Shown here: piece after piece, positions 1-64,000 of the stretch | How the letters are laid out: each line of letters opens with the position of its first letter | Position numbering within the stretch: position 1 is the stretch's first letter | NCBI RefSeq assembly: GCF_035918015.1 | Contig: NZ_CP109132.1 | Span: forward strand, 4,898,001-4,962,000 | DNA from: Streptomyces sp. NBC_01754 | Lineage (GTDB): Bacteria; Actinomycetota; Actinomycetes; Streptomycetales; Streptomycetaceae | Length of the DNA: 64,000 bases | Direction of reading: 5' to 3' | The notes under the pieces: model-generated | What the model was told of the DNA's origin: nothing | Databases searched by the model: none | What the model saw: only the letters and a program-made list of their open reading frames with translations | Position numbers and translations under genes: made by a program

Positions 1-2292
1 CGCGGTGTCGAGCAGGGTCAGGGCCTCGGCGAGATTGGCCCGGTCGCGTTCCACGGCGGCCAGGGCGTGCAGCGACCAGGCCCGGTCCTCGGCCTGGTCG
101 TCGGAGGCCTGGAGACCGATGGCCTCCCGCAGCCGGGCCGAGGCCTCGTTGAGGTTGCCCTGGTGGTGCAGGGTGATGCCGAGCGAGCAGAGCGCCAGCG
201 CCGCCCCCGCTTCGTTCTCGGCCTCCCGGTAGAGGCCGACGACGGAGGACAACGTGGTGCGGGCCTTGTCCAGCTCGCCGAGCTGCCGGGCCGCGATGCC
301 CGTACGCCACTGCACCGAGCGCTCCAGCAGCCCCCGGTCGACGGACCGGGTCAGCTCGCTGATCTCGCCGAGCCGGTACAGGTCGCCGCGGAGCAGGCAG
401 TAGTCGCACAGGGCGCCCAGCAGGTGCAGCACGGCCCCCTGGTCGACGCCCTCCGCGTGCCGCAGCGCCGCGGTGATGAAGCTCGACTCGTCGTCCAGCC
501 AGCGCAGCGCCGCGTCCAGCGAGCTGAAGCCGTGCGAGCCGAACTGCCCGGCCCGGGTGGACATCTTGCCGTCCACCATGCGGATCACCGCGTCGGCCAG
601 CTCCGCGTAGTTCTGGACGAGGCGTTCCTGCGCGGCGGAGCGCTCCCCGGCGGACTCCTCCTCCAGGAGCCGGGCCGTGGCGAAAGCGCGTACCAGGTCG
701 TGCAACCGGTAGCGCGAGCCCCGCACATGGGCCAGCAGCCCCGCCCGCGCCAGGGTGTCCAGCAGCCGGCCGGCCTCCTGCTCCCCGGCGCCCAGCAGGG
801 ACCCCGCGGCGGCCGCCCCCAGACTGGCGCGCCCGGCCAGGGCCAGCCGCCTCAGCAGCCGCCGGGCCTGCTCGCCCTGGTCGGTGTAGCGCAGCCACAG
901 GGCACGTTCGACGGGCGCGACGGGCCCGTAGGTGCCGAGCGCCTCCGCGAGTTCGGCGCGGGAGCGGTCGCTGAGCGCCGATCCCGCCAGGCGCAGGGCG
1001 AGGGGCAGCCCGCCGCACAGTTCGACGACGGCGTCCGTGGACGGGTAGTCGTACGGCGCCTGCTCCGCCTGGGGGACCCCGGCCGCCTCCCGCAGCAACT
1101 CCTCGGACGCGGCGGCGTCCAGCCCGGCGACCGGCAGCTGATGCACCCGGGCCCGTACGCCGGCGGGCAGGTCGAGCGGTTCGCGGGCGGTGACCAGGAC
1201 CAGGCTGTCGGAGCGCTCCGGGACGAGGGTCGCGACCTGGGCGGCGTCGGTGGCGTCGTCCAGGACGACCACGACGGGGGTGGCGGTCAGATGCTGGTGG
1301 TACAGCTCGCTCAGGCGCCGTACCTGCTGCTCGGCGGAGGACTGCTCCCGGAACAGCAGCTGCTCCCGAGGCGCGCCCAGCCGGTTGAGCAGGTGCAGCA
1401 GCGCGTCCCGGGTGGGCAGCGGCGCCTCCCCGGCCACCTGGCCCCGCAGGTCGACGACGCACGCCCCCCGGAACTGGTCCCGCAGTGCGTGCGCCGCCCG
1501 TACGGCGAGCGCGGTACGCCCGGACCCGGGCGCCCCGTGCAGGACGACCACGGTGGGCAGGGTCTCCGTCGCGGCCCGGGCGGCGTGCACCCAGCGGGCG
1601 ATCTGCGCCATCTCGGTGCGGCGCCCCGCGAACGGGCCCTCGGCGGCGGGGAGATGGCCGAAGGACTGGGCCAGCAGCGAACGCGCGCGGGCCACCGCGC
1701 TGCGGTCCTGGCCGCGCAGCTGGGCCACCACGGAGCCGGCGGCCTTCTTCGGGGCACGGGTGGCGGCGGTCAGCATGCGCTGCTGGTCGAGGAACGGGCG
1801 GATGCCCCGTACCTCCAGGGCCGTCAGCCACTGGAGCCGCAGCTGTTCCGGCCCGCCGGGCTGGCTCAGCGCGCCGGCCCGGCGGTGTGCGGCCGGCCAG
1901 TGCGACGCGGTCACCCGGGCCACGGTCGCCGTGGTGCCCGCGACGGCGACCACCGCGCCCGCCCCGAGGGCGAGGCCCGTCTCGGTGCCGAACGCGAGGT
2001 CCGCGCCGAAGGCGGCGGCCGCGGCGACCCCGGTCACCAGCAGCGGTGTTCCCAGGGACGCCTTGGTGAAGCGCTCCGCCAGCGGCCGCTGCCCGGCCTG
2101 CGCCGCGTCGAGCGCCTGCGTGTACGCCGCGTACTCCTCGGCGGCGCCCACCGCCATCGTGTCGAGCGCGCCCCGCGCCCGAGCCAGCAGCACGCCGGAG
2201 TCCGTCCGCCCCCCGGTGCGCCGCGCCTCCTCCTCCACGGCCCGTGCCAACAGCCGTTCGGCGTCGGCCCGATGGCTGTCCCGCATCTCCAT
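1..2292 (-). CDS. NB-ARC/TPR (AfsR/SARP-like STAND) regulatory ATPase, partial
   Basis: Reads leftwards and runs off the window edge; 764 codons are visible and the C-terminus is missing. The ATG at 2292 follows a GAGGGGGA ribosome site; an in-frame ATG at 2286 is the alternative. An N-terminal coiled segment precedes an Ala/Gly/Val-rich membrane-like stretch (about residues 75-125). An NB-ARC type ATPase core follows, with Walker A HGAPGSGRTAL near residue 250 and Walker B VVVVLDDATD near residue 343, then a GGLPLALRLAG segment typical of the family. From about residue 590 helical repeats resemble TPRs (LGITLHHQGNLNEASARLRE). Such STAND proteins act as nucleotide-dependent regulatory switches in Streptomyces. 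No SARP DNA-binding domain is visible at the N-terminus, so it is not a plain AfsR. The signal and target are unknown. Confidence 0.85.
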   Translation of the reverse strand, partial: MEMRDSHRADAERLLARAVEEEARRTGGRTDSGVLLARARGALDTMAVGAAEEYAAYTQALDAAQAGQRPLAERFTKASLGTPLLVTGVAAAAAFGADLAFGTETGLALGAGAVVAVAGTTATVARVTASHWPAAHRRAGALSQPGGPEQLRLQWLTALEVRGIRPFLDQQRMLTAATRAPKKAAGSVVAQLRGQDRSAVARARSLLAQSFGHLPAAEGPFAGRRTEMAQIARWVHAARAATETLPTVVVLHGAPGSGRTALAVRAAHALRDQFRGACVVDLRGQVAGEAPLPTRDALLHLLNRLGAPREQLLFREQSSAEQQVRRLSELYHQHLTATPVVVVLDDATDAAQVATLVPERSDSLVLVTAREPLDLPAGVRARVHQLPVAGLDAAASEELLREAAGVPQAEQAPYDYPSTDAVVELCGGLPLALRLAGSALSDRSRAELAEALGTYGPVAPVERALWLRYTDQGEQARRLLRRLALAGRASLGAAAAGSLLGAGEQEAGRLLDTLARAGLLAHVRGSRYRLHDLVRAFATARLLEEESAGERSAAQERLVQNYAELADAVIRMVDGKMSTRAGQFGSHGFSSLDAALRWLDDESSFITAALRHAEGVDQGAVLHLLGALCDYCLLRGDLYRLGEISELTRSVDRGLLERSVQWRTGIAARQLGELDKARTTLSSVVGLYREAENEAGAALALCSLGITLHHQGNLNEASARLREAIGLQASDDQAEDRAWSLHALAAVERDRANLAEALTLLDTA

Positions 2293-2584
2293 GCATCCCC
2301 CTCGTTGCCGCGCGTCGGCCGGCCGCGGCCGGACCCGTTGTGTGGACCACCCAGTCTCATGGGTCCGGAGCCCCGGCGACAGGGAGTCCGCGAGACTGCG
2401 CGCCGAGAGTCGTACGGATGTGCGGAGCGTGGGGAAAATGGACGACCGGAACAACGGCACCACCGTGGGCCGGCACCGGGTGGACGGCGCCGTGGACGGG
2501 CTGCCTGTGGTGGCCGCCGGATGCGGGGTGGCGCTCCTGGCCGTGGGCTGAATCCGGAGCCGCGCTTCCAGTGCTGTCGGACGG

Positions 2585-2860
2585 CTCCCAGTTCGACGGT
2601 CACGGAGAAGGGCGCGGCGGCCTTGAGCACACCGGTGAACATCTCGCCGTCCCCGTAGGTCTTGGGGGCAGGGTCGAGAACGTGTGTGTAGACGGTCGGC
2701 ACACCGGTAGCAGCCTGCTCGACCCGCCGGTAGAAGGGCGTGCCGGCCTTGGCGTACTGGTCCACACTTCACGATCCGGTCCGTGGTCTCCGAACCGGGC
2801 GACACGACCTCGACGACCAGGAGTACGTGCTCCGGGCGAGTGGGGGCGAGGTCGATTGTC
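2585..2860 (-). pseudogene. Degenerate partial copy of the adjacent Uma2-family gene
   Basis: This stretch matches the C-terminal half of the intact Uma2 gene at 3048-3614 almost codon for codon (DQYAKAGTPFYRRVEQAATG here against DQYAKAGIPFYWRVEQAATG). Near 2760 it has one extra base (gtccacacttcac against gtcgaccttcac), which breaks the frame in the middle of the conserved EVVSPGSETTDR region. The N-terminal roughly 95 codons are absent: similarity stops at about 2860, where unrelated DNA begins. It looks like a tandem duplicate that lost its front half and then frameshifted. The piece after the shift could be read as a short ORF from 2765 but would lack the PD-(D/E)XK residues. Confidence 0.75.
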
Positions 2861-3047
2861 AAGCCCCGGGTTTTATGGAGAGTGAGTTAGCTGGTTTTCT
2901 GGAGTGACGCCGGGGGTTGTACCTGACGCATTGGCGTGGTGGGAGGTTCCTAAGCCTGGAGACGGAAGACGCCTCGATCGGACTGCGAAGTAGCACGATG
3001 CGTGCGTTAAAGGTCAAGCATCGATGGTGGGCGACCTCTCGGCGCCC
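2861..3047. other. Unexplained spacer between the two Uma2 copies
   Basis: The similarity between the two Uma2 copies breaks at about 2860 and the intact gene ends at 3048. The roughly 187 bases between are visibly less GC-rich than the surroundings (gggttttatggagagtgag) and contain no supported gene. The abrupt junction suggests the remnant of an inserted element, but I see no terminal inverted repeats or transposase fragment. Confidence 0.35.
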
Positions 3048-3614
3048 CTACAGGACGCCAAGATCGACCTTCACGGGGAATGGTGCGGTGGCCTTCACGG
3101 TGCTGGTGAACACCTCGCCGTCCCTGTAAGCCTTGGTGGCGGGATCGAGAACGTAGGTGTAGACGATCGGGACGCCGGTGGCGGCCTGCTCGACCCGCCA
3201 GTAGAAGGGGATGCCGGCCTTGGCGTACTGGTCGACCTTCACGATCCGGTCCGTCGTCTCCGAGCCGGGTGACACCACCTCGACGACCAGGAGCACGTGC
3301 TCGGGGCGGGTAGGCGTGAGGTCGATGGTGTCCGCCCGGTAGACGATGACGTCCGGACGGCGGTTGGTGAGCGGAACGTCCTGCAGACGGACGTCGAAGT
3401 CCGTGTCAGCGTTCCAGTCCGGGCCTGCGGCGGTGTCCAGGGCGTTGGCCAGGATGCGGGCCAGCCGGTTGTGGCGCTTGGAGGCGCTCGGGCTCACGAC
3501 GACCATCCCGTCCACGATCTCGATGCCGGCGCACTGCTCCTCGGACCAGGAGTCGTACTGCTCCGCGCTGATCTGCGTGTGCATCCACGCGGGCGCCACC
3601 ATCTCGGCGGTCAT
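3048..3614 (-). CDS. Uma2 family endonuclease-like protein (DUF820)
   Basis: A 188-residue protein of the usual family length, started at an ATG behind a strong GAAGGAGG ribosome site with five bases of spacing. Uma2 proteins have a PD-(D/E)XK nuclease-like fold. The expected residues are present: D88 in RRPDVIVY, E112 in LLVVEVVSPGS and K126 in DRIVKVDQYAKAGIPFYW. The family is very common in Streptomyces and cyanobacteria, often in several scattered copies. Cellular roles are mostly unknown and nuclease activity is inferred from the fold. A decayed paralogue lies just downstream on the same strand. Confidence 0.88.
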   Translation of the reverse strand: MTAEMVAPAWMHTQISAEQYDSWSEEQCAGIEIVDGMVVVSPSASKRHNRLARILANALDTAAGPDWNADTDFDVRLQDVPLTNRRPDVIVYRADTIDLTPTRPEHVLLVVEVVSPGSETTDRIVKVDQYAKAGIPFYWRVEQAATGVPIVYTYVLDPATKAYRDGEVFTSTVKATAPFPVKVDLGVL

Positions 3615-3810
3615 GGTGTACCTCCTTCGAGGAGCCTTGGCAGGTCAGGCACTGCTGCGCCCAGCCTACTGTTTCGAGGTGCCGGGCTGCCCGACTCGGA
3701 AGGGAAGGGGCCGTCCACCACGTAATGGCGCATAAGTGCAATTCGGCCAAGCGAGGCGGGCTCGTCAGTGTTTCACCGGTCGCGGCAGACGCTGTGAGAG
3801 GCTGGGGCGT

Positions 3811-5829
3811 ATGAACCGGTTGGCTGGTGTGACCTCGCCTTATCTGCTTCAGCATGCCGACAATCCGGTCGACTGGTGGCCGTGGGGACCCGAGGCGTTC
3901 GAAGAAGCGAAACGGCGTGATGTACCCGTTCTGCTGTCGGTCGGCTACTCCGCGTGCCACTGGTGCCACGTCATGGCCCACGAGTCGTTCGAGGACGCGA
4001 CGCTCGCGGCGTACCTGAACGAGCACTTCGTGCCGGTCAAGGTGGACCGCGAGGAGCGGCCCGACGTCGACGCCGTGTACATGGAGGCCGTGCAGGCGGC
4101 GACCGGTCAGGGCGGCTGGCCGATGACCGTCTTCCTGACCGCGGACGCCGAACCCTTCTACTTCGGCACCTACTTCCCGCCCGAGCCCCGCCACGGCATG
4201 CCCTCCTTCCGGCAGGTGCTCGAAGGGGTCACGGCCGCCTGGACCGACCGGCGCGGGGAGGTCGCGGAGGTCGCCGGCCGGATCGTCACCGACCTGGCCG
4301 GCCGCTCGCTGGCGCACGGCGGCGACGGTGTGCCCGGCGAACCGGAGTTGGCGCAGGCGCTGCTCGCGCTGAGCAGGGAGTACGACGAGAAGCACGGAGG
4401 CTTCGGCGGCGCGCCCAAGTTCCCGCCGTCCATGGCGGTCGAGTTCCTGCTGCGCCACCACGCCCGTACCGGCGCGGAGGGTGCCCTGGAGATGGCCGCC
4501 GACACCTGTGCCGCGATGGCGCGGGGCGGCATCTACGACCAGCTCGGCGGCGGGTTCGCCCGCTACTCGGTCGACCGGGAGTGGGTCGTCCCGCACTTCG
4601 AGAAGATGCTGTACGACAACGCCCTGCTGTGCCGGGTGTACGCCCATCTGTGGCGGGCCACCGGCTCCGGCCTGGCCCGCCGGGTGGCGCTGGAGACGGC
4701 CGACTTCATGGTGCGCGAACTGCGCACCGCCGAGGGGGGCTTCGCCTCCGCCCTGGACGCCGACAGCGAGGACGCCCAGGGACGGCACGTGGAGGGCGCG
4801 TACTACGTGTGGACCCCCGCGCAGTTGCGCGAGGTGCTGGGCGAGGAGGACGCGGCCTTCGCCGCCGGGTACTTCGGGGTGAGTGACGAGGGCACCTTCG
4901 AGGAGGGTTCCTCGGTGCTCCGGCTCGTCGCGACCGGCCCGGACGAGGACCCGGACCGGGTCGCGGACGTACGGGCCCGGCTGCTCGCGGCGCGCGGGTC
5001 CCGGGTGCGCCCGGAACGTGACGACAAGGTCGTCGCCGCCTGGAACGGGCTGGCGGTGGCCGCGCTCGCGGAGGCCGGTGCCTACTTCGACCGGCCCGAC
5101 CTGGTCGAGCGGGCCACCGAGGCGGCCGATCTGCTCGTCCGGGTCCACATGGGTGACACCGCCCGCCTCTGCCGTACCTCCAGGGACGGCCGCGCCGGGG
5201 ACAACGCCGGGGTGCTGGAGGACTACGGCGACGTGGCGGAGGGGTTCCTGGCGCTGGCCTCCGTCACCGGCGAGGGCGCCTGGCTGGACTTCGCCGGCTT
5301 CCTGCTGGACATCGTGCTGGAGCGTTTCACCGGCGAGCACGGACAGCTGTACGACACCGCCGACGACGCCGAGCGGCTGATCCGCCGCCCGCAGGACCCC
5401 ACCGACAGCGCCACCCCGGCCGGCTGGACCGCGGCCGCCGGCGCGCTCCTCTCGTACGCCGCCCACACCGGCTCCGAGGCGCACCGTACGGCCGCCGAGG
5501 GGGCGCTGGGCGTGGTGAAGGCGCTGGGCCCGAAGGCGCCCAGGTTCATCGGCTGGGGGCTGGCGGTCGCCGAGGCGCTGCTGGACGGGCCGCGTGAGGT
5601 GGCCGTGGCCGGGCCGGCCGGCGGGGAGCTGCACCGGACGGCGCTGCTCGGGCGCGCGCCCGGAGCCGTGGTGGCCGCGGGCGAAGTGCCCGAAGGCGCC
5701 GACGAGTTCCCGCTGCTGGTGGACCGGCCGCTGGTGGACGGGAAGCCGGCGGCGTACGTCTGCCGGCACTTCGTGTGCGACGCGCCGACGACGGACCCGG
5801 CGGAGCTGGAGCGGAGGCTGGGCGGCTGA
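3811..5829 (+). CDS. DUF255 thioredoxin-domain protein (YyaL/SPATA20 family)
   Basis: A 672-residue protein, the full length for this family. The ATG at 3811 begins [20 protein letters not shown], a highly conserved family N-terminus, so the upstream in-frame ATG at 3736 is rejected. The N-terminal thioredoxin fold carries [16 protein letters not shown] (Cys49 and Cys52). The rest is an alpha/alpha-toroid region resembling N-acylglucosamine epimerases (for example [12 protein letters not shown] and [16 protein letters not shown]). The biochemical role of the family is unclear; a cytosolic redox or sugar-related function has been proposed. No signal peptide. It is monocistronic and ends in a long hairpin shared with the convergent hemolysin III gene. 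Confidence 0.93.
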
Positions 5830-5882
5830 GTACGCGACAGGAGGGCCCGGCCGTCACGGCCGGGCCCTCCTGTCGCGTACTC
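5828..5882. terminator. Bidirectional terminator hairpin, 26-bp perfect stem
   Basis: The arms 5828-5853 and 5857-5882 are perfect inverted complements around a TCA loop. The hairpin starts inside the stop codon of the 3811 gene and ends eight bases before the stop of the convergent 5891 gene, so it can serve both. There is no T-tract, as is usual in Streptomyces. Confidence 0.85.
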
Positions 5883-5890
5883 GGGTGTGC

Positions 5891-6577
5891 TCAGCCGTGC
5901 TGGTAGGCCACCAGGGAGATCCCGACGTAGTGCACGATGAACGCGGCCAGCGTCAGCGAGTGGAAGACCTCGTGGAAGCCGAACCAGCGTGGTGAGGGGT
6001 TCGGCCGCTTGATGCCGTAGATCACGCCGCCCGCGCTGTAGAGCAGCCCGCCGACGACGACGAGGACGAGCACCGCGATGCCGCCGGTGCGCATGAAGTC
6101 CGGCAGGAAGAACACCGCCGCCCAGCCCATCGCGATGTAGCACGGGGTGTAGAGCCAGCGCGGGGCGCCGACCCACAACACCCGGAAGGCGATGCCCGCC
6201 GTAGCGGCGCCCCAGACCGCCCACATGAGCGGCTGCCCGGTGGACTCCGGCAGCAGGAGCATCGTCAGCGGTGTGTAGGTGCCCGCGATGATCAGGAAGA
6301 TGTTGGCGTGGTCCAGCCGGCGCAGCACCGCCTCGCCGCGCGGGCCCCAGGTGCCGCGGTGGTAGACGGCGCTCACGCCGAACAGCAGGCACGCGGTGAG
6401 TATGTAGACCGCGCAGGCGATCCGGGCGCGGGTGCTGTCCGTCAGGGTGATCAGCGCGATCCCGGCGATGAGCACCGCGGGGAACATCCCGGCGTGCAGC
6501 CAGCCGCGCAGCCGTGGTTTCACGGGGACGGGGTCGGTGAGCTCGACGGGCCCGGAGGCTGCGGCGGCAGAAGTCAT
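5891..6577 (-). CDS. trhA: Hemolysin III family membrane protein (TrhA/PAQR type)
   Basis: A 228-residue integral membrane protein with about seven hydrophobic helices. The PAQR/HlyIII signature is complete: SAVYHRGTW early, [15 protein letters not shown] in the middle, and [17 protein letters not shown] near the end; these supply the conserved Ser, Asp and His residues thought to bind zinc. The name is historical: bacterial members are linked to membrane energetics and fluidity, and haemolysis is not expected here. It starts at ATG 6577, is transcribed alone and is convergent with the DUF255 gene. Confidence 0.92.
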
Positions 6578-6785
6578 GTCCGCATGCTACCTACGCCTCC
6601 GTAGGTGGCGGGTAGGAGTGGTGATGGTCACGTGCTCACTTGGGCGGCGCCCTGGACATATGGGCGCGAGGGGCGGAAACTCAAATGAGTGCGGTCGGTA
6701 CCGGATGAGCGCCCTGGGGATCGAAGCGTCCGGGCCGCAGCCCCCATGGGGCCTCTTCCACAGACACCCTCTCCAAGGAGCGATC

Positions 6786-8612
6786 GTGGCGCGCGACATC
6801 GCGGCTCCCCTCACTGTTCCCACCAACCACCAGGAGCTGGTCTCCTGGGTGGACGAGATCGCGGCAATCACCGAGCCTGACCGAGTGGTCTGGTGCGACG
6901 GTTCCGAGGCCGAGTACGAGCGCCTGTGCGGGGAGCTCGTGGCCAAGGGCACCTTCACCGAACTCGACCCGGTCAAGCGCCCGCACTCGTACCACGCCGC
7001 GTCCGACCCGAGCGACGTCGCCCGTGTCGAGGACCGGACCTTCATCTGCTCCGAGAAGGAGGGGGACGCGGGCCCGACGAACCACTGGAAGGCCCCCGCG
7101 GAGATGCGCGAGATCTTCACGGGCGAGCAGGGCGTGTTCCGCGGCTCCATGCGGGGCCGCACGATGTACGTCGTCCCGTTCTGCATGGGCCCCGTCGGCT
7201 CGCCGCTCTCCGCGATCGGTGTGGAGATCACCGACTCCGCGTACGTCGCCGTCTCGATGCGCACGATGACGCGCATGGGCCAGGACGTGCTGGACGAACT
7301 CGGCGCCGACGGCTTCTTCGTGAAGGCCGTCCACACCCTCGGCGCCCCCCTCGCCGAGGGCGAGAGCGACGTCCCCTGGCCGTGCAACTCCACCAAGTAC
7401 ATCTCGCACTTCCCCGAGGACCGCGAGATCTGGTCGTACGGCTCCGGCTACGGCGGCAACGCCCTGCTCGGCAAGAAGTGCTACGCCCTGCGCATCGCCT
7501 CGGTGATGGCCCGCGACGAGGGCTGGCTCGCCGAGCACATGCTGATCCTCAAACTCACCCCGCCGCGCGGTGAGTCGAAGTACGTCGCGGCCGCCTTCCC
7601 GAGCGCCTGCGGCAAGACCAACCTCGCCATGCTGGAGCCCACGATCTCCGGCTGGACCGTCGAGACCATCGGCGACGACATCGCCTGGATGCGGTTCGGC
7701 GAGGACGGCCGGCTGTACGCGATCAACCCGGAGGCGGGCTTCTTCGGCGTCGCGCCCGGCACCGGCGAGCACACCAACGCCAACGCCATGAAGACCATGT
7801 GGGGCAACTCCGTCTTCACCAACGTGGCGCTCACCGACGACGGTGACGTGTGGTGGGAGGGCATGACCGAGGAGCCGCCCGCGCACCTCACGGACTGGAA
7901 GGGCAACGACTGGACCCCCGAGTCCGGTACGCCCGCCGCCCACCCCAACGCCCGCTTCACCGTCCCGGCCGGCCAGTGCCCGATCATCGCGCCGGAGTGG
8001 GAGGACCCCAGGGGTGTGCCGATCTCGGCCATCCTCTTCGGCGGCCGGCGGGCCTCCGCCGTCCCGCTGGTCACCGAGTCCTTCACCTGGCAGCACGGTG
8101 TCTTCCTCGGCGCCAACGTGGCCTCCGAGAAGACCGCCGCCGCCGAGGGCAAGGTCGGCGAACTGCGCCGCGACCCGTTCGCCATGCTGCCGTTCTGCGG
8201 CTACAACATGGGCGACTACATGCAGCACTGGGTGGACGTCGGCGCCGACAAGGCGGACCAGTCCAAGCTGCCGAAGATCTACTACGTCAACTGGTTCCGC
8301 AAGGACGACGCGGGGAAGTTCGTCTGGCCCGGCTTCGGTGAGAACAGCCGTGTCCTGAAGTGGATCGTCGAGCGCCTGGACGGCCGGGCCGAGGGCGTCG
8401 AGAGCCCCATCGGCATCCTGCCGGCCCCGGGCTCCCTGGACACCGAGGGCCTGGACCTGAGCGACGCGGACCTGGACTTCCTCCTCAAGGTCGACAAGGA
8501 GGTCTGGCGCGAGGAGGCCGCGCTGATCCCCGAACACCTCAACACCTTCGGCGACCACACGCCCAAGGAGCTGTGGGACGAGTACCGCGCGCTGGTCGAG
8601 CGCCTGGGCTGA
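6786..8612 (+). CDS. pckG: Phosphoenolpyruvate carboxykinase (GTP)
   Basis: A 608-residue GTP-dependent PEP carboxykinase, converting oxaloacetate and GTP to PEP, GDP and CO2 at the entry to gluconeogenesis. The GTG at 6786 lies behind AAGGAG (spacing four) and gives the usual N-terminus; the longer in-frame extension to 6432 runs into the divergent gene and is rejected. The kinase loop [13 protein letters not shown] holds the reactive Cys275 and Lys277, followed by [10 protein letters not shown] and [14 protein letters not shown] nucleotide and metal elements ([10 protein letters not shown]). Monocistronic, facing a convergent small gene across a hairpin terminator. The 208-base gap to the divergent hemolysin III gene must hold its promoter. 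Confidence 0.97.
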
Positions 8613-8685
8613 TCCGGATCCCCGCGGCGGGCGCCACGGCATCCGCCCTGAACTGCGGGTCGCCACACCCGCCGCGGTACGGCAC

Positions 8686-8729
8686 CCGGAACCTCCTGTG
8701 GGGCGGTACCGGCCCACAGGAGGTTCCGG
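8686..8729. terminator. Terminator hairpin after pckG, 17-bp stem
   Basis: Arms 8686-8702 and 8713-8729 (ccggaacctcctgtggg and its complement) are perfect, around a ten-base loop that can itself pair (cggtaccg). It lies between convergent genes and can end transcription from both sides. No T-tract. Confidence 0.8.
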
Positions 8730-8777
8730 TCGGTGGCACCCGGTCCACGCGTCGGTACGACAGGTGGACCGGGGCCG

Positions 8778-9176
8778 TCAGCGGACGGCCGCCAGAGAGG
8801 TCGGCGCGGTGGTGGTGGGCAGGGCGGCGGCGTGCGCGTCCATGGCCTCGGCGGCGAGGACGGCGACCGCCGTGTCGGCGCGGGACGCGGCCACCACCAG
8901 GGCCCGGCCCGCGAGGGCGTGGGCGCGGCGGTGCAGGGCCGGCACCTCCGCGTCGGTCCGTCCGGCGTGCCGCGCGGGCGGAGCACCCCGCAGCCGGGCC
9001 ACCTGGGCGGCGATGCGGTCGCCGTCGGCGGTGAGTCCGAGCTCGTCGGTGACGGCGAGCAGGGCGCCGAGGTGCCCGGCGAGCTGGATGTCCAGCTCGT
9101 CCTCACGGCTGCGGTGCGGGAAATCGGCGTCGTCGGCCGATGTGTGGACCGATTTGGTGCGGATCGGTTCGTACAT
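8778..9176 (-). CDS. Hypothetical 132-residue soluble protein
   Basis: I do not recognise the family. The ATG at 9176 sits seven bases after a near-perfect AGGAGG, so it is preferred over the in-frame start at 9206. The product begins MYEPIRTKSVHTSADDADFP and is Ala/His/Arg-rich and helical, without signal peptide, membrane segment or Cys pair. His and acidic residues are plentiful (DELDIQLAGHLGALLAV, ALHRRAHALAGRAL), which would suit metal handling, but no known motif is complete. The two palindromes just upstream resemble metal-regulator boxes and are the best clue to its role. Confidence 0.75.
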   Translation of the reverse strand: MYEPIRTKSVHTSADDADFPHRSREDELDIQLAGHLGALLAVTDELGLTADGDRIAAQVARLRGAPPARHAGRTDAEVPALHRRAHALAGRALVVAASRADTAVAVLAAEAMDAHAAALPTTTAPTSLAAVR

Positions 9177-9197
9177 GGGTGGCCTCCTGTAGTGCAG

Positions 9198-9227
9198 TAA
9201 GGTCACCCTATCTTAGATTGAGTCTAA
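9198..9227 (-). promoter_or_regulatory. Overlapping palindromes resembling DtxR/Fur-family operators
   Basis: Two imperfect palindromes share this stretch, 22-51 bases before the ATG at 9176. The inner one, TAAGGTCACCCTATCTTA (about 9198-9215), resembles the actinobacterial iron box at about two thirds of positions. The outer one, TTAGATT-G-AGTCTAA (9213-9227), is a 7-1-7 inverted repeat with one mismatch, the architecture of Fur-family sites. The assignment is inference from symmetry. Confidence 0.45.
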
Positions 9228-9341
9228 AGTTGTCTGCGGTCCGGGGCGGCGGTCGTCCGGGAGGGGCGGAACCGGCGGTCCGGAGGGGCCAGGACCGGCG
9301 GTCCTGAGGGGGCCCGGGGCGGTCGTCGGACCGGCCGGACC

Positions 9342-10553
9342 TCAGGGCTGGCTGTAGCCGTCCAGGAAGTTCCCGATCCGGGTCACCGCGTCCGTCAGGT
9401 CCTTGGCCGGCGGCAGCGTGACCACCCGGAAGTGATCCGGCTCCGGCCAGTTGAAGCCGGTGCCCTGCACCACCATGATCTTCTCGGCCCGCAGCAGGTC
9501 CAGCACCATCTGCCGGTCGTCCTTGATCTTGAACACCTTGGGGTCCAGCCGGGGGAAGAGGTACAGCGCCCCCTTCGGCTTCACGCAGGTCACGCCCGGG
9601 ATCCGCGTCAGCAGGTCGTACGCGATGTCCCGCTGCTCCAGGATGCGCCCGCCCGGCAGCACCAGATCGTTGATCGACTGGCGCCCGCCGAGCGCGGTGG
9701 CCACCGCGTGCTGGGCCGGCATGTTGGCGCAGAGCCGCATGTTGGCCAGGACCGTCAGCCCCTCGATGTACGAGGAGGCGTGCGCCTTGGGGCCGCAGAC
9801 GGCCATCCAGCCGGAGCGGTACCCCGCGATCCGGTAGTTCTTGGAGAGCCCGTTGAAGGTGAGGACCATCAGGTCCGGGGCGACGGCGGCGGTCGGGGTG
9901 TGCGTGGCCCCGTCGTACAGGATCCGGTCGTAGATCTCGTCGGAGCAGACGACCAGGTTGTGGCGGCGGGCGATCTCCGTCAGGCCGCGCAGCATCTCGT
10001 CGTCGTAGACGGCGCCCGTCGGGTTGTTCGGGTTGATGATCACGATCGCCTTGGTGCGGTCGGTGATCCTGCGTTCGACGTCGGCGAGGTCCGGCATCCA
10101 GTCGGCCTGCTCGTCGCAGCGGTAGTGCACCGCCGTACCGCCGGCCAATGAGACCGAGGCGGTCCACAGCGGGTAGTCCGGGGCGGGTACGAGCACCTCG
10201 TCGCCGTCGTCGAGCAGCGCCTGCATGGACATCTGGATCAGCTCGGAGACGCCGTTGCCGAGGTAGACGTCCTCGACGCCGAGGTCGACGCCCTTGGTCT
10301 GGTAGTGCTGCATCACCGCGCGCCGTGCGGACAGCAGCCCCTTCGCGTCCCCGTAGCCGTGCGCCCCGGAGAGGTTGCGCAGGATGTCCTCGAGGATCTC
10401 CGGTGGGCACTCGAAGCCGAAGGCCGCGGGGTTGCCGGTGTTGAGCTTGAGGATGCGGTGGCCCGCCGCCTCCAGCCGCGTGGCCTCCTCGAGCACGGGA
10501 CCGCGGATTTCGTAACAGACGCCGGAGAGCTTCGTTGACTGGATGACCTGCAT
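9342..10553 (-). CDS. Alanine-type pyridoxal-phosphate aminotransferase (AlaA family)
   Basis: A 403-residue class I aminotransferase. The ATG at 10553 begins MQVIQSTKLSGVCYEIRGPV, the standard start of the AlaA/YfbQ alanine transaminase group. PLP-binding features are clear: NPNNPTGAVY, SDEIYDRI and the Schiff-base lysine in FNGLSKNYRIAGYRSGW. The late YLFPRLDP and FRVVTLPP elements complete the fold. It probably transfers the amino group between alanine and 2-oxoglutarate in the cytosol; specificity is inferred from family resemblance. No strong ribosome site precedes the start, so the message may be leaderless or weakly initiated. Neighbours are unrelated in function. Confidence 0.92.
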   Translation of the reverse strand: MQVIQSTKLSGVCYEIRGPVLEEATRLEAAGHRILKLNTGNPAAFGFECPPEILEDILRNLSGAHGYGDAKGLLSARRAVMQHYQTKGVDLGVEDVYLGNGVSELIQMSMQALLDDGDEVLVPAPDYPLWTASVSLAGGTAVHYRCDEQADWMPDLADVERRITDRTKAIVIINPNNPTGAVYDDEMLRGLTEIARRHNLVVCSDEIYDRILYDGATHTPTAAVAPDLMVLTFNGLSKNYRIAGYRSGWMAVCGPKAHASSYIEGLTVLANMRLCANMPAQHAVATALGGRQSINDLVLPGGRILEQRDIAYDLLTRIPGVTCVKPKGALYLFPRLDPKVFKIKDDRQMVLDLLRAEKIMVVQGTGFNWPEPDHFRVVTLPPAKDLTDAVTRIGNFLDGYSQP

Positions 10554-10822
10554 GGCTGCGAGCTTACGACCGTGTTTCGCCCGGTGCGCCCGGTCCGCCG
10601 CCGTGTCGGTCCTCCGGGGGCGCCATGGGCCCGGTCCGCTCTTCCATCGCCATGCCGCCCCGGCCGGGGACCGTGGGAAGGGCAGGCCGGACCGGCGTCG
10701 GGGCTTGGAATGCGGGCGTGCCGGGCGGGACGGGTGAGATGCGCCACGCGGCACCGCCACCCGGGGGTTCCCGGAGCCGTCCCGTGGCACCCGGTCCACC
10801 TGGATCCGGCCGGTCACCCGGG

Positions 10823-11635
10823 TCACCCGGGAAGGGCGGTCCCCTCGGGGAGTCGTACGCCGAAGTCCTCGGCCAGCACCCGCACGACGTCGGCGGCGCC
10901 GTCCAGTTCGTGTTCCTCGATGGTGCCGTCGTCCGCGGTAAGGGTGAGGGTCCTCCCGGAGAGCGCCTTGTGGACCCCCGGCAGGGTGCGCTGGGCGTAC
11001 ACCGCCTGCCGGAACGGTGAGCGCGGGTTCGTCGCGACGTGCCAGTTGGCGACCTCGAAGTCCGGTGCCTCGTAGGGCTCCAGGGTGAACTCGTACTGCG
11101 GCTCCCAGGCGCCGCCCTTCTCCGCCTGCAACTCCCACAGCTCCAGCGGCCCGTCGTGCGGGGCGTGCACCAGCCGGTGGCGGCGCGGCGCGTCGGACAG
11201 TTCGGCGTCCACCACGAGCGGGATCGGCTCCAGCAGCGCCCCGCTCGCCCCGAAGCCGGCGTCCGCCACGAAGGGCGTGGGCTCGTCCTCCGCCTGGACC
11301 TTCAGCAGCATGTGCGTACGCGGCCGGACGTCACCGGGTGCGGCGCCCAGCACCACCCGTGCGGCCAGCAGCGTCACGCCGAAGCCGAGCCGGCTCAGGG
11401 CGGCGGCGAGCAGGACGTTCTGCTCGTAGCAGTACCCGCCGCGCTCGGAGCGGAGGAGCTTCGCCTCCAGGTCGTGAAGCTCGAGGGAGGGGACACCGCC
11501 GAGTACCGGCTCCAGGTTCTCGAAGGGGATGCCGGTCACCTGGGCGCGATGGACGGACCGCAGGACGTGCGCGGTGGGCCGCCGCTCGCCGGACCAGCCG
11601 ATGCGGGCGAGGTAGGCGTCGAGGTCGAGTGTCAT
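10823..11635 (-). CDS. nat: Arylamine N-acetyltransferase
   Basis: A 270-residue protein, the normal NAT length, starting at ATG 11635 (MTLDLDAYLARIGW). It transfers acetyl from acetyl-CoA to arylamines or arylhydrazines by a ping-pong mechanism. The full catalytic triad is visible: Cys69 in RGGYCYEQN, His108 in RTHMLL and Asp125 in FVADAGFG. It is cytosolic and divergent from a small unknown gene at 11748. Actinomycete NATs serve xenobiotic or cholesterol-derived metabolism, and some act in natural product pathways; nothing here points to a particular substrate. The 269 bases after its stop (10554-10822) contain no supported feature. Confidence 0.93.
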   Translation of the reverse strand: MTLDLDAYLARIGWSGERRPTAHVLRSVHRAQVTGIPFENLEPVLGGVPSLELHDLEAKLLRSERGGYCYEQNVLLAAALSRLGFGVTLLAARVVLGAAPGDVRPRTHMLLKVQAEDEPTPFVADAGFGASGALLEPIPLVVDAELSDAPRRHRLVHAPHDGPLELWELQAEKGGAWEPQYEFTLEPYEAPDFEVANWHVATNPRSPFRQAVYAQRTLPGVHKALSGRTLTLTADDGTIEEHELDGAADVVRVLAEDFGVRLPEGTALPG

Positions 11636-11747
11636 GCCCCGACAGTAGGGCTGTCCGTGACGCCCTGGCGGGCAGGCCCGTGCGCGCTGCCTCAGATGTT
11701 TCTCAAATCCGGTGCGGGGGAGCGGCCCGGGGAGGAAGGGGCGCGGC

Positions 11748-12107
11748 ATGATCGGTTTCGGGAAGCAAGTGAAGCAGGAAGCCGCGGTGCTGGTGCTGCG
11801 GGACGTGGCGGAGATCGCCGAGATGATCCGGCAGGAACTGGCCACCGCCCCGGACGACCGACGGCCGGGTCTGGAGCGTGCCCTGGAGCTCGTCGCGGAG
11901 GCGGCCGCCGTCCCGGACGCCGAACTGCGCGGCCGGTGGGTCCGGCAGCGGCTCGCGGCCACGGGGTACCGGGGCCCGGTCGACTCGGTGGCCGCCATCA
12001 AGGCGCTGCGGGAGGCGGAGCCGGGCTTGTCCCTCCGCCGGGCGGTGGCGTACGCCCGGGATGCCGGGGCCGCGGGTCCCGGAGCGGAGGCGGTCCGCGG
12101 CGGGTGA
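11748..12107 (+). CDS. Small protein with ribosomal L7/L12 C-terminal-like segment
   Basis: A 119-residue protein with an ATG at 11748 eight bases after GGAGGAAGG. The first 55 residues are amphipathic helix (VKQEAAVLVLRDVAEIAEMI). The C-terminal part, VDSVAAIKALREAEPGLSLR followed by RAVAYA, resembles the L7/L12 C-terminal domain pattern (vIKavRe-tgLgLkeAk). Short actinomycete proteins with this partial domain are known but uncharacterised. It is not the ribosomal stalk protein: the hinge is missing and ribosomal genes are absent nearby. The domain assignment is inference. Confidence 0.7.
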   Translation: MIGFGKQVKQEAAVLVLRDVAEIAEMIRQELATAPDDRRPGLERALELVAEAAAVPDAELRGRWVRQRLAATGYRGPVDSVAAIKALREAEPGLSLRRAVAYARDAGAAGPGAEAVRGG

Positions 12108-12113
12108 GGAGCG

Positions 12114-12177
12114 GGCCGCCGGGGCAGCACCTCACGCACAGGCATCCGCGAGCCGTGCTCCGGATGCCCCGGCGGCC
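12114..12177. terminator. Inverted repeat downstream of the 11748 gene
   Basis: Outer arms 12114-12126 and 12165-12177 (ggccgccggggca and its complement) enclose a second, nested pair at 12141-12148 and 12161-12168 (ggcatccg / cggatgcc). It starts seven bases after the stop codon. No T-tract. Confidence 0.55.
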
Positions 12178-12273
12178 GGATTCGCCCCTTGTGGGCCACC
12201 CCTCCATGCAGGAGCATGCGCATGTCAAAACCGGAAGAACTCCGGTCACGGCATATCTGGAGGGGACCCCCAC

Positions 12274-13113
12274 ATGAAAAAGCCTCTCGTCGGTGCGTTT
12301 CTTTCCGCCCTGCTGCTCGGGGCGGGCGCCGCTCCGGCGGTCGCCGCCGAAGCGGCGCCCGCCCCCGAAGCCAGGGCCACGGCGGTCGACTTCGCGGGAA
12401 CGGTCGCGCTCAGCAACTGCTCCGGCTCGGTCGTCCGCGCGCCCTCGTCCCAGCCGGACGACCCCGCCCTCGTGCTGTCCAACGGCCACTGCCTGGAGAC
12501 CGGCTTCCCCGGCCCCGGACAGGTCCTGGTCGACCGGGCCTCGACCCGCAGCTTCACGCTGCTGAACGCGGCGGGCGGCGGCGTCGGGACACTGCGCGCC
12601 TCCAAGATCGCCTACGGGACGATGACGGACACCGACGTCTCGCTGTACCAGCTCACGACCACGTACGCCCAGATCGAGAGCTCCTACGGCATCAAGGCCC
12701 TGGAACTCGACTCCGCGCGCCCGGCGCAGGGCACCGCGATCACCGTCGCGTCCGGGTACTGGAAGCGGACGTACAGCTGCGCCGTCGACGGGTTCGCCTA
12801 CCGGCTCAAGGAGGGCTCCTGGACCTGGAAGGACTCGGTCCGCTACACCTCCGCCTGCCAGACCATCGGCGGCACGTCCGGTTCCCCGGTGATCGACGAC
12901 GCGACCGGCAAGGTGGTCGCCGTCAACAACACCGGCAACGAGGACGGCCGGCGGTGCACGGACAACAACCCGTGCGAGGTCGACGAGAACGGAGCGGTGA
13001 CCGTCCGGAAGGGGATCAACTACGCCCAGCAGACGTACGGCATCGTGCCGTGCCTCGGCCCCGGCAACCGGATCGACCTGGACCGCACGGGCTGCGCCCT
13101 GCCCAAGCCGTAG
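12274..13113 (+). CDS. Secreted trypsin-like serine protease
   Basis: A 279-residue precursor beginning MKKPLVGAFLSALLLGAGAA with a Sec signal peptide ending near AVAAEAAPAP. The start follows GGAGGGG at good spacing. The chymotrypsin-fold triad can be read as His in LSNGHCLE, Asp in MTDTDVSLYQL and Ser in QTIGGTSGSPVID. Several Cys residues (NCSGS, GHC, YSC, SACQ, RRCTDNNPC, PCLG, GCAL) suggest disulfide bonds in the exported protein. The fold resembles V8/glutamyl endopeptidase-like S1 proteases. A role in extracellular protein digestion is inferred. No partner inhibitor gene is adjacent. Confidence 0.88.
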   Translation: MKKPLVGAFLSALLLGAGAAPAVAAEAAPAPEARATAVDFAGTVALSNCSGSVVRAPSSQPDDPALVLSNGHCLETGFPGPGQVLVDRASTRSFTLLNAAGGGVGTLRASKIAYGTMTDTDVSLYQLTTTYAQIESSYGIKALELDSARPAQGTAITVASGYWKRTYSCAVDGFAYRLKEGSWTWKDSVRYTSACQTIGGTSGSPVIDDATGKVVAVNNTGNEDGRRCTDNNPCEVDENGAVTVRKGINYAQQTYGIVPCLGPGNRIDLDRTGCALPKP

Positions 13114-13171
13114 GCGTACGGGCCCCTGCGGGGTGGCGGTTCCGCCCCGCGGGAACCCGGCCCCACCGGTC

Positions 13172-14797
13172 TCAGGGCCGCACCGGACGCCCCGCGCCCC
13201 GTACCGCGCGGCCCGCCAGGACGGAGGTGCGGCGGCCGTCCTCGATGACGAAGCGGCCGTCGATCAGCACGTGCGGGATGCCCACCGGCGGGGTGCGCGG
13301 CGCGTCGAAGGTGGAGCCGGCCGCGACCGTGTCCGGGTCGAAGAGGACCAGGTCGGCGCGGTAGCCCTCGCGGACGTACCCCCGGTCCGCCAGGCGCAGC
13401 CGCGCGGCGGGCCGGGAGGTGAGGTGGGCGACGCACTCCTCCAGGGAGAGGACGCCCAACTCCCTGACGTACCGGCCGAGGTAGTGCGGGAAGGTGCCGT
13501 AGGCGCGCGGATGCGGCTTGTCGCCCTGGAGGATGCCGTCGCTGCCCCCGGTGTGCACCCGGTGGCGCATGATCTGCCGGACGTTCTCCTCGTGGCCGAC
13601 GTGCTGGAGGATCGTCGTGCCGAGCCGGTCCCCGGTGAGCAGCCGACGGGCCGTCACCCAGGGGGCCTCACCGCGTGCCCGGGCGGACTCGGCGACCGTA
13701 CGCCCGACGTACTCGGCCAGCTCCGGCGTGCCGACACCCGAGATCTCGATGGTGCCCCAGTCGATGGGGACGCCGTGGCAGCCGTCCGAGCCCACGGCCT
13801 CCAGATGGTGGCGGATCCGCTCGGCCGCCGCCTCGTCCGCGAGCCGGGCCAGGATCGACTCGGGGCCGCCCTCCCCGGCCCAGCTCGGCAGCATCGCCAC
13901 GAGGGTGGTGCAGCCGGGGGTGTACGGATAGGTGTCCAGCGAGATGTCGGCGCCCGCCGCGAGGGCGTCGTCCAGGAGTGCGAGGAGGTCCGGGGCCTTT
14001 CCCTTGTTCACGCCGAAGTTCATGGTGGCGTGGGCGAGATGGAGGGCGCAGCCGGCGTCACGGGTGAGCCGCACCATCTCCTCGTAGGCGGCGAGCGCCC
14101 CGGCGCCGTACGAGCGGTGGTGCGGGCAGTAGTAGCCGTCGTACCGGGCCACCACCCGGCACAGCTCGGTGAGTTCGGAGTCCTTCGCGTACATCCCGGG
14201 GGTGTATGTCAGCCCCGAGGACATCCCGACCGCGCCCTCGGTCATGCCCTGGGCGACCAGGTCCCGCATCCGGACCAGCTCCGCCTCGGTGGCCGGCCGG
14301 TCCTCCCAGCCCACCGCGAGCATCCGCACGGTGCCCTGCGGGACGAGGTAGGCGGCGTTGACCGCGATGCCCTGGCCGCCGAAGTTGCGGTCGAGGCGGT
14401 CCAGGTAGCCACCGACGGTGCGCCAGTCGAAGTCGACGTCCGCGCCGTCGCCGTTCCAGCCGGAGATGGCGCGGCGCACCTCGGCGAGGGTGCGGTCGTC
14501 GGCCGGGGCGTAGGACAGGCCGTCCTGGCCGAGTACCTCCAGGGTGACGCCCTGGGCCGCCTTCGCGCTGTGGTCCGGGTCGCGCAGGAGGGCCAGGTCG
14601 CTGTGCGCGTGCATGTCGGTGAAGCCGGGCGAGAGCGCCAGCCCGTCGGCCTCCAGGGTGCGGGCGGCGGTGGGGCGCGGGCCGTCGCCCTCCCGGCGAA
14701 TCTCGGCGATCCGGCCGTCCGTGACGCCCACGTCGGCGCGGTAGGCGGGCGCGCCGGAGCCGTCGACCACGCGGGCGTCGCGGATGACCAGGTCCAT
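13172..14797 (-). CDS. N-acyl-D-amino-acid deacylase (D-aminoacylase)
   Basis: A 541-residue amidohydrolase starting at ATG 14797 (MDLVIRDARVVDGSGAPAYR). It hydrolyses N-acyl-D-amino acids to the free D-amino acid and a carboxylate. The N-terminal beta-sandwich leads into the TIM barrel with the metal pair His63 and His65 in FTDMHAHSD; further ligands probably lie in CPHHRSYG, HLAHATMN and the late VHTGGSDG. Length and composition fit the D-aminoacylase subgroup. The gene lies 27 bases after the PLP D-amino acid deaminase gene on the same strand, so the two are surely co-transcribed and catalyse successive steps. Confidence 0.9.
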   Translation of the reverse strand: MDLVIRDARVVDGSGAPAYRADVGVTDGRIAEIRREGDGPRPTAARTLEADGLALSPGFTDMHAHSDLALLRDPDHSAKAAQGVTLEVLGQDGLSYAPADDRTLAEVRRAISGWNGDGADVDFDWRTVGGYLDRLDRNFGGQGIAVNAAYLVPQGTVRMLAVGWEDRPATEAELVRMRDLVAQGMTEGAVGMSSGLTYTPGMYAKDSELTELCRVVARYDGYYCPHHRSYGAGALAAYEEMVRLTRDAGCALHLAHATMNFGVNKGKAPDLLALLDDALAAGADISLDTYPYTPGCTTLVAMLPSWAGEGGPESILARLADEAAAERIRHHLEAVGSDGCHGVPIDWGTIEISGVGTPELAEYVGRTVAESARARGEAPWVTARRLLTGDRLGTTILQHVGHEENVRQIMRHRVHTGGSDGILQGDKPHPRAYGTFPHYLGRYVRELGVLSLEECVAHLTSRPAARLRLADRGYVREGYRADLVLFDPDTVAAGSTFDAPRTPPVGIPHVLIDGRFVIEDGRRTSVLAGRAVRGAGRPVRP

Positions 14798-14824
14798 GGG
14801 GGTGTTGCGCCTTTCGGGGAGTGC

Positions 14825-16174
14825 TCAGAAGAAGGTGCGGAGGTAGCCGGTGACCGTGCCGTCCGCCTCCACCAGCGGGATCAGCTGCCACTTGTCGAAG
14901 GACGTGCAGGGGTGCGAGAGGCCCATGCCGATCCAGTCCCCGACCTCCAGGCCGGTGCCCGGGTCCGTACGGAGCCAGCCGTGCTGGTCGGAGAGGCCGG
15001 TGACGGTGACACCGGTGGCCGGACGGACCGAGCCGTCGCGGGCGGAGCGGATCACCTGCGCCTCGGGGAGGTCGAGGTCGTGGGCCGCGTCGCGCTTGCC
15101 CGCGTTGACGAAGGCCTGCTCCTCGGTGGGCCGGGAGACGACCTGGGCCCAGAGCCGGAACGCGGGCCGCAGCGAGCCCTCCTCGGGGACGCGGTTGAAG
15201 GGGGTGAGGTGGCGGTAGTGGCCGTCGTCATGGCTGACGTAGGCGCCCGAACGCAGCAGCCCGCACACCGGGCGGCTCAGTGCCGGGATGTCCGCGAACA
15301 CCTCGGCGACGGCGTCGAACCAGGCGCTGCCGCCCGCGCTGAGCAGGATCTCCTCGTCGGCGGCGAGGCCGTCGAAGCGGCCGTCCGCGTCGAAGGAGGC
15401 GGCGAGGGCCACGAGCCGGCGCAGCCAGGCGCGTACCCGCTCGGGGGAGGCGTCCGGCACCTCGCCCTCGTATCCCGCGACCCCCACCAGGCGCAGCGTG
15501 GACACGGCGGCCACCGCGTCGGCGACCGCCGCGCAGTCCTCCTCCGTACGGGCACCGGTGCGCGCGCCCTGCCCCGCGCCCAGCTCCACGACCACGTCGA
15601 CGGGGCGTACGGCACCGGCCGCGCGCAGGGCCTCGTCCATCAGCTCGACCCCGCGCACCGAGTCGGCGTAGCAGGCGAAGGTGAAGCCGGGGTCGGCGTC
15701 CAGCTCGCCGGCCAGCCAGCGCAGTGCGGCCGGGTCGACGACCTCGTTGGCCAGGAAGATCCGGCGGATGCCGTACGCCCGGTAGACCCGTGCCTGGTGG
15801 GGCACGGCGGCCGTGATGCCCCAGGCTCCGTGCTCCAGCTGACGGGCGAACAGCTGGGGGGACATCGATGTCTTGCCGTGCGGGGCGAAGGCCAGCCCGT
15901 GCCGCGCGGCGTACGTCTCCAGGAGGGCGAGGTTGGCCTCGACGGCCTCGGCGGACAGCGCCAGCACCGGGGTGGTGAAACCGCCGGTGAAGAGGTTGCG
16001 GCGCTCGGCGGCCAGAGCGCCGACGGTCAGGCCCTCGGCGTCCGGCGGCAGCGCCTTGAAGCGGTGGTCGACGCGCTCGCCGGCCAGTGCCGCGACGGAC
16101 TGTTCGACGGACCGTCCGGCGGTCGGCGCGGCAGAGGGCGCGGCGGGCTGCTCGGCATGCTGCTCGGCGGCCAA
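14825..16174 (-). CDS. PLP-dependent D-amino acid deaminase (alanine racemase-fold type)
   Basis: A fold type III PLP enzyme of about 449 residues related to D-serine dehydratase/D-threonine aldolase (LFTGGFTTPVLALS, then the PLP lysine in FAPHGKTSMSPQL). Dehydratases of this group convert D-serine to pyruvate and ammonia through aminoacrylate. The frame stays open to a TTG at 16216 and an ATG at 16207, but neither has a ribosome site. The TTG at 16174 lies five bases after GAGGAGG and is preferred; this places the 16201-16217 palindrome in the leader rather than in the coding region. Late His/Cys residues (GMGLSHPCTSFDKW) match the usual zinc site. Substrate range is unknown; the neighbouring deacylase implies diverse D-amino acids. 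Confidence 0.85.
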   Translation of the reverse strand: MAAEQHAEQPAAPSAAPTAGRSVEQSVAALAGERVDHRFKALPPDAEGLTVGALAAERRNLFTGGFTTPVLALSAEAVEANLALLETYAARHGLAFAPHGKTSMSPQLFARQLEHGAWGITAAVPHQARVYRAYGIRRIFLANEVVDPAALRWLAGELDADPGFTFACYADSVRGVELMDEALRAAGAVRPVDVVVELGAGQGARTGARTEEDCAAVADAVAAVSTLRLVGVAGYEGEVPDASPERVRAWLRRLVALAASFDADGRFDGLAADEEILLSAGGSAWFDAVAEVFADIPALSRPVCGLLRSGAYVSHDDGHYRHLTPFNRVPEEGSLRPAFRLWAQVVSRPTEEQAFVNAGKRDAAHDLDLPEAQVIRSARDGSVRPATGVTVTGLSDQHGWLRTDPGTGLEVGDWIGMGLSHPCTSFDKWQLIPLVEADGTVTGYLRTFF

Positions 16175-16200
16175 GGGAGCCTCCTCGGAGAAGTGAGTGT

Positions 16201-16217
16201 GTTGCATTACGTGCAAC
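16201..16217. promoter_or_regulatory. Palindromic operator, probably for the IclR regulator
   Basis: GTTGCATTACGTGCAAC is a perfect six-base inverted repeat with a TTACG centre, followed at 16222 by a related half site (attgcgcataacg). It lies in the shared promoter region of the D-amino-acid genes and the divergent kinase-iclR-ridA operon. Binding by the local IclR protein is inference from position. Confidence 0.55.
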
Positions 16218-16222
16218 GCTCA

Positions 16223-16252
16223 TTGCGCATAACGCTTGACGCTGTCTAACAT
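16223..16252 (+). promoter_or_regulatory. Probable promoter of the kinase-iclR-ridA operon
   Basis: TTGCGC (16223-16228) and TAACAT (16247-16252), 18 bases apart, resemble a vegetative promoter. Transcription would begin at about 16259, next to the ATG at 16261, so a leaderless message from that ATG is possible. Confidence 0.4.
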
Positions 16253-16314
16253 CCGAGCCGATGCCGGGTCAATGGTCCACCACCGGCGCCACGGCCGACC
16301 ACGAGGAGCCCAGA

Positions 16315-17373
16315 GTGCCCGGATCCGCAGCCAGGACGTCCGCCGTGGCCCCGGAGGTCGTCTGCCTCGGCGAATCCATGGTGACGTTCCTGCCCTCGCG
16401 GCCCGGCCGCCTCGCCGACGTCCCCGTCTTCTCCCGTGGTATCGGCGGCGCCGAGTCCAACGTCGCCTGCGCGCTGGCCGCCGCCGGGCACGGGGTGAAG
16501 TGGGTCAGCCGGGTCGGCGCCGACGGATTCGGCGACCACCTGGTGGAGGCCGTCGCCGCGTACGGGGTCGACGTCTCCGCCGTTCGCCGCGACCCGGACC
16601 GGCCCACCGGGATCTACTTCCGCACGGCGACGGACCGGGCCACCGACGTCCACGAGGTGGCGTACTACCGAGCCGGGTCCGCCGCCTCCGCGATGTCCCC
16701 GCGCAACGTCCCCCACGAGTCCCTCCTCGGCGGCCGCGTCCTGCACCTGTCCGGTATCACCGCCGCGCTCTCCGCCGACTGCCTGGCCCTGCTGGACGAG
16801 CTCACCTCCCCCCGCCCCGGCCGCCCCCTCGTCTCCTTCGACGTCAACCACCGGCCCGCCCTGTGGCGGACCGGCGGCCCCGGGCCCGGAGTGCTGCTGG
16901 ACCTCGCCCGCCGCTCGGACCTCGTCTTCGCCGGGGAGGACGAGGCGGCGGAGGCCTGGGGCGTGCACGGCACCGCCGCGATCCGCGCGGCCCTGCCCGA
17001 ACCGGACGTCCTCGTCGTCAAGCGCGGCGCGGACGGCGCCACCGTCTTCTCCCGTACCGGCGAAGGGCGCCAGGACACCGTCACCGACGTCCCCGCACTC
17101 CGGGTGGACGTCGTCGCGCCCGTCGGCGCCGGGGACGCGTTCGCCGCCGGATTCCTCTCCGCCACCCTGCGCGGCCTGCCCGTACGCGACCGGGCCCGGC
17201 ACGGGCACCTGATGGCCGCCGCCGTCCTCACCGTCCCCGGCGACCTCACCGCACCCCCTTCCCGCCCGCACGCCGACCGCCTCGTGGCCCTGGACGCCGC
17301 CGCCTGGGGCACACTTCGTCTCGGCCCCGGCTGGACGGCCCGAGGGGCGAACGAGGAGGTACCCGTCACATGA
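16315..17373 (+). CDS. PfkB family sugar kinase (2-keto-3-deoxygluconate kinase-like)
   Basis: A 352-residue ribokinase-family protein. The GTG at 16315 follows GAGGAG by six bases and leaves a short lead before the conserved VVCLGESMVTFLP; an ATG at 16261 would add 18 residues and could be used if the message is leaderless. Family marks are RGIGGAESNVACALA (substrate side), VKRGADGATVF and the C-terminal APVGAGDAFAAGFLSA with the catalytic Asp. It most resembles KDG kinases, phosphorylating 2-keto-3-deoxygluconate, though its place in a D-amino-acid locus leaves the substrate open. It overlaps the iclR start by four bases (ATGA), so translation is coupled. Confidence 0.88.
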   Translation: MPGSAARTSAVAPEVVCLGESMVTFLPSRPGRLADVPVFSRGIGGAESNVACALAAAGHGVKWVSRVGADGFGDHLVEAVAAYGVDVSAVRRDPDRPTGIYFRTATDRATDVHEVAYYRAGSAASAMSPRNVPHESLLGGRVLHLSGITAALSADCLALLDELTSPRPGRPLVSFDVNHRPALWRTGGPGPGVLLDLARRSDLVFAGEDEAAEAWGVHGTAAIRAALPEPDVLVVKRGADGATVFSRTGEGRQDTVTDVPALRVDVVAPVGAGDAFAAGFLSATLRGLPVRDRARHGHLMAAAVLTVPGDLTAPPSRPHADRLVALDAAAWGTLRLGPGWTARGANEEVPVT

Positions 17374-18128
17374 GCCAGACCGTCGACCGCGCGCTGAGCA
17401 TCCTGCCGCTGCTCGCCCAGGGCCCCGCCGACCTCGGCCAGGTCGCCGAGCGGCTCGGCGTCCACAAGTCCACGGCGCTGCGCCTGCTGCGCACGCTCCA
17501 CGAGCACGGGCTCGTCTACCGCCAGCAGGACCAGCGCTACCGTCTCGGCTCCCGGCTCTTCGCCCTGGCCCAGGAAGCCGTCGAGAACCTCGACGTACGC
17601 GAGATCGCCCACAGCCACCTCGTCGAACTCAACGAGCAGTGCGGGCACACCGTCCACCTCGCCGTGTACGAGGAGAACGAGGTCCTCTACATCGACAAGG
17701 TCGAGAGCCGCTACCCGGTCAGGATGTACTCGCGGATCGGCAAACCCGTCGCGATCACCGTCGCCGCGGTCGCCAAGCTGCTCCTGGCCGACCTGGCCGA
17801 ACCCGAGCGGCGCGCGGTCGCCGAACGGCTCGACTACCCCCTGTACACGTCCCGTTCGACCCCGAACGCCGGTGCCTTCCTCAAGGAACTCGCCGTCGTA
17901 CGCGAACAGGGATGGGCCACCGACCTCGGCGGCCACGAGGAGTCCATCAACTGCGTCGGCGCCCCCGTCCGGGGCGCGGACGGGCGGGTCGTCGCCGCCA
18001 TGTCGGTCTCCGCGCCGAACGTGGTCGTCACCGCCGAGGAACTCCTCAGCCTGCTCCCGCTGGTGCGCCGCACGGCCGACGCCGTCAGCCGGGAGTACTC
18101 CGGTACCACCCACACGAAGAAGGCCTGA
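17370..18128 (+). CDS. IclR family transcriptional regulator
   Basis: A 252-residue regulator whose ATG overlaps the kinase stop (ATGA) and is preceded by GAGGAGG. An N-terminal winged helix-turn-helix (VDRALSILPLLAQGPADLGQ, then LGVHKSTALRLLRTL) leads into the IclR effector domain (HTVHLAVYEENEVLYIDKVE, GKPVAITVAAVAKLLLADL, and a late CVGAPVRGADGRVVAAMSVS). IclR proteins bind small acids or sugars and act as repressors or activators. It probably controls this operon and the divergent D-amino-acid genes through the palindrome at 16201-16217. Confidence 0.92.
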   Translation: MSQTVDRALSILPLLAQGPADLGQVAERLGVHKSTALRLLRTLHEHGLVYRQQDQRYRLGSRLFALAQEAVENLDVREIAHSHLVELNEQCGHTVHLAVYEENEVLYIDKVESRYPVRMYSRIGKPVAITVAAVAKLLLADLAEPERRAVAERLDYPLYTSRSTPNAGAFLKELAVVREQGWATDLGGHEESINCVGAPVRGADGRVVAAMSVSAPNVVVTAEELLSLLPLVRRTADAVSREYSGTTHTKKA

Positions 18129-18134
18129 ACCACC

Positions 18135-18551
18135 ATGACCGAGAAGACCGCTCTCACCCCGAGCACCCACACCACGCCGCCCGCGAAGTTCTCGCACGGC
18201 GTGAAGAAGGGCAACATCCTCCAGGTCGCCGGCCAGGTCGGCTTCCTGCCCGCCGGCCGCGACGGGAGCGGGACGCCCACGCCGGCCGGTCCCACCCTGC
18301 GTGAGCAGACCCTCCAGACCTTCGCCAACGTCAAGGCGATCCTTCAGGAGGGTGGCGCGAGCTGGGACGACGTGATGATGATGCGCGTCTACCTCACGGA
18401 CGTCGACCACTTCGCCGAGATGAACGCGATCTACAACGAGTACTTCGAGCAGCAGGGACTCACCGCCCCCGCCGCCGCCCGTACGACGGTCTACGTGGGC
18501 CTGCCCGAGGGACTGCTCATCGAGATCGACGCCCTCGCCGTCCTCAGCTGA
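18135..18551 (+). CDS. RidA family enamine/imine deaminase
   Basis: A 138-residue RidA (YjgF/YER057c/UK114) protein, last gene of the kinase-iclR-ridA operon, six bases after the iclR stop. Family features are the early GVKKGNILQVAGQVGF, NVKAILQEGGASWDDVMMMR, and the late ARTTVYVGLPEGLLIEIDAL with the conserved Arg that contacts the imine. RidA hydrolyses reactive 2-aminoacrylate and related enamines or imines to keto acids. Its place next to a PLP D-amino acid deaminase makes that chemistry plausible here. Cytosolic; no signal peptide. Confidence 0.93.
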   Translation: MTEKTALTPSTHTTPPAKFSHGVKKGNILQVAGQVGFLPAGRDGSGTPTPAGPTLREQTLQTFANVKAILQEGGASWDDVMMMRVYLTDVDHFAEMNAIYNEYFEQQGLTAPAAARTTVYVGLPEGLLIEIDALAVLS

Positions 18552-18595
18552 CGTCCCCTCAGGAGCCCCGGGGCCGCCCCCCTGTCCTTCCCGTG

Positions 18596-18677
18596 GCCGC
18601 TCCCCCGGCAGCCCCGTCGCCGTACCCGCGCCCCCGCACCGCGCCCGGGACGCCGACAGCGCCGCCGGGGGAGCGGC
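18596..18677. terminator. Long-range inverted repeat between ridA and the chitinase
   Basis: Arms 18596-18609 and 18664-18677 (gccgctcccccggc and its complement) are perfect but separated by 54 bases. It lies between convergent genes and may form a shared terminator. Confidence 0.45.
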
Positions 18678-18705
18678 GGCGCTGCGGGTCATCGGGGTGG
18701 GGAGG

Positions 18706-20439
18706 TTACGGCAGGCCGTGGACGTGCGGGCCGACCGCGTCGGACCAGGCGTTACCGGCCGTGGCGTCCCAGTTCGTCGACCAGGTCATCGCGCCCCGGA
18801 TGTCGGGGTACGTCTTGGCCGGCTTGAAGGAACCGCAGCCGGTGCCCTTGGCCAGGCAGTCCAGCGCCGCGTTCACGACGGACGGGGCGACGTAGCCGCT
18901 GCCCGCGCCGCGGGTGGAGGCGGGCACACCGAGACCGACCTGCGAGGGGTCGAGGCCGCCCTCCAGCTGGATGCAGGCGAGCGCGGTGAGGAAGTCCACC
19001 GAACCCTGCGAGTAGACCTTGCCGTCGCAGCCCAGCATCGAACCGCTGTTGTAGTACTGCATGTTGACGACGGTCAGGATGTCCTTGACGTTGAGCGCCG
19101 TCTTGAAGTACTCACCCGACGTCGACTGCATGTCGATGGTCTGCGGCGCCATCGTGAGGACGAGGCCGGAGCCCACCTTCGAGGACAGGGACCGCAGGGC
19201 CTTCGTCATGTAGGTGGAGTTGAGACCGTTCTCCAGGTCGATGTCGACCCCGTTGAAGCCGTACTCCTGGATCAGCGTGTACAGCGAGTCGGCGAACGCG
19301 TTCGCCGAGGCGTCGCTGTTGACCGAGACGGTCCCCTTCTCGCCGCCGACGGAGATGATGACGTTCTTCCCTGCGGCCTGCTTCGCCTTGATGTCGGCCT
19401 TGAACTCGGAGACCGTGTAGCCGTTCAGGCCGTCCGAGTCCAGGTTGAAGGTGACGGCTCCGGGCGTGGAGGTGGCGTCCGCGAAGGAGACGGCGATGAT
19501 GTCGTAGTTCGAGGGCACGTCACTGAGCTTCTGGACGGCCGCGCCGTTGTTGAAGTTCTGCCAGTAGCCGGTCACCGCGTGCTTGGGCACGGAGGTGGAC
19601 GGGCCGGGGCCGGGGTCGTCCTTCTTGGCCGTGCGCCCGCTCACCGTCGCCGACTTGACCGACTCACCGGCGGCGTTGGTGGCGCTCACCGAGAACTGGT
19701 ACGCGGTGTCGGAGGCGAGGCCGTCCACCGTCGCGGAGGTGCCGGTGGTGGTGGTCGCCTCGGCGCCGTCCCGGTAGACGGTGTAGCCGGTGGCACCGGA
19801 GACCGCGTTCCAGGACAGGGCCACGGAGGAGGACGTCGTGGTGCCGACGGCCAGACCCGCGGGGGCGCCGGGGACCGCCGGGCCGGGCTCCTCCGTACCG
19901 CCGCCGCCGTCGGGGCCGTTGACCTCGACGTCGTCCGCGTAGTAGGCCGCCTGGCCGTACCAGCCGTGGGTGTAGACCTGCACCGAGGTGGTGGACGGGC
20001 CGGTGGTGAAGCTGGTGCGCAGCTGGGTCCAGCCGGTGCTGCCGGGGGACCAGGTGGAGACGTCGGTGGTGCCGGTGCCGCTCGCCCCGAGGTAGGCGTA
20101 CCCGCCCTGCACCCAGGAGCTCAGCGCGTAGGTGGAGTTGGGCTGTACGGCCACGGTCTGGGTGCACTTGGCGTTGTCCTGGCCGTCCGGCGTGGCCTTG
20201 AGGGCGGCGGTGCCGCCGTGCACGGGGGAGGAGACGGTGGCGCCACTGCCGCCGGTACAGGTCCAGCCGGTGAGGCCGTTCTCGAAACCGGCGTTCTTGG
20301 CGACGTTGATGTCCGCAGCCTGCGCGGTGGTGACCAGGCCGGTCACGGTGAGGGCCCCGGCCGCGAGTACGGCCACGGCCCCGCCGAGGACGGGCCGGAC
20401 GCGACGGCTTCTGTGTCTGCTGCCTGCGGAACGTTCCAC
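18706..20439 (-). CDS. Secreted GH18 chitinase with CBM and fibronectin III domains
   Basis: A 577-residue precursor. The GTG at 20439 follows GGAGG by six bases; the 17-codon longer frame to 20490 has no ribosome site. After a basic stretch and signal peptide (PVLGGAVAVLAAGALTVTGL) comes a carbohydrate-binding module of about 125 residues (NAGFENGLTGWTCTGG...DDVEVNG), a Gly/Pro linker, a fibronectin III domain (APAGLAVGTTTSSSVALSWN), then the GH18 barrel with VIISVGGEKG and the catalytic NGVDIDLENG. It hydrolyses chitin outside the cell. A DasR-type dre site lies upstream, fitting induction by N-acetylglucosamine or chitobiose. Confidence 0.93.
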   Translation of the reverse strand: MERSAGSRHRSRRVRPVLGGAVAVLAAGALTVTGLVTTAQAADINVAKNAGFENGLTGWTCTGGSGATVSSPVHGGTAALKATPDGQDNAKCTQTVAVQPNSTYALSSWVQGGYAYLGASGTGTTDVSTWSPGSTGWTQLRTSFTTGPSTTSVQVYTHGWYGQAAYYADDVEVNGPDGGGGTEEPGPAVPGAPAGLAVGTTTSSSVALSWNAVSGATGYTVYRDGAEATTTTGTSATVDGLASDTAYQFSVSATNAAGESVKSATVSGRTAKKDDPGPGPSTSVPKHAVTGYWQNFNNGAAVQKLSDVPSNYDIIAVSFADATSTPGAVTFNLDSDGLNGYTVSEFKADIKAKQAAGKNVIISVGGEKGTVSVNSDASANAFADSLYTLIQEYGFNGVDIDLENGLNSTYMTKALRSLSSKVGSGLVLTMAPQTIDMQSTSGEYFKTALNVKDILTVVNMQYYNSGSMLGCDGKVYSQGSVDFLTALACIQLEGGLDPSQVGLGVPASTRGAGSGYVAPSVVNAALDCLAKGTGCGSFKPAKTYPDIRGAMTWSTNWDATAGNAWSDAVGPHVHGLP

Positions 20440-20503
20440 TTGCTGCCTCCGTGGGGGAGTTGGGGGAGTGCGGGCGGGAACGGTGGCCACCGTTGGCGCA
20501 TAA

Positions 20504-20519
20504 ACTGGTCCAGACCAAT
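20504..20519. promoter_or_regulatory. dre site for DasR upstream of the chitinase
   Basis: ACTGGTCCAGACCAAT matches the DasR-responsive element consensus (ACTGGTCTAGACCACT) at 14 of 16 positions. It lies 65 bases upstream of the chitinase GTG at 20439. DasR is the GntR-family repressor of chitin and N-acetylglucosamine genes in Streptomyces. It also matches the older TGGTC-N2-GACCA chitinase operator. Confidence 0.85.
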
Positions 20520-20958
20520 CAGGTTGTCAAGACCTGTGGCGGCACGGATGCGTGCCGACGGGTGTCCGGGGGGTCGTGTGCGCCGGAGTGCGGCCCGTGG
20601 TGATGCGCCCCTGCGGGCGCCCCGGCCTCGGGGCGCGGACCGTGACGGTACGGATGTCCGGGAGCGGCCGGGAACGGGGACATTCCTCGCTCTGACGTGC
20701 GGGGGACGGAATGCCGCAGGGTCAAACCCATGGGCGGGACGTAACCCTCCGCAGTGGTACGGGAGTTAACGAGTCCGGGATTCGCCCCTTTTCGCACGAG
20801 GGCCTTGTGAAGACGCATGCCGGGCGTTGTCGTACTTGCCCCTGATTCCTGTTCTCTGCCTGGTGAGACGTGGCTAAAGTGCTGAGGAAGAAGCACGGAG
20901 CAGGAGCGATTGCGGCCCGCGTCACCACGACAGCGGCCGGAGCCGAACGGGGAAGAGC
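20520..20958. other. 439-base intergenic region before the Tad cluster
   Basis: No supported gene on either strand; the ORFs that can be drawn here have poor codon bias. It should contain the promoter for the 20959 gene and the Tad operon. The last 200 bases are less GC-rich (for example gtggctaaagtgctgag near 20871-20887), as promoters are, but I cannot place -10 and -35 boxes with confidence. Confidence 0.4.
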
Positions 20959-21843
20959 GTGCCGACCGCAATAGCAGTGACAAGCACGGACCTGGTGCTG
21001 CCGCCGACCGATCAGCAGACACCGACGGCGGCCTTGCTACAGCCCCCGGACGCCCAGGAGTTCGAGCCGGCCATCGGCGACATGCACCTGCTCCTGGAAC
21101 AGCACGGCCATGTGGTCGCGGTCTACCCCGCGGGGATCAGCCCCGCACACGAGCGCAGGATGCACGCCGTCCGGTCGGTCCTGGAGAGCGACCGCATCGC
21201 CCTGCTCAAGGTGGATCTCCCTCCACTCGGTGTCGCCGTGCTGGTGCGTCAGTTACGCCAGTTGTCCCTCTGCGACTTCAGCCCCGGGGTCGTGGCCTCG
21301 GCCGCCCGGCTCCTCGCCCACTACATCCACGCGGGCGCGCTCCTGAACTCGGTGGCCCGGCTCGACCGGGTGCCCGTCACCCTCACGACGCACGCCAGGT
21401 CATGGGTGCCGGGCTCGCAGTTCGCCGTACTCGCCTCGCCCCGCCCGCAACTCGTCAGGATCGGTCCGGCCGCCGAACCGCCGGCCGGTCCCGAGTTCGC
21501 CACGCACCTGGTTGTCGCCAGGGGCCAGTCGGCCTCCCCGTGGGTGCGGCAGACGCTGGCCCCCGCCTGGCAGGTCCAGGACGTCCAGGAGTGCGCGCTG
21601 CCCTCGGCCTCCCCGGGCTGGTGGGGCACCGGGAAGATCGTGGAGTTCGCCGCCTACCTGCCGGACGTCTCGGTCCTCTACCAACTCGTCTCCTCCGTAC
21701 GGCGGGAGGGCTGCCACTGGTGCGGGATGGAACTCATCGGGGACCGGTGCGGGTTCTGCTCCTCACCACTGGCGCCGCCCGGGCACCGTGCCCGCCCGCC
21801 GGCGCTCCTGCCCCGGGGAACGGCCGCGCCACCGGGCCACTAG
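20959..21843 (+). CDS. Tad-cluster protein of unknown function with C-terminal zinc ribbon
   Basis: A 294-residue protein starting at GTG 20959 behind GGGGAAGAGC. I do not recognise the family. The body is a soluble alpha/beta region (DMHLLLEQHGHVVAVYPAGI, ALLKVDLPPLGVAVLVRQLR). Near the end CHWCGMELIGDRCGFC (Cys252, Cys255, Cys264, Cys267) forms a compact zinc ribbon, followed by a Pro-rich tail. Leu99 is encoded by TTA (21253-21255), so full translation should need the bldA tRNA. It lies 110 bases ahead of cpaB on the same strand; that position suggests a regulatory or assembly role in the pilus system, which is inference. Confidence 0.8.
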   Translation: MPTAIAVTSTDLVLPPTDQQTPTAALLQPPDAQEFEPAIGDMHLLLEQHGHVVAVYPAGISPAHERRMHAVRSVLESDRIALLKVDLPPLGVAVLVRQLRQLSLCDFSPGVVASAARLLAHYIHAGALLNSVARLDRVPVTLTTHARSWVPGSQFAVLASPRPQLVRIGPAAEPPAGPEFATHLVVARGQSASPWVRQTLAPAWQVQDVQECALPSASPGWWGTGKIVEFAAYLPDVSVLYQLVSSVRREGCHWCGMELIGDRCGFCSSPLAPPGHRARPPALLPRGTAAPPGH

Positions 21844-21953
21844 CGCCCGGACGACGCCGCGGCGGACCCGGTACGTCCCCCGCCCGCCGCAGACCCGGCG
21901 AAGCCCCCTGACCGCCGCTCACGCATCCGATCCGAACGAGGTTGTCCAGGCCC

Positions 21954-22658
21954 ATGAACTCCCGCCAGCGCCGAGGCGTGATACTCCTGATCCTGTCGGT
22001 CCTGTGCGCCCTCGGCGCCTTCGCCGGAGTGCTCTCGGTGATCAGCGACGTCAACTCGAAGGTCGGGCCCGAGGTCGCCGCCTACCGGCTGAAGGCCGAT
22101 GTGCCGCCGTACACGGCACTGTCCCCGAAGCAGTTCGAGAAGGTCTCGATGCCCCGGCGGTGGCTCTCGGACAACGCCGTCACGGACCTGGCCGAGGTCC
22201 GGGGGAAGATCGCCGTCACCGAACTGCGGAAGGGCTCCCTGATGCAGTCCGACATGATGGTGAAGACGCCCGAACTCCGCCCCGGGGAGCAGGAGATCGC
22301 CATCATGATCGACGCCGCGACGGGCGTCGCGGGCAAGATCCGCCCCAACGACAGGGTGAACATCTACGCCACCTTCGCCGGGGAGCGGGACGGTGAGGCG
22401 GCCCAGTCCAAGGTCATCGTCTCCGGCGCCAAGGTCCTGGACGTCGGTCAGCTGACCGCGCTGGAGCCGGACAGGGACGACAGGAACCGGGCGCCCGAGG
22501 CGGTGCCGATCACCTTCGCGCTCAGCACGGCCGACACCCAGCGCGTCGCCTACGCGGAGTCCTTCGCCAAGCACGTACGTCTCGCGCTGATCGCCCCCGG
22601 CGGCGACGGAACCGTGCGGCCCGGCGACCGCACCTACACGCTCGACAAGGACAAGTGA
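21954..22658 (+). CDS. cpaB: Flp pilus assembly protein CpaB/RcpC
   Basis: A 234-residue protein beginning MNSRQRRGVILLILSVLCAL, with one N-terminal membrane helix (about residues 8-30) and the rest outside. The next portion is an SAF-like domain (YRLKADVPPYTALSPKQFEK, KIAVTELRKGSLMQSDMMV) and then the RcpC/CpaB domain (AIMIDAATGVAGKIRPNDRV). In Gram-negative Tad systems CpaB is periplasmic and linked to the secretin; actinomycetes lack the secretin, so here it probably binds the cell wall side of the assembly machine. Seven bases separate it from cpaE, so it heads the core operon. Confidence 0.87.
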   Translation: MNSRQRRGVILLILSVLCALGAFAGVLSVISDVNSKVGPEVAAYRLKADVPPYTALSPKQFEKVSMPRRWLSDNAVTDLAEVRGKIAVTELRKGSLMQSDMMVKTPELRPGEQEIAIMIDAATGVAGKIRPNDRVNIYATFAGERDGEAAQSKVIVSGAKVLDVGQLTALEPDRDDRNRAPEAVPITFALSTADTQRVAYAESFAKHVRLALIAPGGDGTVRPGDRTYTLDKDK

Positions 22659-22665
22659 GGATCGG

Positions 22666-23946
22666 ATGACCACGAGAATCCTCCCGGCCGTCGGCGACGC
22701 CGACGCGGCCAGGTCCGTCACCACGCTGCTCAGCCGGCTCCCCGACGCGGAGCCGGCGGCGCCGGTCGGTGATTCCACGCAGCTCATCGACACCCTCGCC
22801 CGGCTGGCCGGCGAGTCCATCGAGGAACTGCCGGAGGCCGTGCTGGTCCACGAGCGGATCGGCCCCGTCCCCGCGCTGGAACTGATCCGGGAGATCTCCC
22901 TGCGCTTCCCCGCCGTGGGGGTCGTGCTGATCACCGCGGACGCGAGCCCCGTCCTGTTCGCCGCGGCCATGGACGCGGGGGCGCGGGGCCTGGTCACCCT
23001 CCCCCTCGGCTACGAGGAGCTCGCCAACCGCGTGCAGGCCGCCGCCCAGTGGTCCACCGGCATGCGGCGCCACCTCGGGCCGGGCGGCGAGTCGTCCTCC
23101 GGCCCCGGCGGCACGGTCGTCACCGTCACCGGCGCCAAGGGCGGAGTGGGGGCGACCGTCACGGCCGTACAGCTGGCCCTGGCCGCACAGGCGTCCGGGC
23201 ACACGGTGGTGCTCGTCGACCTGGACCTCCAGACCGGGGACGTGGCCGCCTACCTCGACGTCCAGTTCCGCCGCTCCGTCGTCGACCTGGCGACCATCAC
23301 CGACATATCGCCACGGGTCCTGTCGGACGCCGTCTTCTCGCACGACACGGGTCTGGCCCTGCTGCTGGCACCCGCCGAGGGCGAACGGGGGGAGGAGATC
23401 AGCGACCGCTCCGCCCGTCAGATCGTCGGCGCCCTGCGCTCACGGTACGAGGTCGTCGTCATCGACTGCGGGAGCCAGATGAGCGGGGCCAACGCCGCGG
23501 CGGTCGAGATGGCCGACACCGCCGTGCTGGTGACGACGCCGGACGTGGTGGCGGTGCGGGGCGCGAAGCGCATCGTCCGGATGTGGGACCGGCTACAGAT
23601 CCGCAAGGCGCAGGAGACGGTCTCCGTCGTCAACCGCTTCAACCGGAACACCGAGATCCAGCCCCCGCTGATCCAGCGGATCACCGGCACCCGGATGGCG
23701 GGCACCTCCGTACCCGCGAACTTCAAGGAACTCCAGGGCGCGGTGGATTCCGGCCGGATGCACGAGCTGGACCCGCGCTCCACGGTCAAGCAGGCCCTGT
23801 GGGCCCTGGCGGGGGAGCTGGGGATCGTGAAGCCCGGCCCGGGAGGGGCGGGCGCGCGCGGCGGCCTGCTGCGCGGCGACAAGGGCTCGATCGGAGGCCG
23901 TCGGCGCAAGGGCGGACCGGCCGGGCGGGGAGGCCGGTCACGATGA
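22666..23946 (+). CDS. cpaE: CpaE/TadZ-like pilus localisation ATPase
   Basis: A 426-residue MinD/ParA-type protein. The N-terminal 130 residues are a receiver-like pseudo-domain (PAVGVVLITADASPVLFAAA). The ATPase part has a deviant Walker A at 155-165, TGAKGGVGATV, in which the second lysine position is Ala; TadZ proteins are known for such altered loops. Switch and Walker B regions are VVLVDLDLQTGDVAAYL and VVVIDCGSQMSG. TadZ places the pilus machine at the pole or septum, and this copy would do so in the hypha. The C-terminus is Gly/Arg/Lys-rich and basic. Its stop overlaps the next ATG (ATGA). Confidence 0.88.
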   Translation: MTTRILPAVGDADAARSVTTLLSRLPDAEPAAPVGDSTQLIDTLARLAGESIEELPEAVLVHERIGPVPALELIREISLRFPAVGVVLITADASPVLFAAAMDAGARGLVTLPLGYEELANRVQAAAQWSTGMRRHLGPGGESSSGPGGTVVTVTGAKGGVGATVTAVQLALAAQASGHTVVLVDLDLQTGDVAAYLDVQFRRSVVDLATITDISPRVLSDAVFSHDTGLALLLAPAEGERGEEISDRSARQIVGALRSRYEVVVIDCGSQMSGANAAAVEMADTAVLVTTPDVVAVRGAKRIVRMWDRLQIRKAQETVSVVNRFNRNTEIQPPLIQRITGTRMAGTSVPANFKELQGAVDSGRMHELDPRSTVKQALWALAGELGIVKPGPGGAGARGGLLRGDKGSIGGRRRKGGPAGRGGRSR

Positions 23947-24356
23947 CCACGACCGGGACACGGGGCCGGATACCGGGGCGGCTGCGGGACGACCGCGGAC
24001 AGCTGATCGTCGAGTTCACCGGGATGCTACCGATCCTCCTGGTGACACTGGTGCTGCTCTGGGAGGCGGTCCTGGTGGGCTACACCTTCGTCCTGGCAGC
24101 CGGTGCGGCGGACGAGGGGGTGCGCAGGGCGGTCGGCGCGGGCACCCGGGGAGACGGGGGCGCGTGCCGGGAAGCCGTGCTGGAGCGGCTCCCGAGTGCC
24201 TGGGAGGGATCAGCGCGGATCGACTGCGGCTCCCCCGGAAGCGGCGACGTGGTCCGGGTCGGCGTGACCCTCAGGGCCCCCGTGCTCTTCCCGGGGTTCG
24301 TGGGCCTTCCCATCCCCGTCACGGCGACGGCCGGTGCGCCCGTGGAAGGAAGGTGA
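23943..24356 (+). CDS. TadE-like pseudopilin
   Basis: A 137-residue protein whose ATG overlaps the cpaE stop by four bases. The TadE signature follows a short basic lead: RDDRGQLIVEFTGMLPILLV, with Gly before the cleavage site and Glu at the fifth position of the mature form, then one membrane helix. The remaining 85 residues would be extracytoplasmic with one Cys pair (ACREA, IDCGS). TadE and TadF proteins are minor pseudopilins processed by the prepilin peptidase. It is followed seven bases later by a second member. Confidence 0.85.
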   Translation: MTTTGTRGRIPGRLRDDRGQLIVEFTGMLPILLVTLVLLWEAVLVGYTFVLAAGAADEGVRRAVGAGTRGDGGACREAVLERLPSAWEGSARIDCGSPGSGDVVRVGVTLRAPVLFPGFVGLPIPVTATAGAPVEGR

Positions 24357-24362
24357 GGCGAC

Positions 24363-24893
24363 ATGAAGCCGATACGGACGTCACCGCCGGGCCGTGGACC
24401 GGCCGGTCGCGGCGCGGACCGCGGCTCGAGCGCGCTGGAGTACCTCGGCTTCCTGCCCGTCCTCATCCTCATCGGTCTGGCGGGCATCCAGCTCGGGCTG
24501 ATCGCGTACACCGCGCAGCAGGCGGGCACCGGCGCCCGGGCGGCCGCCCGGGCCGCCTCGCAGGAGGAGCTGCGCGGCTCGTACGAGCATGTCGGCAAGG
24601 CGTCCATGACCGGCTGGGTCGCCGACCGCGCGCGGATCGGACCGCCGACGGGCGGCGACACGGTGACGGTGAGGGTCACGGTCCGCATCCCGGACGTCCT
24701 GCTCGGGCTGCTCGGCGACCGTACCGTCGTGAAGTCCGCCACCATGCCACGCGACCTCACCCCGAGGAGGCCCGCCACACACGACTCCACCGCACGGGAC
24801 TTCACCGACCGCGATTCCGGCACCCACGTCTCTGCCGCACGGGGCGTCACCACCCACGACTTCACCACCCGCGCCCCGGCCACCCACGACTGA
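24363..24893 (+). CDS. Second TadE/TadF-like pseudopilin with Thr/His/Asp-rich tail
   Basis: A 176-residue protein with the same plan as its upstream neighbour: RGSSALEYLGFLPVLILIGL contains the Glu-Tyr pair and membrane helix of TadE/F proteins. The first 130 residues look conventional. The last roughly 45 (from PRRPATHDSTARDFTDRDSG onwards) are low-complexity repeats of Thr-His-Asp and Asp-Phe-Thr, encoded by short imperfect DNA repeats at about 24768-24890. That tail is unusual and probably fast-evolving. It is in the Tad operon, 31 bases before cpaF. Confidence 0.82.
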   Translation: MKPIRTSPPGRGPAGRGADRGSSALEYLGFLPVLILIGLAGIQLGLIAYTAQQAGTGARAAARAASQEELRGSYEHVGKASMTGWVADRARIGPPTGGDTVTVRVTVRIPDVLLGLLGDRTVVKSATMPRDLTPRRPATHDSTARDFTDRDSGTHVSAARGVTTHDFTTRAPATHD

Positions 24894-24924
24894 CGGCACC
24901 CATCCCATCCGAGGAGAACCACCC

Positions 24925-26262
24925 ATGAGCCTGCGGGCACGCATCACCGCCCCCGAGGAGCGCGGAGGGGGACGGGAGGACGGCCACCTGGTCGCCACGT
25001 ACCGCGCGAAGCTCCTGGAGGAGATCGACCTCGCCGAGATGTCCTCGCTCCCCGCAGCCGACCGCCGGGCCCGGCTGGAACGCGTCCTGGGACACGTCAT
25101 CAGCCGCGAGGGGCCGGTCCTCTCCACCGCCGAACGCTCCCAGCTCATCCGCCGCGTCGTCGACGAGGCGCTCGGACTCGGCGTACTCGAACCGCTCCTG
25201 GAGGACGCCTCCATCACCGAGATCATGGTCAACGGGCCCGACCAGATCTTCGTCGAACGCGCGGGCAGGGTCGAACAGCTCCCGATGCGCTTCGCCAGCC
25301 ACGAACAGCTCATGCAGACGATCGAACGCATCGTCTCCACCGTCAACCGCCGGGTGGACGAGGCCAATCCGATGGTCGACGCGCGCCTGCCCAGCGGCGA
25401 GCGCGTCAACGTGATCATCCCGCCGCTCTCGCTCACCGGCGCGACCCTCACCATCCGCCGCTTCCCCAGGTCCTTCTCGCTCCACGAGATGACCGGCCTC
25501 GGCTCGCTGGACCAGCAGATGCTGCTGCTGCTCGCCGGCCTCGTGCAGGCCAAGTTCAACGTGATCGTCTCCGGGGCCACGGGCACCGGGAAGACCACAC
25601 TCCTCAACGCGCTCTCCGGGCTCATCCCCGACGGTGAACGCATCGTGACCATCGAGGACTCGGCCGAGCTCCAGCTCCAGCAGAACCACGTGATCCGGCT
25701 GGAGAGCCGCCCGGCCAACGTGGAGGGGAAGGGCCGGGTCACCATCCGCGACCTCGTCCGCAACTCGCTGCGCATGCGTCCCGACCGCATCGTCGTCGGT
25801 GAGGTCCGTGGCGGTGAGGCCCTCGACATGCTCCAGGCGATGTCGACCGGCCACGACGGTTCGCTGGCCACCGTCCACGCCAACAGCGCGGAGGACGCCC
25901 TGATGCGGCTCCAGACCCTCGCGTCGATGTCCGAGATCAAGATCCCCTTCGAGGCGCTGCACGACCAGATCAACAGCGCCGTGGACGTGATCGTCCAGCT
26001 CACCCGGCACGCCGACGGGACCAGGAAGATCACCGAGATCGCGGTGCTCGACTCGCACGGCCGTGCCCCGTACCGGATCGTCACCGTGGCCCGGTTCGAC
26101 GCCCGGCCGATGGACGCCGACGGTGTGATCCAGGGTGAGTTCCAGCCCCTCCCGCTCCCGCGTCGTGTCGCCGACCGGCTCCACATGGCCGGACAGCCGG
26201 TCCCGCAGGCCTTCGGGGTCGCGCCGTCGGACGCGTACCTCGCCACCCGAGAGGCCGGATAG
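24925..26262 (+). CDS. cpaF: Pilus assembly/secretion ATPase CpaF/TadA
   Basis: A 445-residue type II/IV secretion NTPase. An N-terminal helical domain (to about 130) is followed by the catalytic core with Walker A SGATGTGKTTLLNAL (Lys223), the EDSAELQL Asp box, and Walker B RPDRIVVGEVRGGEALDMLQ; a His-box-like SLATVHANSAEDALMRL follows. It powers pilin polymerisation on the cytosolic face of TadB/TadC. The start ATG has GAGGAGAACCACCC upstream. Length and motif order are standard for the family. A nine-base gap leads to tadB. Confidence 0.95.
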   Translation: MSLRARITAPEERGGGREDGHLVATYRAKLLEEIDLAEMSSLPAADRRARLERVLGHVISREGPVLSTAERSQLIRRVVDEALGLGVLEPLLEDASITEIMVNGPDQIFVERAGRVEQLPMRFASHEQLMQTIERIVSTVNRRVDEANPMVDARLPSGERVNVIIPPLSLTGATLTIRRFPRSFSLHEMTGLGSLDQQMLLLLAGLVQAKFNVIVSGATGTGKTTLLNALSGLIPDGERIVTIEDSAELQLQQNHVIRLESRPANVEGKGRVTIRDLVRNSLRMRPDRIVVGEVRGGEALDMLQAMSTGHDGSLATVHANSAEDALMRLQTLASMSEIKIPFEALHDQINSAVDVIVQLTRHADGTRKITEIAVLDSHGRAPYRIVTVARFDARPMDADGVIQGEFQPLPLPRRVADRLHMAGQPVPQAFGVAPSDAYLATREAG

Positions 26263-26271
26263 GTACCCGCC

Positions 26272-27207
26272 ATGGACAACCTCGCACCCCTCACCCTCGG
26301 CGTCACGCTGCTGTGCTGCGTACTCGGCGTCGCGGGACTGCACGCCTACGCGTCGGGCAGGGCGCAGCGTGAAGCGCTCGTGGAACGGCTCACCTCGACC
26401 GGACCGGGCGACACCGGCCCGCGGCGCCGCTTCGGAAAGCTGGACCGGCGGCTGCGCCGGACGGCACCGGGCAAGAGGATCGAACGGAAACTCGCGGCGA
26501 CCGGCCTCGACATCTCCACCGGTGAGTACGTCGTCCACGTCGTGTGCGCGGTGGCCGCCCTCTGGCTGATCGCGGCCTCGGTCCTCGCGGCCTTCTTCGG
26601 CCCCCTCGCCGGGGTCATCGGCGTCTGGGGGGCCAACACCTTCCTGAACTGGCACCGCGCCAAGCGCACCGAGGCGTTCATCAGCCAGCTGCCCGAGGTC
26701 TCCCGGGTCCTCGCCAACGCCACCCAGGCGGGGCTCTCCCTGCGTACCTCCATCGCCATGGCCGCGGACGAACTCGAGGCACCCGCGGGTGACGAACTCC
26801 GTGTCGTCGCCGACCAGCTCGCCGTCGGCCGCACCCTGGACGACGCCCTCGACGAACTGGCCGCCCGACTGCCCTCACGCGAGCTCGTCGTCCTCGTCTC
26901 CACGCTGATCCTCTCCAACAGGGCCGGCGGGCAGGTCGTCTCCTCGCTGCGCAACCTCACCATCACCCTGGAGGAGCGCAAGGAGACGCGCCGTGAGGTC
27001 CGCACCCAGCTCTCCCAGATCACCACCACCGCCTACGCGGTCCCGGCCATCGGAATCGGGGCCATGCTCCTCGTGAACTCGATCCTGCCCGGGGCCCTCG
27101 ACCGGATGACGGGATCGCTCGTCGGCCAGATCGCGGTCGTCGTGTCCCTGGGCCTCTACGCCCTCGGGTTCGTCGCCATCCGCCGCATTTCCAAGATCGA
27201 TATCTGA
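26272..27207 (+). CDS. tadB: Tad inner-membrane platform protein TadB
   Basis: A 311-residue type II secretion F-like protein: N-terminal helix (LTLGVTLLCCVLGVAGLHAY), two central helices around 85-125, the T2SSF domain (LPEVSRVLANATQAGLSLRT, then LDELAARLPSRELVVLVSTL) and two C-terminal helices (IGIGAMLLVNSILPGA, QIAVVVSLGLYALGFVAI). With TadC it forms the membrane platform that CpaF acts on. It has no internal duplication, as expected for a TadB/TadC pair. Fourteen bases separate it from tadC. Confidence 0.9.
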   Translation: MDNLAPLTLGVTLLCCVLGVAGLHAYASGRAQREALVERLTSTGPGDTGPRRRFGKLDRRLRRTAPGKRIERKLAATGLDISTGEYVVHVVCAVAALWLIAASVLAAFFGPLAGVIGVWGANTFLNWHRAKRTEAFISQLPEVSRVLANATQAGLSLRTSIAMAADELEAPAGDELRVVADQLAVGRTLDDALDELAARLPSRELVVLVSTLILSNRAGGQVVSSLRNLTITLEERKETRREVRTQLSQITTTAYAVPAIGIGAMLLVNSILPGALDRMTGSLVGQIAVVVSLGLYALGFVAIRRISKIDI

Positions 27208-27221
27208 GGGAGGGGACCGGT

Positions 27222-28109
27222 ATGGAACTGCTGCTCGCCGCCGTCGTCGGCCTCAGCGTGTTCGGTGTCTTCAAGGGCGTACGGATGTACCGCGCGGAGG
27301 CGACCCTCCCCGGCGACCTCGCCCTCGCCCTGGAGGTGGGCTCCACCCGCACCACCGCGGTGGGCTCGGGCCTCGACCGGCTGGGCATGCGCTGGGCGCC
27401 TCTGGTGCTGCGCCTGATGGGACCCAGGAGGGTCAGCGAGAAACGCCGGAAGATCGACATGGCCGGCAACCCCGGCGGCCTCACGATCGACCGCTACGCC
27501 GCCCGCCGTGCCGTGTACAGCGGCCTCGGAGGGTTCGCGGCCTTCGCGATGCTCGCGAGCGGCAAGCTCCTCATGGCCGTGTTCATGGTCGCGTTCGGCC
27601 TGTTCTGGGGGGAGGTGGGCATCTGGGCCGCCGTACGCAAGCGCCGGGACGACATCGACCGTACGCTCCCCGACTTCCTGGACGTCCTCGCCGTGGTCGT
27701 CTCCGCCGGCCTCGGATTCCGCCAGGCCCTCGACCGGGTGGCCGAGAAGTACCAGGGCCCCTGGGCCGACGAACTGCGCATCACCCTGCGCCAGATGGAC
27801 ATGGGCGTGAGCCGCCGGCAGGCCTTCGACGCGTTACGCAGGCGCAACGACTCCGAACAGGTCGCCATGTTCGTCACCGCGCTCCAGCAGGGCGAGGAGC
27901 TCGGGGCGCCGATCGTCGACACCCTCATCGCCCTCGCGAACGACATGCGCCGCACCGACGCCCAGAACGCGCGGCGCAAGGCGGCCAAGGCGGTCCCCAA
28001 GGCCACACTGATGGTCACCACCTTCATGATCCCCGCCACCATCATCCTCATGGGCGCGGCCATGCTGCTCGGATCCGACACGAACCTCGGATCCCTCACC
28101 GGGGAGTGA
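27222..28109 (+). CDS. tadC: Tad inner-membrane platform protein TadC
   Basis: A 295-residue T2SSF protein paired with TadB. Helices at the N-terminus, around residues 100-137 and at the C-terminus (LMVTTFMIPATIILMGAAML) flank the conserved LPDFLDVLAVVVSAGLGFRQ domain. Leu205 is encoded by TTA (27834-27836), a codon that is rare in Streptomyces and read by the bldA tRNA, so pilus platform assembly would depend on the developmental stage. It starts at ATG 27222 with GAGGGAGGGG upstream and lies ten bases before the histidine kinase gene. Confidence 0.9.
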   Translation: MELLLAAVVGLSVFGVFKGVRMYRAEATLPGDLALALEVGSTRTTAVGSGLDRLGMRWAPLVLRLMGPRRVSEKRRKIDMAGNPGGLTIDRYAARRAVYSGLGGFAAFAMLASGKLLMAVFMVAFGLFWGEVGIWAAVRKRRDDIDRTLPDFLDVLAVVVSAGLGFRQALDRVAEKYQGPWADELRITLRQMDMGVSRRQAFDALRRRNDSEQVAMFVTALQQGEELGAPIVDTLIALANDMRRTDAQNARRKAAKAVPKATLMVTTFMIPATIILMGAAMLLGSDTNLGSLTGE

Positions 28110-28119
28110 GCGGCCGCCG

Positions 28120-29493
28120 ATGACGATCCCCCTCCAGCCGGGCCGCGCCGAGGAAGCACGGCAACCCGCCCCGTCCACCCCGGCGGGCGGGTCACCCACC
28201 GTGTCCCTCCAGGTCAACGCCCTCTCGGCGCTCGCCCGCCAGGTGTTCCTCTTCCGGCTGGCCATGATCGCCATCGGCACCCCTCAGGCCCTGGACAACA
28301 CCGCGCCCGGGGTCCCGAGCTGGCTGGTCGCCTCCGCCGTCCTGGTCACGGTCGTCGGTTCGTACGCCCTCTACCGCGACTGGGAACGCTTCGGCCCCCT
28401 CCTGGTGCGCTTCCCACTGCTGCTCGGCGCCGACACGGTCTTCGGAGCCCTGCTCCTGTTCACCGCCACACCCGAGTCCACCCTCGGATACGTGGTCGTC
28501 TGCACCCCGCTCCTGGCCGGGCTGCTGTACGGGTGGCGGTCGGCGGGCGTCTTCGCCGTGGTCCAGATACTGATCCTGGCCGCCGCCTACGGCGCCGACC
28601 GGCAGCCCCGCTCCTCGTTGGCCGGCGTGCTGCTGCTCCCGGGCTTCTGCGTGCTCGCCGGCGCGGTCGGCGTGACCCTGCGCAACCTGATGTTGCGGAT
28701 CGGCACCGCCGGCCAGGCACTGACCGAGACCCGGGCCCGGCTCGCCGCCAACGAGGCCGTCGAGGACGAACGCGCCCGGCTCGCCCGCGAGATGCACGAC
28801 TCCGTCGCCAAGACCCTGCACGGACTGGCCCTGGCCGCCGAGGGTCTGGCCCACTCCGCCGACCGCGTGGACCCGCTCACCGTCAGGCACCAGGCCGAAC
28901 TGGTGGCCCGTTCCGCACGACGGGCCGCCGCCGAGTCCCGCGAACTCCTCTCCGACCTGCGCCGCGCGTCCGGCCTGGACGGCGGAGCGGACCTCGTCGG
29001 CGAACTCCGGGCCAGAGTGGACGACTTCGCCCGCCGCCACGGTACGACCACCGTGTTCCGCACCCTCGGTGACGTCCCGGTGCCGCCGGTCCCGCAGATC
29101 GTCGCCCGGAACCTGCTGGCGGTGGCCTCCGAAGCGATGGAGAACGCCCATCGGCACGCCCGCCCCTCGTACCTCGTCGTTCTGGCCGGCATCGAGGGCA
29201 CCGTCCTGCGCGTCAGCGTGTACGACGACGGCCTGGGCCTGCCCGAGGGGATCACTCTCGACGAGCTCAAGCGGGCCGGCCACTTCGGGCTCGTCGGCAT
29301 GGTGGAACGCGCGGCCTCGATCGGGGCCCGCATCCGCATCGGCAGGGGTGAGGCGGCCCAGGGGACGGAGGTACGCGTGGAACTGCCCACAGCACCCCTC
29401 GCCTCGCACCTGGGACCGGGGGCGGGGCCGCACTCGGGGCCGGGGCCGCCTCGGGGACACGTGCGGCTGCCGGGGCCGGGGCCACCTGGGTGA
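28120..29493 (+). CDS. Sensor histidine kinase of the NarL/DesK type
   Basis: A 457-residue membrane kinase. Five or six hydrophobic helices fill residues 35-195, followed by a HisKA_3 dimerisation region (LAREMHDSVAKTLHGLAL, His226) and an HATPase_c domain (NLLAVASEAMENAHRHA as N-box; YDDGLGLPEG as G1; HFGLVGMVERA). No separate extracytoplasmic sensor domain is visible, so the signal is probably sensed in or at the membrane. The C-terminus is a Gly/Pro/His low-complexity tail of about 35 residues. It belongs to the Tad operon and should phosphorylate the response regulator at 29731. Confidence 0.9.
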   Translation: MTIPLQPGRAEEARQPAPSTPAGGSPTVSLQVNALSALARQVFLFRLAMIAIGTPQALDNTAPGVPSWLVASAVLVTVVGSYALYRDWERFGPLLVRFPLLLGADTVFGALLLFTATPESTLGYVVVCTPLLAGLLYGWRSAGVFAVVQILILAAAYGADRQPRSSLAGVLLLPGFCVLAGAVGVTLRNLMLRIGTAGQALTETRARLAANEAVEDERARLAREMHDSVAKTLHGLALAAEGLAHSADRVDPLTVRHQAELVARSARRAAAESRELLSDLRRASGLDGGADLVGELRARVDDFARRHGTTTVFRTLGDVPVPPVPQIVARNLLAVASEAMENAHRHARPSYLVVLAGIEGTVLRVSVYDDGLGLPEGITLDELKRAGHFGLVGMVERAASIGARIRIGRGEAAQGTEVRVELPTAPLASHLGPGAGPHSGPGPPRGHVRLPGPGPPG

Positions 29494-29730
29494 TCCGTAG
29501 CGGTGGGACGGTCCGATGGGGGTGCTCCCGTGTACGGGCTCCGCCTGGCCTGGCCGGCCCGTACGGCAGGGGTCCGCCTCGCCAGGTCGCTCCCGTAGCC
29601 GTACCGGCCGACCCGGAACCGCTGCCCCGCCTTCGCCCCGCCTGGCCTTGCCGCCCCACCTCGCCTGCCCCGGCCGGCATCCGCATCACCGCTCCGATCC
29701 GTCCCTACCGCACCTGAGAGGAGCCGCAGA

Positions 29731-30834
29731 ATGCCGGACGACGTCTTTTGCGCTTCGGGCCGGAACTGGCCGCCCACGGACCGTGCTTCCCCGCACCCCT
29801 TCCCGCCCCCTTCTCTGCCCCCCTCCCCGCACTCCACTGCCCCCAGCGCCGATCACAGCCTCCCCGGGCCTCTGGCCACCCGGCACGCACCGGCACCGGC
29901 ACCGGCACCGTTGCCCCGGTTGCCCTGTGCCCCCGGCCGTTCGGCACCTGAGCTGCTGCGGGTCGTGGTCGCCGACGACAACCCGGTCGTGAGAGCCGGC
30001 CTCGGAGTCCTGCTCGGCAGGCGTGGCGACATCGAGGTGGCGGCGGAAGCGGCGGACGGGCGTGAGGCCTACGACGCGGCTGTACGCCACCGCCCCGATG
30101 TGGTCCTGCTCGACGTCCGGATGCCCGGCGTGGACGGCATCTCCGCCCTGCCTCATCTGGTGCGGGTCGCACCCGTGATGATGCTGACGTACAGCCGCGA
30201 GAGCGACATCGTCCACGAGGCGTTACGCCTCGGAGCGGGTGGCTATCTGGTCCACGGCGAGTTCACGGCGGACCAGTTGGTCCAGGCCGTGCGCGACACG
30301 AAGAGCGGCAGGGCACATTTCACCGCCACGGCCGCCGACGCCCTCCTCGCCCATGTACGCCGGAACCCGCACCAGCCACCGCGACACCTTCCGGAAGGCC
30401 TGGGAACAGCGCTGACGACCGGAGGCGGCCCGCCTGCGCGCCCCGGCATTCCGGCGGAGAGAGACCCGTACGCCGTTCAGCGGCCGACCCCCTTCGGCGC
30501 GAGGCCCGCCGACCGGACGGAAGACCTTTCACGACTGCAACCCGTTGTGGCACAGTCTTCCACTGACGGTGACCGGTACCGTCGACGGGTTGTTAACAGG
30601 CAGCAGTACAGGCTGAGTTCGCGAGAGGCGGAGGTCATGGAACTCATCGCGTCCGGGATGAGCAACCCCCAGATCGCCGCCACCTGCTTCATCAGCGAGA
30701 AGACGGTCAAGAACCACATCAACAGAATCTTCACCAAGCTCCACAGCGGCAGTCGCAGTGAAGCGATCGCCCGCTGGCTCGGCACGGCGCCGGACTCGGT
30801 TCCTGGAACGAGGGGGCCGGGCCGCCATGACTGA
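29731..30834 (+). CDS. NarL-family response regulator with long Pro-rich N-terminus
   Basis: A 367-residue regulator. The ATG at 29731 has GAGAGGAGCC upstream, so the unusual 74-residue Pro/Ala lead (including APAPAPAP from a GGCACC repeat) appears genuinely translated. The receiver has Asp82/Asp83 and phospho-acceptor Asp128 (VVLLDVRMPGVDG), but the conserved switch lysine is replaced: GYLVHGEF where GYLLK is usual. A long linker leads to the LuxR-type helix-turn-helix (LSSREAEVMELIASGMSNPQ and SEKTVKNHINRIF). Leu165 is encoded by TTA (30223-30225), predicting bldA dependence. It probably controls the pilus genes; target sites are unknown. Confidence 0.9.
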   Translation: MPDDVFCASGRNWPPTDRASPHPFPPPSLPPSPHSTAPSADHSLPGPLATRHAPAPAPAPLPRLPCAPGRSAPELLRVVVADDNPVVRAGLGVLLGRRGDIEVAAEAADGREAYDAAVRHRPDVVLLDVRMPGVDGISALPHLVRVAPVMMLTYSRESDIVHEALRLGAGGYLVHGEFTADQLVQAVRDTKSGRAHFTATAADALLAHVRRNPHQPPRHLPEGLGTALTTGGGPPARPGIPAERDPYAVQRPTPFGARPADRTEDLSRLQPVVAQSSTDGDRYRRRVVNRQQYRLSSREAEVMELIASGMSNPQIAATCFISEKTVKNHINRIFTKLHSGSRSEAIARWLGTAPDSVPGTRGPGRHD

Positions 30835-31061
30835 ACGGGTGAAGAAGGCCCCTCGGACGGGGACACGAACGGGAGAAAGGACCCACCGGGACCTTTGGGC
30901 CCGGCTTTGGGCCCAGGGACCCTGCGGGGCCCGCGACACCCGGCCGTACGTTGCCGGGGTCACCAATGGCACCGGCCAGGCGGAAGCCGGTAACGCAGGT
31001 GCTGCGACAGGGACTTACGCGCCGACCGGTGACGGATCGGCCGAAACCGGAGGGGAACACC

Positions 31062-31286
31062 ATGAGCAACCCGATGCTGAGGGCTTCCGTCAACGCCAGG
31101 GTCTGGGCGAACACCTCCGTCGAGCGCATGAAGGCCCGGGCCGACCGGGGGCAGGGTGCGGTGGAGTACCTGGGCATCATCGTGGTGGTCGTGGCGATCA
31201 TTGTGGTGCTGATGACGACGAACTTCGGGAGTGCAATCGCTGGTGCGATCACGGACCAGATCAACAACATCACCGGCGCCGAGTAA
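31062..31286 (+). CDS. flp: Flp family type IVb major pilin
   Basis: A 74-residue pilin. The ATG at 31062 lies behind GGAGGGGAAC. After a basic lead, RADRG/QGAVEYLGIIVVVVA shows the Flp processing site: cleavage after Gly gives Glu at +5 and Tyr at +6 of the mature pilin, then a single hydrophobic helix and a short polar C-terminus (DQINNITGAE). The prepilin peptidase at 36534 is the likely processor and methylase. It is separated from the response regulator by 227 bases, so it may have its own promoter, as abundant pilins usually do. Confidence 0.92.
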   Translation: MSNPMLRASVNARVWANTSVERMKARADRGQGAVEYLGIIVVVVAIIVVLMTTNFGSAIAGAITDQINNITGAE

Positions 31287-31336
31287 CCACCGGACGGTTT
31301 TGCGAGGCAGGGCAGGCCTTCCCCATCTACATCGCG

Positions 31337-31924
31337 GTGGTGGCGGGCTTGCTCTTTCTTGCGTTTGCCTACTTCGCCGTCGGCCAGGCTTCGATGAAGA
31401 AGAATGAGGCCCAGACCGCCGCCGACGCTGCCGCTCTCGCTGCCGCGCAGGACGCAAGGGATCAGTGGAGCTGGCCCGGTGCTTTCGATTTCGAGAAGTG
31501 GGACGACCTGATGAGCGGTCGGGACATCAGGGCGGGATCGTGTTCCGCAGCCGGTCGGCTTGCGGCGGAAAACGATGCTCATGCGATTTCCTGTGGCCCG
31601 GAGTACTGGCCCGAGGTCTCCTACACGGTCACGGTCGAGACCAATGAGGCCGTAGGTAGCTCGGTAATTGCCAGCACCAAGGCGCAAAAGGCCAAAGCGA
31701 CCGCCAGAGCGGTGATCGAGCCTCGTTGTCATATCGCAGAGAGTGAGCGTCCCGCGCCGAGTCCGCCAAAGGAGGACGATGGTGACACGGACGATGCTGG
31801 GGGGGAGGAGTCGTACAAAGCTATCTGCGACGACGAAGACTTCAACTTCACCATCGACCCCAAGAGGCTTGACCTGCTGCCCGATATAGCAGACCTTTTC
31901 TCCGTCCATCTGGCCGACAAGTAA
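31337..31924 (+). CDS. TadG/TadE-like membrane protein without a clear start codon
   Basis: The product carries the TadG-type lead AGQAFPIYIAVVAGLLFLAF followed by KNEAQTAADAAALAAAQDARD, typical of actinomycete Tad-domain pilus proteins. The frame is open through flp, but between about 31130 and 31336 it has no ATG, GTG or TTG. The first usable start is GTG 31337, which lies inside the conserved helix and has no ribosome site, giving 195 residues. The conserved lead begins 33 bases earlier. Either a rare start is used, or a small deletion removed the start (a TTG at 31300 is out of frame). C-terminal half: Cys-containing, acidic and Pro-rich. Visibly lower GC than neighbours. Confidence 0.7.
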   Translation: MVAGLLFLAFAYFAVGQASMKKNEAQTAADAAALAAAQDARDQWSWPGAFDFEKWDDLMSGRDIRAGSCSAAGRLAAENDAHAISCGPEYWPEVSYTVTVETNEAVGSSVIASTKAQKAKATARAVIEPRCHIAESERPAPSPPKEDDGDTDDAGGEESYKAICDDEDFNFTIDPKRLDLLPDIADLFSVHLADK

Positions 31925-31951
31925 GTGAAAGTCACCGAGAGGAATACGCCG

Positions 31952-32545
31952 ATGCGTACAGCCACGACCTGGATTCGCTTCAGGGGGGCAGCCGTGGCTG
32001 CCGCCTCCGTAGCCATGGCTGTCGTGCTGACGGCTTGTGGGGGCAATGGCGGTTCGGACAAATCGAAAGAGGAAGGAGATGCTAAGGCGTCCGGGACTGA
32101 TAGCAATCAGAAGACGGAGGAGCAATCGCCAGCTCGGAATGACGAATCCCAGGTGCTGGGGACGATGAAGAGCGCGGATGGAATTGAAGTCGTCATCAAC
32201 TCGGCACAGCGAGATTCAGGCGGATTCGTTACTGTCAAGGGGCGCGTGAAGAATGAGTCGCGTAGTCGGTTCACAGCGCAAGGGTGGCAAGGGGCGGAGC
32301 GGGAGATGAGGGGAAATGGTGCCTCAGTTGCTGGTGCGTCCTTGATCGATCAGGCAGGGAAGAAGAGATATCTGGTGTTGCGAGACACGGATGGGCGCTG
32401 CCTTTGCACGCAGTTCGTGAGTGGGATTGCCGCAGGGAAGGAAGCTTCGTTCTTCGCACAGTTCCCCGCCACTCCCGTCGAAACCACCGAGGTCGACTTC
32501 CAGATCCCCACCATGCCCACCGCGACGATCAAGATCTCGGGGTGA
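31952..32545 (+). CDS. Tad-cluster lipoprotein
   Basis: A 197-residue protein from ATG 31952, eight bases after GAGAGGA; the GTG at 31925 in the same frame lacks a ribosome site. The signal peptide ends in the lipobox VVLTACGG, so it should be lipid-anchored to the outer face of the membrane. A Ser/Lys/Glu-rich spacer precedes a beta-rich domain (GIEVVINSAQRDSGGFVTVK) that resembles the immunoglobulin-like domains of actinomycete lipoproteins, with paired Cys in RCLCTQF. Codon use is AT-richer than neighbours. Its stop overlaps the OmpA-like start (GTGA), so the two are coupled. Confidence 0.82.
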   Translation: MRTATTWIRFRGAAVAAASVAMAVVLTACGGNGGSDKSKEEGDAKASGTDSNQKTEEQSPARNDESQVLGTMKSADGIEVVINSAQRDSGGFVTVKGRVKNESRSRFTAQGWQGAEREMRGNGASVAGASLIDQAGKKRYLVLRDTDGRCLCTQFVSGIAAGKEASFFAQFPATPVETTEVDFQIPTMPTATIKISG

Positions 32546-33201
32546 CGACCGCAATGCATCCACACGCCCCCACACCGGATGTCCCCCGAAGCACCCAGCG
32601 GCGCCACATCGGTGCCTGCGCCGCCGCAGCGGTGGTCCTCGGCGCATCGATGCTCTGGGGGGCCACCCCCGCATTCGCCGACGACGACCCCACCACCGTT
32701 CCCAGCGCCTCCCCCCCGGTGGAGGTGGACGCCAACTCCCCCGGACTCATGCTCGGTGACGGAGCGACACTGGGCAACATCCGTGTTCTCGACATCAAAT
32801 CGATCGTCGAGGACATGGGCGGGGAGGAGCGCCGCGAGGACACGAACGCGGACATCACGCTGGCCCTCCAGGCTGAGGTCCTCTTCGGCAAGGACAGCGC
32901 GAAGCTGAGCGGCGAGGCTACGGCGCGTATCAACGCGATCGCCGAAGAGATCAAGAACCTGAACGCCACCAAGGTGCGTGTATTCGGGTTCACCGACAAC
33001 CTGGGCTCCTCCGCCCACGGCGACATCCTCTCCAAGCAGCGGGCCAACGCCGTGCAGGGTGTGTTGGCCCCGAAACTCCCGAGCGTGACCTTCGAGATTC
33101 GCGGCTACGGCGAGCAGTACCCCATCTCCTCCAACGACACGGAGGAGGGCCGCAAGAAGAACCGCCGTGTGGAGATCTCCTTCCCGCGTACCGGCGGTTA
33201 G
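32542..33201 (+). CDS. OmpA family peptidoglycan-binding protein
   Basis: A 219-residue protein from GTG 32542, overlapping the lipoprotein stop (GTGA); an ATG at 32554 is the alternative. A signal peptide (AAAVVLGASMLWGATPAFAD) is followed by a Pro/Ser linker and a C-terminal OmpA/MotB domain (EVLFGKDSAKLSGEATARIN, FGFTDNLGSSAHGDILSKQR, GYGEQYPISSNDTEEGRKKN, RRVEISF). The domain binds peptidoglycan; here it would anchor the pilus or the neighbouring lipoprotein in the cell wall. As the last gene of the cluster it may stabilise pili across the thick wall, which is inference. Confidence 0.87.
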   Translation: MTTAMHPHAPTPDVPRSTQRRHIGACAAAAVVLGASMLWGATPAFADDDPTTVPSASPPVEVDANSPGLMLGDGATLGNIRVLDIKSIVEDMGGEERREDTNADITLALQAEVLFGKDSAKLSGEATARINAIAEEIKNLNATKVRVFGFTDNLGSSAHGDILSKQRANAVQGVLAPKLPSVTFEIRGYGEQYPISSNDTEEGRKKNRRVEISFPRTGG

Positions 33202-33249
33202 CGCTCCGGCTGTGGACCGTGGTCTTCGTGTGGTGGCCGTCGTCTGGCG

Positions 33250-33753
33250 TCACCAGCGTGCGACCAGCGTCTCGTGCTCACCTCGGTTGCGGTACAGCCA
33301 GGTGGTCCCGGGCGCCACAGCCCCGGTCAGATAGCCGACGAGGGGTTCCCGCTGCGTCGCGCTCTGCAACTCGCCGAGCAGTTCCAGGGCATCGGGCAAG
33401 GGGAAGAAGGCGGCTTGCTCGATGTCGTCGTCCTGCGGCGCGATGTCCCCCGACCACTCGGCGATCTCGAAGGCGGCGGCCAGCGCCGAGGGGTAGAGCT
33501 CGGAGTCGATGTGCAGGAGGAATGCGGTCCGCGCCGGGTCGCCCACCAGCAGGCCGGTCTCCTCGCGTAGTTCGCGCCGGAGGGCTTCGTGCATGAGCTC
33601 GCCGTCCTCGACCCCGCCACCGGGCAGGGACCAGAGGCTCTCACCGCGGGGGCCGAGACTCTCTCGGACGAGCAGGATCTCGACGCCTCGGCGGACGATG
33701 CCAATGACCAACTGCACGCGCGGATGTGGCGCCTTCGCGTCTTCTACCGTCAT
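33250..33753 (-). CDS. Nudix hydrolase
   Basis: A 167-residue Nudix protein. The ATG at 33753 is the sensible start; the frame continues far upstream without coding bias. The Nudix box is complete: GGGVEDGELMHEALRRELRE followed by ETGLL (G-x5-E-x7-REUXEEXGU). It would hydrolyse a nucleoside diphosphate linked to another moiety; the substrate is not readable. A single cytosolic gene convergent with the Tad cluster, with a 48-base gap to the OmpA gene. Confidence 0.9.
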   Translation of the reverse strand: MTVEDAKAPHPRVQLVIGIVRRGVEILLVRESLGPRGESLWSLPGGGVEDGELMHEALRRELREETGLLVGDPARTAFLLHIDSELYPSALAAAFEIAEWSGDIAPQDDDIEQAAFFPLPDALELLGELQSATQREPLVGYLTGAVAPGTTWLYRNRGEHETLVARW

Positions 33754-34028
33754 GCCGCAGACCGTATGCCGTGGCCAGTCGTGCAGCCCGTGGCCAGTCC
33801 ATGGCTGTTCGGGCCGGGCCGGGCCGGGGCGGGCCCGGGACCGGCGGCCCGGCGGGATCCACGCCCCGCCGTACGGCCGACCTGTCCAGCACGGGCGTTG
33901 AGGAAGTGACCGCCGATGGGCCCCTGGGCCCACGCGCCGGGGCCGGACGGCTGCGTACGCTCGGCTGCGGGCCGGTCGGCCGGTGCGGGGGGCGAACTGT
34001 TCGTACTGTGATGGGAGTGAGGCGTTCC

Positions 34029-34634
34029 ATGCGTTCCGGCTTCTTCCACTCGTACCACCTGGGCTGGTCCCGGGCGGACGCCCTGGTCCTGCTCGGCGAA
34101 CTGGAGGAGTCGGGGCTCCGGATCGCGCATCCAGCCACCGGACGTGTCCTCCTGGACAGCCACGACCCCGCCTCGCCGGACAACTGGGCCGGGACGCGGT
34201 CACGGGTGACACGGGAGCAGTACCTGTCCATCGCCGGGCTGGAACGTCTGCACGCGGTCGGCGTCCGGCTGTGGGTCCGCCACGACCTGGACATCCTGAT
34301 GCGGATGCGCAGGGCCGGAAACCGGGCGGTGGCGGTCGAGTTCGGGCTCGGCGGGCTTCCCGCCCACGAGCTGGAGAACGTGGTGCGGGCCGCCGGACGG
34401 GCCGTCGGGCGGGCATCCCTCCTGTGTGTCGGGTTCGTCCTCGACCGGACGGGCGCGAGCGCCGGCGCCGACTGGGACGGCCTGGTCGTCACCGGCACGG
34501 CCCTGCTCGACGGCTGGCCCGACGCCGTCGCCGTACGTGAGGACATCGCCTCCCGGCATCCGCAGTTGACGGCCATGGAGTCCGTCGCGCGGTCGCCCTG
34601 GCGTGTCTTCGGGAGCGCGGCTCTCAGCATCTGA
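34029..34634 (+). CDS. Hypothetical protein, about 201 residues
   Basis: I do not recognise this family. The ATG at 34029 has GTGAGG six bases upstream; ATG 34011 in the same frame is a possible leaderless start. The product begins MRSGFFHSYHLGWSRADALV and has an alpha/beta pattern with several invariant-looking acidic and His residues (RVLLDSHDPASPDNWAG, WVRHDLDILMRMR). A Gly-rich centre (EFGLGGLPAHELENVVRAAG) follows. No signal or membrane helix. It is 111 bases ahead of the mannosyltransferase on the same strand and could share its transcript. Confidence 0.7.
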   Translation: MRSGFFHSYHLGWSRADALVLLGELEESGLRIAHPATGRVLLDSHDPASPDNWAGTRSRVTREQYLSIAGLERLHAVGVRLWVRHDLDILMRMRRAGNRAVAVEFGLGGLPAHELENVVRAAGRAVGRASLLCVGFVLDRTGASAGADWDGLVVTGTALLDGWPDAVAVREDIASRHPQLTAMESVARSPWRVFGSAALSI

Positions 34635-34745
34635 CCGCGCTTGCCGCCCGACCGCCACAGCCGCCGGACCCGGAGCGGGCAGGTCCGGGGCGGGCCGGGG
34701 GTGGGTGGCGGAAGGCCGGTCGCACCGTCCGTGATAATCAGCCGT

Positions 34746-35942
34746 ATGCCCGACAACCAGACCCTGCCCCGGTCGGCAGCCGGTACCCCGACGCGACCTG
34801 CGGACGCCTCGCTCCGCGTCAGGGCCGCGCTGACGGCCGCAGCCCCCGCCCTGGCGGCATACGCGGCCGTCCGGGCCGTCGGGCTCCTCGTCTTCTGGGC
34901 GTGGGCCTCCGCCGCCGGGAAGGACGTCTTCCACCTGCTCGGCGGTCGCTGGGACTCCGTCTGGTACCAGCGGATCGCCGAGAACGGTTACGGCTACACC
35001 GCCACCCTGCCCGACGGCACCCTCCATCCCGACCTGGCGTTCTTCCCGCTGCTGCCCACCCTGGAACGCGTCGTCGCCGCCCTGACCCCGTTCACCCTCC
35101 AGGGCGCGGGGGTCGCCCTGGCCTGGCTGGCCGGACTGCTCGCCGCGTGGGGGATCTACGCCGTCGGAGCGCGGCTGTACGGACAACGGGCCGGGGTCGT
35201 GCTGGCTGCCCTGTGGGGGGTGTACCCGACGGCGTTCGTGCAGTCGATGGCGTACACCGAGACGCTGTTCACCGCCCTGGCCGCCTGGGCGCTGTACGCG
35301 GTCCTCAAGGACCGCTGGATCGTGGCGGGCGTGCTGTGCGTGCTCGCCGGGCTGACCCGGCCGTCGGCGGCGGCTCTCATCGCCGCGCTCGCGGTCACCG
35401 CCGCCGCCGTCCTCGTACGCGAGTGGCGGGCCGGCCGCGGGCAGGGGCTGCTGCGCCGGAACGCGCGCATGCTGCTCGGTGTCTGCCTCGCACCGCTGGG
35501 ATGGCTGGCGTACGTGGTGTTCGTCGCGGTGCGGGAGGGCGGCGTGTTCGCCTACTTCGAGGTGCAGGCGCAGTGGGGCAACAGCATCGACGGCGGCAAG
35601 GCGCTGGCCGCCTTCGTCGCCGGGCTGCCGCTGCCCGCCGCACTCGGCCTCTGCGCGACGCTCGGGCTGCTTGCCTGGCTGCTGGTGTTGTGCGTACGAC
35701 AGAGGCAGCCGCTGCCCGTGCTCGTGTACGGCATCGCGATCGTCGTGATCTCGTTGATCGGCTCGGGGTACTTCGGGTCACGGCCGCGCCTGATGATGCC
35801 CGCGTTCCCGCTGCTCCTGCCGTCGGCCGTCGCACTGCTGCGGCTGCGGACGACGGCACGCGCCGCGACGGTCCTCGCCGGGCTCGCGATCGCCTCCGCC
35901 GCGTACGGTGCCTGGACACTGCTGGGGTCCGGACCGCCGTGA
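34746..35942 (+). CDS. PIG-V-like mannosyltransferase, multispanning membrane protein
   Basis: A 398-residue protein with about ten membrane helices. The ATG at 34746 is chosen because the longer frame to 34641 lacks coding bias. The motif GGRWDSVWYQRIAENGYGY followed by HPDLAFFPLLPTLER is the hallmark of the PIG-V/GT-C mannosyltransferases, with the acidic residue of the first extracytoplasmic loop. GPI anchors are absent from bacteria; actinomycete homologues are thought to add polyprenyl-phosphate-linked mannose or related sugars to cell-surface glycans or proteins. Acceptor unknown. Confidence 0.85.
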   Translation: MPDNQTLPRSAAGTPTRPADASLRVRAALTAAAPALAAYAAVRAVGLLVFWAWASAAGKDVFHLLGGRWDSVWYQRIAENGYGYTATLPDGTLHPDLAFFPLLPTLERVVAALTPFTLQGAGVALAWLAGLLAAWGIYAVGARLYGQRAGVVLAALWGVYPTAFVQSMAYTETLFTALAAWALYAVLKDRWIVAGVLCVLAGLTRPSAAALIAALAVTAAAVLVREWRAGRGQGLLRRNARMLLGVCLAPLGWLAYVVFVAVREGGVFAYFEVQAQWGNSIDGGKALAAFVAGLPLPAALGLCATLGLLAWLLVLCVRQRQPLPVLVYGIAIVVISLIGSGYFGSRPRLMMPAFPLLLPSAVALLRLRTTARAATVLAGLAIASAAYGAWTLLGSGPP

Positions 35943-35968
35943 GACGGACCGGGTGGTGAACGCGCGCG

Positions 35969-36430
35969 TCACCGTCCGGGCGCCGAAGCCTCACCGGGCG
36001 CCGAAGTGTCTCCGGGCGCCGATGCCTCTCCGGGCGGATCCGCCGAGATCCGTACCCGGCTGCCCGGCCGCAGGCCCCACCCCGCCATCGCCCCGGCCTC
36101 CGCCTCCAGCACATGGCGGGCCCTCGGCCTGGGCAGGCCGAGGCGCCCCGGCCTCATCGTGCGGACCGCCAGGACGTTGAACTCCCGGTCCAGGTAGGCC
36201 ACATCGATGCCGAACCGCATCCGGAACGTGTGTACGCTCCCGCATGGAGTGATCAACAGCGCCCCGTCGACGCCGTCCACACCGAGCAGCCCCTTGGCCC
36301 GTGCCCGGTACGAGGCCGCGATCCGCAGCGTTATCTCCCGCGCCCCCGCACCCGGCCCCGGTCGGTGCGCGCCCGGTCTCGGCCCCGGGACGACCGTCAG
36401 TGTGCCGCTGCCGTTGCGCCATTTCCCCAT
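35969..36430 (-). CDS. DUF192 family protein
   Basis: A 153-residue protein with ATG 36430. The DUF192 core is ARAKGLLGVDGVDGALLITP, then HTFRMRFGIDVAYLDREFNV and a late ARHVLEAEAGAMAGWGLRPG. Many family members are exported, but this one has a Gly/Pro-rich lead rather than a signal peptide. The C-terminus ends in three tandem SAPG-type repeats (GEASAPGDTSAPGEASAPGR), encoded by an 18-base DNA repeat at about 35980-36034. Function unknown. Divergent from the prepilin peptidase gene across about 100 bases. Confidence 0.85.
   Translation of the reverse strand: MGKWRNGSGTLTVVPGPRPGAHRPGPGAGAREITLRIAASYRARAKGLLGVDGVDGALLITPCGSVHTFRMRFGIDVAYLDREFNVLAVRTMRPGRLGLPRPRARHVLEAEAGAMAGWGLRPGSRVRISADPPGEASAPGDTSAPGEASAPGR
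35980..36034. repeat. Three tandem copies of an 18-base repeat in the DUF192 gene
   Basis: Units of gggcgccga followed by agcctcacc, agtgtctcc and tgcctctcc repeat in register with codons, encoding the SAPGEA/SAPGDT tail. Replication slippage is the likely source. Confidence 0.7.
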
Positions 36431-36533
36431 GCACCGACCGTAGCCTTCGAGGTGCGCCGGCGGGGCACCCTCGGCCGGCCGTGGGCCCCAGGACCCAAGA
36501 CCGTCACGGGGCAGGCGGATTAGGGTCCCTCCT

Positions 36534-37358
36534 GTGGACGCCACACTGATTGCGGTCGCCGTGCTCTGGGGCGCCGCCACCGGACTGCTGCTGCCGCGGA
36601 TCGCGTACCGGTTCTCCGTCGAGCCGGAAGAGCCGTGGCGGGCCGCCTGTCCGGCCGGGCACCCGCTCACCGGACCCGGTCGCGGCTGGATCGGCTCGGC
36701 GACCTGTACGAGTTGCGCCCTGGCCGCCGTACCCACGCACCAGGACGGTACGGGGGCGGCCCCCGAGGGTGCCCCGGAGGCCGCCGTACCGACCGCGCGT
36801 CCCCGATGTGCCCCCCGCTACGCCCCCGCGGCCGTCCCCCCGGCCGTCACCGCACTCGTCTGCGCGGCCCTCGCCTGGGCCGTCGGGCCCCGTCCGGAAC
36901 TCGTCGTATGGCTGGCGGTGACGCCCGTCGCGGTCCTCCTCGCCGTGATCGACCACCGGGTCCACCGGCTGCCCGACCTGCTGACCCTGCCGCTGGCCGC
37001 CGTGACGGCCCTGCTGCTCGGGGGCGCGGCGCTGCTCCCCGGACACGCGGGCTCCTGGATCACGGCCCTGCTCGGCGGCGCCGCGCTCGGTGGCTTCTAC
37101 CTCCTGCTCTTCCTGATCAACCCGCACGGCATGGGTTTCGGAGACGTGAAGCTCGCCCTGGCCCTCGGACTGGCCCTCGGCTGGTACGGATGGGCCGTCG
37201 TGTGCGCGGGCGGCTTCGCCGGGTTCCTGTTCGGCGCGCTGTACGGGGGCGGCCTGATGCTGCTGCGCCGGGCCGGGCGCAAGACCGGCATCCCGTTCGG
37301 TCCGTTCATGATCGCGGGGGCGCTGCTCGGCCTGCTGGCCGGCGGCCTCGCGGTCTGA
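36534..37358 (+). CDS. Prepilin peptidase (A24 family, TadV-like)
   Basis: A 274-residue membrane aspartyl protease from GTG 36534. Both catalytic aspartates are present: Asp140 in AVIDHRVHRLPD and Asp204 in GMGFGDVKLALAL. About seven helices; a cytosolic loop after the first has Cys39, Cys58 and Cys61 (CPAGH, TCTSC), a reduced form of the zinc site in PilD-type enzymes, so methylase function is uncertain. It would cleave the lead of the Flp pilin and TadE proteins. It lies 3.3 kb beyond the Tad cluster with unrelated genes between. Confidence 0.9.
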   Translation: MDATLIAVAVLWGAATGLLLPRIAYRFSVEPEEPWRAACPAGHPLTGPGRGWIGSATCTSCALAAVPTHQDGTGAAPEGAPEAAVPTARPRCAPRYAPAAVPPAVTALVCAALAWAVGPRPELVVWLAVTPVAVLLAVIDHRVHRLPDLLTLPLAAVTALLLGGAALLPGHAGSWITALLGGAALGGFYLLLFLINPHGMGFGDVKLALALGLALGWYGWAVVCAGGFAGFLFGALYGGGLMLLRRAGRKTGIPFGPFMIAGALLGLLAGGLAV

Positions 37359-37564
37359 GCGGGTGATGGCCGTGTGCCGTCCCGGTGCGTGCAAGCGCGC
37401 CGTGGCGGTACGTGCCCTGTGCCGTGGCGGTGTGTGCCCGAGTGCCGGAACTGCGGGCCGCCCCCTGCGAGGGCATGCCCGTGGGGGAGTGACTACCCGG
37501 AGCCGGGCCCGCGCGATATACGGTCGCGTCCGGCGGGCGGCGCTGACACGATCTCTGCGTGTCC

Positions 37565-38419
37565 ATGCCTCCGTACGCCCCAGAGCCCGTCCCCGGCCGG
37601 GGTGCCGGTTGGGGGCCGGCGCCGCGTCTTGGTCCGCGCACCGGTTCCCGTTCCGGCCCGGACGAGCGGTTCACCTCTCTCGTCACGAAAGCCGCCGCCG
37701 CCTCCGTCGACGGATGGGACTTCTCCTGGCTGGAGGGGCGCGCCACCGAGCAGCGCCCTTCCTGGGGTTATGCCGCCGCCATGGGGGACCGCATGGCCCG
37801 GGCCACGGCCGCGCTCGACGTCCAGACGGGCGGAGGCGAGGTCCTGGCCTCCGTGCCACGGCTGCCCGCGCTGACCGTGGCCACCGAGTCCTGGCCCCCG
37901 AACATCGCCCGTGCCACGGAGTCGCTCCGCCCGCGCGGGGTGGTGGCCGTCGCCGACCCGGACGCGCCACCGCTGCCCTTCGGGGACCGCGCCTTCGACC
38001 TGGTGGTCAGCAGGCATCCGGTGACCACCTGGTGGGAGGAGATCGCCCGGGTGCTGACTCCCGGTGGCACGTACTTCTCCCAACAGATCGGCCCGGACAA
38101 CGTGTTCGAGGTCATCGAGCACTTCCTGGGGCCGCAGCCGGCCGAGGTGCGCGCCGCCAGGGACCCGGGACGCGCTGCGGCCGAGGCCGAGGCCGCCGGA
38201 CTGGACGTGGTGGACCTGCGGACGGAGCGGCTGCGCGTCGAGTTCTTCGACATCGGGGCCGTCGTCTACTTCCTGCGTAAGGTCATCTGGACGGTTCCGG
38301 GCTTCACCGTCGAGGACTACCTGCCCCAACTACGCTCGTTGCACGAGAGGATCGAGGCGGACGGACCGTTCGTCGCGTACAGCTGCCGCTTCCTGATCGA
38401 GGCCCGCAGGCCGCGCTGA
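37565..38419 (+). CDS. Class I SAM-dependent methyltransferase
   Basis: About 284 residues from ATG 37565; a GTG at 37559 in the same frame is equally possible as neither has a ribosome site. The seven-strand methyltransferase signs are VLASVPRLPALTVATESWPP, an acidic strand end in VVAVADPDAPPLPFGDRAF, DLVVSRHPVTTWWEEIARVL, and PGGTYFSQQIG. The glycine motif is degenerate. The pattern matches Streptomyces proteins called rRNA or small-molecule methyltransferases without experimental support. Substrate unknown. Confidence 0.82.
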   Translation: MPPYAPEPVPGRGAGWGPAPRLGPRTGSRSGPDERFTSLVTKAAAASVDGWDFSWLEGRATEQRPSWGYAAAMGDRMARATAALDVQTGGGEVLASVPRLPALTVATESWPPNIARATESLRPRGVVAVADPDAPPLPFGDRAFDLVVSRHPVTTWWEEIARVLTPGGTYFSQQIGPDNVFEVIEHFLGPQPAEVRAARDPGRAAAEAEAAGLDVVDLRTERLRVEFFDIGAVVYFLRKVIWTVPGFTVEDYLPQLRSLHERIEADGPFVAYSCRFLIEARRPR

Positions 38420-38570
38420 GCGCGTCGACGGGCGTGCGCAGGGGTGGAGTTCGCGCCGTCGCGATCCCAACAGGCGCGCGGGCGGCCGAAGCAACGACCG
38501 CACATGTTCCGCCGTCCTGCTCATAGGGGGTGCGACCCTGTTGGCCGAGTGCACGACGAAGGAGCGGGGC

Positions 38571-39026
38571 ATGACGGTAGGAAGGGACACACCGGGCGGA
38601 GAGATCAGCCGCCCGGTGGGCAGGCGGCGCCGCGGCAGGGCCGACTGGCTCACCGGCGCGCGGATCACCGCGGTGCACGGACTGTTCTACCGGCCCGAAG
38701 GGCGCGCGGGGGAACCCGAGGCCGTCGAATTCGTCCTGGACGGCGGCGCCTCGGTCCTGCTGACCTGTGTCTCCGACGGAACCCTGGGGATCACCGCCGG
38801 CGCCTGGCCCGCGCTCCCCGACTGGTGCGTACCCGCCGGCCAGTGGGAGTTCGGCCCGCTGGCCCAACTGCCGCCGCCGCCGTACACGGGGGCCTGGACG
38901 GTCGTCGGCACACGGGAGCACCGGGACTCTCGCGAGAGGGTGAACGAGGCCGTCTTCCGGTGCGAGGAGGGTGACTTCGTGGTCCTCGGTGGGGACACGG
39001 TGACGATCCGCTTCATCAGCTTCTGA
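38571..39026 (+). CDS. Hypothetical 151-residue protein
   Basis: I do not recognise it. The ATG at 38571 follows GGAGCGGGGC; the frame opens at 38541 without a better site. A basic N-terminus (PVGRRRRGRADWLTG) precedes a beta-rich domain (ARITAVHGLFYRPEG, AVEFVLDGGASVLLTCVSDG, and GDFVVLGGDTVTIRFISF at the end). No signal peptide or membrane helix. It is transcribed towards the small RNA-like region at 39110-39266. Confidence 0.72.
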   Translation: MTVGRDTPGGEISRPVGRRRRGRADWLTGARITAVHGLFYRPEGRAGEPEAVEFVLDGGASVLLTCVSDGTLGITAGAWPALPDWCVPAGQWEFGPLAQLPPPPYTGAWTVVGTREHRDSRERVNEAVFRCEEGDFVVLGGDTVTIRFISF

Positions 39027-39109
39027 GCCGTCGGCGGGCGCACCGACGCCCGGTCCGCACCGCGCGTGCGCCGTCATACGGCGAACCCTGGGCGGTAATG
39101 GGCCAGGAA

Positions 39110-39266
39110 CCGTCTTGTATTCCTCGGATCGTGCTCACCCCGCATTCCGGTGAATCCGGAGAGTGAGCATGGAGTGGCGTGGCATGCGGCAGCACTTACG
39201 AAGGGTTATGGTGGAAACCCCCCCTCGGGCCGGTCCGTAATCCCCCCCCACGGACCGGCCCGTTTT
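39110..39266 (+). ncRNA. Candidate small structured RNA with a T-tract terminator
   Basis: Between 39027 and 39359 no gene is supported, but structure is dense. At 39132-39167 GCTCAC...GTGAGC encloses TCCGG-TGAA-TCCGGA. At 39226-39262 a 12-base perfect stem ends in TTTT, rare for this genome. Together they suggest a terminated RNA of up to about 150 bases, or a long 3' leader of the 38571 transcript. The promoter cannot be fixed. Confidence 0.35.
39226..39266 (+). terminator. Rho-independent terminator with T-tract
   Basis: Stem arms cgggccggtccg (39226-39237) and cggaccggcccg (39251-39262), a C-rich loop, then TTTT. Orientation is rightward because the T-tract is on the right only. It ends the 38571 transcript or a separate small RNA. 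Confidence 0.75.
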
Positions 39267-39359
39267 CTGTGCCCGCTCGGCCGCCCCCGGCCCCCGGCCG
39301 TTGCGAGGGGAGCCGCCCTCGCCCCGCGCCGCCGGGAAACGGAGCGCCGGGCGGGAACG

Positions 39360-40403
39360 TCAGCCCCGGCCGGCCCAGATGTTGGTGCTCGCGGTGTCCA
39401 CGGCGAAGGTGTCGATCTCCGTCAGCTCGTCGGCGGTCAGCGCCGGAGCGCCGAGCGCGGCCACGTTCTCCTCCAGCTGCTTCACGCTCGACGCGCCGAT
39501 CAGCGCCGAGGTCATGCGACTGTCCCGCAGCACCCAGTTGAGCGCGAGCTGGGCCAGGGACTGGCCGCGCCCCGCCGCGATGCCGTTGAGTCCCCGCAGC
39601 CTGCGGACCATCTCCTCGGACAGCAGCCCCGGGTCGAGGGACTTGCCCTGGCTGGCGCGCGAACCCTCCGGGATGCCCGTGAGGTACTTGCCGGTGAGCA
39701 GCCCCTGGGCCAGTGGCGCGAAGGAGATGCAGCCCATACCGGCCGTCTCCAGCGTGTCGAGGAGCCCGTCGGCCTCGATCCAGCGGTTCACCATCGAGTA
39801 GGACGGCTGGTGGATCAGGGCGGGCACGCCCATCTCGCTGAGCAGCCGGGCGGCCTCGGCGGTCTGCTCGGCGTTGTAGGAGGACACCCCGGCGTACAGC
39901 GCCTTGCCCTGCCGCACGGCGGAGGCGAGCGCCCCCATCGTCTCCTCCAGCGGGGTGTGCGGGTCGAAACGGTGCGAGTAGAAGATGTCGACGTAGTCGA
40001 GCCGCATCCGCCTCAGCGAGGCGTCGAGCGAGGACAGCAGGTATTTACGGGAGCCCCACTCCCCGTACGGCCCGGGGTGCATCAGGTACCCGGCCTTGGT
40101 GGAGACGATCAGCTCGTCCCGGTACGGCGTGAAGTCCTGGTGGAGGATCTTCCCGAAATTCAGCTCGGCGGAGCCGGGCGGCGGGCCGTAGTTGTTGGCC
40201 AGGTCGAAGTGGGTCACGCCGAGGTCGAAGGCACGGCGCAGAATCGCCCGCTGGGAGCCCAGGGCGCGGTCGTCGCCGAAGTTGTGCCAGAGACCGAGCG
40301 AGACGGCGGGCAGTTCCAGGCCGCTGCGGCCGGTGCGGCGGTACTCCATGGAGTCGTAGCGCGACCCGTCGGCACGGTAGGGGAGGGATGCAGTCACGTT
40401 CAC
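39360..40403 (-). CDS. Aldo/keto reductase (YghZ/GprA-type)
   Basis: A 347-residue NADPH-dependent oxidoreductase of AKR14, resembling L-glyceraldehyde 3-phosphate reductase. The N-terminus MEYRRTGRSGLELPAVSLGL and WHNFGDD are typical. The tetrad is Asp and Tyr in FDLANNYGPPPGSAE, Lys in IVSTKAGY and His in IFYSHRFDPHTPLEETM. NADP-binding C-terminal loop: ALIGASSVKQLEENV. The GTG at 40403 is used; a GTG at 40397 behind AAGAG is nearly as good. Monocistronic and divergent from the cis-prenyl transferase. Confidence 0.92.
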   Translation of the reverse strand: MNVTASLPYRADGSRYDSMEYRRTGRSGLELPAVSLGLWHNFGDDRALGSQRAILRRAFDLGVTHFDLANNYGPPPGSAELNFGKILHQDFTPYRDELIVSTKAGYLMHPGPYGEWGSRKYLLSSLDASLRRMRLDYVDIFYSHRFDPHTPLEETMGALASAVRQGKALYAGVSSYNAEQTAEAARLLSEMGVPALIHQPSYSMVNRWIEADGLLDTLETAGMGCISFAPLAQGLLTGKYLTGIPEGSRASQGKSLDPGLLSEEMVRRLRGLNGIAAGRGQSLAQLALNWVLRDSRMTSALIGASSVKQLEENVAALGAPALTADELTEIDTFAVDTASTNIWAGRG

Positions 40404-40601
40404 TCTTTATCACGGGGTTGTGACAGACCAGGTTGGGCCCCTGTGACCCGACCGCAGTAATGTGGCGACTTCGGGACATGCCGGTCCATGACGCGCGTCC
40501 AAGGACGTCGGCTCCGCGGCTGTCCCTCGGGGACGGCCCCGGGCCCCCGGCGACGGGGAGGGCGGGTCTGCGGCCCGTAAGGAACCGAGAGGGTGACTTC
40601 A

Positions 40602-41363
40602 GTGAACTTGCGCGACCTGGTGTACGGGCTCTACGCACGCCGGGTGGGAGGCCGGCTGGATCTCGCCCAGGTGCCCAAGCACATCGGAGTCATCCTCGAC
40701 GGCAACCGGCGGTGGGCGAAGGCGTCCGGCGGTTCGGCCGTACAGGGCCACCAGGCCGGCGCGGACAAGATCTCGGAGCTCCTCGGCTGGTGCGGCGAGA
40801 CCGACGTCGAGGTCGTCACGCTCTGGCTGCTGTCCACGGACAACTTCGACCGGCCCGAGGCGGAGCTGACCCCGCTGCTCGACATCATCGAGAACACCGT
40901 GCGCCGGCTGGCGGCCGACGGCCGCTGGCGGGTCCACCACGTCGGCACGCTCGACCTGCTGCCCAGCCAGACGCAGCTGGTACTCAAGGAGGCGGAGGCG
41001 GCCACCTCCGACGTCGAGGGGATCATCGTCAACGTCGCCGTCGGTTACGGCGGACGCCAGGAGATCGCGGACGCCGTCCGCTCCCTGCTGCTGGAACACT
41101 CCGCGAGGGGCACGACCTTCGAGGAACTGGCGGAGGTCGTCTCCACCGACCTCATCTCCGAGCACCTCTACACCCGGGGCCAGCCCGACCCGGACCTGGT
41201 GATCCGCACCAGCGGCGAGCAGCGGCTGTCGGGCTTCATGCTCTGGCAGAGCGCGCACTCGGAGTACTACTTCTGCGAGGTCTTCTGGCCCGCCTTCCGC
41301 AAGGTCGACTTCCTGCGGGCCCTGCGCGACTACGCGGCCCGCCACCGCCGCTACGGCGCCTGA
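40602..41363 (+). CDS. Polyprenyl (Z)-isoprenyl diphosphate synthase
   Basis: A 253-residue cis-prenyl transferase, adding isopentenyl units in Z configuration to an allylic diphosphate. The GTG at 40602 lies eight bases after GAGAGGG and is preferred over 40593. Catalytic Asp33 is in HIGVILDGNRRWA; further signs are VVTLWLLSTDNFDRPEAEL, VAVGYGGRQEIADAV and PDLVIRTSGEQRLSGFMLWQ, with SEYYFCEVFWPAF. Actinomycetes carry two or more such enzymes; this version may be the main UppS for undecaprenyl phosphate or a shorter-chain paralogue. Confidence 0.92.
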   Translation: MNLRDLVYGLYARRVGGRLDLAQVPKHIGVILDGNRRWAKASGGSAVQGHQAGADKISELLGWCGETDVEVVTLWLLSTDNFDRPEAELTPLLDIIENTVRRLAADGRWRVHHVGTLDLLPSQTQLVLKEAEAATSDVEGIIVNVAVGYGGRQEIADAVRSLLLEHSARGTTFEELAEVVSTDLISEHLYTRGQPDPDLVIRTSGEQRLSGFMLWQSAHSEYYFCEVFWPAFRKVDFLRALRDYAARHRRYGA

Positions 41364-41754
41364 GGCGCCCGCCCCTCACCCCGCGGCCTCCGCGCCACCC
41401 ACTCCCGTACCGCCGGACCCTCCCCCGTACAGAGCGGTGGCCGAGGCACCCCCTCGGCCGTCCTCCGTACGCCGGACACCCCCCGATCGGCCGCATGACC
41501 GGTCCGCCCGCTGGGAATACCCCTGTCAGGTCGATGTCCGGTCACCAGCCAGGCGGACGTCGTAGCCAAGTGAGCGGCCCGTCCGCTCGCCCGGGAGGCC
41601 CTTTGCACACGAAGGACCGCGCATCCAGCGGCCGACGCGGAGGGCCGGTGTCCGGCCCGCGCTCGGGGCCCGAACCCGGTCCGTCCTCTTCCTTCGGGAA
41701 GTTCCGCGACCTCCGTCGCACTCCCCGACCTCGTCCGAGGGGGTACGTCCTTCC
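41364..41754. other. 391-base intergenic region before the PhoH gene
   Basis: I see no supported gene. Weak ORFs on both strands lack coding bias. It must hold the phoH-like gene promoter; no clear boxes or palindromes stand out. Confidence 0.4.
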
Positions 41755-43077
41755 GTGGTGACCAGTACCAAGCGCCGCATGCCCGACCGGCGCACCTACG
41801 TTCTCGACACCAGCGTCCTGCTGGCCGACCCCAGTGCCCTGACCCGGTTCGAGGAGCACGAGGTCGTGCTGCCGATCGTCGTGGTCACGGAGCTGGAGGC
41901 CAAACGGCACCACCCCGAACTCGGCTACTTCGCCCGGCAGGCCCTGCGCCTGCTGGACGACTTCCGGGTCCGGTACGGACGGTTGGACGCCCCGATCCCC
42001 CTCGGGGACCTGGGCGGGACGCTCCGTGTCGAACTCAACCACTCCGACCCCGGCGTCCTGCCCGCCGGCTACCGGTTGGGGGACAACGACTCACGGATCC
42101 TCGCGGTCGCACGCAACCTCCAGGCCGAGGGATACGACGTCACCGTCGTCTCCAAGGACCTCCCGCTCCGGATCAAGGCGTCCTCGGTCGGCCTCCTCGC
42201 CGAGGAGTACCGCGCCGAACTCGCCGTCACGGACTCCGGCTGGACGGGGATGGCCGAACTGGCCCTGACCGCCGAACAGGTCGACCTGCTGTTCGGCGAG
42301 GAGACGCTGTACGTCCCCGAGGCCGCCGAGTACCCGGTGCACACCGGCCTGGTCCTCCAGTCCGGGCGCGGCAAGGCGCTCGGCAGGGTCACCGCCGAGG
42401 GCAACGTACGCCTCGTGCGCGGCGACCGGGAGGCCTTCGGGATCCACGGCCGCAGCGCCGAACAGCGCATCGCGCTCGACCTGCTCCTCGACCCGGACGT
42501 CGGCATCGTCTCCCTGGGCGGCCGGGCGGGCACCGGCAAGTCGGCACTGGCGCTCTGCGCGGGCCTGGAGGCCGTGCTGGAGCGCCGGCAGCACCAGAAG
42601 GTCATGGTCTTCCGTCCGCTGTACGCGGTCGGCGGCCAGGAGCTCGGTTACCTCCCCGGTACCGAGGCCGAGAAGATGAGCCCCTGGGCGCAGGCCGTCT
42701 TCGACACGCTGTCGGCGGTCGCCGGACGCGAGGTCATCGAGGAGGTGCTGGGGCGCGGGATGCTGGAGGTCCTGCCGCTCACCCACATCCGGGGCCGCTC
42801 CCTGCACGACGCGTTCGTGATCGTGGACGAGGCGCAGTCACTCGAACGGAACGTGCTGCTGACCGTGTTGTCCCGGATCGGGGCGAACTCGCGTGTCGTG
42901 CTCACCCACGACGTGGCCCAGCGGGACAACCTCCGGGTCGGCCGGTACGACGGAGTCGTCGCCGTCGTCGAGAAACTGAAGGGCCATCCGCTCTTCGCGC
43001 ACGTCACGCTCACCCGGTCCGAGCGTTCACCGATCGCCGCGCTGGTGACCGAAATGCTGGAGGAAGGCCACATCTGA
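41755..43077 (+). CDS. PhoH family protein with N-terminal PIN domain (PhoH2)
   Basis: A 440-residue fusion. Residues 13-150 are a PIN nuclease domain ([39 protein letters not shown] with its acidic residues). From about 230 the PhoH ATPase follows ([20 protein letters not shown], Walker [37 protein letters not shown]). Mycobacterial PhoH2 is an ATP-dependent RNA helicase and RNase, so RNA unwinding and cleavage is the best inference. Start GTG 41755, with GTG 41758 and ATG 41779 as alternatives. Monocistronic. Confidence 0.92.
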
Positions 43078-43466
43078 CACGGAACGTCCACCCCCTGCCG
43101 CCCGGTGAGCGAAGGAGCTTATCCGGGCGGCATCGTGTTGCGCCGTCATTTCCGGAAAACGGGTGAGCCAAACGGGGTGTGACCTTTCCCACGTGGCACA
43201 GAATTGCAACAGCGCATGTCTCTCCGGCAGAGTCTTGCTTCCGTCAGGCCCCGCATACGGCACTTGGGCACCTCCAGAGGCGCCGCGCACCACACAACTC
43301 CACACACGCCGTCCGTATGCCGCCCGCGAGCACCACGCGGCGCTTCCGTGAGGAAGTCGCCCACCGGGCCCGTGTCTCCCGTGACCCGAGCAGTAGGGAG
43401 GCCAGTGTCAGGGGCAGATTGCGCCCGCGAGGTCACGTGAAGCGGGTGACGCTGGAAGGACACCGT
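43078..43466. other. 389-base leader region of the transglycosylase gene
   Basis: No supported gene. Lytic transglycosylase genes in Streptomyces often carry long leaders, some with c-di-AMP riboswitches; I searched by eye for the conserved ydaO core and did not find a convincing match. Some local pairing exists but no clear terminator. Confidence 0.4.
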
Positions 43467-44180
43467 GTGAGCCGGATCTCGGTCCGGGGGTTCGCCGTGG
43501 CATCCGCCACCGCGGTCACCACCGTAGGCGCCGTCGTAGGCGTTGCTTCGGGCAGCAACCCCGCTGTCGACGACAACAACTTCGAGGCGGCCGCAGCCGA
43601 CACCACGCTGCTCGCCGACATCCCCGTGGGCCAGCAGGCCCAGGTCCAGACCGCCTCGCTGACCCAGCAGGCCGACGCGCAGGCCTCAGCGGCCGACGCC
43701 GCGGCCAAGAAGTCCGCCGAGGAGACGGCTCGCATCCAGGCCGCCAAGGACGCCACCTCCAAGAAGAAGGCGGCCGAGGACAAGCTGGAGCAGGAGCGCA
43801 AGGAGAAGGAGAGGCAGAAGGAGGAGGCCGAGCGCGCCAGCCGTTCCTCCGTCCGGGACGCCTCCTCGTTCTCCGCCCAGGGCTCCTACAGCGTGGCGCA
43901 AGTCCAGGCGATGGCCCGCCAGATGATTCCGGCCGACCAGTTCCAGTGCTTCAGCAACATCGTGGAACGCGAGTCGACCTGGAACTACCTGGCGGTCAAC
44001 CCGTCCTCCGGTGCCTACGGTCTCGTGCAGGCTTACCCCGGCAACAAGATGGCCTCCGCCGGTGCCGACTGGCAGACCAACCCGGCCACCCAGATCAAGT
44101 GGGGCCTCAGCTACATGAACGGACGATACGGCAGCCCGTGCGGAGCCTGGTCCTTCTGGCTGGAGCACCAGTCCTACTAG
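43467..44180 (+). CDS. Secreted lytic transglycosylase (SLT domain)
   Basis: A 237-residue precursor. The GTG at 43467 follows GGAAGGA at six bases and begins a proper signal peptide (MSRISVRGFAVASATAVTTV); the 43437 GTG has no ribosome site. After cleavage comes a long Ala/Lys/Glu coiled-coil (residues about 65-125, SAADAAAKKSAEETARIQAA), then the SLT lysozyme-like domain with catalytic Glu169 in NIVERESTWN, SSGAYGLVQAYPGNKM and a final GAWSFWLEHQSY. It cleaves peptidoglycan glycan strands during growth or germination. A terminator follows. Confidence 0.92.
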   Translation: MSRISVRGFAVASATAVTTVGAVVGVASGSNPAVDDNNFEAAAADTTLLADIPVGQQAQVQTASLTQQADAQASAADAAAKKSAEETARIQAAKDATSKKKAAEDKLEQERKEKERQKEEAERASRSSVRDASSFSAQGSYSVAQVQAMARQMIPADQFQCFSNIVERESTWNYLAVNPSSGAYGLVQAYPGNKMASAGADWQTNPATQIKWGLSYMNGRYGSPCGAWSFWLEHQSY

Positions 44181-44213
44181 GAGACCGGCCGAGGGTCCCG
44201 CTCAACCTCATGA

Positions 44214-44242
44214 AGCCTCGCACCGTCCTACGGTGCGGGGCT
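44214..44242 (+). terminator. Terminator of the transglycosylase gene
   Basis: AGCCTCGCACCGT (44214-44226) pairs with ACGGTGCGGGGCT (44230-44242) through 13 pairs including a G-T pair, with a CCT loop and a short TTTC afterwards. Confidence 0.85.
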
Positions 44243-44312
44243 TTCGTGTGTACGGTCGATTCGGACGACTCCGGGGGGAGTGGTGGGAGCAGACGGGGGA
44301 AAGGGGAACGTC

Positions 44313-45713
44313 ATGTCTAGACTTCCGGGGTGGCTCGGCCGGTTGGGCGCCGGACTCAGCGAGGCCGGGGCGCGCCTGGAGGAACGGCGGGCCGAGGGTG
44401 AGCACGAGGTGGACGAGGACGTGGCCGCCGCGAGCCCGGACCCCGTGACGCAGGCGGCCGTCGCCGATCAGGTGCCCCGCCCGCCCGACTACGCCCCCTC
44501 CGTGGCCGCCAGGGCCGATCCGGTCGCCGCGATCCCCTGGGGGATGCGCGTCGCCGCCGAGGCGGGCTGGCGGCTGTTGGTCCTGGCCGGCACCCTCTGG
44601 GTGCTGATGCGGGTCATCAGCGCGGTGCAGCTGGTCGTCCTCGCCTTCGTCGCGGCGCTGCTCGTGACGGCGATGCTCCAGCCCACCGTCGTACGGCTCA
44701 AGCGCCTCGGGCTGCCCCGGGGGCTCGCGACCGCCGTCACCGCCGTGCTCGGCTTCGTCGTCATCGGTCTGGTCGGCTGGTTCGTGGTGTGGCAGGTGAT
44801 GGACAACCTGGACACCCTCTCCGACCGGGTCCGCGACGGTATCGACGAGCTGAAACGCTGGCTGCTGGACAGCCCGTTCCACGTCACCGAGCAGCAGATC
44901 AACGACGTCGCCAAGAACCTCAGCGACACCATCGGCACCAACACGGAGGAGATCACCTCCGCCGGGCTCCAGGGCGTCACCGTGATGGTGGAGTTCCTCA
45001 CCGGGCTGCTGCTGGCGATGTTCTCGACGCTCTTCCTGCTCTACGACGGCCGGCGCATCTGGGAGTGGGTCCTCAAGCTGGTCCCGGCCCAGGCCCGGCC
45101 GGGGGTCGCGGGTGCCGGACCGCGTGCCTGGCGGACGCTGACGGCCTATGTGCGGGGCACGGTCATCGTCGCCCTGATCGACGCGATCTTCATCGGGCTG
45201 GGGATCTACTTCCTCGATGTGCCGATGGCGGTGCCGCTGGCCGTCTTCATCTTCCTCTTCGCCTTCATCCCGCTGGTCGGCGCGGTGGTCTCCGGGGCGC
45301 TCGCCGTGGTGGTCTCGCTGGTCACCCAGGGCGTGTTCACCGCCCTGATGGTGCTGATCGTGGTGCTGGCCGTGCAGCAGATCGAGGGCCACATCCTGCA
45401 ACCGTTCATCCTGGGCCGCGCGGTGCGCGTCCATCCGCTGGCCGTGGTCCTGTCGGTCGCCGCGGGCGGGATGATCGCGGGCATCGGCGGCGCGGTCGTC
45501 GCCGTACCCCTGGTCGCCGTGACCAATACGGTGGTCGGCTACCTGCGGGCGTACAGCCGGGAGGCCACGCTGCTGCGGCACGCGTCCGGGCCGCACGGCG
45601 AGACGGGGGATCCCGTCCCGGCGACCGAGGCGCCGGCCGGCCGGCCGGCGGACGTCCGGGGCCGGGCGGCCGAGGAGCCGGGGGCCGCGGGCCGGCTGCC
45701 GAAGCAGCACTGA
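44313..45713 (+). CDS. AI-2E family transporter (PerM/YtvI-like)
   Basis: A 466-residue membrane protein from ATG 44313 (GGGGAAAGGGGAACGTC upstream). An acidic N-terminal tail of about 80 residues is followed by the AI-2E/DUF20 pattern: helices at about 85-165, an extracytoplasmic helical domain (VRDGIDELKRWLLDSPFHVT), then four or five C-terminal helices with FIFLFAFIPLVGAVVSGALA and QQIEGHILQPFILGRAVRVH-PL. Members move quorum signals, Na+/H+ or other solutes; substrate here is open. A low-complexity C-terminus (EAPAGRPADVRGRAAE). Confidence 0.9.
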   Translation: MSRLPGWLGRLGAGLSEAGARLEERRAEGEHEVDEDVAAASPDPVTQAAVADQVPRPPDYAPSVAARADPVAAIPWGMRVAAEAGWRLLVLAGTLWVLMRVISAVQLVVLAFVAALLVTAMLQPTVVRLKRLGLPRGLATAVTAVLGFVVIGLVGWFVVWQVMDNLDTLSDRVRDGIDELKRWLLDSPFHVTEQQINDVAKNLSDTIGTNTEEITSAGLQGVTVMVEFLTGLLLAMFSTLFLLYDGRRIWEWVLKLVPAQARPGVAGAGPRAWRTLTAYVRGTVIVALIDAIFIGLGIYFLDVPMAVPLAVFIFLFAFIPLVGAVVSGALAVVVSLVTQGVFTALMVLIVVLAVQQIEGHILQPFILGRAVRVHPLAVVLSVAAGGMIAGIGGAVVAVPLVAVTNTVVGYLRAYSREATLLRHASGPHGETGDPVPATEAPAGRPADVRGRAAEEPGAAGRLPKQH

Positions 45714-45727
45714 GGCACGGGCGAGCA

Positions 45728-45771
45728 GGGAGGGGCCCCGCGGACGGTCGGTCGTCCGCGGGGCCCCTCCC
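45728..45771. terminator. Bidirectional terminator hairpin, 19-bp stem
   Basis: Arms 45728-45746 and 45753-45771 (starting gggaggggccccgcgg) are perfect complements around GTCGGT. It lies between the convergent AI-2E gene and ahpD. Confidence 0.85.
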
Positions 45772-45797
45772 GTACAACGGTACTGCGTGTGCCGGCC

Positions 45798-46334
45798 CTA
45801 CTGCTCGGCGAGTACGCCCTCGGTCTCGAGGGTCACACCGACCGCCTGGATCACCGAGGCGATCTTGACGGCCTCCTGGACGGTCTCCCGGTCCACGCCG
45901 GCCTTGCGCAGAACCTGCTCGTGGGAGTCCAGGCACTGGCCGCAGCCGTTGATCGCGGAGACGGCGAGCGACCACAGCTCGAAGTCGACCTTCTCCACGC
46001 CCGGCTTGCCGATGACGTTCATCCGCAGGCCCGCACGGAGGTTCCCGTACTCGGGGTCCGACAGCAGGTGCCGGGTGCGGTAGAAGACGTTGTTCATCGC
46101 CATGATCGCCGCGGCCGCCTTCGCGGCGGTGTAGGCCTCCTCGGAGAGGTGGGCCTTGGCCTCCGGCTCCAGCTCGCGGAGCACCTTGGGCGAGCGCGAG
46201 GCGATCGCGCAGGCCAGGACGGTGCCCCAGAGCTGCTGCTGGGGAAGCTCGCTGTTACCGATGACCGAACCGAGGTTCAGCTTCAGGTCCTTCGCGAAGT
46301 CCGGTATGGCGGACTTGAGTTCGTCGAGTGCCAT
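45798..46334 (-). CDS. ahpD: Alkyl hydroperoxide reductase AhpD
   Basis: A 178-residue carboxymuconolactone-decarboxylase-fold protein, the reductant partner of AhpC in actinomycetes. The proton relay and thiols are in [20 protein letters not shown] (Cys131, Cys134, His138). With lipoamide-type cofactors it regenerates AhpC after peroxide reduction. It follows ahpC by 11 bases and is co-transcribed with it; regulation by OxyR from the divergent gene is expected. Confidence 0.97.
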
Positions 46335-46345
46335 GTCGTATCAGC

Positions 46346-46900
46346 TCACTCGCCCGAGAGGAGCGCGACCGGGTCGAGAGTGTTCTCGCCCTTGGTCCAG
46401 TTGCACGGGCACAGCTCGTCGGTCTGCAGGGCGTCGAGGACCCGCAGGACCTCCTTGGGGTTACGGCCCACGGAACCGGCGGTCACCATCGTGAACTGGA
46501 TCTCGTTGTTCTGGTCGACGATGAAGACGGCGCGCTGGGCGAAGCCGTCCTCGCCCTCGATGCCGAGGTCACGCATGAGCTCGTGCTTCGAGTCGGCCAG
46601 CATCGGGAAGGGCAGGTCGGTCAGGTCCGGGTGGTCCTTGCGCCAGGCGTGGTGCACGAACTCGGAGTCGCCGGAGAAGCCGAGGACCTGGGCGTCACGG
46701 TCGGCGAACTCGTCGTTCAGCTTGCCGAAGGCGGCGATCTCGGTGGGACACACGAAGGTGAAGTCCTTCGGCCACGCGAAGACGATCTTCCACTTGCCCT
46801 CGTAGGTCTTGTGGTTGATCTGCTCGAACTCCTGGCCGCTCTCGAGCGACACACAAGCGGTCAGGTCGAACTCGGGGAACTTGTCACCGACAGTGAGCAC
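46346..46900 (-). CDS. ahpC: Alkyl hydroperoxide reductase AhpC (peroxiredoxin)
   Basis: A 184-residue 2-Cys peroxiredoxin. The GTG at 46900 (MLTVGDKFPEFDLTACV) is five bases after AAGGAG; the in-frame GTG at 46906 overlaps that site. The peroxidatic Cys51 is in DFTFVCPTEIAAF, and Cys164/Cys166 in ELCPCNW supply the resolving thiol. It reduces organic hydroperoxides and hydrogen peroxide. It is divergent from oxyR across about 130 bases, the standard OxyR-controlled arrangement. Confidence 0.97.
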   Translation of the reverse strand: MLTVGDKFPEFDLTACVSLESGQEFEQINHKTYEGKWKIVFAWPKDFTFVCPTEIAAFGKLNDEFADRDAQVLGFSGDSEFVHHAWRKDHPDLTDLPFPMLADSKHELMRDLGIEGEDGFAQRAVFIVDQNNEIQFTMVTAGSVGRNPKEVLRVLDALQTDELCPCNWTKGENTLDPVALLSGE

Positions 46901-47032
46901 GCGCACTCCTTGCTGGATAGGAAGGCCCTTTTTGGGGGTTTTCCTGGGGGTTGGACTGGCCTCACCATGGCACAGAGTGCATTGATCACGGAAATAGCTA
47001 GACTTGCGCGTGGTGATCGGAGGTGCCTATCA

Positions 47033-47992
47033 GTGGGGTATGTAAATCAGGCCATCAGGCCCAAGCAGCCGAGTCTGTCGCAACTGCGCGCCTTCGCGGC
47101 CGTCGCGGAGCATCTGCACTTCCGGGACGCGGCGGCATCAATCGGGATGAGTCAGCCGGCGCTCTCCGGAGCCGTGTCCGCGCTGGAGGTGGCACTGGGT
47201 GTCCAGCTCATCGAGCGTACGACGCGCAAGGTACTGCTGTCGCCCGCCGGAGAGCGGCTCGCGGTGCGGGCGGACGCCGTGCTGGAGGCCGTCGGCGAGC
47301 TGCTGGAGGAGGCCGAGGCGGTGCGGGCACCGTTCACCGGGATACTCCGGCTCGGTGTGATCCCGACCGTCGCCCCCTATCTGCTGCCTACCGTGCTCAG
47401 GCTGGTCCACGAGCGCTACCCGGAGCTCGAACTCCAGGTGCACGAGGAGCAGACCTCCTCGCTGCTGGACGGGCTGGCGGCCGGCCGGCTGGACCTGCTG
47501 CTGCTCGCCGTGCCGCTCGGGGTGCCCGGGGTCACCGAACTCCCCCTGTTCGACGAGGACTTCGTGCTCGTGACGGAGCGGGGGCACCGGCTGGGCGGGC
47601 GCGAGGACATCGCACGCGAGGCGCTGCGGGACCTGCCGCTCCTGCTGCTCGACGAGGGCCACTGCCTGCGTGACCAGGCGCTGGACATCTGCCGGGAGGC
47701 GGGACGCACCCAGGGCGGACCGGTGACGACGACCGCCGCCGGTCTCTCGACGCTGGTGCAGCTCGTCGCGGGCGGGCTCGGGGTGACCCTGCTGCCGCGT
47801 ACGGCGGTGACGGTCGAGACCGCGCGAAACGAGGCGCTGTCCACCGGGTACTTCAGCGATCCGGCGCCCTCCCGGCGGGTGGCGCTCGCCGTACGGACGG
47901 GCACCGCGCGGCACGCGGAGTTCGAGGAGTTCGCGGCGGCCCTGCGCGAGGCGCTGGAGTCGCTGCCGGTGCGGATGCCGGACGAGGGCTGA
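47033..47992 (+). CDS. oxyR: Hydrogen peroxide sensor OxyR (LysR family)
   Basis: A 319-residue LysR regulator. The GTG at 47033 has GGAGGT eight bases upstream, placing the start shortly before QPSLSQLRAFAAVAEHLHFR; the much longer open frame overlaps ahpC and is rejected. The helix-turn-helix (AASIGMSQPALSGAVSALEV) is followed by the LysR effector domain with the redox pair Cys211 and Cys220 (DEGHCLRDQALDIC). Oxidised OxyR activates ahpC-ahpD. The shared 132-base promoter must contain its binding site, which I could not delimit. Confidence 0.95.
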   Translation: MGYVNQAIRPKQPSLSQLRAFAAVAEHLHFRDAAASIGMSQPALSGAVSALEVALGVQLIERTTRKVLLSPAGERLAVRADAVLEAVGELLEEAEAVRAPFTGILRLGVIPTVAPYLLPTVLRLVHERYPELELQVHEEQTSSLLDGLAAGRLDLLLLAVPLGVPGVTELPLFDEDFVLVTERGHRLGGREDIAREALRDLPLLLLDEGHCLRDQALDICREAGRTQGGPVTTTAAGLSTLVQLVAGGLGVTLLPRTAVTVETARNEALSTGYFSDPAPSRRVALAVRTGTARHAEFEEFAAALREALESLPVRMPDEG

Positions 47993-48010
47993 GCCGGACC
48001 GAGGACGGGC

Positions 48011-48027
48011 GCGCACCGTTCGTGCGC
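48011..48027. terminator. Short hairpin between convergent oxyR and the ABC permease
   Basis: GCGCAC (48011-48016) pairs with GTGCGC (48022-48027) around CGTTC; a competing GC-rich pairing extends on both sides. It lies 19 bases after the oxyR stop. Possible shared terminator. Confidence 0.4.
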
Positions 48028-48052
48028 CGGCGCGCGCCCGGTCTCCCGGCTG

Positions 48053-50395
48053 TCACTCGGTCCGCAGGCCGTCCGGACGCATCAGCCGCCACAGCAGAGG
48101 CAGCGAGAGCAGGGTCACGGCCACCACGAGGCCGCCGCCCGCGCCCGCCAGCGGCAGGAACAGCAACCACCCGGTCACCGGCTTGTCCAGCATCCAGGTC
48201 AGGACGAAGCCCAGTCCGGTACCCCCCGCGACCGCGACCAGGAGGCCGACGGCCACCGGTACGGCGGTCTGCCACAGCACCGACCAGCCCAGCGTGGCGC
48301 GCCGGGTACCGAAGGCCACCAGGATCGACAGCAGCCGCTTGCGCTCGCGCAGTTGCTCCAGCTGGGTGACGAGCATCGACAGGGCGATCAGGGTGAGCGT
48401 CGCCGCCGCGCCGAGACGTAGGCCCGTCTGCACGCTGGCGTACTGCCGGTCGCGCGTCACCGAGGTCAGGGTGGCGATCCGCATCCCCGGGTCGATCCCG
48501 GCCGCCGTGTTCCGTACGTGCTCGGCCGCGTCCGGGACGCTCTCGTCGATCCGGATCTGCGCGACCGTCCGCGCGACGGGCAGCGTGCGCGGGTCCAGCG
48601 CACCGGCCGTCGCCAGGATGCCCCAGTGTTCGGTACCGAGCGGATCGCGGCCGGCGGTCACCGTGCGGGTGTCGGCCGGCAGGGTCCAGAGCAGGGACTT
48701 CTCGCCGGGCCCGTCCGCGTACATGGGGTTGAGCTCGATCTCCTCGCCCTTGCGGGCGGTCTCGTCGATCCAGTCGGCGCGCTCCTTGTCGTTCCGGGGG
48801 TGGGCGACGAAGACGTCTCCCTCCCGGCAGGAGCCGATGGCGGCGATCTCCTTCAGGGTGGTGCAGTCACCGACGGTCAGGGAGGTCACGGGCTGCATGT
48901 CGTCGTCGCTCTTGGGCCTGCCCGGCTTCGACGCGTACGCCTCGACCGTGCCGATGACGGCCCGCACCCCCTCGGTCGCCCGGAACGCCTCGATGGTCCG
49001 GGACGCCGCGTCTCCGGCGACCCGTTCGGAGAAGGTGTGGAACTGGGCCCGTGAGGGGTCCTGCCGCGTCATCTCGTCGAACTCGTCGCCGATGGCCGCG
49101 AACATCATCTGGAGGGCCACCGCGCCCGCCACCGCGACGGTGATCCCGCTGACCGCGCGGGAGGCCGCACCGCTGGTCAGCTGGAGCCTGCGGACGGCGA
49201 GCTGCCAGGGCGGCGGGCCGCCGCGCAGCCGCTTCACCGCCGCCTCCACCAGCCAGGGCAGCAGCAGCGCCAGCCCGAACAGGACCAGCACGGCGCCGCC
49301 CGCGATCGGGTAGGGGTCGACCTCGCCGTACGAGTCGACCCGCCCCGTCACCCACAGCACCGCGAGCCCGGCGACCGGCACCAGCAGCCGCCACCACAGA
49401 CGCCGCTTCCGGCTGCCCGCGTCGCGTACGACACCGAGCGGTTCGACGACCACCGAGCGCATGGCGGCCAGCGTGACGAACACCGCCGACAGGGGCACCG
49501 CGACGGCGACCAGCGCCGCCAGCCAGGTGGCCGGGGTCAGGTCGGACGGGAAGGCGCTGTGGTTCCACAGCTCCACGGCCCCCACGAACCTGCGGCCCAC
49601 CAGGAAGAGCACTCCGCCGACCAGCAGGCCGAGCACCGAGCCGAACAGGGCCTCGCCCGCCGCGATCCGGCGGGTCTGCCGGATGTCGGTACCGACCAGG
49701 CGCAGCGCCGCCAGCCGGCGGTCCCGGCGCTCGCCGCCGAACCGTACGGCGGTGGCGATGAAGATGGCCACGGGTACCAGCAGCACCACGCAGATGATGA
49801 CGACCAGCACGACCAGTACGGGCGAGAGCGGTTCAGGGAGGGTGTCGCGGCCGTATGCCGTCAGCCGGTGTCCGCCGTCGGCCTGGGTGAGGGTGTCGCT
49901 GCCCGCGTAGTAGTACAGCTCGCCGGGGGAGAGCAGGCCGGTGTCGGCGATCGTCCCGGTGATCCGGTAGGGCAGCCGCTCCCTGAGGAGCTCGCCCTCG
50001 GAGGAGGCCAGCAGCTCCTTCAGGGCGGGGGAGGCCACCATCTCGCCCGGGCCGGGGAACGTCGCGAGGCCGGGTGGGACGAGCGGGTTCGCCCCCTCCG
50101 CGCGCATCAGGTACCCGCCGACGACACGGCCCCGGTACTCGGTCTCCACATCGATCCGCAGGACGCTGGTGTCCGACTTCTCCGCCGACTCCGCGTCCCG
50201 CGAGATGAGGGACTCCCCGCGTGCGTCGCCGCGCGCGGTGCGTTCGTCCAGCAGGTGGGGCACGGACGAGGCGACCAGCAGCAGCGCCACGCCCAGCCCG
50301 ACGCCGACGGCGGTGAGCGCGGTCCGGACCCAGCCCTCGCGGCCGCCGGCGGCCGCGAAACGTATCCCGAGGCCCAGGTCGCGCGGCCAGGTCAT
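48053..50395 (-). CDS. FtsX-type ABC transporter permease
   Basis: A 780-residue permease of the MacB/FtsX class. An N-terminal helix (TALTAVGVGLGVALLLVASS) leads into a large extracytoplasmic domain, then helix bundles at about residues 210-350 and 690-775 (an FtsX domain in each half), with more helices around 340-440. It overlaps the ATPase gene by four bases (ATGA), so the two form the exporter. Such systems export lipids, peptides or toxins or act in mechanotransmission at the cell wall; the substrate is unknown. A PadR regulator precedes them. Confidence 0.9.
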   Translation of the reverse strand: MTWPRDLGLGIRFAAAGGREGWVRTALTAVGVGLGVALLLVASSVPHLLDERTARGDARGESLISRDAESAEKSDTSVLRIDVETEYRGRVVGGYLMRAEGANPLVPPGLATFPGPGEMVASPALKELLASSEGELLRERLPYRITGTIADTGLLSPGELYYYAGSDTLTQADGGHRLTAYGRDTLPEPLSPVLVVLVVIICVVLLVPVAIFIATAVRFGGERRDRRLAALRLVGTDIRQTRRIAAGEALFGSVLGLLVGGVLFLVGRRFVGAVELWNHSAFPSDLTPATWLAALVAVAVPLSAVFVTLAAMRSVVVEPLGVVRDAGSRKRRLWWRLLVPVAGLAVLWVTGRVDSYGEVDPYPIAGGAVLVLFGLALLLPWLVEAAVKRLRGGPPPWQLAVRRLQLTSGAASRAVSGITVAVAGAVALQMMFAAIGDEFDEMTRQDPSRAQFHTFSERVAGDAASRTIEAFRATEGVRAVIGTVEAYASKPGRPKSDDDMQPVTSLTVGDCTTLKEIAAIGSCREGDVFVAHPRNDKERADWIDETARKGEEIELNPMYADGPGEKSLLWTLPADTRTVTAGRDPLGTEHWGILATAGALDPRTLPVARTVAQIRIDESVPDAAEHVRNTAAGIDPGMRIATLTSVTRDRQYASVQTGLRLGAAATLTLIALSMLVTQLEQLRERKRLLSILVAFGTRRATLGWSVLWQTAVPVAVGLLVAVAGGTGLGFVLTWMLDKPVTGWLLFLPLAGAGGGLVVAVTLLSLPLLWRLMRPDGLRTE

Positions 50396-51078
50396 ACGGC
50401 GTACTCCAGATCACGGGCGCGGCCGTCGCGTACGACGACGTCGCGGTCGGAGTAGGCGGCGACCCGGGCCTCGTGGGTCACCAGGACGACGGCCGTGTTC
50501 GCGGACCGGGCGGACTCGGTGAGCAGTTCCATGACCCGCTCGCCGTTGAGTGAGTCCAGCGCACCGGTCGGCTCGTCGGCGAAGACCACCTTCGGGGAGG
50601 CGGCCAGGGCACGGGCCACGGCGACGCGCTGGCCCTGGCCCCCGGAGACCTCGCCGGGCCGCTGGGCGGCGACGTCGTCGACCTCCAGGCGCTCCAGCCA
50701 CTCGCGGGCGGTGCGCTCGGCGGCCTTGCGCCGGACACCGTTCAGGCGGAGCGGCAGAGCGGTGTTCTCCAGGCAGGTCAGCTCGGGGACGAGCTGGCCG
50801 AACTGGAACACGAAGCCGAAGTCGCTGCGGCGCAGGGCGCTGCGCTCGCCGTCGGACATCGAGGAGATCTCGCGGCCGGCGTAGGTGATGGTGCCCGCGT
50901 CGGGGGTGACGATCCCGGCGAGGCAGTGCAGCAGGGTCGACTTGCCGGATCCGGAGGGGCCCATGACGGCGACGACCTCGCCGGGGTGGACGGAGAACGA
51001 GGCGCCGTCGAGCGCGGGCGTGGAACCGTAGGTCTTGCGCAGGTCCCGGGCGGCGAGCAGGGAACCGGCGGGGGTCAC
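50392..51078 (-). CDS. ABC transporter ATP-binding protein (LolD/MacB-like)
   Basis: A 228-residue ATPase. GTG 51078 overlaps the padR stop (GTGA); the far longer frame to 51672 is rejected. Walker A MGPSGSGKSTLLHCLAG, Q-loop FQFGQLVPELTCLEN, signature EVSGGQGQRVAVARAL, Walker B VVFADEPTGALD and H-loop VLVTHEARVAAYSDR are all present. It energises the FtsX-type permease encoded next. The order padR-ATPase-permease with overlapping ends points to one regulated operon. Confidence 0.95.
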   Translation of the reverse strand: MTPAGSLLAARDLRKTYGSTPALDGASFSVHPGEVVAVMGPSGSGKSTLLHCLAGIVTPDAGTITYAGREISSMSDGERSALRRSDFGFVFQFGQLVPELTCLENTALPLRLNGVRRKAAERTAREWLERLEVDDVAAQRPGEVSGGQGQRVAVARALAASPKVVFADEPTGALDSLNGERVMELLTESARSANTAVVLVTHEARVAAYSDRDVVVRDGRARDLEYAV

Positions 51079-51599
51079 GGGGCGACCACCTCGGCGAGCC
51101 GGCCGAGACGTGCGGCGGTCAGTTCCAGCCAGCGCAGGTCGGCTTCGAGGTGGAAGAGGGCGTGGTCGCAGATCAGCTGGTCCGCGAGGTCTCCCTTGCG
51201 CTTGCGGTCGGTGAGGACACGCATGAGGCGCAGATGCTCGGAGCGCTGGTTGTCCAGCAGGGCGGCGGCGCTGCGTCCGGTGAGCAGGGCAAGGACGACC
51301 TTGGTGTACAGGGTCGACTGGAGATAGGGCTCGGGCTTCTCGGGCTGGGCCAGCCAGGTCGCGACGTCCGTGACCCCGGCCTCGGTGATGGCGTAGCGCT
51401 TGCGCTCCGGGCCGCCGCCGCTCTCGACGCCGTCGACCTCGACCAGGCCGTTCTTCAGCAGGCGGGACATGGTCGCGTAGACCTGTCCGTAGTGCAGGGA
51501 GCGGTCGTGGCCGAACTTCTCGTCGAAGGCGCGCTTGAGGTCGTAGCCGTGGCGGGGGCCGGACTCCAGAAGTCCGAGCAGAGTGTGACCGATTGACAT
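51075..51599 (-). CDS. PadR family transcriptional regulator
   Basis: A 174-residue repressor from ATG 51599 (MSIGHTLLGLLESGPRHGYD). The winged-helix signature LKRAFDEKFGHDRSLHYGQV followed by YATMSRLLKNGLVEVDGVES is clear, and the C-terminal helices (SAALLDNQRSEHLRLMRVL) form the dimerisation arm. PadR proteins usually repress adjacent exporter genes and are released by the exported drug. GTGTATAC repeats 20-40 bases upstream are the likely operator. First gene of the padR-ABC operon. Confidence 0.93.
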   Translation of the reverse strand: MSIGHTLLGLLESGPRHGYDLKRAFDEKFGHDRSLHYGQVYATMSRLLKNGLVEVDGVESGGGPERKRYAITEAGVTDVATWLAQPEKPEPYLQSTLYTKVVLALLTGRSAAALLDNQRSEHLRLMRVLTDRKRKGDLADQLICDHALFHLEADLRWLELTAARLGRLAEVVAP

Positions 51600-51618
51600 G
51601 CCGAGCACTGTACATGGT

Positions 51619-51639
51619 GTGTATACGTCGCGTGTATAC
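51619..51639. promoter_or_regulatory. Probable PadR operator: paired GTGTATAC boxes
   Basis: GTGTATAC occurs at 51619-51626 and 51632-51639, 13 bases apart; the GTATAC cores are self-complementary, so the pair is also an inverted repeat. The site is 20-40 bases upstream of the padR start and would allow autoregulation. Assignment is from position. Confidence 0.6.
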
Positions 51640-51664
51640 CGCCCCGGACCCGTTCCTCTCCCAC

Positions 51665-51702
51665 GGGACCAAGCCCCTCCGGTGGTGGAGGGGCTTGGTC
51701 CC
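51665..51702. terminator. Terminator hairpin, 16-bp stem
   Basis: GGGACCAAGCCCCTCC (51665-51680) pairs perfectly with 51687-51702 around GGTGGT. It follows the leftward 51787 gene and insulates the padR promoter. Confidence 0.8.
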
Positions 51703-51786
51703 GATCGGGGTTTCGGGATGCGGAGCCGCCGGGGTGCCGGGCGGTGGTGGCGGCCCACGGGGGGAGTGCCCAGGTGTCGGGCGGGC

Positions 51787-52089
51787 TCACTCCCCCTCGT
51801 CGGCCCCGTCCCTCGGCGGCCGCCCCCGGCGGGGGATCGGTGCCGCGCCCCTCGGCAGTCGTCCCGCCTCCGCCAGGGCCCGCCGCAACAGGAAGTCGAT
51901 CTGCGCGTTCGCGCTGCGCAGTTCGTCCGAGGCCCACCGGGCCAGCGCGTCGTGCACCGCGGGATCCAGCCGCAGCAGCATCTGCTTCCGCTGCCGCCGG
52001 GCGGTCGGGCCCCCGCCGGGCCGCTGGGGCCCGGCGGGGGGCCCTTCGGCCCCGGGAGGATCCGGCGACGGCGTGCCCTGGCCGGTCAC
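51787..52089 (-). CDS. Ribbon-helix-helix domain protein
   Basis: A 100-residue protein whose ATG overlaps the SPFH stop (ATGA). After a Pro/Gly-rich lead, [20 protein letters not shown] followed by [20 protein letters not shown] has the strand-helix-helix pattern of Arc/MetJ-type DNA-binding proteins. The C-terminus is basic then acidic. Ribbon-helix-helix proteins dimerise and bind operators; in Streptomyces this small family is widespread beside SPFH genes, target unknown. Confidence 0.8.
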
Positions 52090-53057
52090 TGGTAGAGCGA
52101 GCCCGTGTTCAGGACCGGCTGTGCCGCCCGGTCACCGCACAGCACCACCATCAGGTTGCTCACCATCGCCGCCTTGCGCTCCGGGTCCAGTTCCACGATG
52201 TCCTGCTCCGAGATCCGGGTGAGCGCCATCTCGACCATGCCCACCGCGCCCTCGACGATCTGCTGCCGGGCGGCGACCACGGCCCCCGCCTGCTGGCGCT
52301 GGAGCATCGCCGAGGCGATCTCGGGGGCGTACGCGAGGTGGCTGAAACGCGACTCGATGATCGAGACGCCTGCCGCCTGGACGCGTGCGGTGAGCTCGAT
52401 CGCCAGCTTCTCGGTGATCTCCTCCGCGTTCCCGCGCAGTGAGAGGCCGCCCTCGTCGTGGGCGTCGTAGGGGTACTCGATCGCGATGTGCCGGACGGCC
52501 GCCTCGGTCTGGGTGGCGACGAACTCCAGGAAGTCGTCGACCTCGAAGAGCGCCTGCGCGGTGTCCTCCACCTTCCAGACGACGATCGCCGCCAGCTCGA
52601 TGGGGTTGCCGTACGCGTCGTTGACCTTCAGGACCGCGGTCTCGTGGTTGCGGACACGGGTGGAGATCTTGCGGCTGGAGGTGAGCGGGTTGACCCAGCG
52701 CAGGCCGTCCGCGCGGATCGTGCCGACGTACCGGCCGAAGAGCTGGATGACCCGGGCCTCGCCCGGGGCGACCATCTTCACACCGGACATGCAGAAGAAC
52801 GAGGCGATCGTGAGTACCACCCCGAAGAGGCAGACCGGGATGCCGACGGCGTTGTTGCCGCCCGATCCCACGACACCCCCCAGGATGGCCAGGCCCACGC
52901 CGATGATCACCCCCAGGACGGTCAGCAGCAGCCCCAGTCCGCCGGGGATGGAGTGCGCCGTCGTCTCTCTGACCTGCGGGGCCGGCATGTCGGGCGTGTC
53001 CGGTGTGAGGTCGGGGCCGGTGCCGGTGGTGTCGGTGCGCTCGTGTGGTGCGGACAT
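52086..53057 (-). CDS. SPFH/band 7 domain membrane protein
   Basis: A 323-residue protein from ATG 53057 (GGGGGACCC upstream); the 53084 start has no ribosome site. Two membrane helices at about 43-90 ([35 protein letters not shown]) precede the band 7 domain ([40 protein letters not shown] strand) and a C-terminal coiled region rich in Ala/Glu ([20 protein letters not shown]). SPFH proteins scaffold membrane microdomains and recruit proteases. The downstream ribbon-helix-helix gene is translationally coupled. Confidence 0.9.
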
Positions 53058-53278
53058 GGGTCCCCCGTTCCTGCGGCTTATCACCGCGTTAGCAATGTGA
53101 TCTCACATTACCTCTTCCCACAACCTTGTGCACCCCTCGTGCGTCGGTTCCATACGGGGCGGGTGCTGATTCTCACGTCCGGAAAAGGCCGGATCGCTTG
53201 TCTTTTGTCCGGGCTTTCGGTGTTAGCTGGCAGGTCTGACCGGAGCGGTTCGAGCAGAGGGACAGGAGCACCACAGCG

Positions 53279-55483
53279 ATGGGGCGAGCGGATGCGCGTC
53301 GGGCTGCCAGGAGCGGCGGCATACGCCGGCTCTTCACCTGGCGGAAGATGCTGGGCACGTTCTTCGGGCTCTGCCTGCTGGTGATGGGCGCCTTCGTGGC
53401 GCTCTACGTGTACGTGGACGTGCCCGAGGCCAACGCCCAGGCCGAGAAGCAGAGCAACGTCTACAAGTACAGCGACGGAACCCTGCTGGCCCGCGACGAC
53501 AGGGGCGCCAACCGGGAGATCGTGGACCTGTCCGAGGTGCCCGAGAAGGTGCAGCACGCCTTCGTCGCGGCCGAGAACAAGTCCTTCTACCGGGACCAGG
53601 GCGTCGACCTCAAGGGCACCACCCGCGGTCTGCTCAACACGCTGACCGGCAAGGGCAAGCAGGGTGGTTCCACGATCACCCAGCAGTACGTCAAGAACTA
53701 CTACCTGACACAGGATCAGACGGTCACCCGCAAGCTCCAGGAACTGGTGATCTCGCTCAAGGTCGACCGGAAGATGGAGAAGGACGACATCCTCGCCGGG
53801 TACCTCAACACCGTGTACTACGGCCGGGGGGCGAGCGGAATCCAGGCGGCGGCCCAGGCCTACTACGGCGTCGACGCCAAGAAGCTCGACGTCGCGCAGG
53901 GCGCCTATCTCGCCGCCCTCCTCCAGGCCCCCAGCCAGTACGACTGGGCCGTCGCGTCACCGACCGGCAAGAAGCTCGTCAAGGACCGCTGGGCCTACAC
54001 GCTGAACAACATGGTCGGCGAGGGCTGGCTGGACAAGGCCGAACGCGACAAGCTGACCTTCCCCGTGCCCCAGGAGCCCAAGGCGGCCCCCGGAATGGAG
54101 GGCCAGACCGGCTATCTCGTCGAGGCGGCCAACCAGGAGATGGCGCGGCAGGGCATCACCGGGGAGATGCGCGAGGCCGGCGGCTGGACGATCACCCTCA
54201 ACATCGACAAGAAGAAGCAGAAGCTGCTGGAGAAGTCGGTCGACCGCCAGTTGGAGAGCAAGCTCGACCGGAAGAACAACACGACCGACGCGACCGTCCA
54301 GGCGGGCGCCACCTCGGTCGACCCCAAGACCGGTGCGGTCGTCGCGCTGTACGGCGGTGTCGGCGCCACCGAGCACTACATATCCAACGCCACGCGCCAG
54401 GACTACCAGCCCGCCTCCACCTTCAAGCCGCTGGTGCTCGTCTCCGCCCTGGAGAACGGGTCGAAGACCCAGGACGGCGACCTGATCGGCCTCGACACGG
54501 TCTACGACGGCACCAGCAGGCGTCCCGTGGTCGGCAGCGACACCCCGTTCAGCCCGCAGAACGAGGACGACATCAGCTACGACCACCCCACCGTCCAGAC
54601 GGCGATGGACAAGTCGATCAACTCCGTCTTCGCGCAGATGGTCGTGGACGTCACGCCGAAGGCAGTGAAGAAGACCGCGCTCGCCGTCGGCGTGCCGGAC
54701 AAGGGGTTCCCCGAGCGCCCCGCCATCACGCTGGGCACCATGAACGCCTCCACCTGGGACATGGCCGGTGTGTACGCCACCCTCGACAACCACGGCAAGA
54801 AGGTCACCCCGACCATCGTGAAGTCCGCCGAGCACCGTGACCGCACCATGGAACCGGTCGACGGCACCGGCGACCAGGTGATCAACCGGGCGTCGGCCGA
54901 CACCGTGACGAAGACGCTGATCGAGGTCGTCGAGGTCGGTTCCGGCCACGAGGCCAACACCACGGCCTACGACGCGGCGGGCAAGACCGGTACGTCGGAG
55001 GAGAACAAGGCCGCCTGGTTCGCCGCCTACACGCCCGAACTCACCACGGTGGTCGCCCTCTTCGGTGAGTCACCGAAGGGCGGCACCCAGGTCAGTCTCA
55101 CCGGCACGGCCAACTCCGGCCGGGCCAGCGGCGGCGGGTTCCCCGCCCGGATCTGGGCCGACTACACCCTGGGCGCGCTCGGCGGCGGCTCCGACGCCGC
55201 CTTCGTTCTGGAGGGCGTGGAACGCGGCGAGGCACCCCCGGTGACGAAGAGCCCCTCCTCCACGCCGTCGGAGAGCGAGTCCCCGTCCCAGACGCCGTCC
55301 GAGGAGCCGGAGGCACCGTCCGAGAGCCCCAGCGAGACCCCGGACGAGGAGGAGTCCTCCCCGGCCGAGGAACCGAGCGAGACGCCCCCCGGGACGCCCA
55401 GCGAGTCACCGAGCGCACCCGGGTGGCCGGGTGACGAGCAGCCGCCGGGCGAGCGGCCGGACAACGGCCTGCTCGGACAGTGA
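53279..55483 (+). CDS. Class A penicillin-binding protein (transglycosylase/transpeptidase)
   Basis: A 734-residue bifunctional murein synthase from ATG 53279 (ACAGGAG upstream). A basic tail and one membrane helix (about 23-45) anchor it. The GT51 glycosyltransferase has Glu99 in FVAAENKSFYRDQGVD, then GGSTITQQYVKNYYL and KMEKDDILAGYLNTVYYGRG. The transpeptidase has the nucleophile Ser380 in PASTFKPLV, SxN in DKSINSVF and KTGTS near 565. The C-terminal 75 residues are a Ser/Pro/Glu tail, likely outside and in the wall. It builds peptidoglycan in the hypha. Confidence 0.95.
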   Translation: MGRADARRAARSGGIRRLFTWRKMLGTFFGLCLLVMGAFVALYVYVDVPEANAQAEKQSNVYKYSDGTLLARDDRGANREIVDLSEVPEKVQHAFVAAENKSFYRDQGVDLKGTTRGLLNTLTGKGKQGGSTITQQYVKNYYLTQDQTVTRKLQELVISLKVDRKMEKDDILAGYLNTVYYGRGASGIQAAAQAYYGVDAKKLDVAQGAYLAALLQAPSQYDWAVASPTGKKLVKDRWAYTLNNMVGEGWLDKAERDKLTFPVPQEPKAAPGMEGQTGYLVEAANQEMARQGITGEMREAGGWTITLNIDKKKQKLLEKSVDRQLESKLDRKNNTTDATVQAGATSVDPKTGAVVALYGGVGATEHYISNATRQDYQPASTFKPLVLVSALENGSKTQDGDLIGLDTVYDGTSRRPVVGSDTPFSPQNEDDISYDHPTVQTAMDKSINSVFAQMVVDVTPKAVKKTALAVGVPDKGFPERPAITLGTMNASTWDMAGVYATLDNHGKKVTPTIVKSAEHRDRTMEPVDGTGDQVINRASADTVTKTLIEVVEVGSGHEANTTAYDAAGKTGTSEENKAAWFAAYTPELTTVVALFGESPKGGTQVSLTGTANSGRASGGGFPARIWADYTLGALGGGSDAAFVLEGVERGEAPPVTKSPSSTPSESESPSQTPSEEPEAPSESPSETPDEEESSPAEEPSETPPGTPSESPSAPGWPGDEQPPGERPDNGLLGQ

Positions 55484-55510
55484 CCCGGAGCGCCCCCCCT
55501 GGGGCGGTGA

Positions 55511-55561
55511 GGACGTGGAGGAGGGGCGGTGCCACCGTGGCACCGCCCCTCCTCCACGTCC
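55511..55561. terminator. Bidirectional terminator hairpin, 24-bp stem
   Basis: Arms 55511-55534 and 55538-55561 are perfect complements around CCG. It sits between the convergent PBP gene and the SpoIIE phosphatase gene, ten bases from the latter's stop. Confidence 0.85.
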
Positions 55562-55570
55562 CGCGAACGC

Positions 55571-57478
55571 CTATGTCGCGGGCACGGCCATCTCGAACCA
55601 GACCACCTTGCCGGTGGAGAGCCGGGTCGCGCCCCAGCGCCGTGCCATCCGGTTGACCAGGAACAGCCCGCGGCCGCCCTCGTCCGTCTCACGGGCTCTG
55701 CGCTGCCGGGGCAGCTGCGGAGCGTCGTCGCCGACCTCGCAGCGCAGGATGTCCGTACGCAGCAGCCGCAGCGTCACCGGGCGCTCCGCGTACCGCACCG
55801 CGTTGGTGACCACCTCGCTGACGAGCAGCTCCACCTCGTCGGTGAGGGCGTCGAGCCCCCACCGGCCGAGCGCACGGCGGGCCAGCCGGCGGGCCCGGCC
55901 CGGGGCCGCGTCCTCCGGATCCAGGAACCAGTACGCCACATCGCTCGGCGCGATCCCGTCGAAGCGGGCGGCCAGCAGTGCGATGTCGTCGTCCCGGTCA
56001 CCGGGCCCCAGCATGTCCAGCACGTCGTCGCAGAGCGCCTCCAGCGGCGGTGAGTGGTCCGGCCCGGTCAGCCGGGCGGTCGCGGCCAGCCGCTCCCGCA
56101 GCAGTTCGATGCCCGTCCACACGTCCCGCAGCCGGGACTCCACCAGGCCGTCGGTGTACAGCAGCAGCGTGGCACCGGCCGGGGCCTCCAGCTCGACCGC
56201 CTCGAAGTCGACCCCGCCCACACCGATCGGTGCCCCCGGGGGCACCCGCAGGACCTCCGCCCGGCCCCCCAGATGCAGCAGGACGGGCGGCGGGTGCCCG
56301 GCGTTGGCGACGGTGATCCGGTGTGCGACCGGGTCGTAGACCGCGTACAGGCAGGTGGCCATGCGGTCGCTGCCGAGCCGCTGCGCCTGCTCGTCCAGAT
56401 GGTGCAGGACCTCCTGGGGCGGCAGGTCGAGACCGGCCAGGGTCTGCGCGGTGGTGCGCAGCTGGCCCATGATCGCCGCGGAGGTCATCGAGTGGCCCAT
56501 GACGTCACCGACGACCAGGGCGACCCGGCTGCCGGGCAGCGGGATCGCGTCGTACCAGTCGCCACCGACCCGTGCCGTCTCGGCTGCCGGGAGGTACCGC
56601 GAGGCCAGACGTACGCCGGTGGGCTGGGGCAGCGAGTCGGGCAGCATCGTGCGCTGCAACTCGTCGGCGATGTACGCCTCCCGCCCGTACAGCATCGCCT
56701 TGTCGATGCCGAGCGCGGTGTGCGTGGCCAGTTGGGCGGCGACCAGCAGATCGCCCGCCTCGAAGGGCGGGCGCTCGGGGCCGCGCAGGAACACGGCGGC
56801 ACCGATCACCCGCCGCCTCCCCCGCAGCGGCGCGAGGATCGCCCGGTGCCCGGTGGGTACCGTCCGCCCCGCCCCCAGCAACTCGGGCACGGCGACCCGG
56901 GCCGCCGCGGAGTCCCCGAAGACCGGTCGTACGCCGCGCAGCACCTCGGCGAGCGCGCCGTCCGGCCGGACCTCGCACAGATCGGCGGCGGGCAGCAGCC
57001 CGGCCTGCGGATCGGTCACGGGCAGCCGCAGCCGCTCGCCCTCCGGGACCGGCTCGCTCTCCTCGTCGGCGAGCCGCAGCCGGTCGGTGCGGCGCAGCCG
57101 CAGCACGAACGGGTCGACCGGCCGCTCGTCGCCCACCGGGAGCGGGTCACGCAGATAGACGAGTATGGCGTCGGAGAAGGTCGGTACGGAGGCCCGGCAG
57201 AGCCCCAGCACGATCTCGTCCAGGTCTATGCCCCGGGCGATCCGGCGGGTCGCCGCGCCGACGAAGCGCAGCCGGTCCCCCTCGCGGCGGATGACCGCCG
57301 CCTGGACGTCGGCCTGCTCCGCGGCACCGGGGCCCGCGCCGGGCGCGGCGGCGGGGCCGGGGATCGCGGCGGTGGCAGCGGGGCCCGGTACGGCCTCCTG
57401 CTGCCGGGGCCGGGCGCGTTCCTGCGGCCGGGCCGCGAGGGGCTGCCGACCTTCGTGGGAGGTGGGATGCTCCGTCAC
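55571..57478 (-). CDS. GAF - SpoIIE (PP2C) phosphatase - ATPase regulatory protein
   Basis: About 635 residues if started at GTG 57478 (VTEHPTSHEGRQPL); a longer TTG start at 57565 adds 29 residues. Order: Pro/Ala-rich lead, GAF-like sensor (about 60-300), SpoIIE phosphatase (LQRTMLPDSLPQP, RVGGDWYDAIPLPGSRVALV, VGDVMGHSM, RITVANAGHPPPVL, LLLYTDGLVESR), then an HATPase_c anti-sigma-like kinase domain (ELLVSEVVTNAVRYAERPVT, EGGRGLFLVNRMARRWG). Such fusions dephosphorylate anti-anti-sigma factors and phosphorylate or bind sigma regulators. No partner genes are adjacent. Confidence 0.9.
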   Translation of the reverse strand: MTEHPTSHEGRQPLAARPQERARPRQQEAVPGPAATAAIPGPAAAPGAGPGAAEQADVQAAVIRREGDRLRFVGAATRRIARGIDLDEIVLGLCRASVPTFSDAILVYLRDPLPVGDERPVDPFVLRLRRTDRLRLADEESEPVPEGERLRLPVTDPQAGLLPAADLCEVRPDGALAEVLRGVRPVFGDSAAARVAVPELLGAGRTVPTGHRAILAPLRGRRRVIGAAVFLRGPERPPFEAGDLLVAAQLATHTALGIDKAMLYGREAYIADELQRTMLPDSLPQPTGVRLASRYLPAAETARVGGDWYDAIPLPGSRVALVVGDVMGHSMTSAAIMGQLRTTAQTLAGLDLPPQEVLHHLDEQAQRLGSDRMATCLYAVYDPVAHRITVANAGHPPPVLLHLGGRAEVLRVPPGAPIGVGGVDFEAVELEAPAGATLLLYTDGLVESRLRDVWTGIELLRERLAATARLTGPDHSPPLEALCDDVLDMLGPGDRDDDIALLAARFDGIAPSDVAYWFLDPEDAAPGRARRLARRALGRWGLDALTDEVELLVSEVVTNAVRYAERPVTLRLLRTDILRCEVGDDAPQLPRQRRARETDEGGRGLFLVNRMARRWGATRLSTGKVVWFEMAVPAT

Positions 57479-57859
57479 GCGTGGGATTCCGTCCGTCCGG
57501 GCCGGTTGTATGAGGCATTCACCTCGTGGGGCGCCACTGTGCCCCGGCGAGTGCGGTGAGAACAACGGCTGTCACCGGGTGCCCCGTTGAACGGGGCCGA
57601 AACCGTGCGGCCGCGCGCCGGTGCGGGGCAGCCTGTTCCGGCGGCGGGGCAGCGGGCAGCGAGCACGTCTCCACCCCCTCGTAGTGGTTCGTGCGACCGC
57701 GTCGTGCGTCCGGCTCCGTGGACCGGGCGCCTGGCGGGCGTCGTGCGGTGACTTGTGGTCAGACCCCGTGCCCTGCCGGACCGTTGGCGGGTGCCGGTGC
57801 GGTGGGGCGGTTCATGGAGGGCGATCCTACGTTCGTCCCCCTGGGGTGCGACAAGGGTC
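57479..57859. other. 381-base intergenic region upstream of the phosphatase gene
   Basis: No supported gene. It holds a short hairpin (GCCCCGT-TGA-ACGGGGC, 57581-57597) that could terminate the leftward DUF402 gene, and the promoter of the phosphatase gene. Confidence 0.4.
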
Positions 57860-58564
57860 TCACGACGGGGTGCGGGAAGGGGTGCGGTCCCAGTCATCCG
57901 GGAGCGTGGGGAGCGGCCACAGCGGATCGGGCCGCCAGTGCTCCCAGCCGTCCCGGAACGGCGCGCCCCAGGCCCGGATCACCTCGAGAGCGGCCAGACC
58001 GGCCTCCCGCACCCGCCCGGCGGTGGCCGCGTCCATCAGCCCGACGTGCTGGGCCTGGGCGAACTCGTCCTCGTCGAGCCACTCCCAGCTGTGGTCGGGA
58101 TATACCGAGATGTCCAGGAAATGGTCCTGGGAGTCCACCCCACCGGCCCAGCGTGCTCGGGGCTCCTCCAGATTGACGTACCAGCTGCGGAAGACCCAGC
58201 CCCGGTTCCAGAACAGCCACACCGACCAGGGATCCCCGGGCCGGGCGAGCTTGAGCACACCCGAGCCGAACCAGCGTGAACGCACCGTGGTGCGCGGCCG
58301 GGTGTAGCGGGTGGCGAGCGGCTCGGCGTGCACCTGGGTGCCGTCGGCGAGCACGGGTCTGACGCATTCGGTACCGGGCGCCATCCACACGGCGAGCAGG
58401 TCGTCGGTGTCCTGGACGACGGTGACCGGCCGGCAGATGTGCACCCCGTGCCCGTCCGCGTTGTCCCGGTAGCGCCAGAGGATGTGGTCTCCCGGCTCCC
58501 ACCGCGCGCCGTCTCCCGCACCCGCCCCGGCGCCTGCTCCCGTACCCGCTTCCGTGGCTGTCAT
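57860..58564 (-). CDS. DUF402 family protein
   Basis: A 234-residue protein from ATG 58564. A Gly/Ala-rich repeat lead (TGAGAGAGAGDGARWEPGDH) is followed by the DUF402/FomD-like fold: GDHILWRYRDNADGHGVHIC early, then VYPDHSWEWLDEDEFAQAQH with the conserved acidic and His residues. Family members hydrolyse nucleotide or phosphonate intermediates (FomD) or act as nucleoside diphosphatases; the activity here is not established. In Streptomyces it commonly neighbours fumarase genes. Confidence 0.82.
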   Translation of the reverse strand: MTATEAGTGAGAGAGAGDGARWEPGDHILWRYRDNADGHGVHICRPVTVVQDTDDLLAVWMAPGTECVRPVLADGTQVHAEPLATRYTRPRTTVRSRWFGSGVLKLARPGDPWSVWLFWNRGWVFRSWYVNLEEPRARWAGGVDSQDHFLDISVYPDHSWEWLDEDEFAQAQHVGLMDAATAGRVREAGLAALEVIRAWGAPFRDGWEHWRPDPLWPLPTLPDDWDRTPSRTPS

Positions 58565-58608
58565 GGAGAGATCTTAGGGAGGCGGCCGCCCGGGGGGTGC
58601 AAGAAAGG

Positions 58609-60012
58609 TCATGGCCGGGTCATACGCAACACGTCCAGGGCTTCGTCGAGCTGTTCCAGGGTCAGGTCGCCGCGTTCGACGTACCCTTCCGCCAGCACCG
58701 TCTCCCGGATGGTGGTGCCCTGGGCCAGGGACTTCTTGGCGACCTTCGCCGCCTCCTCGTAACCGATGTACTTGTTCAGCGGGGTCACGACCGACGGCGA
58801 GGACTCCGCGTACCGCCGGGCCCGTTCGACGTCGGCCGTGATGCCGTCGACCGTGCGGTCGGCGAGCAGCCGGGAGGCGTTGGCCAGCAGCCGCACCGAC
58901 TCCAGCAGGTTCTTCGCCATCACCGGGAGCATCACGTTGAGCTCGAAGTTGCCGGCCGCCCCGGCCGCGGCGACGGTGGCGTCGTTCCCCGTGACCTGGG
59001 CGGTGACCATCAGCACGGCCTCCGGGATCACCGGGTTGACCTTGCCGGGCATGATCGACGAACCGGGCTGGAGGTCGGGCAGGGTGATCTCCGCCAGCCC
59101 GGTGCGCGGGCCCGACGCCATCCAGCGCAGGTCGTTGGAGATCTTGGTGAGCGAGACGGCCACGGTGCGCAGCTGACCGGACGCCTCGACGAGCCCGTCA
59201 CGGGCCCCCTGCGCCTCGAAGTGGTCGCGGGCCTCGGTGAGCGGCAGCCCGGTGGTACGGGCGACCTCGGCGATCACGGCGGCGGAGAAGCCGGGCGGGG
59301 TGTTGATGCCGGTGCCCACGGCCGTACCGCCCAGGGGCAGTTCGGCGAGCCGGGGGAGCGAGGCGGTGAGCCGCTCGACACCGTGCCGGACCTGCGCCGC
59401 GTAGCCGCCGAACTCCTGGCCGAGCGTGACCGGTGTCGCGTCCATCAGGTGCGTACGGCCCGCCTTCACGACCTCCGCGAATTCGGCTGATTTCCGCTCC
59501 AGGGAGGACGCCAGATGTTCCAGTGCCGGGATCAGGTCCGCGCTCACGGCGGCGGTCGCGGCGATGTGGATCGAGGACGGGAACACGTCGTTGGACGACT
59601 GCGAGGCGTTGACGTGGTCGTTGGGGTGGACCTCACGCCCCAGCCGCTCGCTCGCGAGTGTGGCCAGCACCTCGTTGGTGTTCATGTTGGACGAGGTGCC
59701 CGAACCCGTCTGGAACACGTCGACCGGGAAGTGCTCGTCCCAGCGTCCCTCGGCCACCTCCGCGGCGACCTGCTGGATCGCGTCGGCGATGTCCGGATCG
59801 AGCACCGCCAGCTCGGCGTTGACCTTGGCCGCGGCCGCCTTGATCCGAGCCAGGGCCTCGATGTGCGTGCGCTCCAGGCGCTGGCCGGAGATGGGGAAGT
59901 TCTCCACGGCACGCTGTGTCTGTGCCCGCCATTTCGCGTGCGCGGGAACTCTCACCTCGCCCATCGAGTCGTGCTCGACGCGGTACTTCGTGTCCTCGGC
60001 CGATCGGTCCAT
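58609..60012 (-). CDS. fumC: Class II fumarate hydratase
   Basis: A 467-residue cofactor-free fumarase, interconverting fumarate and malate in the TCA cycle. ATG 60012 lies ten bases after AGGAGG. Signature elements are [58 protein letters not shown] and the fumarate lyase motif [15 protein letters not shown]. The last is the mobile loop with the catalytic Ser. It lies downstream of the class I enzyme on the same strand, separated by a terminator-like hairpin, so it can be expressed alone. Confidence 0.96.
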
Positions 60013-60118
60013 GGTGTATCAGTCCTCCTGCTGGAGACCAGCGTGCGGTGTGCGCGGCGTATTCCCCGGTGCCCTCGCCAGTAAATACCGGGGAGGCCGC
60101 GGCGCGCCGTCAGGAACG

Positions 60119-60153
60119 CCGCGAGCCGGGCCGCGGGTGGGCCCGGCTCGCGG
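60119..60153 (-). terminator. Terminator hairpin after the class I fumarase gene
   Basis: CCGCGAGCCGGGCC (60119-60132) pairs with 60140-60153 through 14 pairs around GCGGGTG. It lies between fumA (stop 60230) and the fumC start. Confidence 0.75.
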
Positions 60154-60229
60154 AAAGCGGCGGGGGTGCCCCGGCCGACGGCCGGACCACCCCGTGTCCG
60201 CCGAAGCCCCGGCAGACGGGGCCGCCGGA

Positions 60230-61897
<1,668 letters not shown>

Positions 61898-61985
61898 TAC
61901 GGCCATTCCTCACTCGGTGACAGCGGCTGGCCTCCCTCGGGCAGCGCACCCACCAGGGTAGGACGCCGGGGACTCGCCGGGCTTG

Positions 61986-62004
61986 TGAGGTAAGGCTCAC
62001 CGGG
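61986..62004. promoter_or_regulatory. Possible DmdR/IdeR iron box upstream of fumA
   Basis: TGAGGTAAGGCTCACCGGG matches the Streptomyces iron-box consensus (TTAGGTTAGGCTCACCTAA) at 14 of 19 positions, including the whole central AGGCTCACC. It lies 89 bases before the fumA start and 174 before the divergent DUF1707 gene. Binding is inference. Confidence 0.45.
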
Positions 62005-62177
62005 ACCGGCCCGAACGGCGGGCCGGATACGCGCGGGTGAGCGGCCGGATCCCGTCGGCTGAGGCGCCGGATCCGCCTGGGCGGACGGCGTGATCCCGCC
62101 CGGGCGGCGGACCGGATCCCGGACGGTCATGGCCGGGGTACTGGTCGCGATCTATCGCGTCTGGGTAGGCTGGTGCG

Positions 62178-62867
62178 GTGGACCTCGAAAAGCAGCCCCA
62201 GCAGCCCGTCGCTCCGGCCGGTCCCGCGCCCGCCGGCCCCACCCCCGTGGGCATCCGCGCCTCCGACGCGGACCGCGACCGGATCGCCGACATCCTGCGG
62301 GAGGCCATGGCCGAGGGCCGGCTGACCGCCGAGGAGCACGCCGAGCGGGTCGACCTGGTCTACCGGGCGAAGACCGTGGGTGAACTCGACCCGCTGGTGC
62401 GGGACCTTCCCGCGAGCGGTGAAGCCGCGGCCCGGCCCGCCGCGTCGCCCTACAGCTACGGCCCCGAGGCCCCCGCCGGCCCCGCGGAGAACCTCGTCGC
62501 CGTCTTCAGCAGCTCCACCCGCAAGGGCCGTTGGCGGGTGGGCGGCCGGACCAACGCCTTCGCCCTCTTCGGCAGTGTCGAGATCGATCTGACCGAGGCT
62601 CTTTTCGGCCAGCGTCTGACCGTCATCAACGCGACGTCCGTCTTCGGCAACGTCGAGGTCAAGGTGCCGGAGAACATCTCGCTGCGCGGAAGCGGGACGG
62701 GTATTTTCGGTAACTTCGAGGTCGACACACTGGAATCGACCGACCCGGAAGCCCCGGTGGTCGTGGTGAACGGCTATTCGGTATTCGGGAATGTCGAGGC
62801 GAAGCCCAAGCGCGGCAAGCTGATCGCCAATCTCCACAAGCATGTGCGCAAGCACCTGGGCGGCTGA
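62178..62867 (+). CDS. DUF1707 (SHOCT-like) and LiaF-like domain protein
   Basis: A 229-residue protein from GTG 62178 (weak ribosome site). The N-terminal domain IRASDADRDRIADILREAMA followed by EGRLTAEEHAERVDLVYRAK is DUF1707. The C-terminal half is a cell-wall-active-antibiotic response-like beta helix (FALFGSVEIDL, NATSVFGNVEVKVPENISLR, GIFGNFEVDT, YSVFGNVEAK). No membrane helix is clear. This arrangement is common in actinomycetes with unknown role; envelope stress is a reasonable guess. Divergent from fumA. Confidence 0.85.
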   Translation: MDLEKQPQQPVAPAGPAPAGPTPVGIRASDADRDRIADILREAMAEGRLTAEEHAERVDLVYRAKTVGELDPLVRDLPASGEAAARPAASPYSYGPEAPAGPAENLVAVFSSSTRKGRWRVGGRTNAFALFGSVEIDLTEALFGQRLTVINATSVFGNVEVKVPENISLRGSGTGIFGNFEVDTLESTDPEAPVVVVNGYSVFGNVEAKPKRGKLIANLHKHVRKHLGG

Positions 62868-63025
62868 GCCCGGTTCGGCCGATTCCGCTCGCATTCCGGC
62901 CAGAGACAATCCGAACACGGTACGGCGGCGGGGGAGTCGGGGCCACTCAGTGCATAGGCGCGCGCACAGCGGGTAGGGACTGCTGCATCGTCTCTCGCTC
63001 GCGAAGCCGTCGTCAGGAGTGGACC

Positions 63026-63397
63026 GTGCTGCAACCGCCGCATCAGCCCCTGCAGGTCGCCGCTGTGCCGTCCCAGCGCGTTGTCACGCGGGAGGACGGG
63101 GCGGGCCCCTGGCATGCGGAGGCGGTGTGCCGCCGGGACGAAGCCGGTCTGTTCTTCGCCCCGTCGAAGGAGCCGACCGCCGCCCGGCTGTCCCGTGAAG
63201 AAGCCGCCAAACAGGTCTGCGCGCGCTGCCCGGTGATGGCGCAGTGCCAGGAGCACGCACTCATGCAGCCCGAGCCGTACGGAGTCTGGGGCGGTCTCAC
63301 CGCGGCTGAACGCCGTGTCGTGCTCGCCCGCCGGCGCCGGCGGGACATCGAGCTCAACGCGGCGTCCCAGACGGAGCGCATCGCCGCAGCGGGCTGA
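63026..63397 (+). CDS. WhiB-like Fe-S transcription factor
   Basis: A 123-residue WhiB-family protein from GTG 63026 (CAGGAG upstream). The [4Fe-4S] ligands Cys35, Cys65, Cys68 and Cys74 are in AEAVCRRDEAG and QVCARCPVMAQCQEH; the GVWGG turn (86-90) and the basic C-terminus (ARRRRRDIEL) follow. WhiB proteins bind sigma-A region 4 and respond to redox or NO. Its place between a DUF1707 gene and glpX matches the wblI locus of Streptomyces from memory; I leave the symbol blank. Confidence 0.93.
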   Translation: MLQPPHQPLQVAAVPSQRVVTREDGAGPWHAEAVCRRDEAGLFFAPSKEPTAARLSREEAAKQVCARCPVMAQCQEHALMQPEPYGVWGGLTAAERRVVLARRRRRDIELNAASQTERIAAAG

Positions 63398-63583
63398 CGG
63401 GGCCTCAGGCCGCCGAGCGGTGTGGCCCGAGGGGTGGAGCCCGGCGACCGCCCGGGTCCGCCGCCCGCTCCGCACCGCGGCCGGCGGCCCCGCGAGAACG
63501 GGGTCCCGCCCCTGCGCGGCCCGATCGGCCCCGCGCGGCGCGGCCGGACCCCTGCCCGTTCCGCGAATCGTCCGGTGGAACCT

Positions 63584-64000
63584 CTACTTCGCCCGGTCGA
63601 AGTCGATCGCGCTGTACGCGCGGAGCTTCGACAGCCGGTGGGAGGAGTCGATCCTCCGGATCGTCCCCGACTTGGACCGCATCACCAGGGACTCCGTGGT
63701 CGCCGTCTCCGCGCGGTAGCGCACCCCGCGCAGCAGCTCGCCGTCGGTGATGCCGGTGGCCACGAAGAAGACGTTGTCGCCGCGGACGAGGTCGTCCGTG
63801 GAGAGCACCCGGTCCAGGTCGTGCCCGGCGTCCAGCGCCTTGCGGCGCTCGGCCTCGTCCTTCGGCCAGAGCTTGCCCTGGATGACGCCGCCGAGGCACT
63901 TTATGGCGCACGCCGAGATGATCCCCTCGGGTGTGCCGCCGATGCCCATGAGCAGGTCGACGCCGGTTCCTTCGCGGGCCGCCATGATCGAGCCGGCGAC
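63584..64000 (-). CDS. glpX: Class II fructose-1,6-bisphosphatase GlpX, C-terminal part
   Basis: The gene enters from the right edge; its last 138 codons are visible to the stop at 63584. The segment [20 protein letters not shown] followed by [20 protein letters not shown] carries the conserved GGTPEG loop that contacts the sugar phosphate, and [20 protein letters not shown] has the late metal-site Asp-Gly-Glu. It dephosphorylates fructose 1,6-bisphosphate in gluconeogenesis. The convergent WhiB-like gene ends 187 bases away. Confidence 0.93.

Follow-up and report, generated by a model that had tools for sequence, protein, structure and literature searches.

TTA codons in a conserved Tad pilus cluster of Streptomyces: a recurrent site in the leader gene and apparently private codons in tadC and the response regulator gene

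The Tad locus and its closest described relatives

The closest described systems are the tad-1 and tad-2 loci of Micrococcus luteus and the flp operon of Mycobacterium tuberculosis, which according to the available part of the source contain tadA, tadB, tadC, TadE-like genes and a Flp pilin gene, as does the Streptomyces locus considered here (PMC4322843). In the same part, the two tad loci of M. luteus are described as serving DNA uptake, and the prepilin peptidase of actinobacterial Tad loci as being encoded apart (PMC4322843). Tad loci of Streptomyces are also in print, as a PilFind survey listed 3 tad operons with 4 pilins for S. avermitilis; the portion of that survey on which we draw discusses neither TTA codons nor the leader gene described below (PMC3244431). 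A literature search, from whose coverage subscription journals were mostly absent, found no paper devoted to a Streptomyces Tad pilus.

The locus lies in a stretch of 64,000 nucleotides from the genome of Streptomyces sp. NBC_01754, here called the window, and its genes are listed in Table 1. It is a Tad (Flp-type) pilus cluster, ordinary and conserved in Streptomyces. A TadA-type ATPase (with a strong TIGR03819 match that stays under the cut-off) is combined with two T2SSF platform proteins, a Flp pilin with TadE/G-like minor pilins (the Flp_Fap match and one PF07811 match being under their cut-offs), and CpaB/RcpC, TadZ and a prepilin peptidase are encoded as well. The initial annotation had called the cluster complete, which holds for the assembly core and the pilins, but the prepilin peptidase is located outside the span 20959-33201 that it covered: PF01478 has one match in the whole genome, past position 33201. 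A tblastn match to this peptidase was found downstream of the cluster in 15 loci, most of the compared loci ending before that region. The peptidase is encoded apart, as in other actinobacterial Tad loci, and the genome also resembles that of M. luteus in having two tad loci (PMC4322843), the second of which encodes a TadA 45% identical to the first and has two PF00482 matches. Unlike the loci of M. luteus and M. tuberculosis, as far as the source describes them, the array here includes the leader gene, CpaB, a histidine kinase, a response regulator and an OmpA-domain gene. DNA uptake is described for M. luteus; the most likely product of the Streptomyces genes is a surface filament, and kinase and response regulator, judged by the families to which they belong, most likely provide transcriptional control of the cluster.

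Table 1. Genes of the Tad locus, with positions in the window
Gene or product	Position	Strand	Matches and features
Leader gene	20959..21843	+	no Pfam/NCBIfam match; predicted DegV/FakB-like fold, CxxC-x8-CxxC zinc-ribbon-like C-terminal tail
CpaB/RcpC, SAF domain	21954..22658	+	PF16976 and TIGR03177 above cut-offs
TadZ/CpaE-like ATPase	22666..23946	+	AAA_31 above cut-off; TIGR03815 under its cut-off
TadE-like minor pilin	23943..24356	+	PF07811 21.4 bits, slightly under cut-off 22.9; overlaps tadZ stop
Second TadE-like protein, named tadF here	24363..24893	+	PF07811 30 bits, above cut-off
TadA/CpaF assembly ATPase	24925..26262	+	TIGR03819 333.5 bits, under cut-off 373
TadB platform protein	26272..27207	+	PF00482 above cut-off
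TadC platform protein	27222..28109	+	PF00482 above cut-off
Histidine kinase	28120..29493	+	HisKA_3 above cut-off
NarL-type response regulator, long linker	29731..30834	+	Response_reg and GerE above cut-offs
Flp-type pilin	31062..31286	+	PF04964 (Flp_Fap) 23.7 bits, under cut-off 32.2; RGQGAVEY processing-like motif by eye
TadE/G-like protein (tadG)	31298..31924	+	PF13400 above cut-off; start codon uncertain
Putative lipoprotein	31952..32545	+	open frame, lipobox-like start by eye
Secreted OmpA-domain protein (omp)	32554..33201	+	PF00691 above cut-off
Prepilin peptidase (TadV)	36534..37358	+	PF01478 match at 36921-37244

The leader protein has no family match in Pfam or NCBIfam. Its fold is predicted to be DegV/FakB-like, followed by a tail with four cysteines that are conserved in 139 of 139 aligned sequences. 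Membership in the DegV/FakB family was considered; the predicted fold is similar, but the comparison of sequence profiles was negative: a Pfam search of 50 leader orthologues gave no DegV match at E 1, and hhalign against DegV of Streptomycetales gave a probability below 1% (E 0.75, from shallow alignments of 13 sequences). When the leader profile was searched against PDB sequences, there was no match at E 1. From the DegV/FakB fatty-acid-binding proteins the leader thus differs in its low identity (11%), the negative profile comparison and the additional four-cysteine tail.

The cluster appears to be part of the common Streptomyces gene stock, and nearly all sampled Streptomyces have it. The tadC query matches 292 of 295 genomes of the genus, paralogues counted, and leader matches are found in 130 of 132 genus genomes versus 0 of 15 genomes from other families of the order. 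Of 146 loci, 138 show the conserved gene order, and in 7 the best response-regulator match precedes tadZ. The OmpA-domain gene is present in 196 of 203 loci; for the response regulator the number is 184 and for the kinase 173, so that neither member of the regulatory pair is universal. In a plasmid search with TadC, all matches were below 60% identity and none covered 80% of the query. Within the receiver domain of the regulators the stretch GYLVHGEFT is conserved, with a histidine (position 175) shared by 122 of about 126 aligned sequences at a place where NarL-type receivers presumably have a lysine.

TTA codons in the window and among orthologous clusters

The three TTA codons to which the initial annotation had drawn attention are indeed present and in frame, at leader codon 99 (21253-21255), tadC codon 205 (27834-27836) and response regulator codon 165 (30223-30225), and as all three sit in conserved frames, they are not artefacts of the reading frame. 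Of the 380 leucine codons counted over 13 genes of the cluster, they make up 3, and neither the lipoprotein gene nor the peptidase gene has a TTA codon. Background values were taken from 464 kb of the same genome, that is the window and 20 stretches of 20 kb, with a rough gene prediction in which the response regulator was not called; TTA was present in 10 of 357 called genes and in 10 of 12,627 leucine codons (0.079%). On this basis 0.30 TTA codons are expected in the cluster and 3 are observed (P of 3 or more = 0.0036, post hoc), an excess that is mild and post hoc because the cluster had been picked for its TTA codons. For Streptomyces in general, TTA codons in 2-3% of the genes are given in the part of the source used here (PMC10020575). 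The genome encodes one tRNA-Leu(TAA), and from established codon biology it follows that leader, tadC and regulator are predicted to depend on bldA in this genome; some UUA-containing transcripts are, according to excerpts of two reports, translated without bldA (PMC4932002, PMC3814723). The nine bases GCGTTACGC are identical around the TTA codons of tadC and of the response regulator gene and were considered as a shared element; GCG TTA CG is also present around further TTA codons in this genome.

For the comparison across species, 220 loci were compiled, of which 203 with distinct tadC were retained after 17 loci with a tadC stretch identical to that of another had been dropped. The sample is non-random, consisting of the best 80 of 369 tadC matches (all 80 kept among the 203), 80 loci hand-picked, mainly on long contigs, among the matches listed of 292 genus hits (66 kept), and 60 hand-picked from leader matches (57 kept). 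For each gene the counts use the single best tblastn piece, so that TTA codons in split or unaligned parts (a few C-terminal ends of the leader, the linker of the regulator) are missed; the aligned coverage had a median of 0.99 for the leader and 0.93 for the response regulator, with a minimum of 0.17, and genes truncated by contig ends were excluded from the counts for that gene. Since species are not independent of each other, Fisher comparisons of species counts are only descriptive.

At tadC codon 205, the 203 orthologues have CTG (175), CTC (16), CTA (7), TTG (4) or CTT (1), and TTA occurs neither there nor at any other position of tadC in any of them. Response regulator codon 165 could be aligned in 160 species and is CTG in 120, CTC in 18, TTG in 9, CTA in 3, a non-leucine codon in 10 and TTA in none. 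On a tree built from five concatenated genes, the seven nearest neighbors of the window's genome carry CTG or CTT at leader codon 99, CTG at tadC 205, and either CTG or CTC at codon 165 of the regulator. In six of these species the aligned parts of the 13 genes are free of TTA, and the seventh has a TTA codon in tadF. As these neighbors lack the leader TTA, it would have arisen after the window's genome had split from them. The zero counts at tadC 205 and regulator 165, together with the closest species, suggest that the TTA codons at these two positions are private to the window's genome in this sample. The proposal that bldA gates the pilus through tadC and through codon 165 of the regulator accordingly fails on the orthologues, which use other codons at both positions. 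What stands of the claim for the regulator is that its gene has TTA at other positions in 16 of 184 species.

The genes of the cluster differ in how often they contain TTA. Species with a TTA codon anywhere in the aligned gene number 36 of 197 for the leader, 16 of 184 for the response regulator, 8 of 173 for the kinase, 8 of 203 for tadE, 4 of 203 for tadF, 1 of 200 for tadZ and 1 of 198 for tadG, and TTA is absent from cpaB (200 species), tadA, tadB and tadC (203 each), flp (196) and omp (196). TTG counts served as a measure of how relaxed codon choice is. The apparatus and pilin genes (cpaB, tadZ, tadA, tadB, tadC, flp, tadG and omp) have 2 TTA and 934 TTG codons among 48,561 leucine codons, and leader, response regulator, kinase, tadE and tadF have 74 TTA and 627 TTG among 25,737, in a split into two groups that was chosen after the first counts had been seen. 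The depletion also extends to apparatus genes that are rich in TTG, as flp with 68 and tadG with 262 TTG codons jointly have one TTA. The apparatus genes thus largely exclude TTA, with tadC of the window as the exception, and this avoidance looks like that of core genes generally. Gating through the pilus machinery, which the initial annotation had taken as a property of the system, is therefore at most a quirk of the window's strain, the apparatus genes being nearly TTA-free across the genus. Among 190 full clusters, 53 have any TTA, 14 have it in two or more genes and none in three, against which the cluster of the window, with TTA in three genes, is unusual.

Leader codon 99 as a recurrent TTA site

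Across 195 species, leader codon 99 is CTG in 72, TTG in 64, TTA in 26, CTC in 21, CTA in 7, CTT in 1 and ATG in 4. Among the 340 leucine sites that are represented by more than 100 species each, it is the sole site with three or more TTA codons (26 of 191 leucines), and it also has the highest combined share of TTA and TTG (90 of 191, 47%). On the tree, the 27 tips with TTA, including the window, need 20 changes (mean 25.8 and minimum 22 in 200 label shuffles), which points to frequent gains and losses, and the combined TTA/TTG state needs 28 changes versus 64.7 in the shuffles. The TTA codon thus appears to be gained and lost often and to be weakly clustered on the tree, and the TTA/TTG state appears to be inherited.

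Part of this pattern is explained by a codon-pair bias after CAG, since TTG makes up 11.1% of the leucine codons that follow CAG in this genome versus 1.9% overall. Other TTG-rich sites preceded by CAG, namely tadB 183 (50 TTG), leader 102 (47 TTG), leader 191 and tadA 119, have no TTA. The following base was also considered, as TTA at leader 99 is followed by C in 26 of 26 cases. If only C-followed codons are counted, the apparatus genes have 1 TTA to 265 TTG versus 33 to 211 in the other group with codon 99 excluded, and codon 99 itself has 26 to 41; the low TTA count of the apparatus under this restriction led us to reject the following-base context as the sole cause of the hotspot. For the leader, the majority of orthologues likewise speaks against the initial annotation, but part of its claim may survive: TTA is a minority state (26 of 195) at a site where it recurs, and bldA may time the leader in about one seventh of the species.

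Readings of the codon pattern and comparison with bldA-controlled genes

The reading that we consider probable combines a conserved Tad locus, private drift as the origin of the TTA codons in tadC and the regulator, and a leader whose TTA codon may serve as an optional bldA gate. The TTA codons at tadC 205 and regulator 165 would then be recent private changes on a genus background that is largely TTA-free in the apparatus, and not a conserved developmental switch, and the TTA at leader 99 would appear and disappear repeatedly. Against drift, it can be argued that three TTA codons in one cluster exceed the rate of the genome (with the post hoc P value of 0.0036), that recent adaptation could explain why they sit in a platform gene, a regulator and a leader of the same strain, and that the TTA codons elsewhere in the regulator gene (16 of 184 species) are in keeping with bldA acting optionally via the regulator. 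The model of the initial annotation, in which bldA turns the pilus on late via TTA codons in regulator, platform and leader, can draw on the in-frame codons, on the encoded tRNA-Leu(TAA) and on the gating of regulators by UUA, for which the available parts of two sources give adpA and a contractile-injection regulator as established cases (PMC4255298, PMC10020575). It is nevertheless very unlikely in view of 0 of 203 TTA codons at tadC 205 and 0 of 160 at regulator 165, none of the three TTA codons in the seven closest species, and apparatus genes nearly without TTA in the genus; moreover, TTA is given for 42 of 56 contractile-injection regions in the part of the source used here and found in 53 of 190 Tad clusters, regions that differ in size (PMC10020575).

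Two further explanations concern leader codon 99. It might be a site at which translation slows for folding, with TTG and TTA as interchangeable slow codons and bldA as irrelevant, which would agree with the top rank of its TTA/TTG share (90 of 191) and with an inherited TTA/TTG state in which TTA is weakly clustered; we hold this to be unlikely, as 52% of the species have other leucine codons there and the bias after CAG accounts for part of the share. Alternatively, the codon could be a selected bldA gate, where UUA would slow or uncouple early translation and polarity would lower the expression of the downstream pilus genes. That no other of the 340 sites has three or more TTA, that 27 tips need 20 changes and that the TTG-rich sites tadB 183 and leader 102 have no TTA argue for such a gate, but it seems quite unlikely to us, because the bias after CAG predicts TTA or TTG at this position with a single step from TTG to TTA, TTG outnumbers TTA there (64 to 26), and leader and cpaB are about 110 bases apart. 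Highly doubtful is an extended version, according to which leader 99 would be a convergent UUA checkpoint of the whole pilus operon, toggled by the one-base change between TTG and TTA in a Streptomyces-specific, DegV-like and possibly lipid-sensing leader, with a TTA-free apparatus and a strain in the window that added UUA in regulator and platform.

The preferred reading, private drift in tadC and the regulator with a possible gate in the leader, also bears on how single genomes are interpreted: because two of the three TTA codons occur in none of about 200 relatives, a TTA codon observed in a single Streptomyces genome says little about bldA control until orthologues have been compared. The testable outcome is one leucine codon of the leader that repeatedly becomes TTA, beside apparatus genes that are almost TTA-free, and if bldA acts at leader 99, this codon would offer a simple handle on the timing of Streptomyces Tad pili. 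Among known TTA-containing genes, most of those of S. coelicolor are, in the available part of the work of Chater and Chandra, not shared with other species or have lost the codon there, only adpA having TTA in all 14 genomes, and their table of frequently TTA-containing genes has, in that part, no Tad or pilus gene (PMC4255298). With bldA/TTA-controlled sets such as adpA and the eCIS regions, as these are described in the portions of the literature used here, the cluster shares TTA codons in regulator genes. It differs from adpA, with its TTA in 14 of 14 genomes (PMC4255298), in that two of its three TTA codons are found in no other sampled species, the third being shared by 26 of 195.

Codon context of the TTA sites

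The own-genome sample, which consists of the window and twenty further 20-kb stretches (L169-L188), shows a strong codon-pair bias for TTG after CAG, as TTG accounts for 11.1% of the leucine codons that follow CAG vs 1.9% of leucine codons overall. In the called genes of this sample, C is the next base after all ten TTA codons, and among the Tad orthologues in 38 of 54. The TTA sites of tadC and of the response regulator have nine bases, GCGTTACGC, in common. At the tadC site, the GAACTG of relatives is GCGTTA in the window, so that four of six adjacent bases differ at once. In the response-regulator receiver, a stretch GYLVHGEFT is kept among orthologues, and its His stands where Lys is the usual residue.

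Features discussed and their positions
Feature	Window	Own genome
Leader protein	20959-21843
tadC TTA site, shared nine bases	27830-27838
Response-regulator TTA site, shared nine bases	30220-30228
GYLVHGEFT stretch, receiver	30223-30285
OmpA-domain protein	32554-33201
Second, smaller tad-like locus (ATPase, two platform proteins)		G000:C1:3243797-3246479

First and last genes of the cluster

The leader protein, in which neither Pfam nor NCBIfam recognised a family, has a conserved tail with four cysteines and a predicted DegV/FakB-like fold. It is Streptomyces-restricted within the sample compared. The last gene encodes a secreted OmpA-domain protein, as in 196 of the 203 Streptomyces loci, and it ends the Tad cluster although Streptomyces possess no outer membrane.
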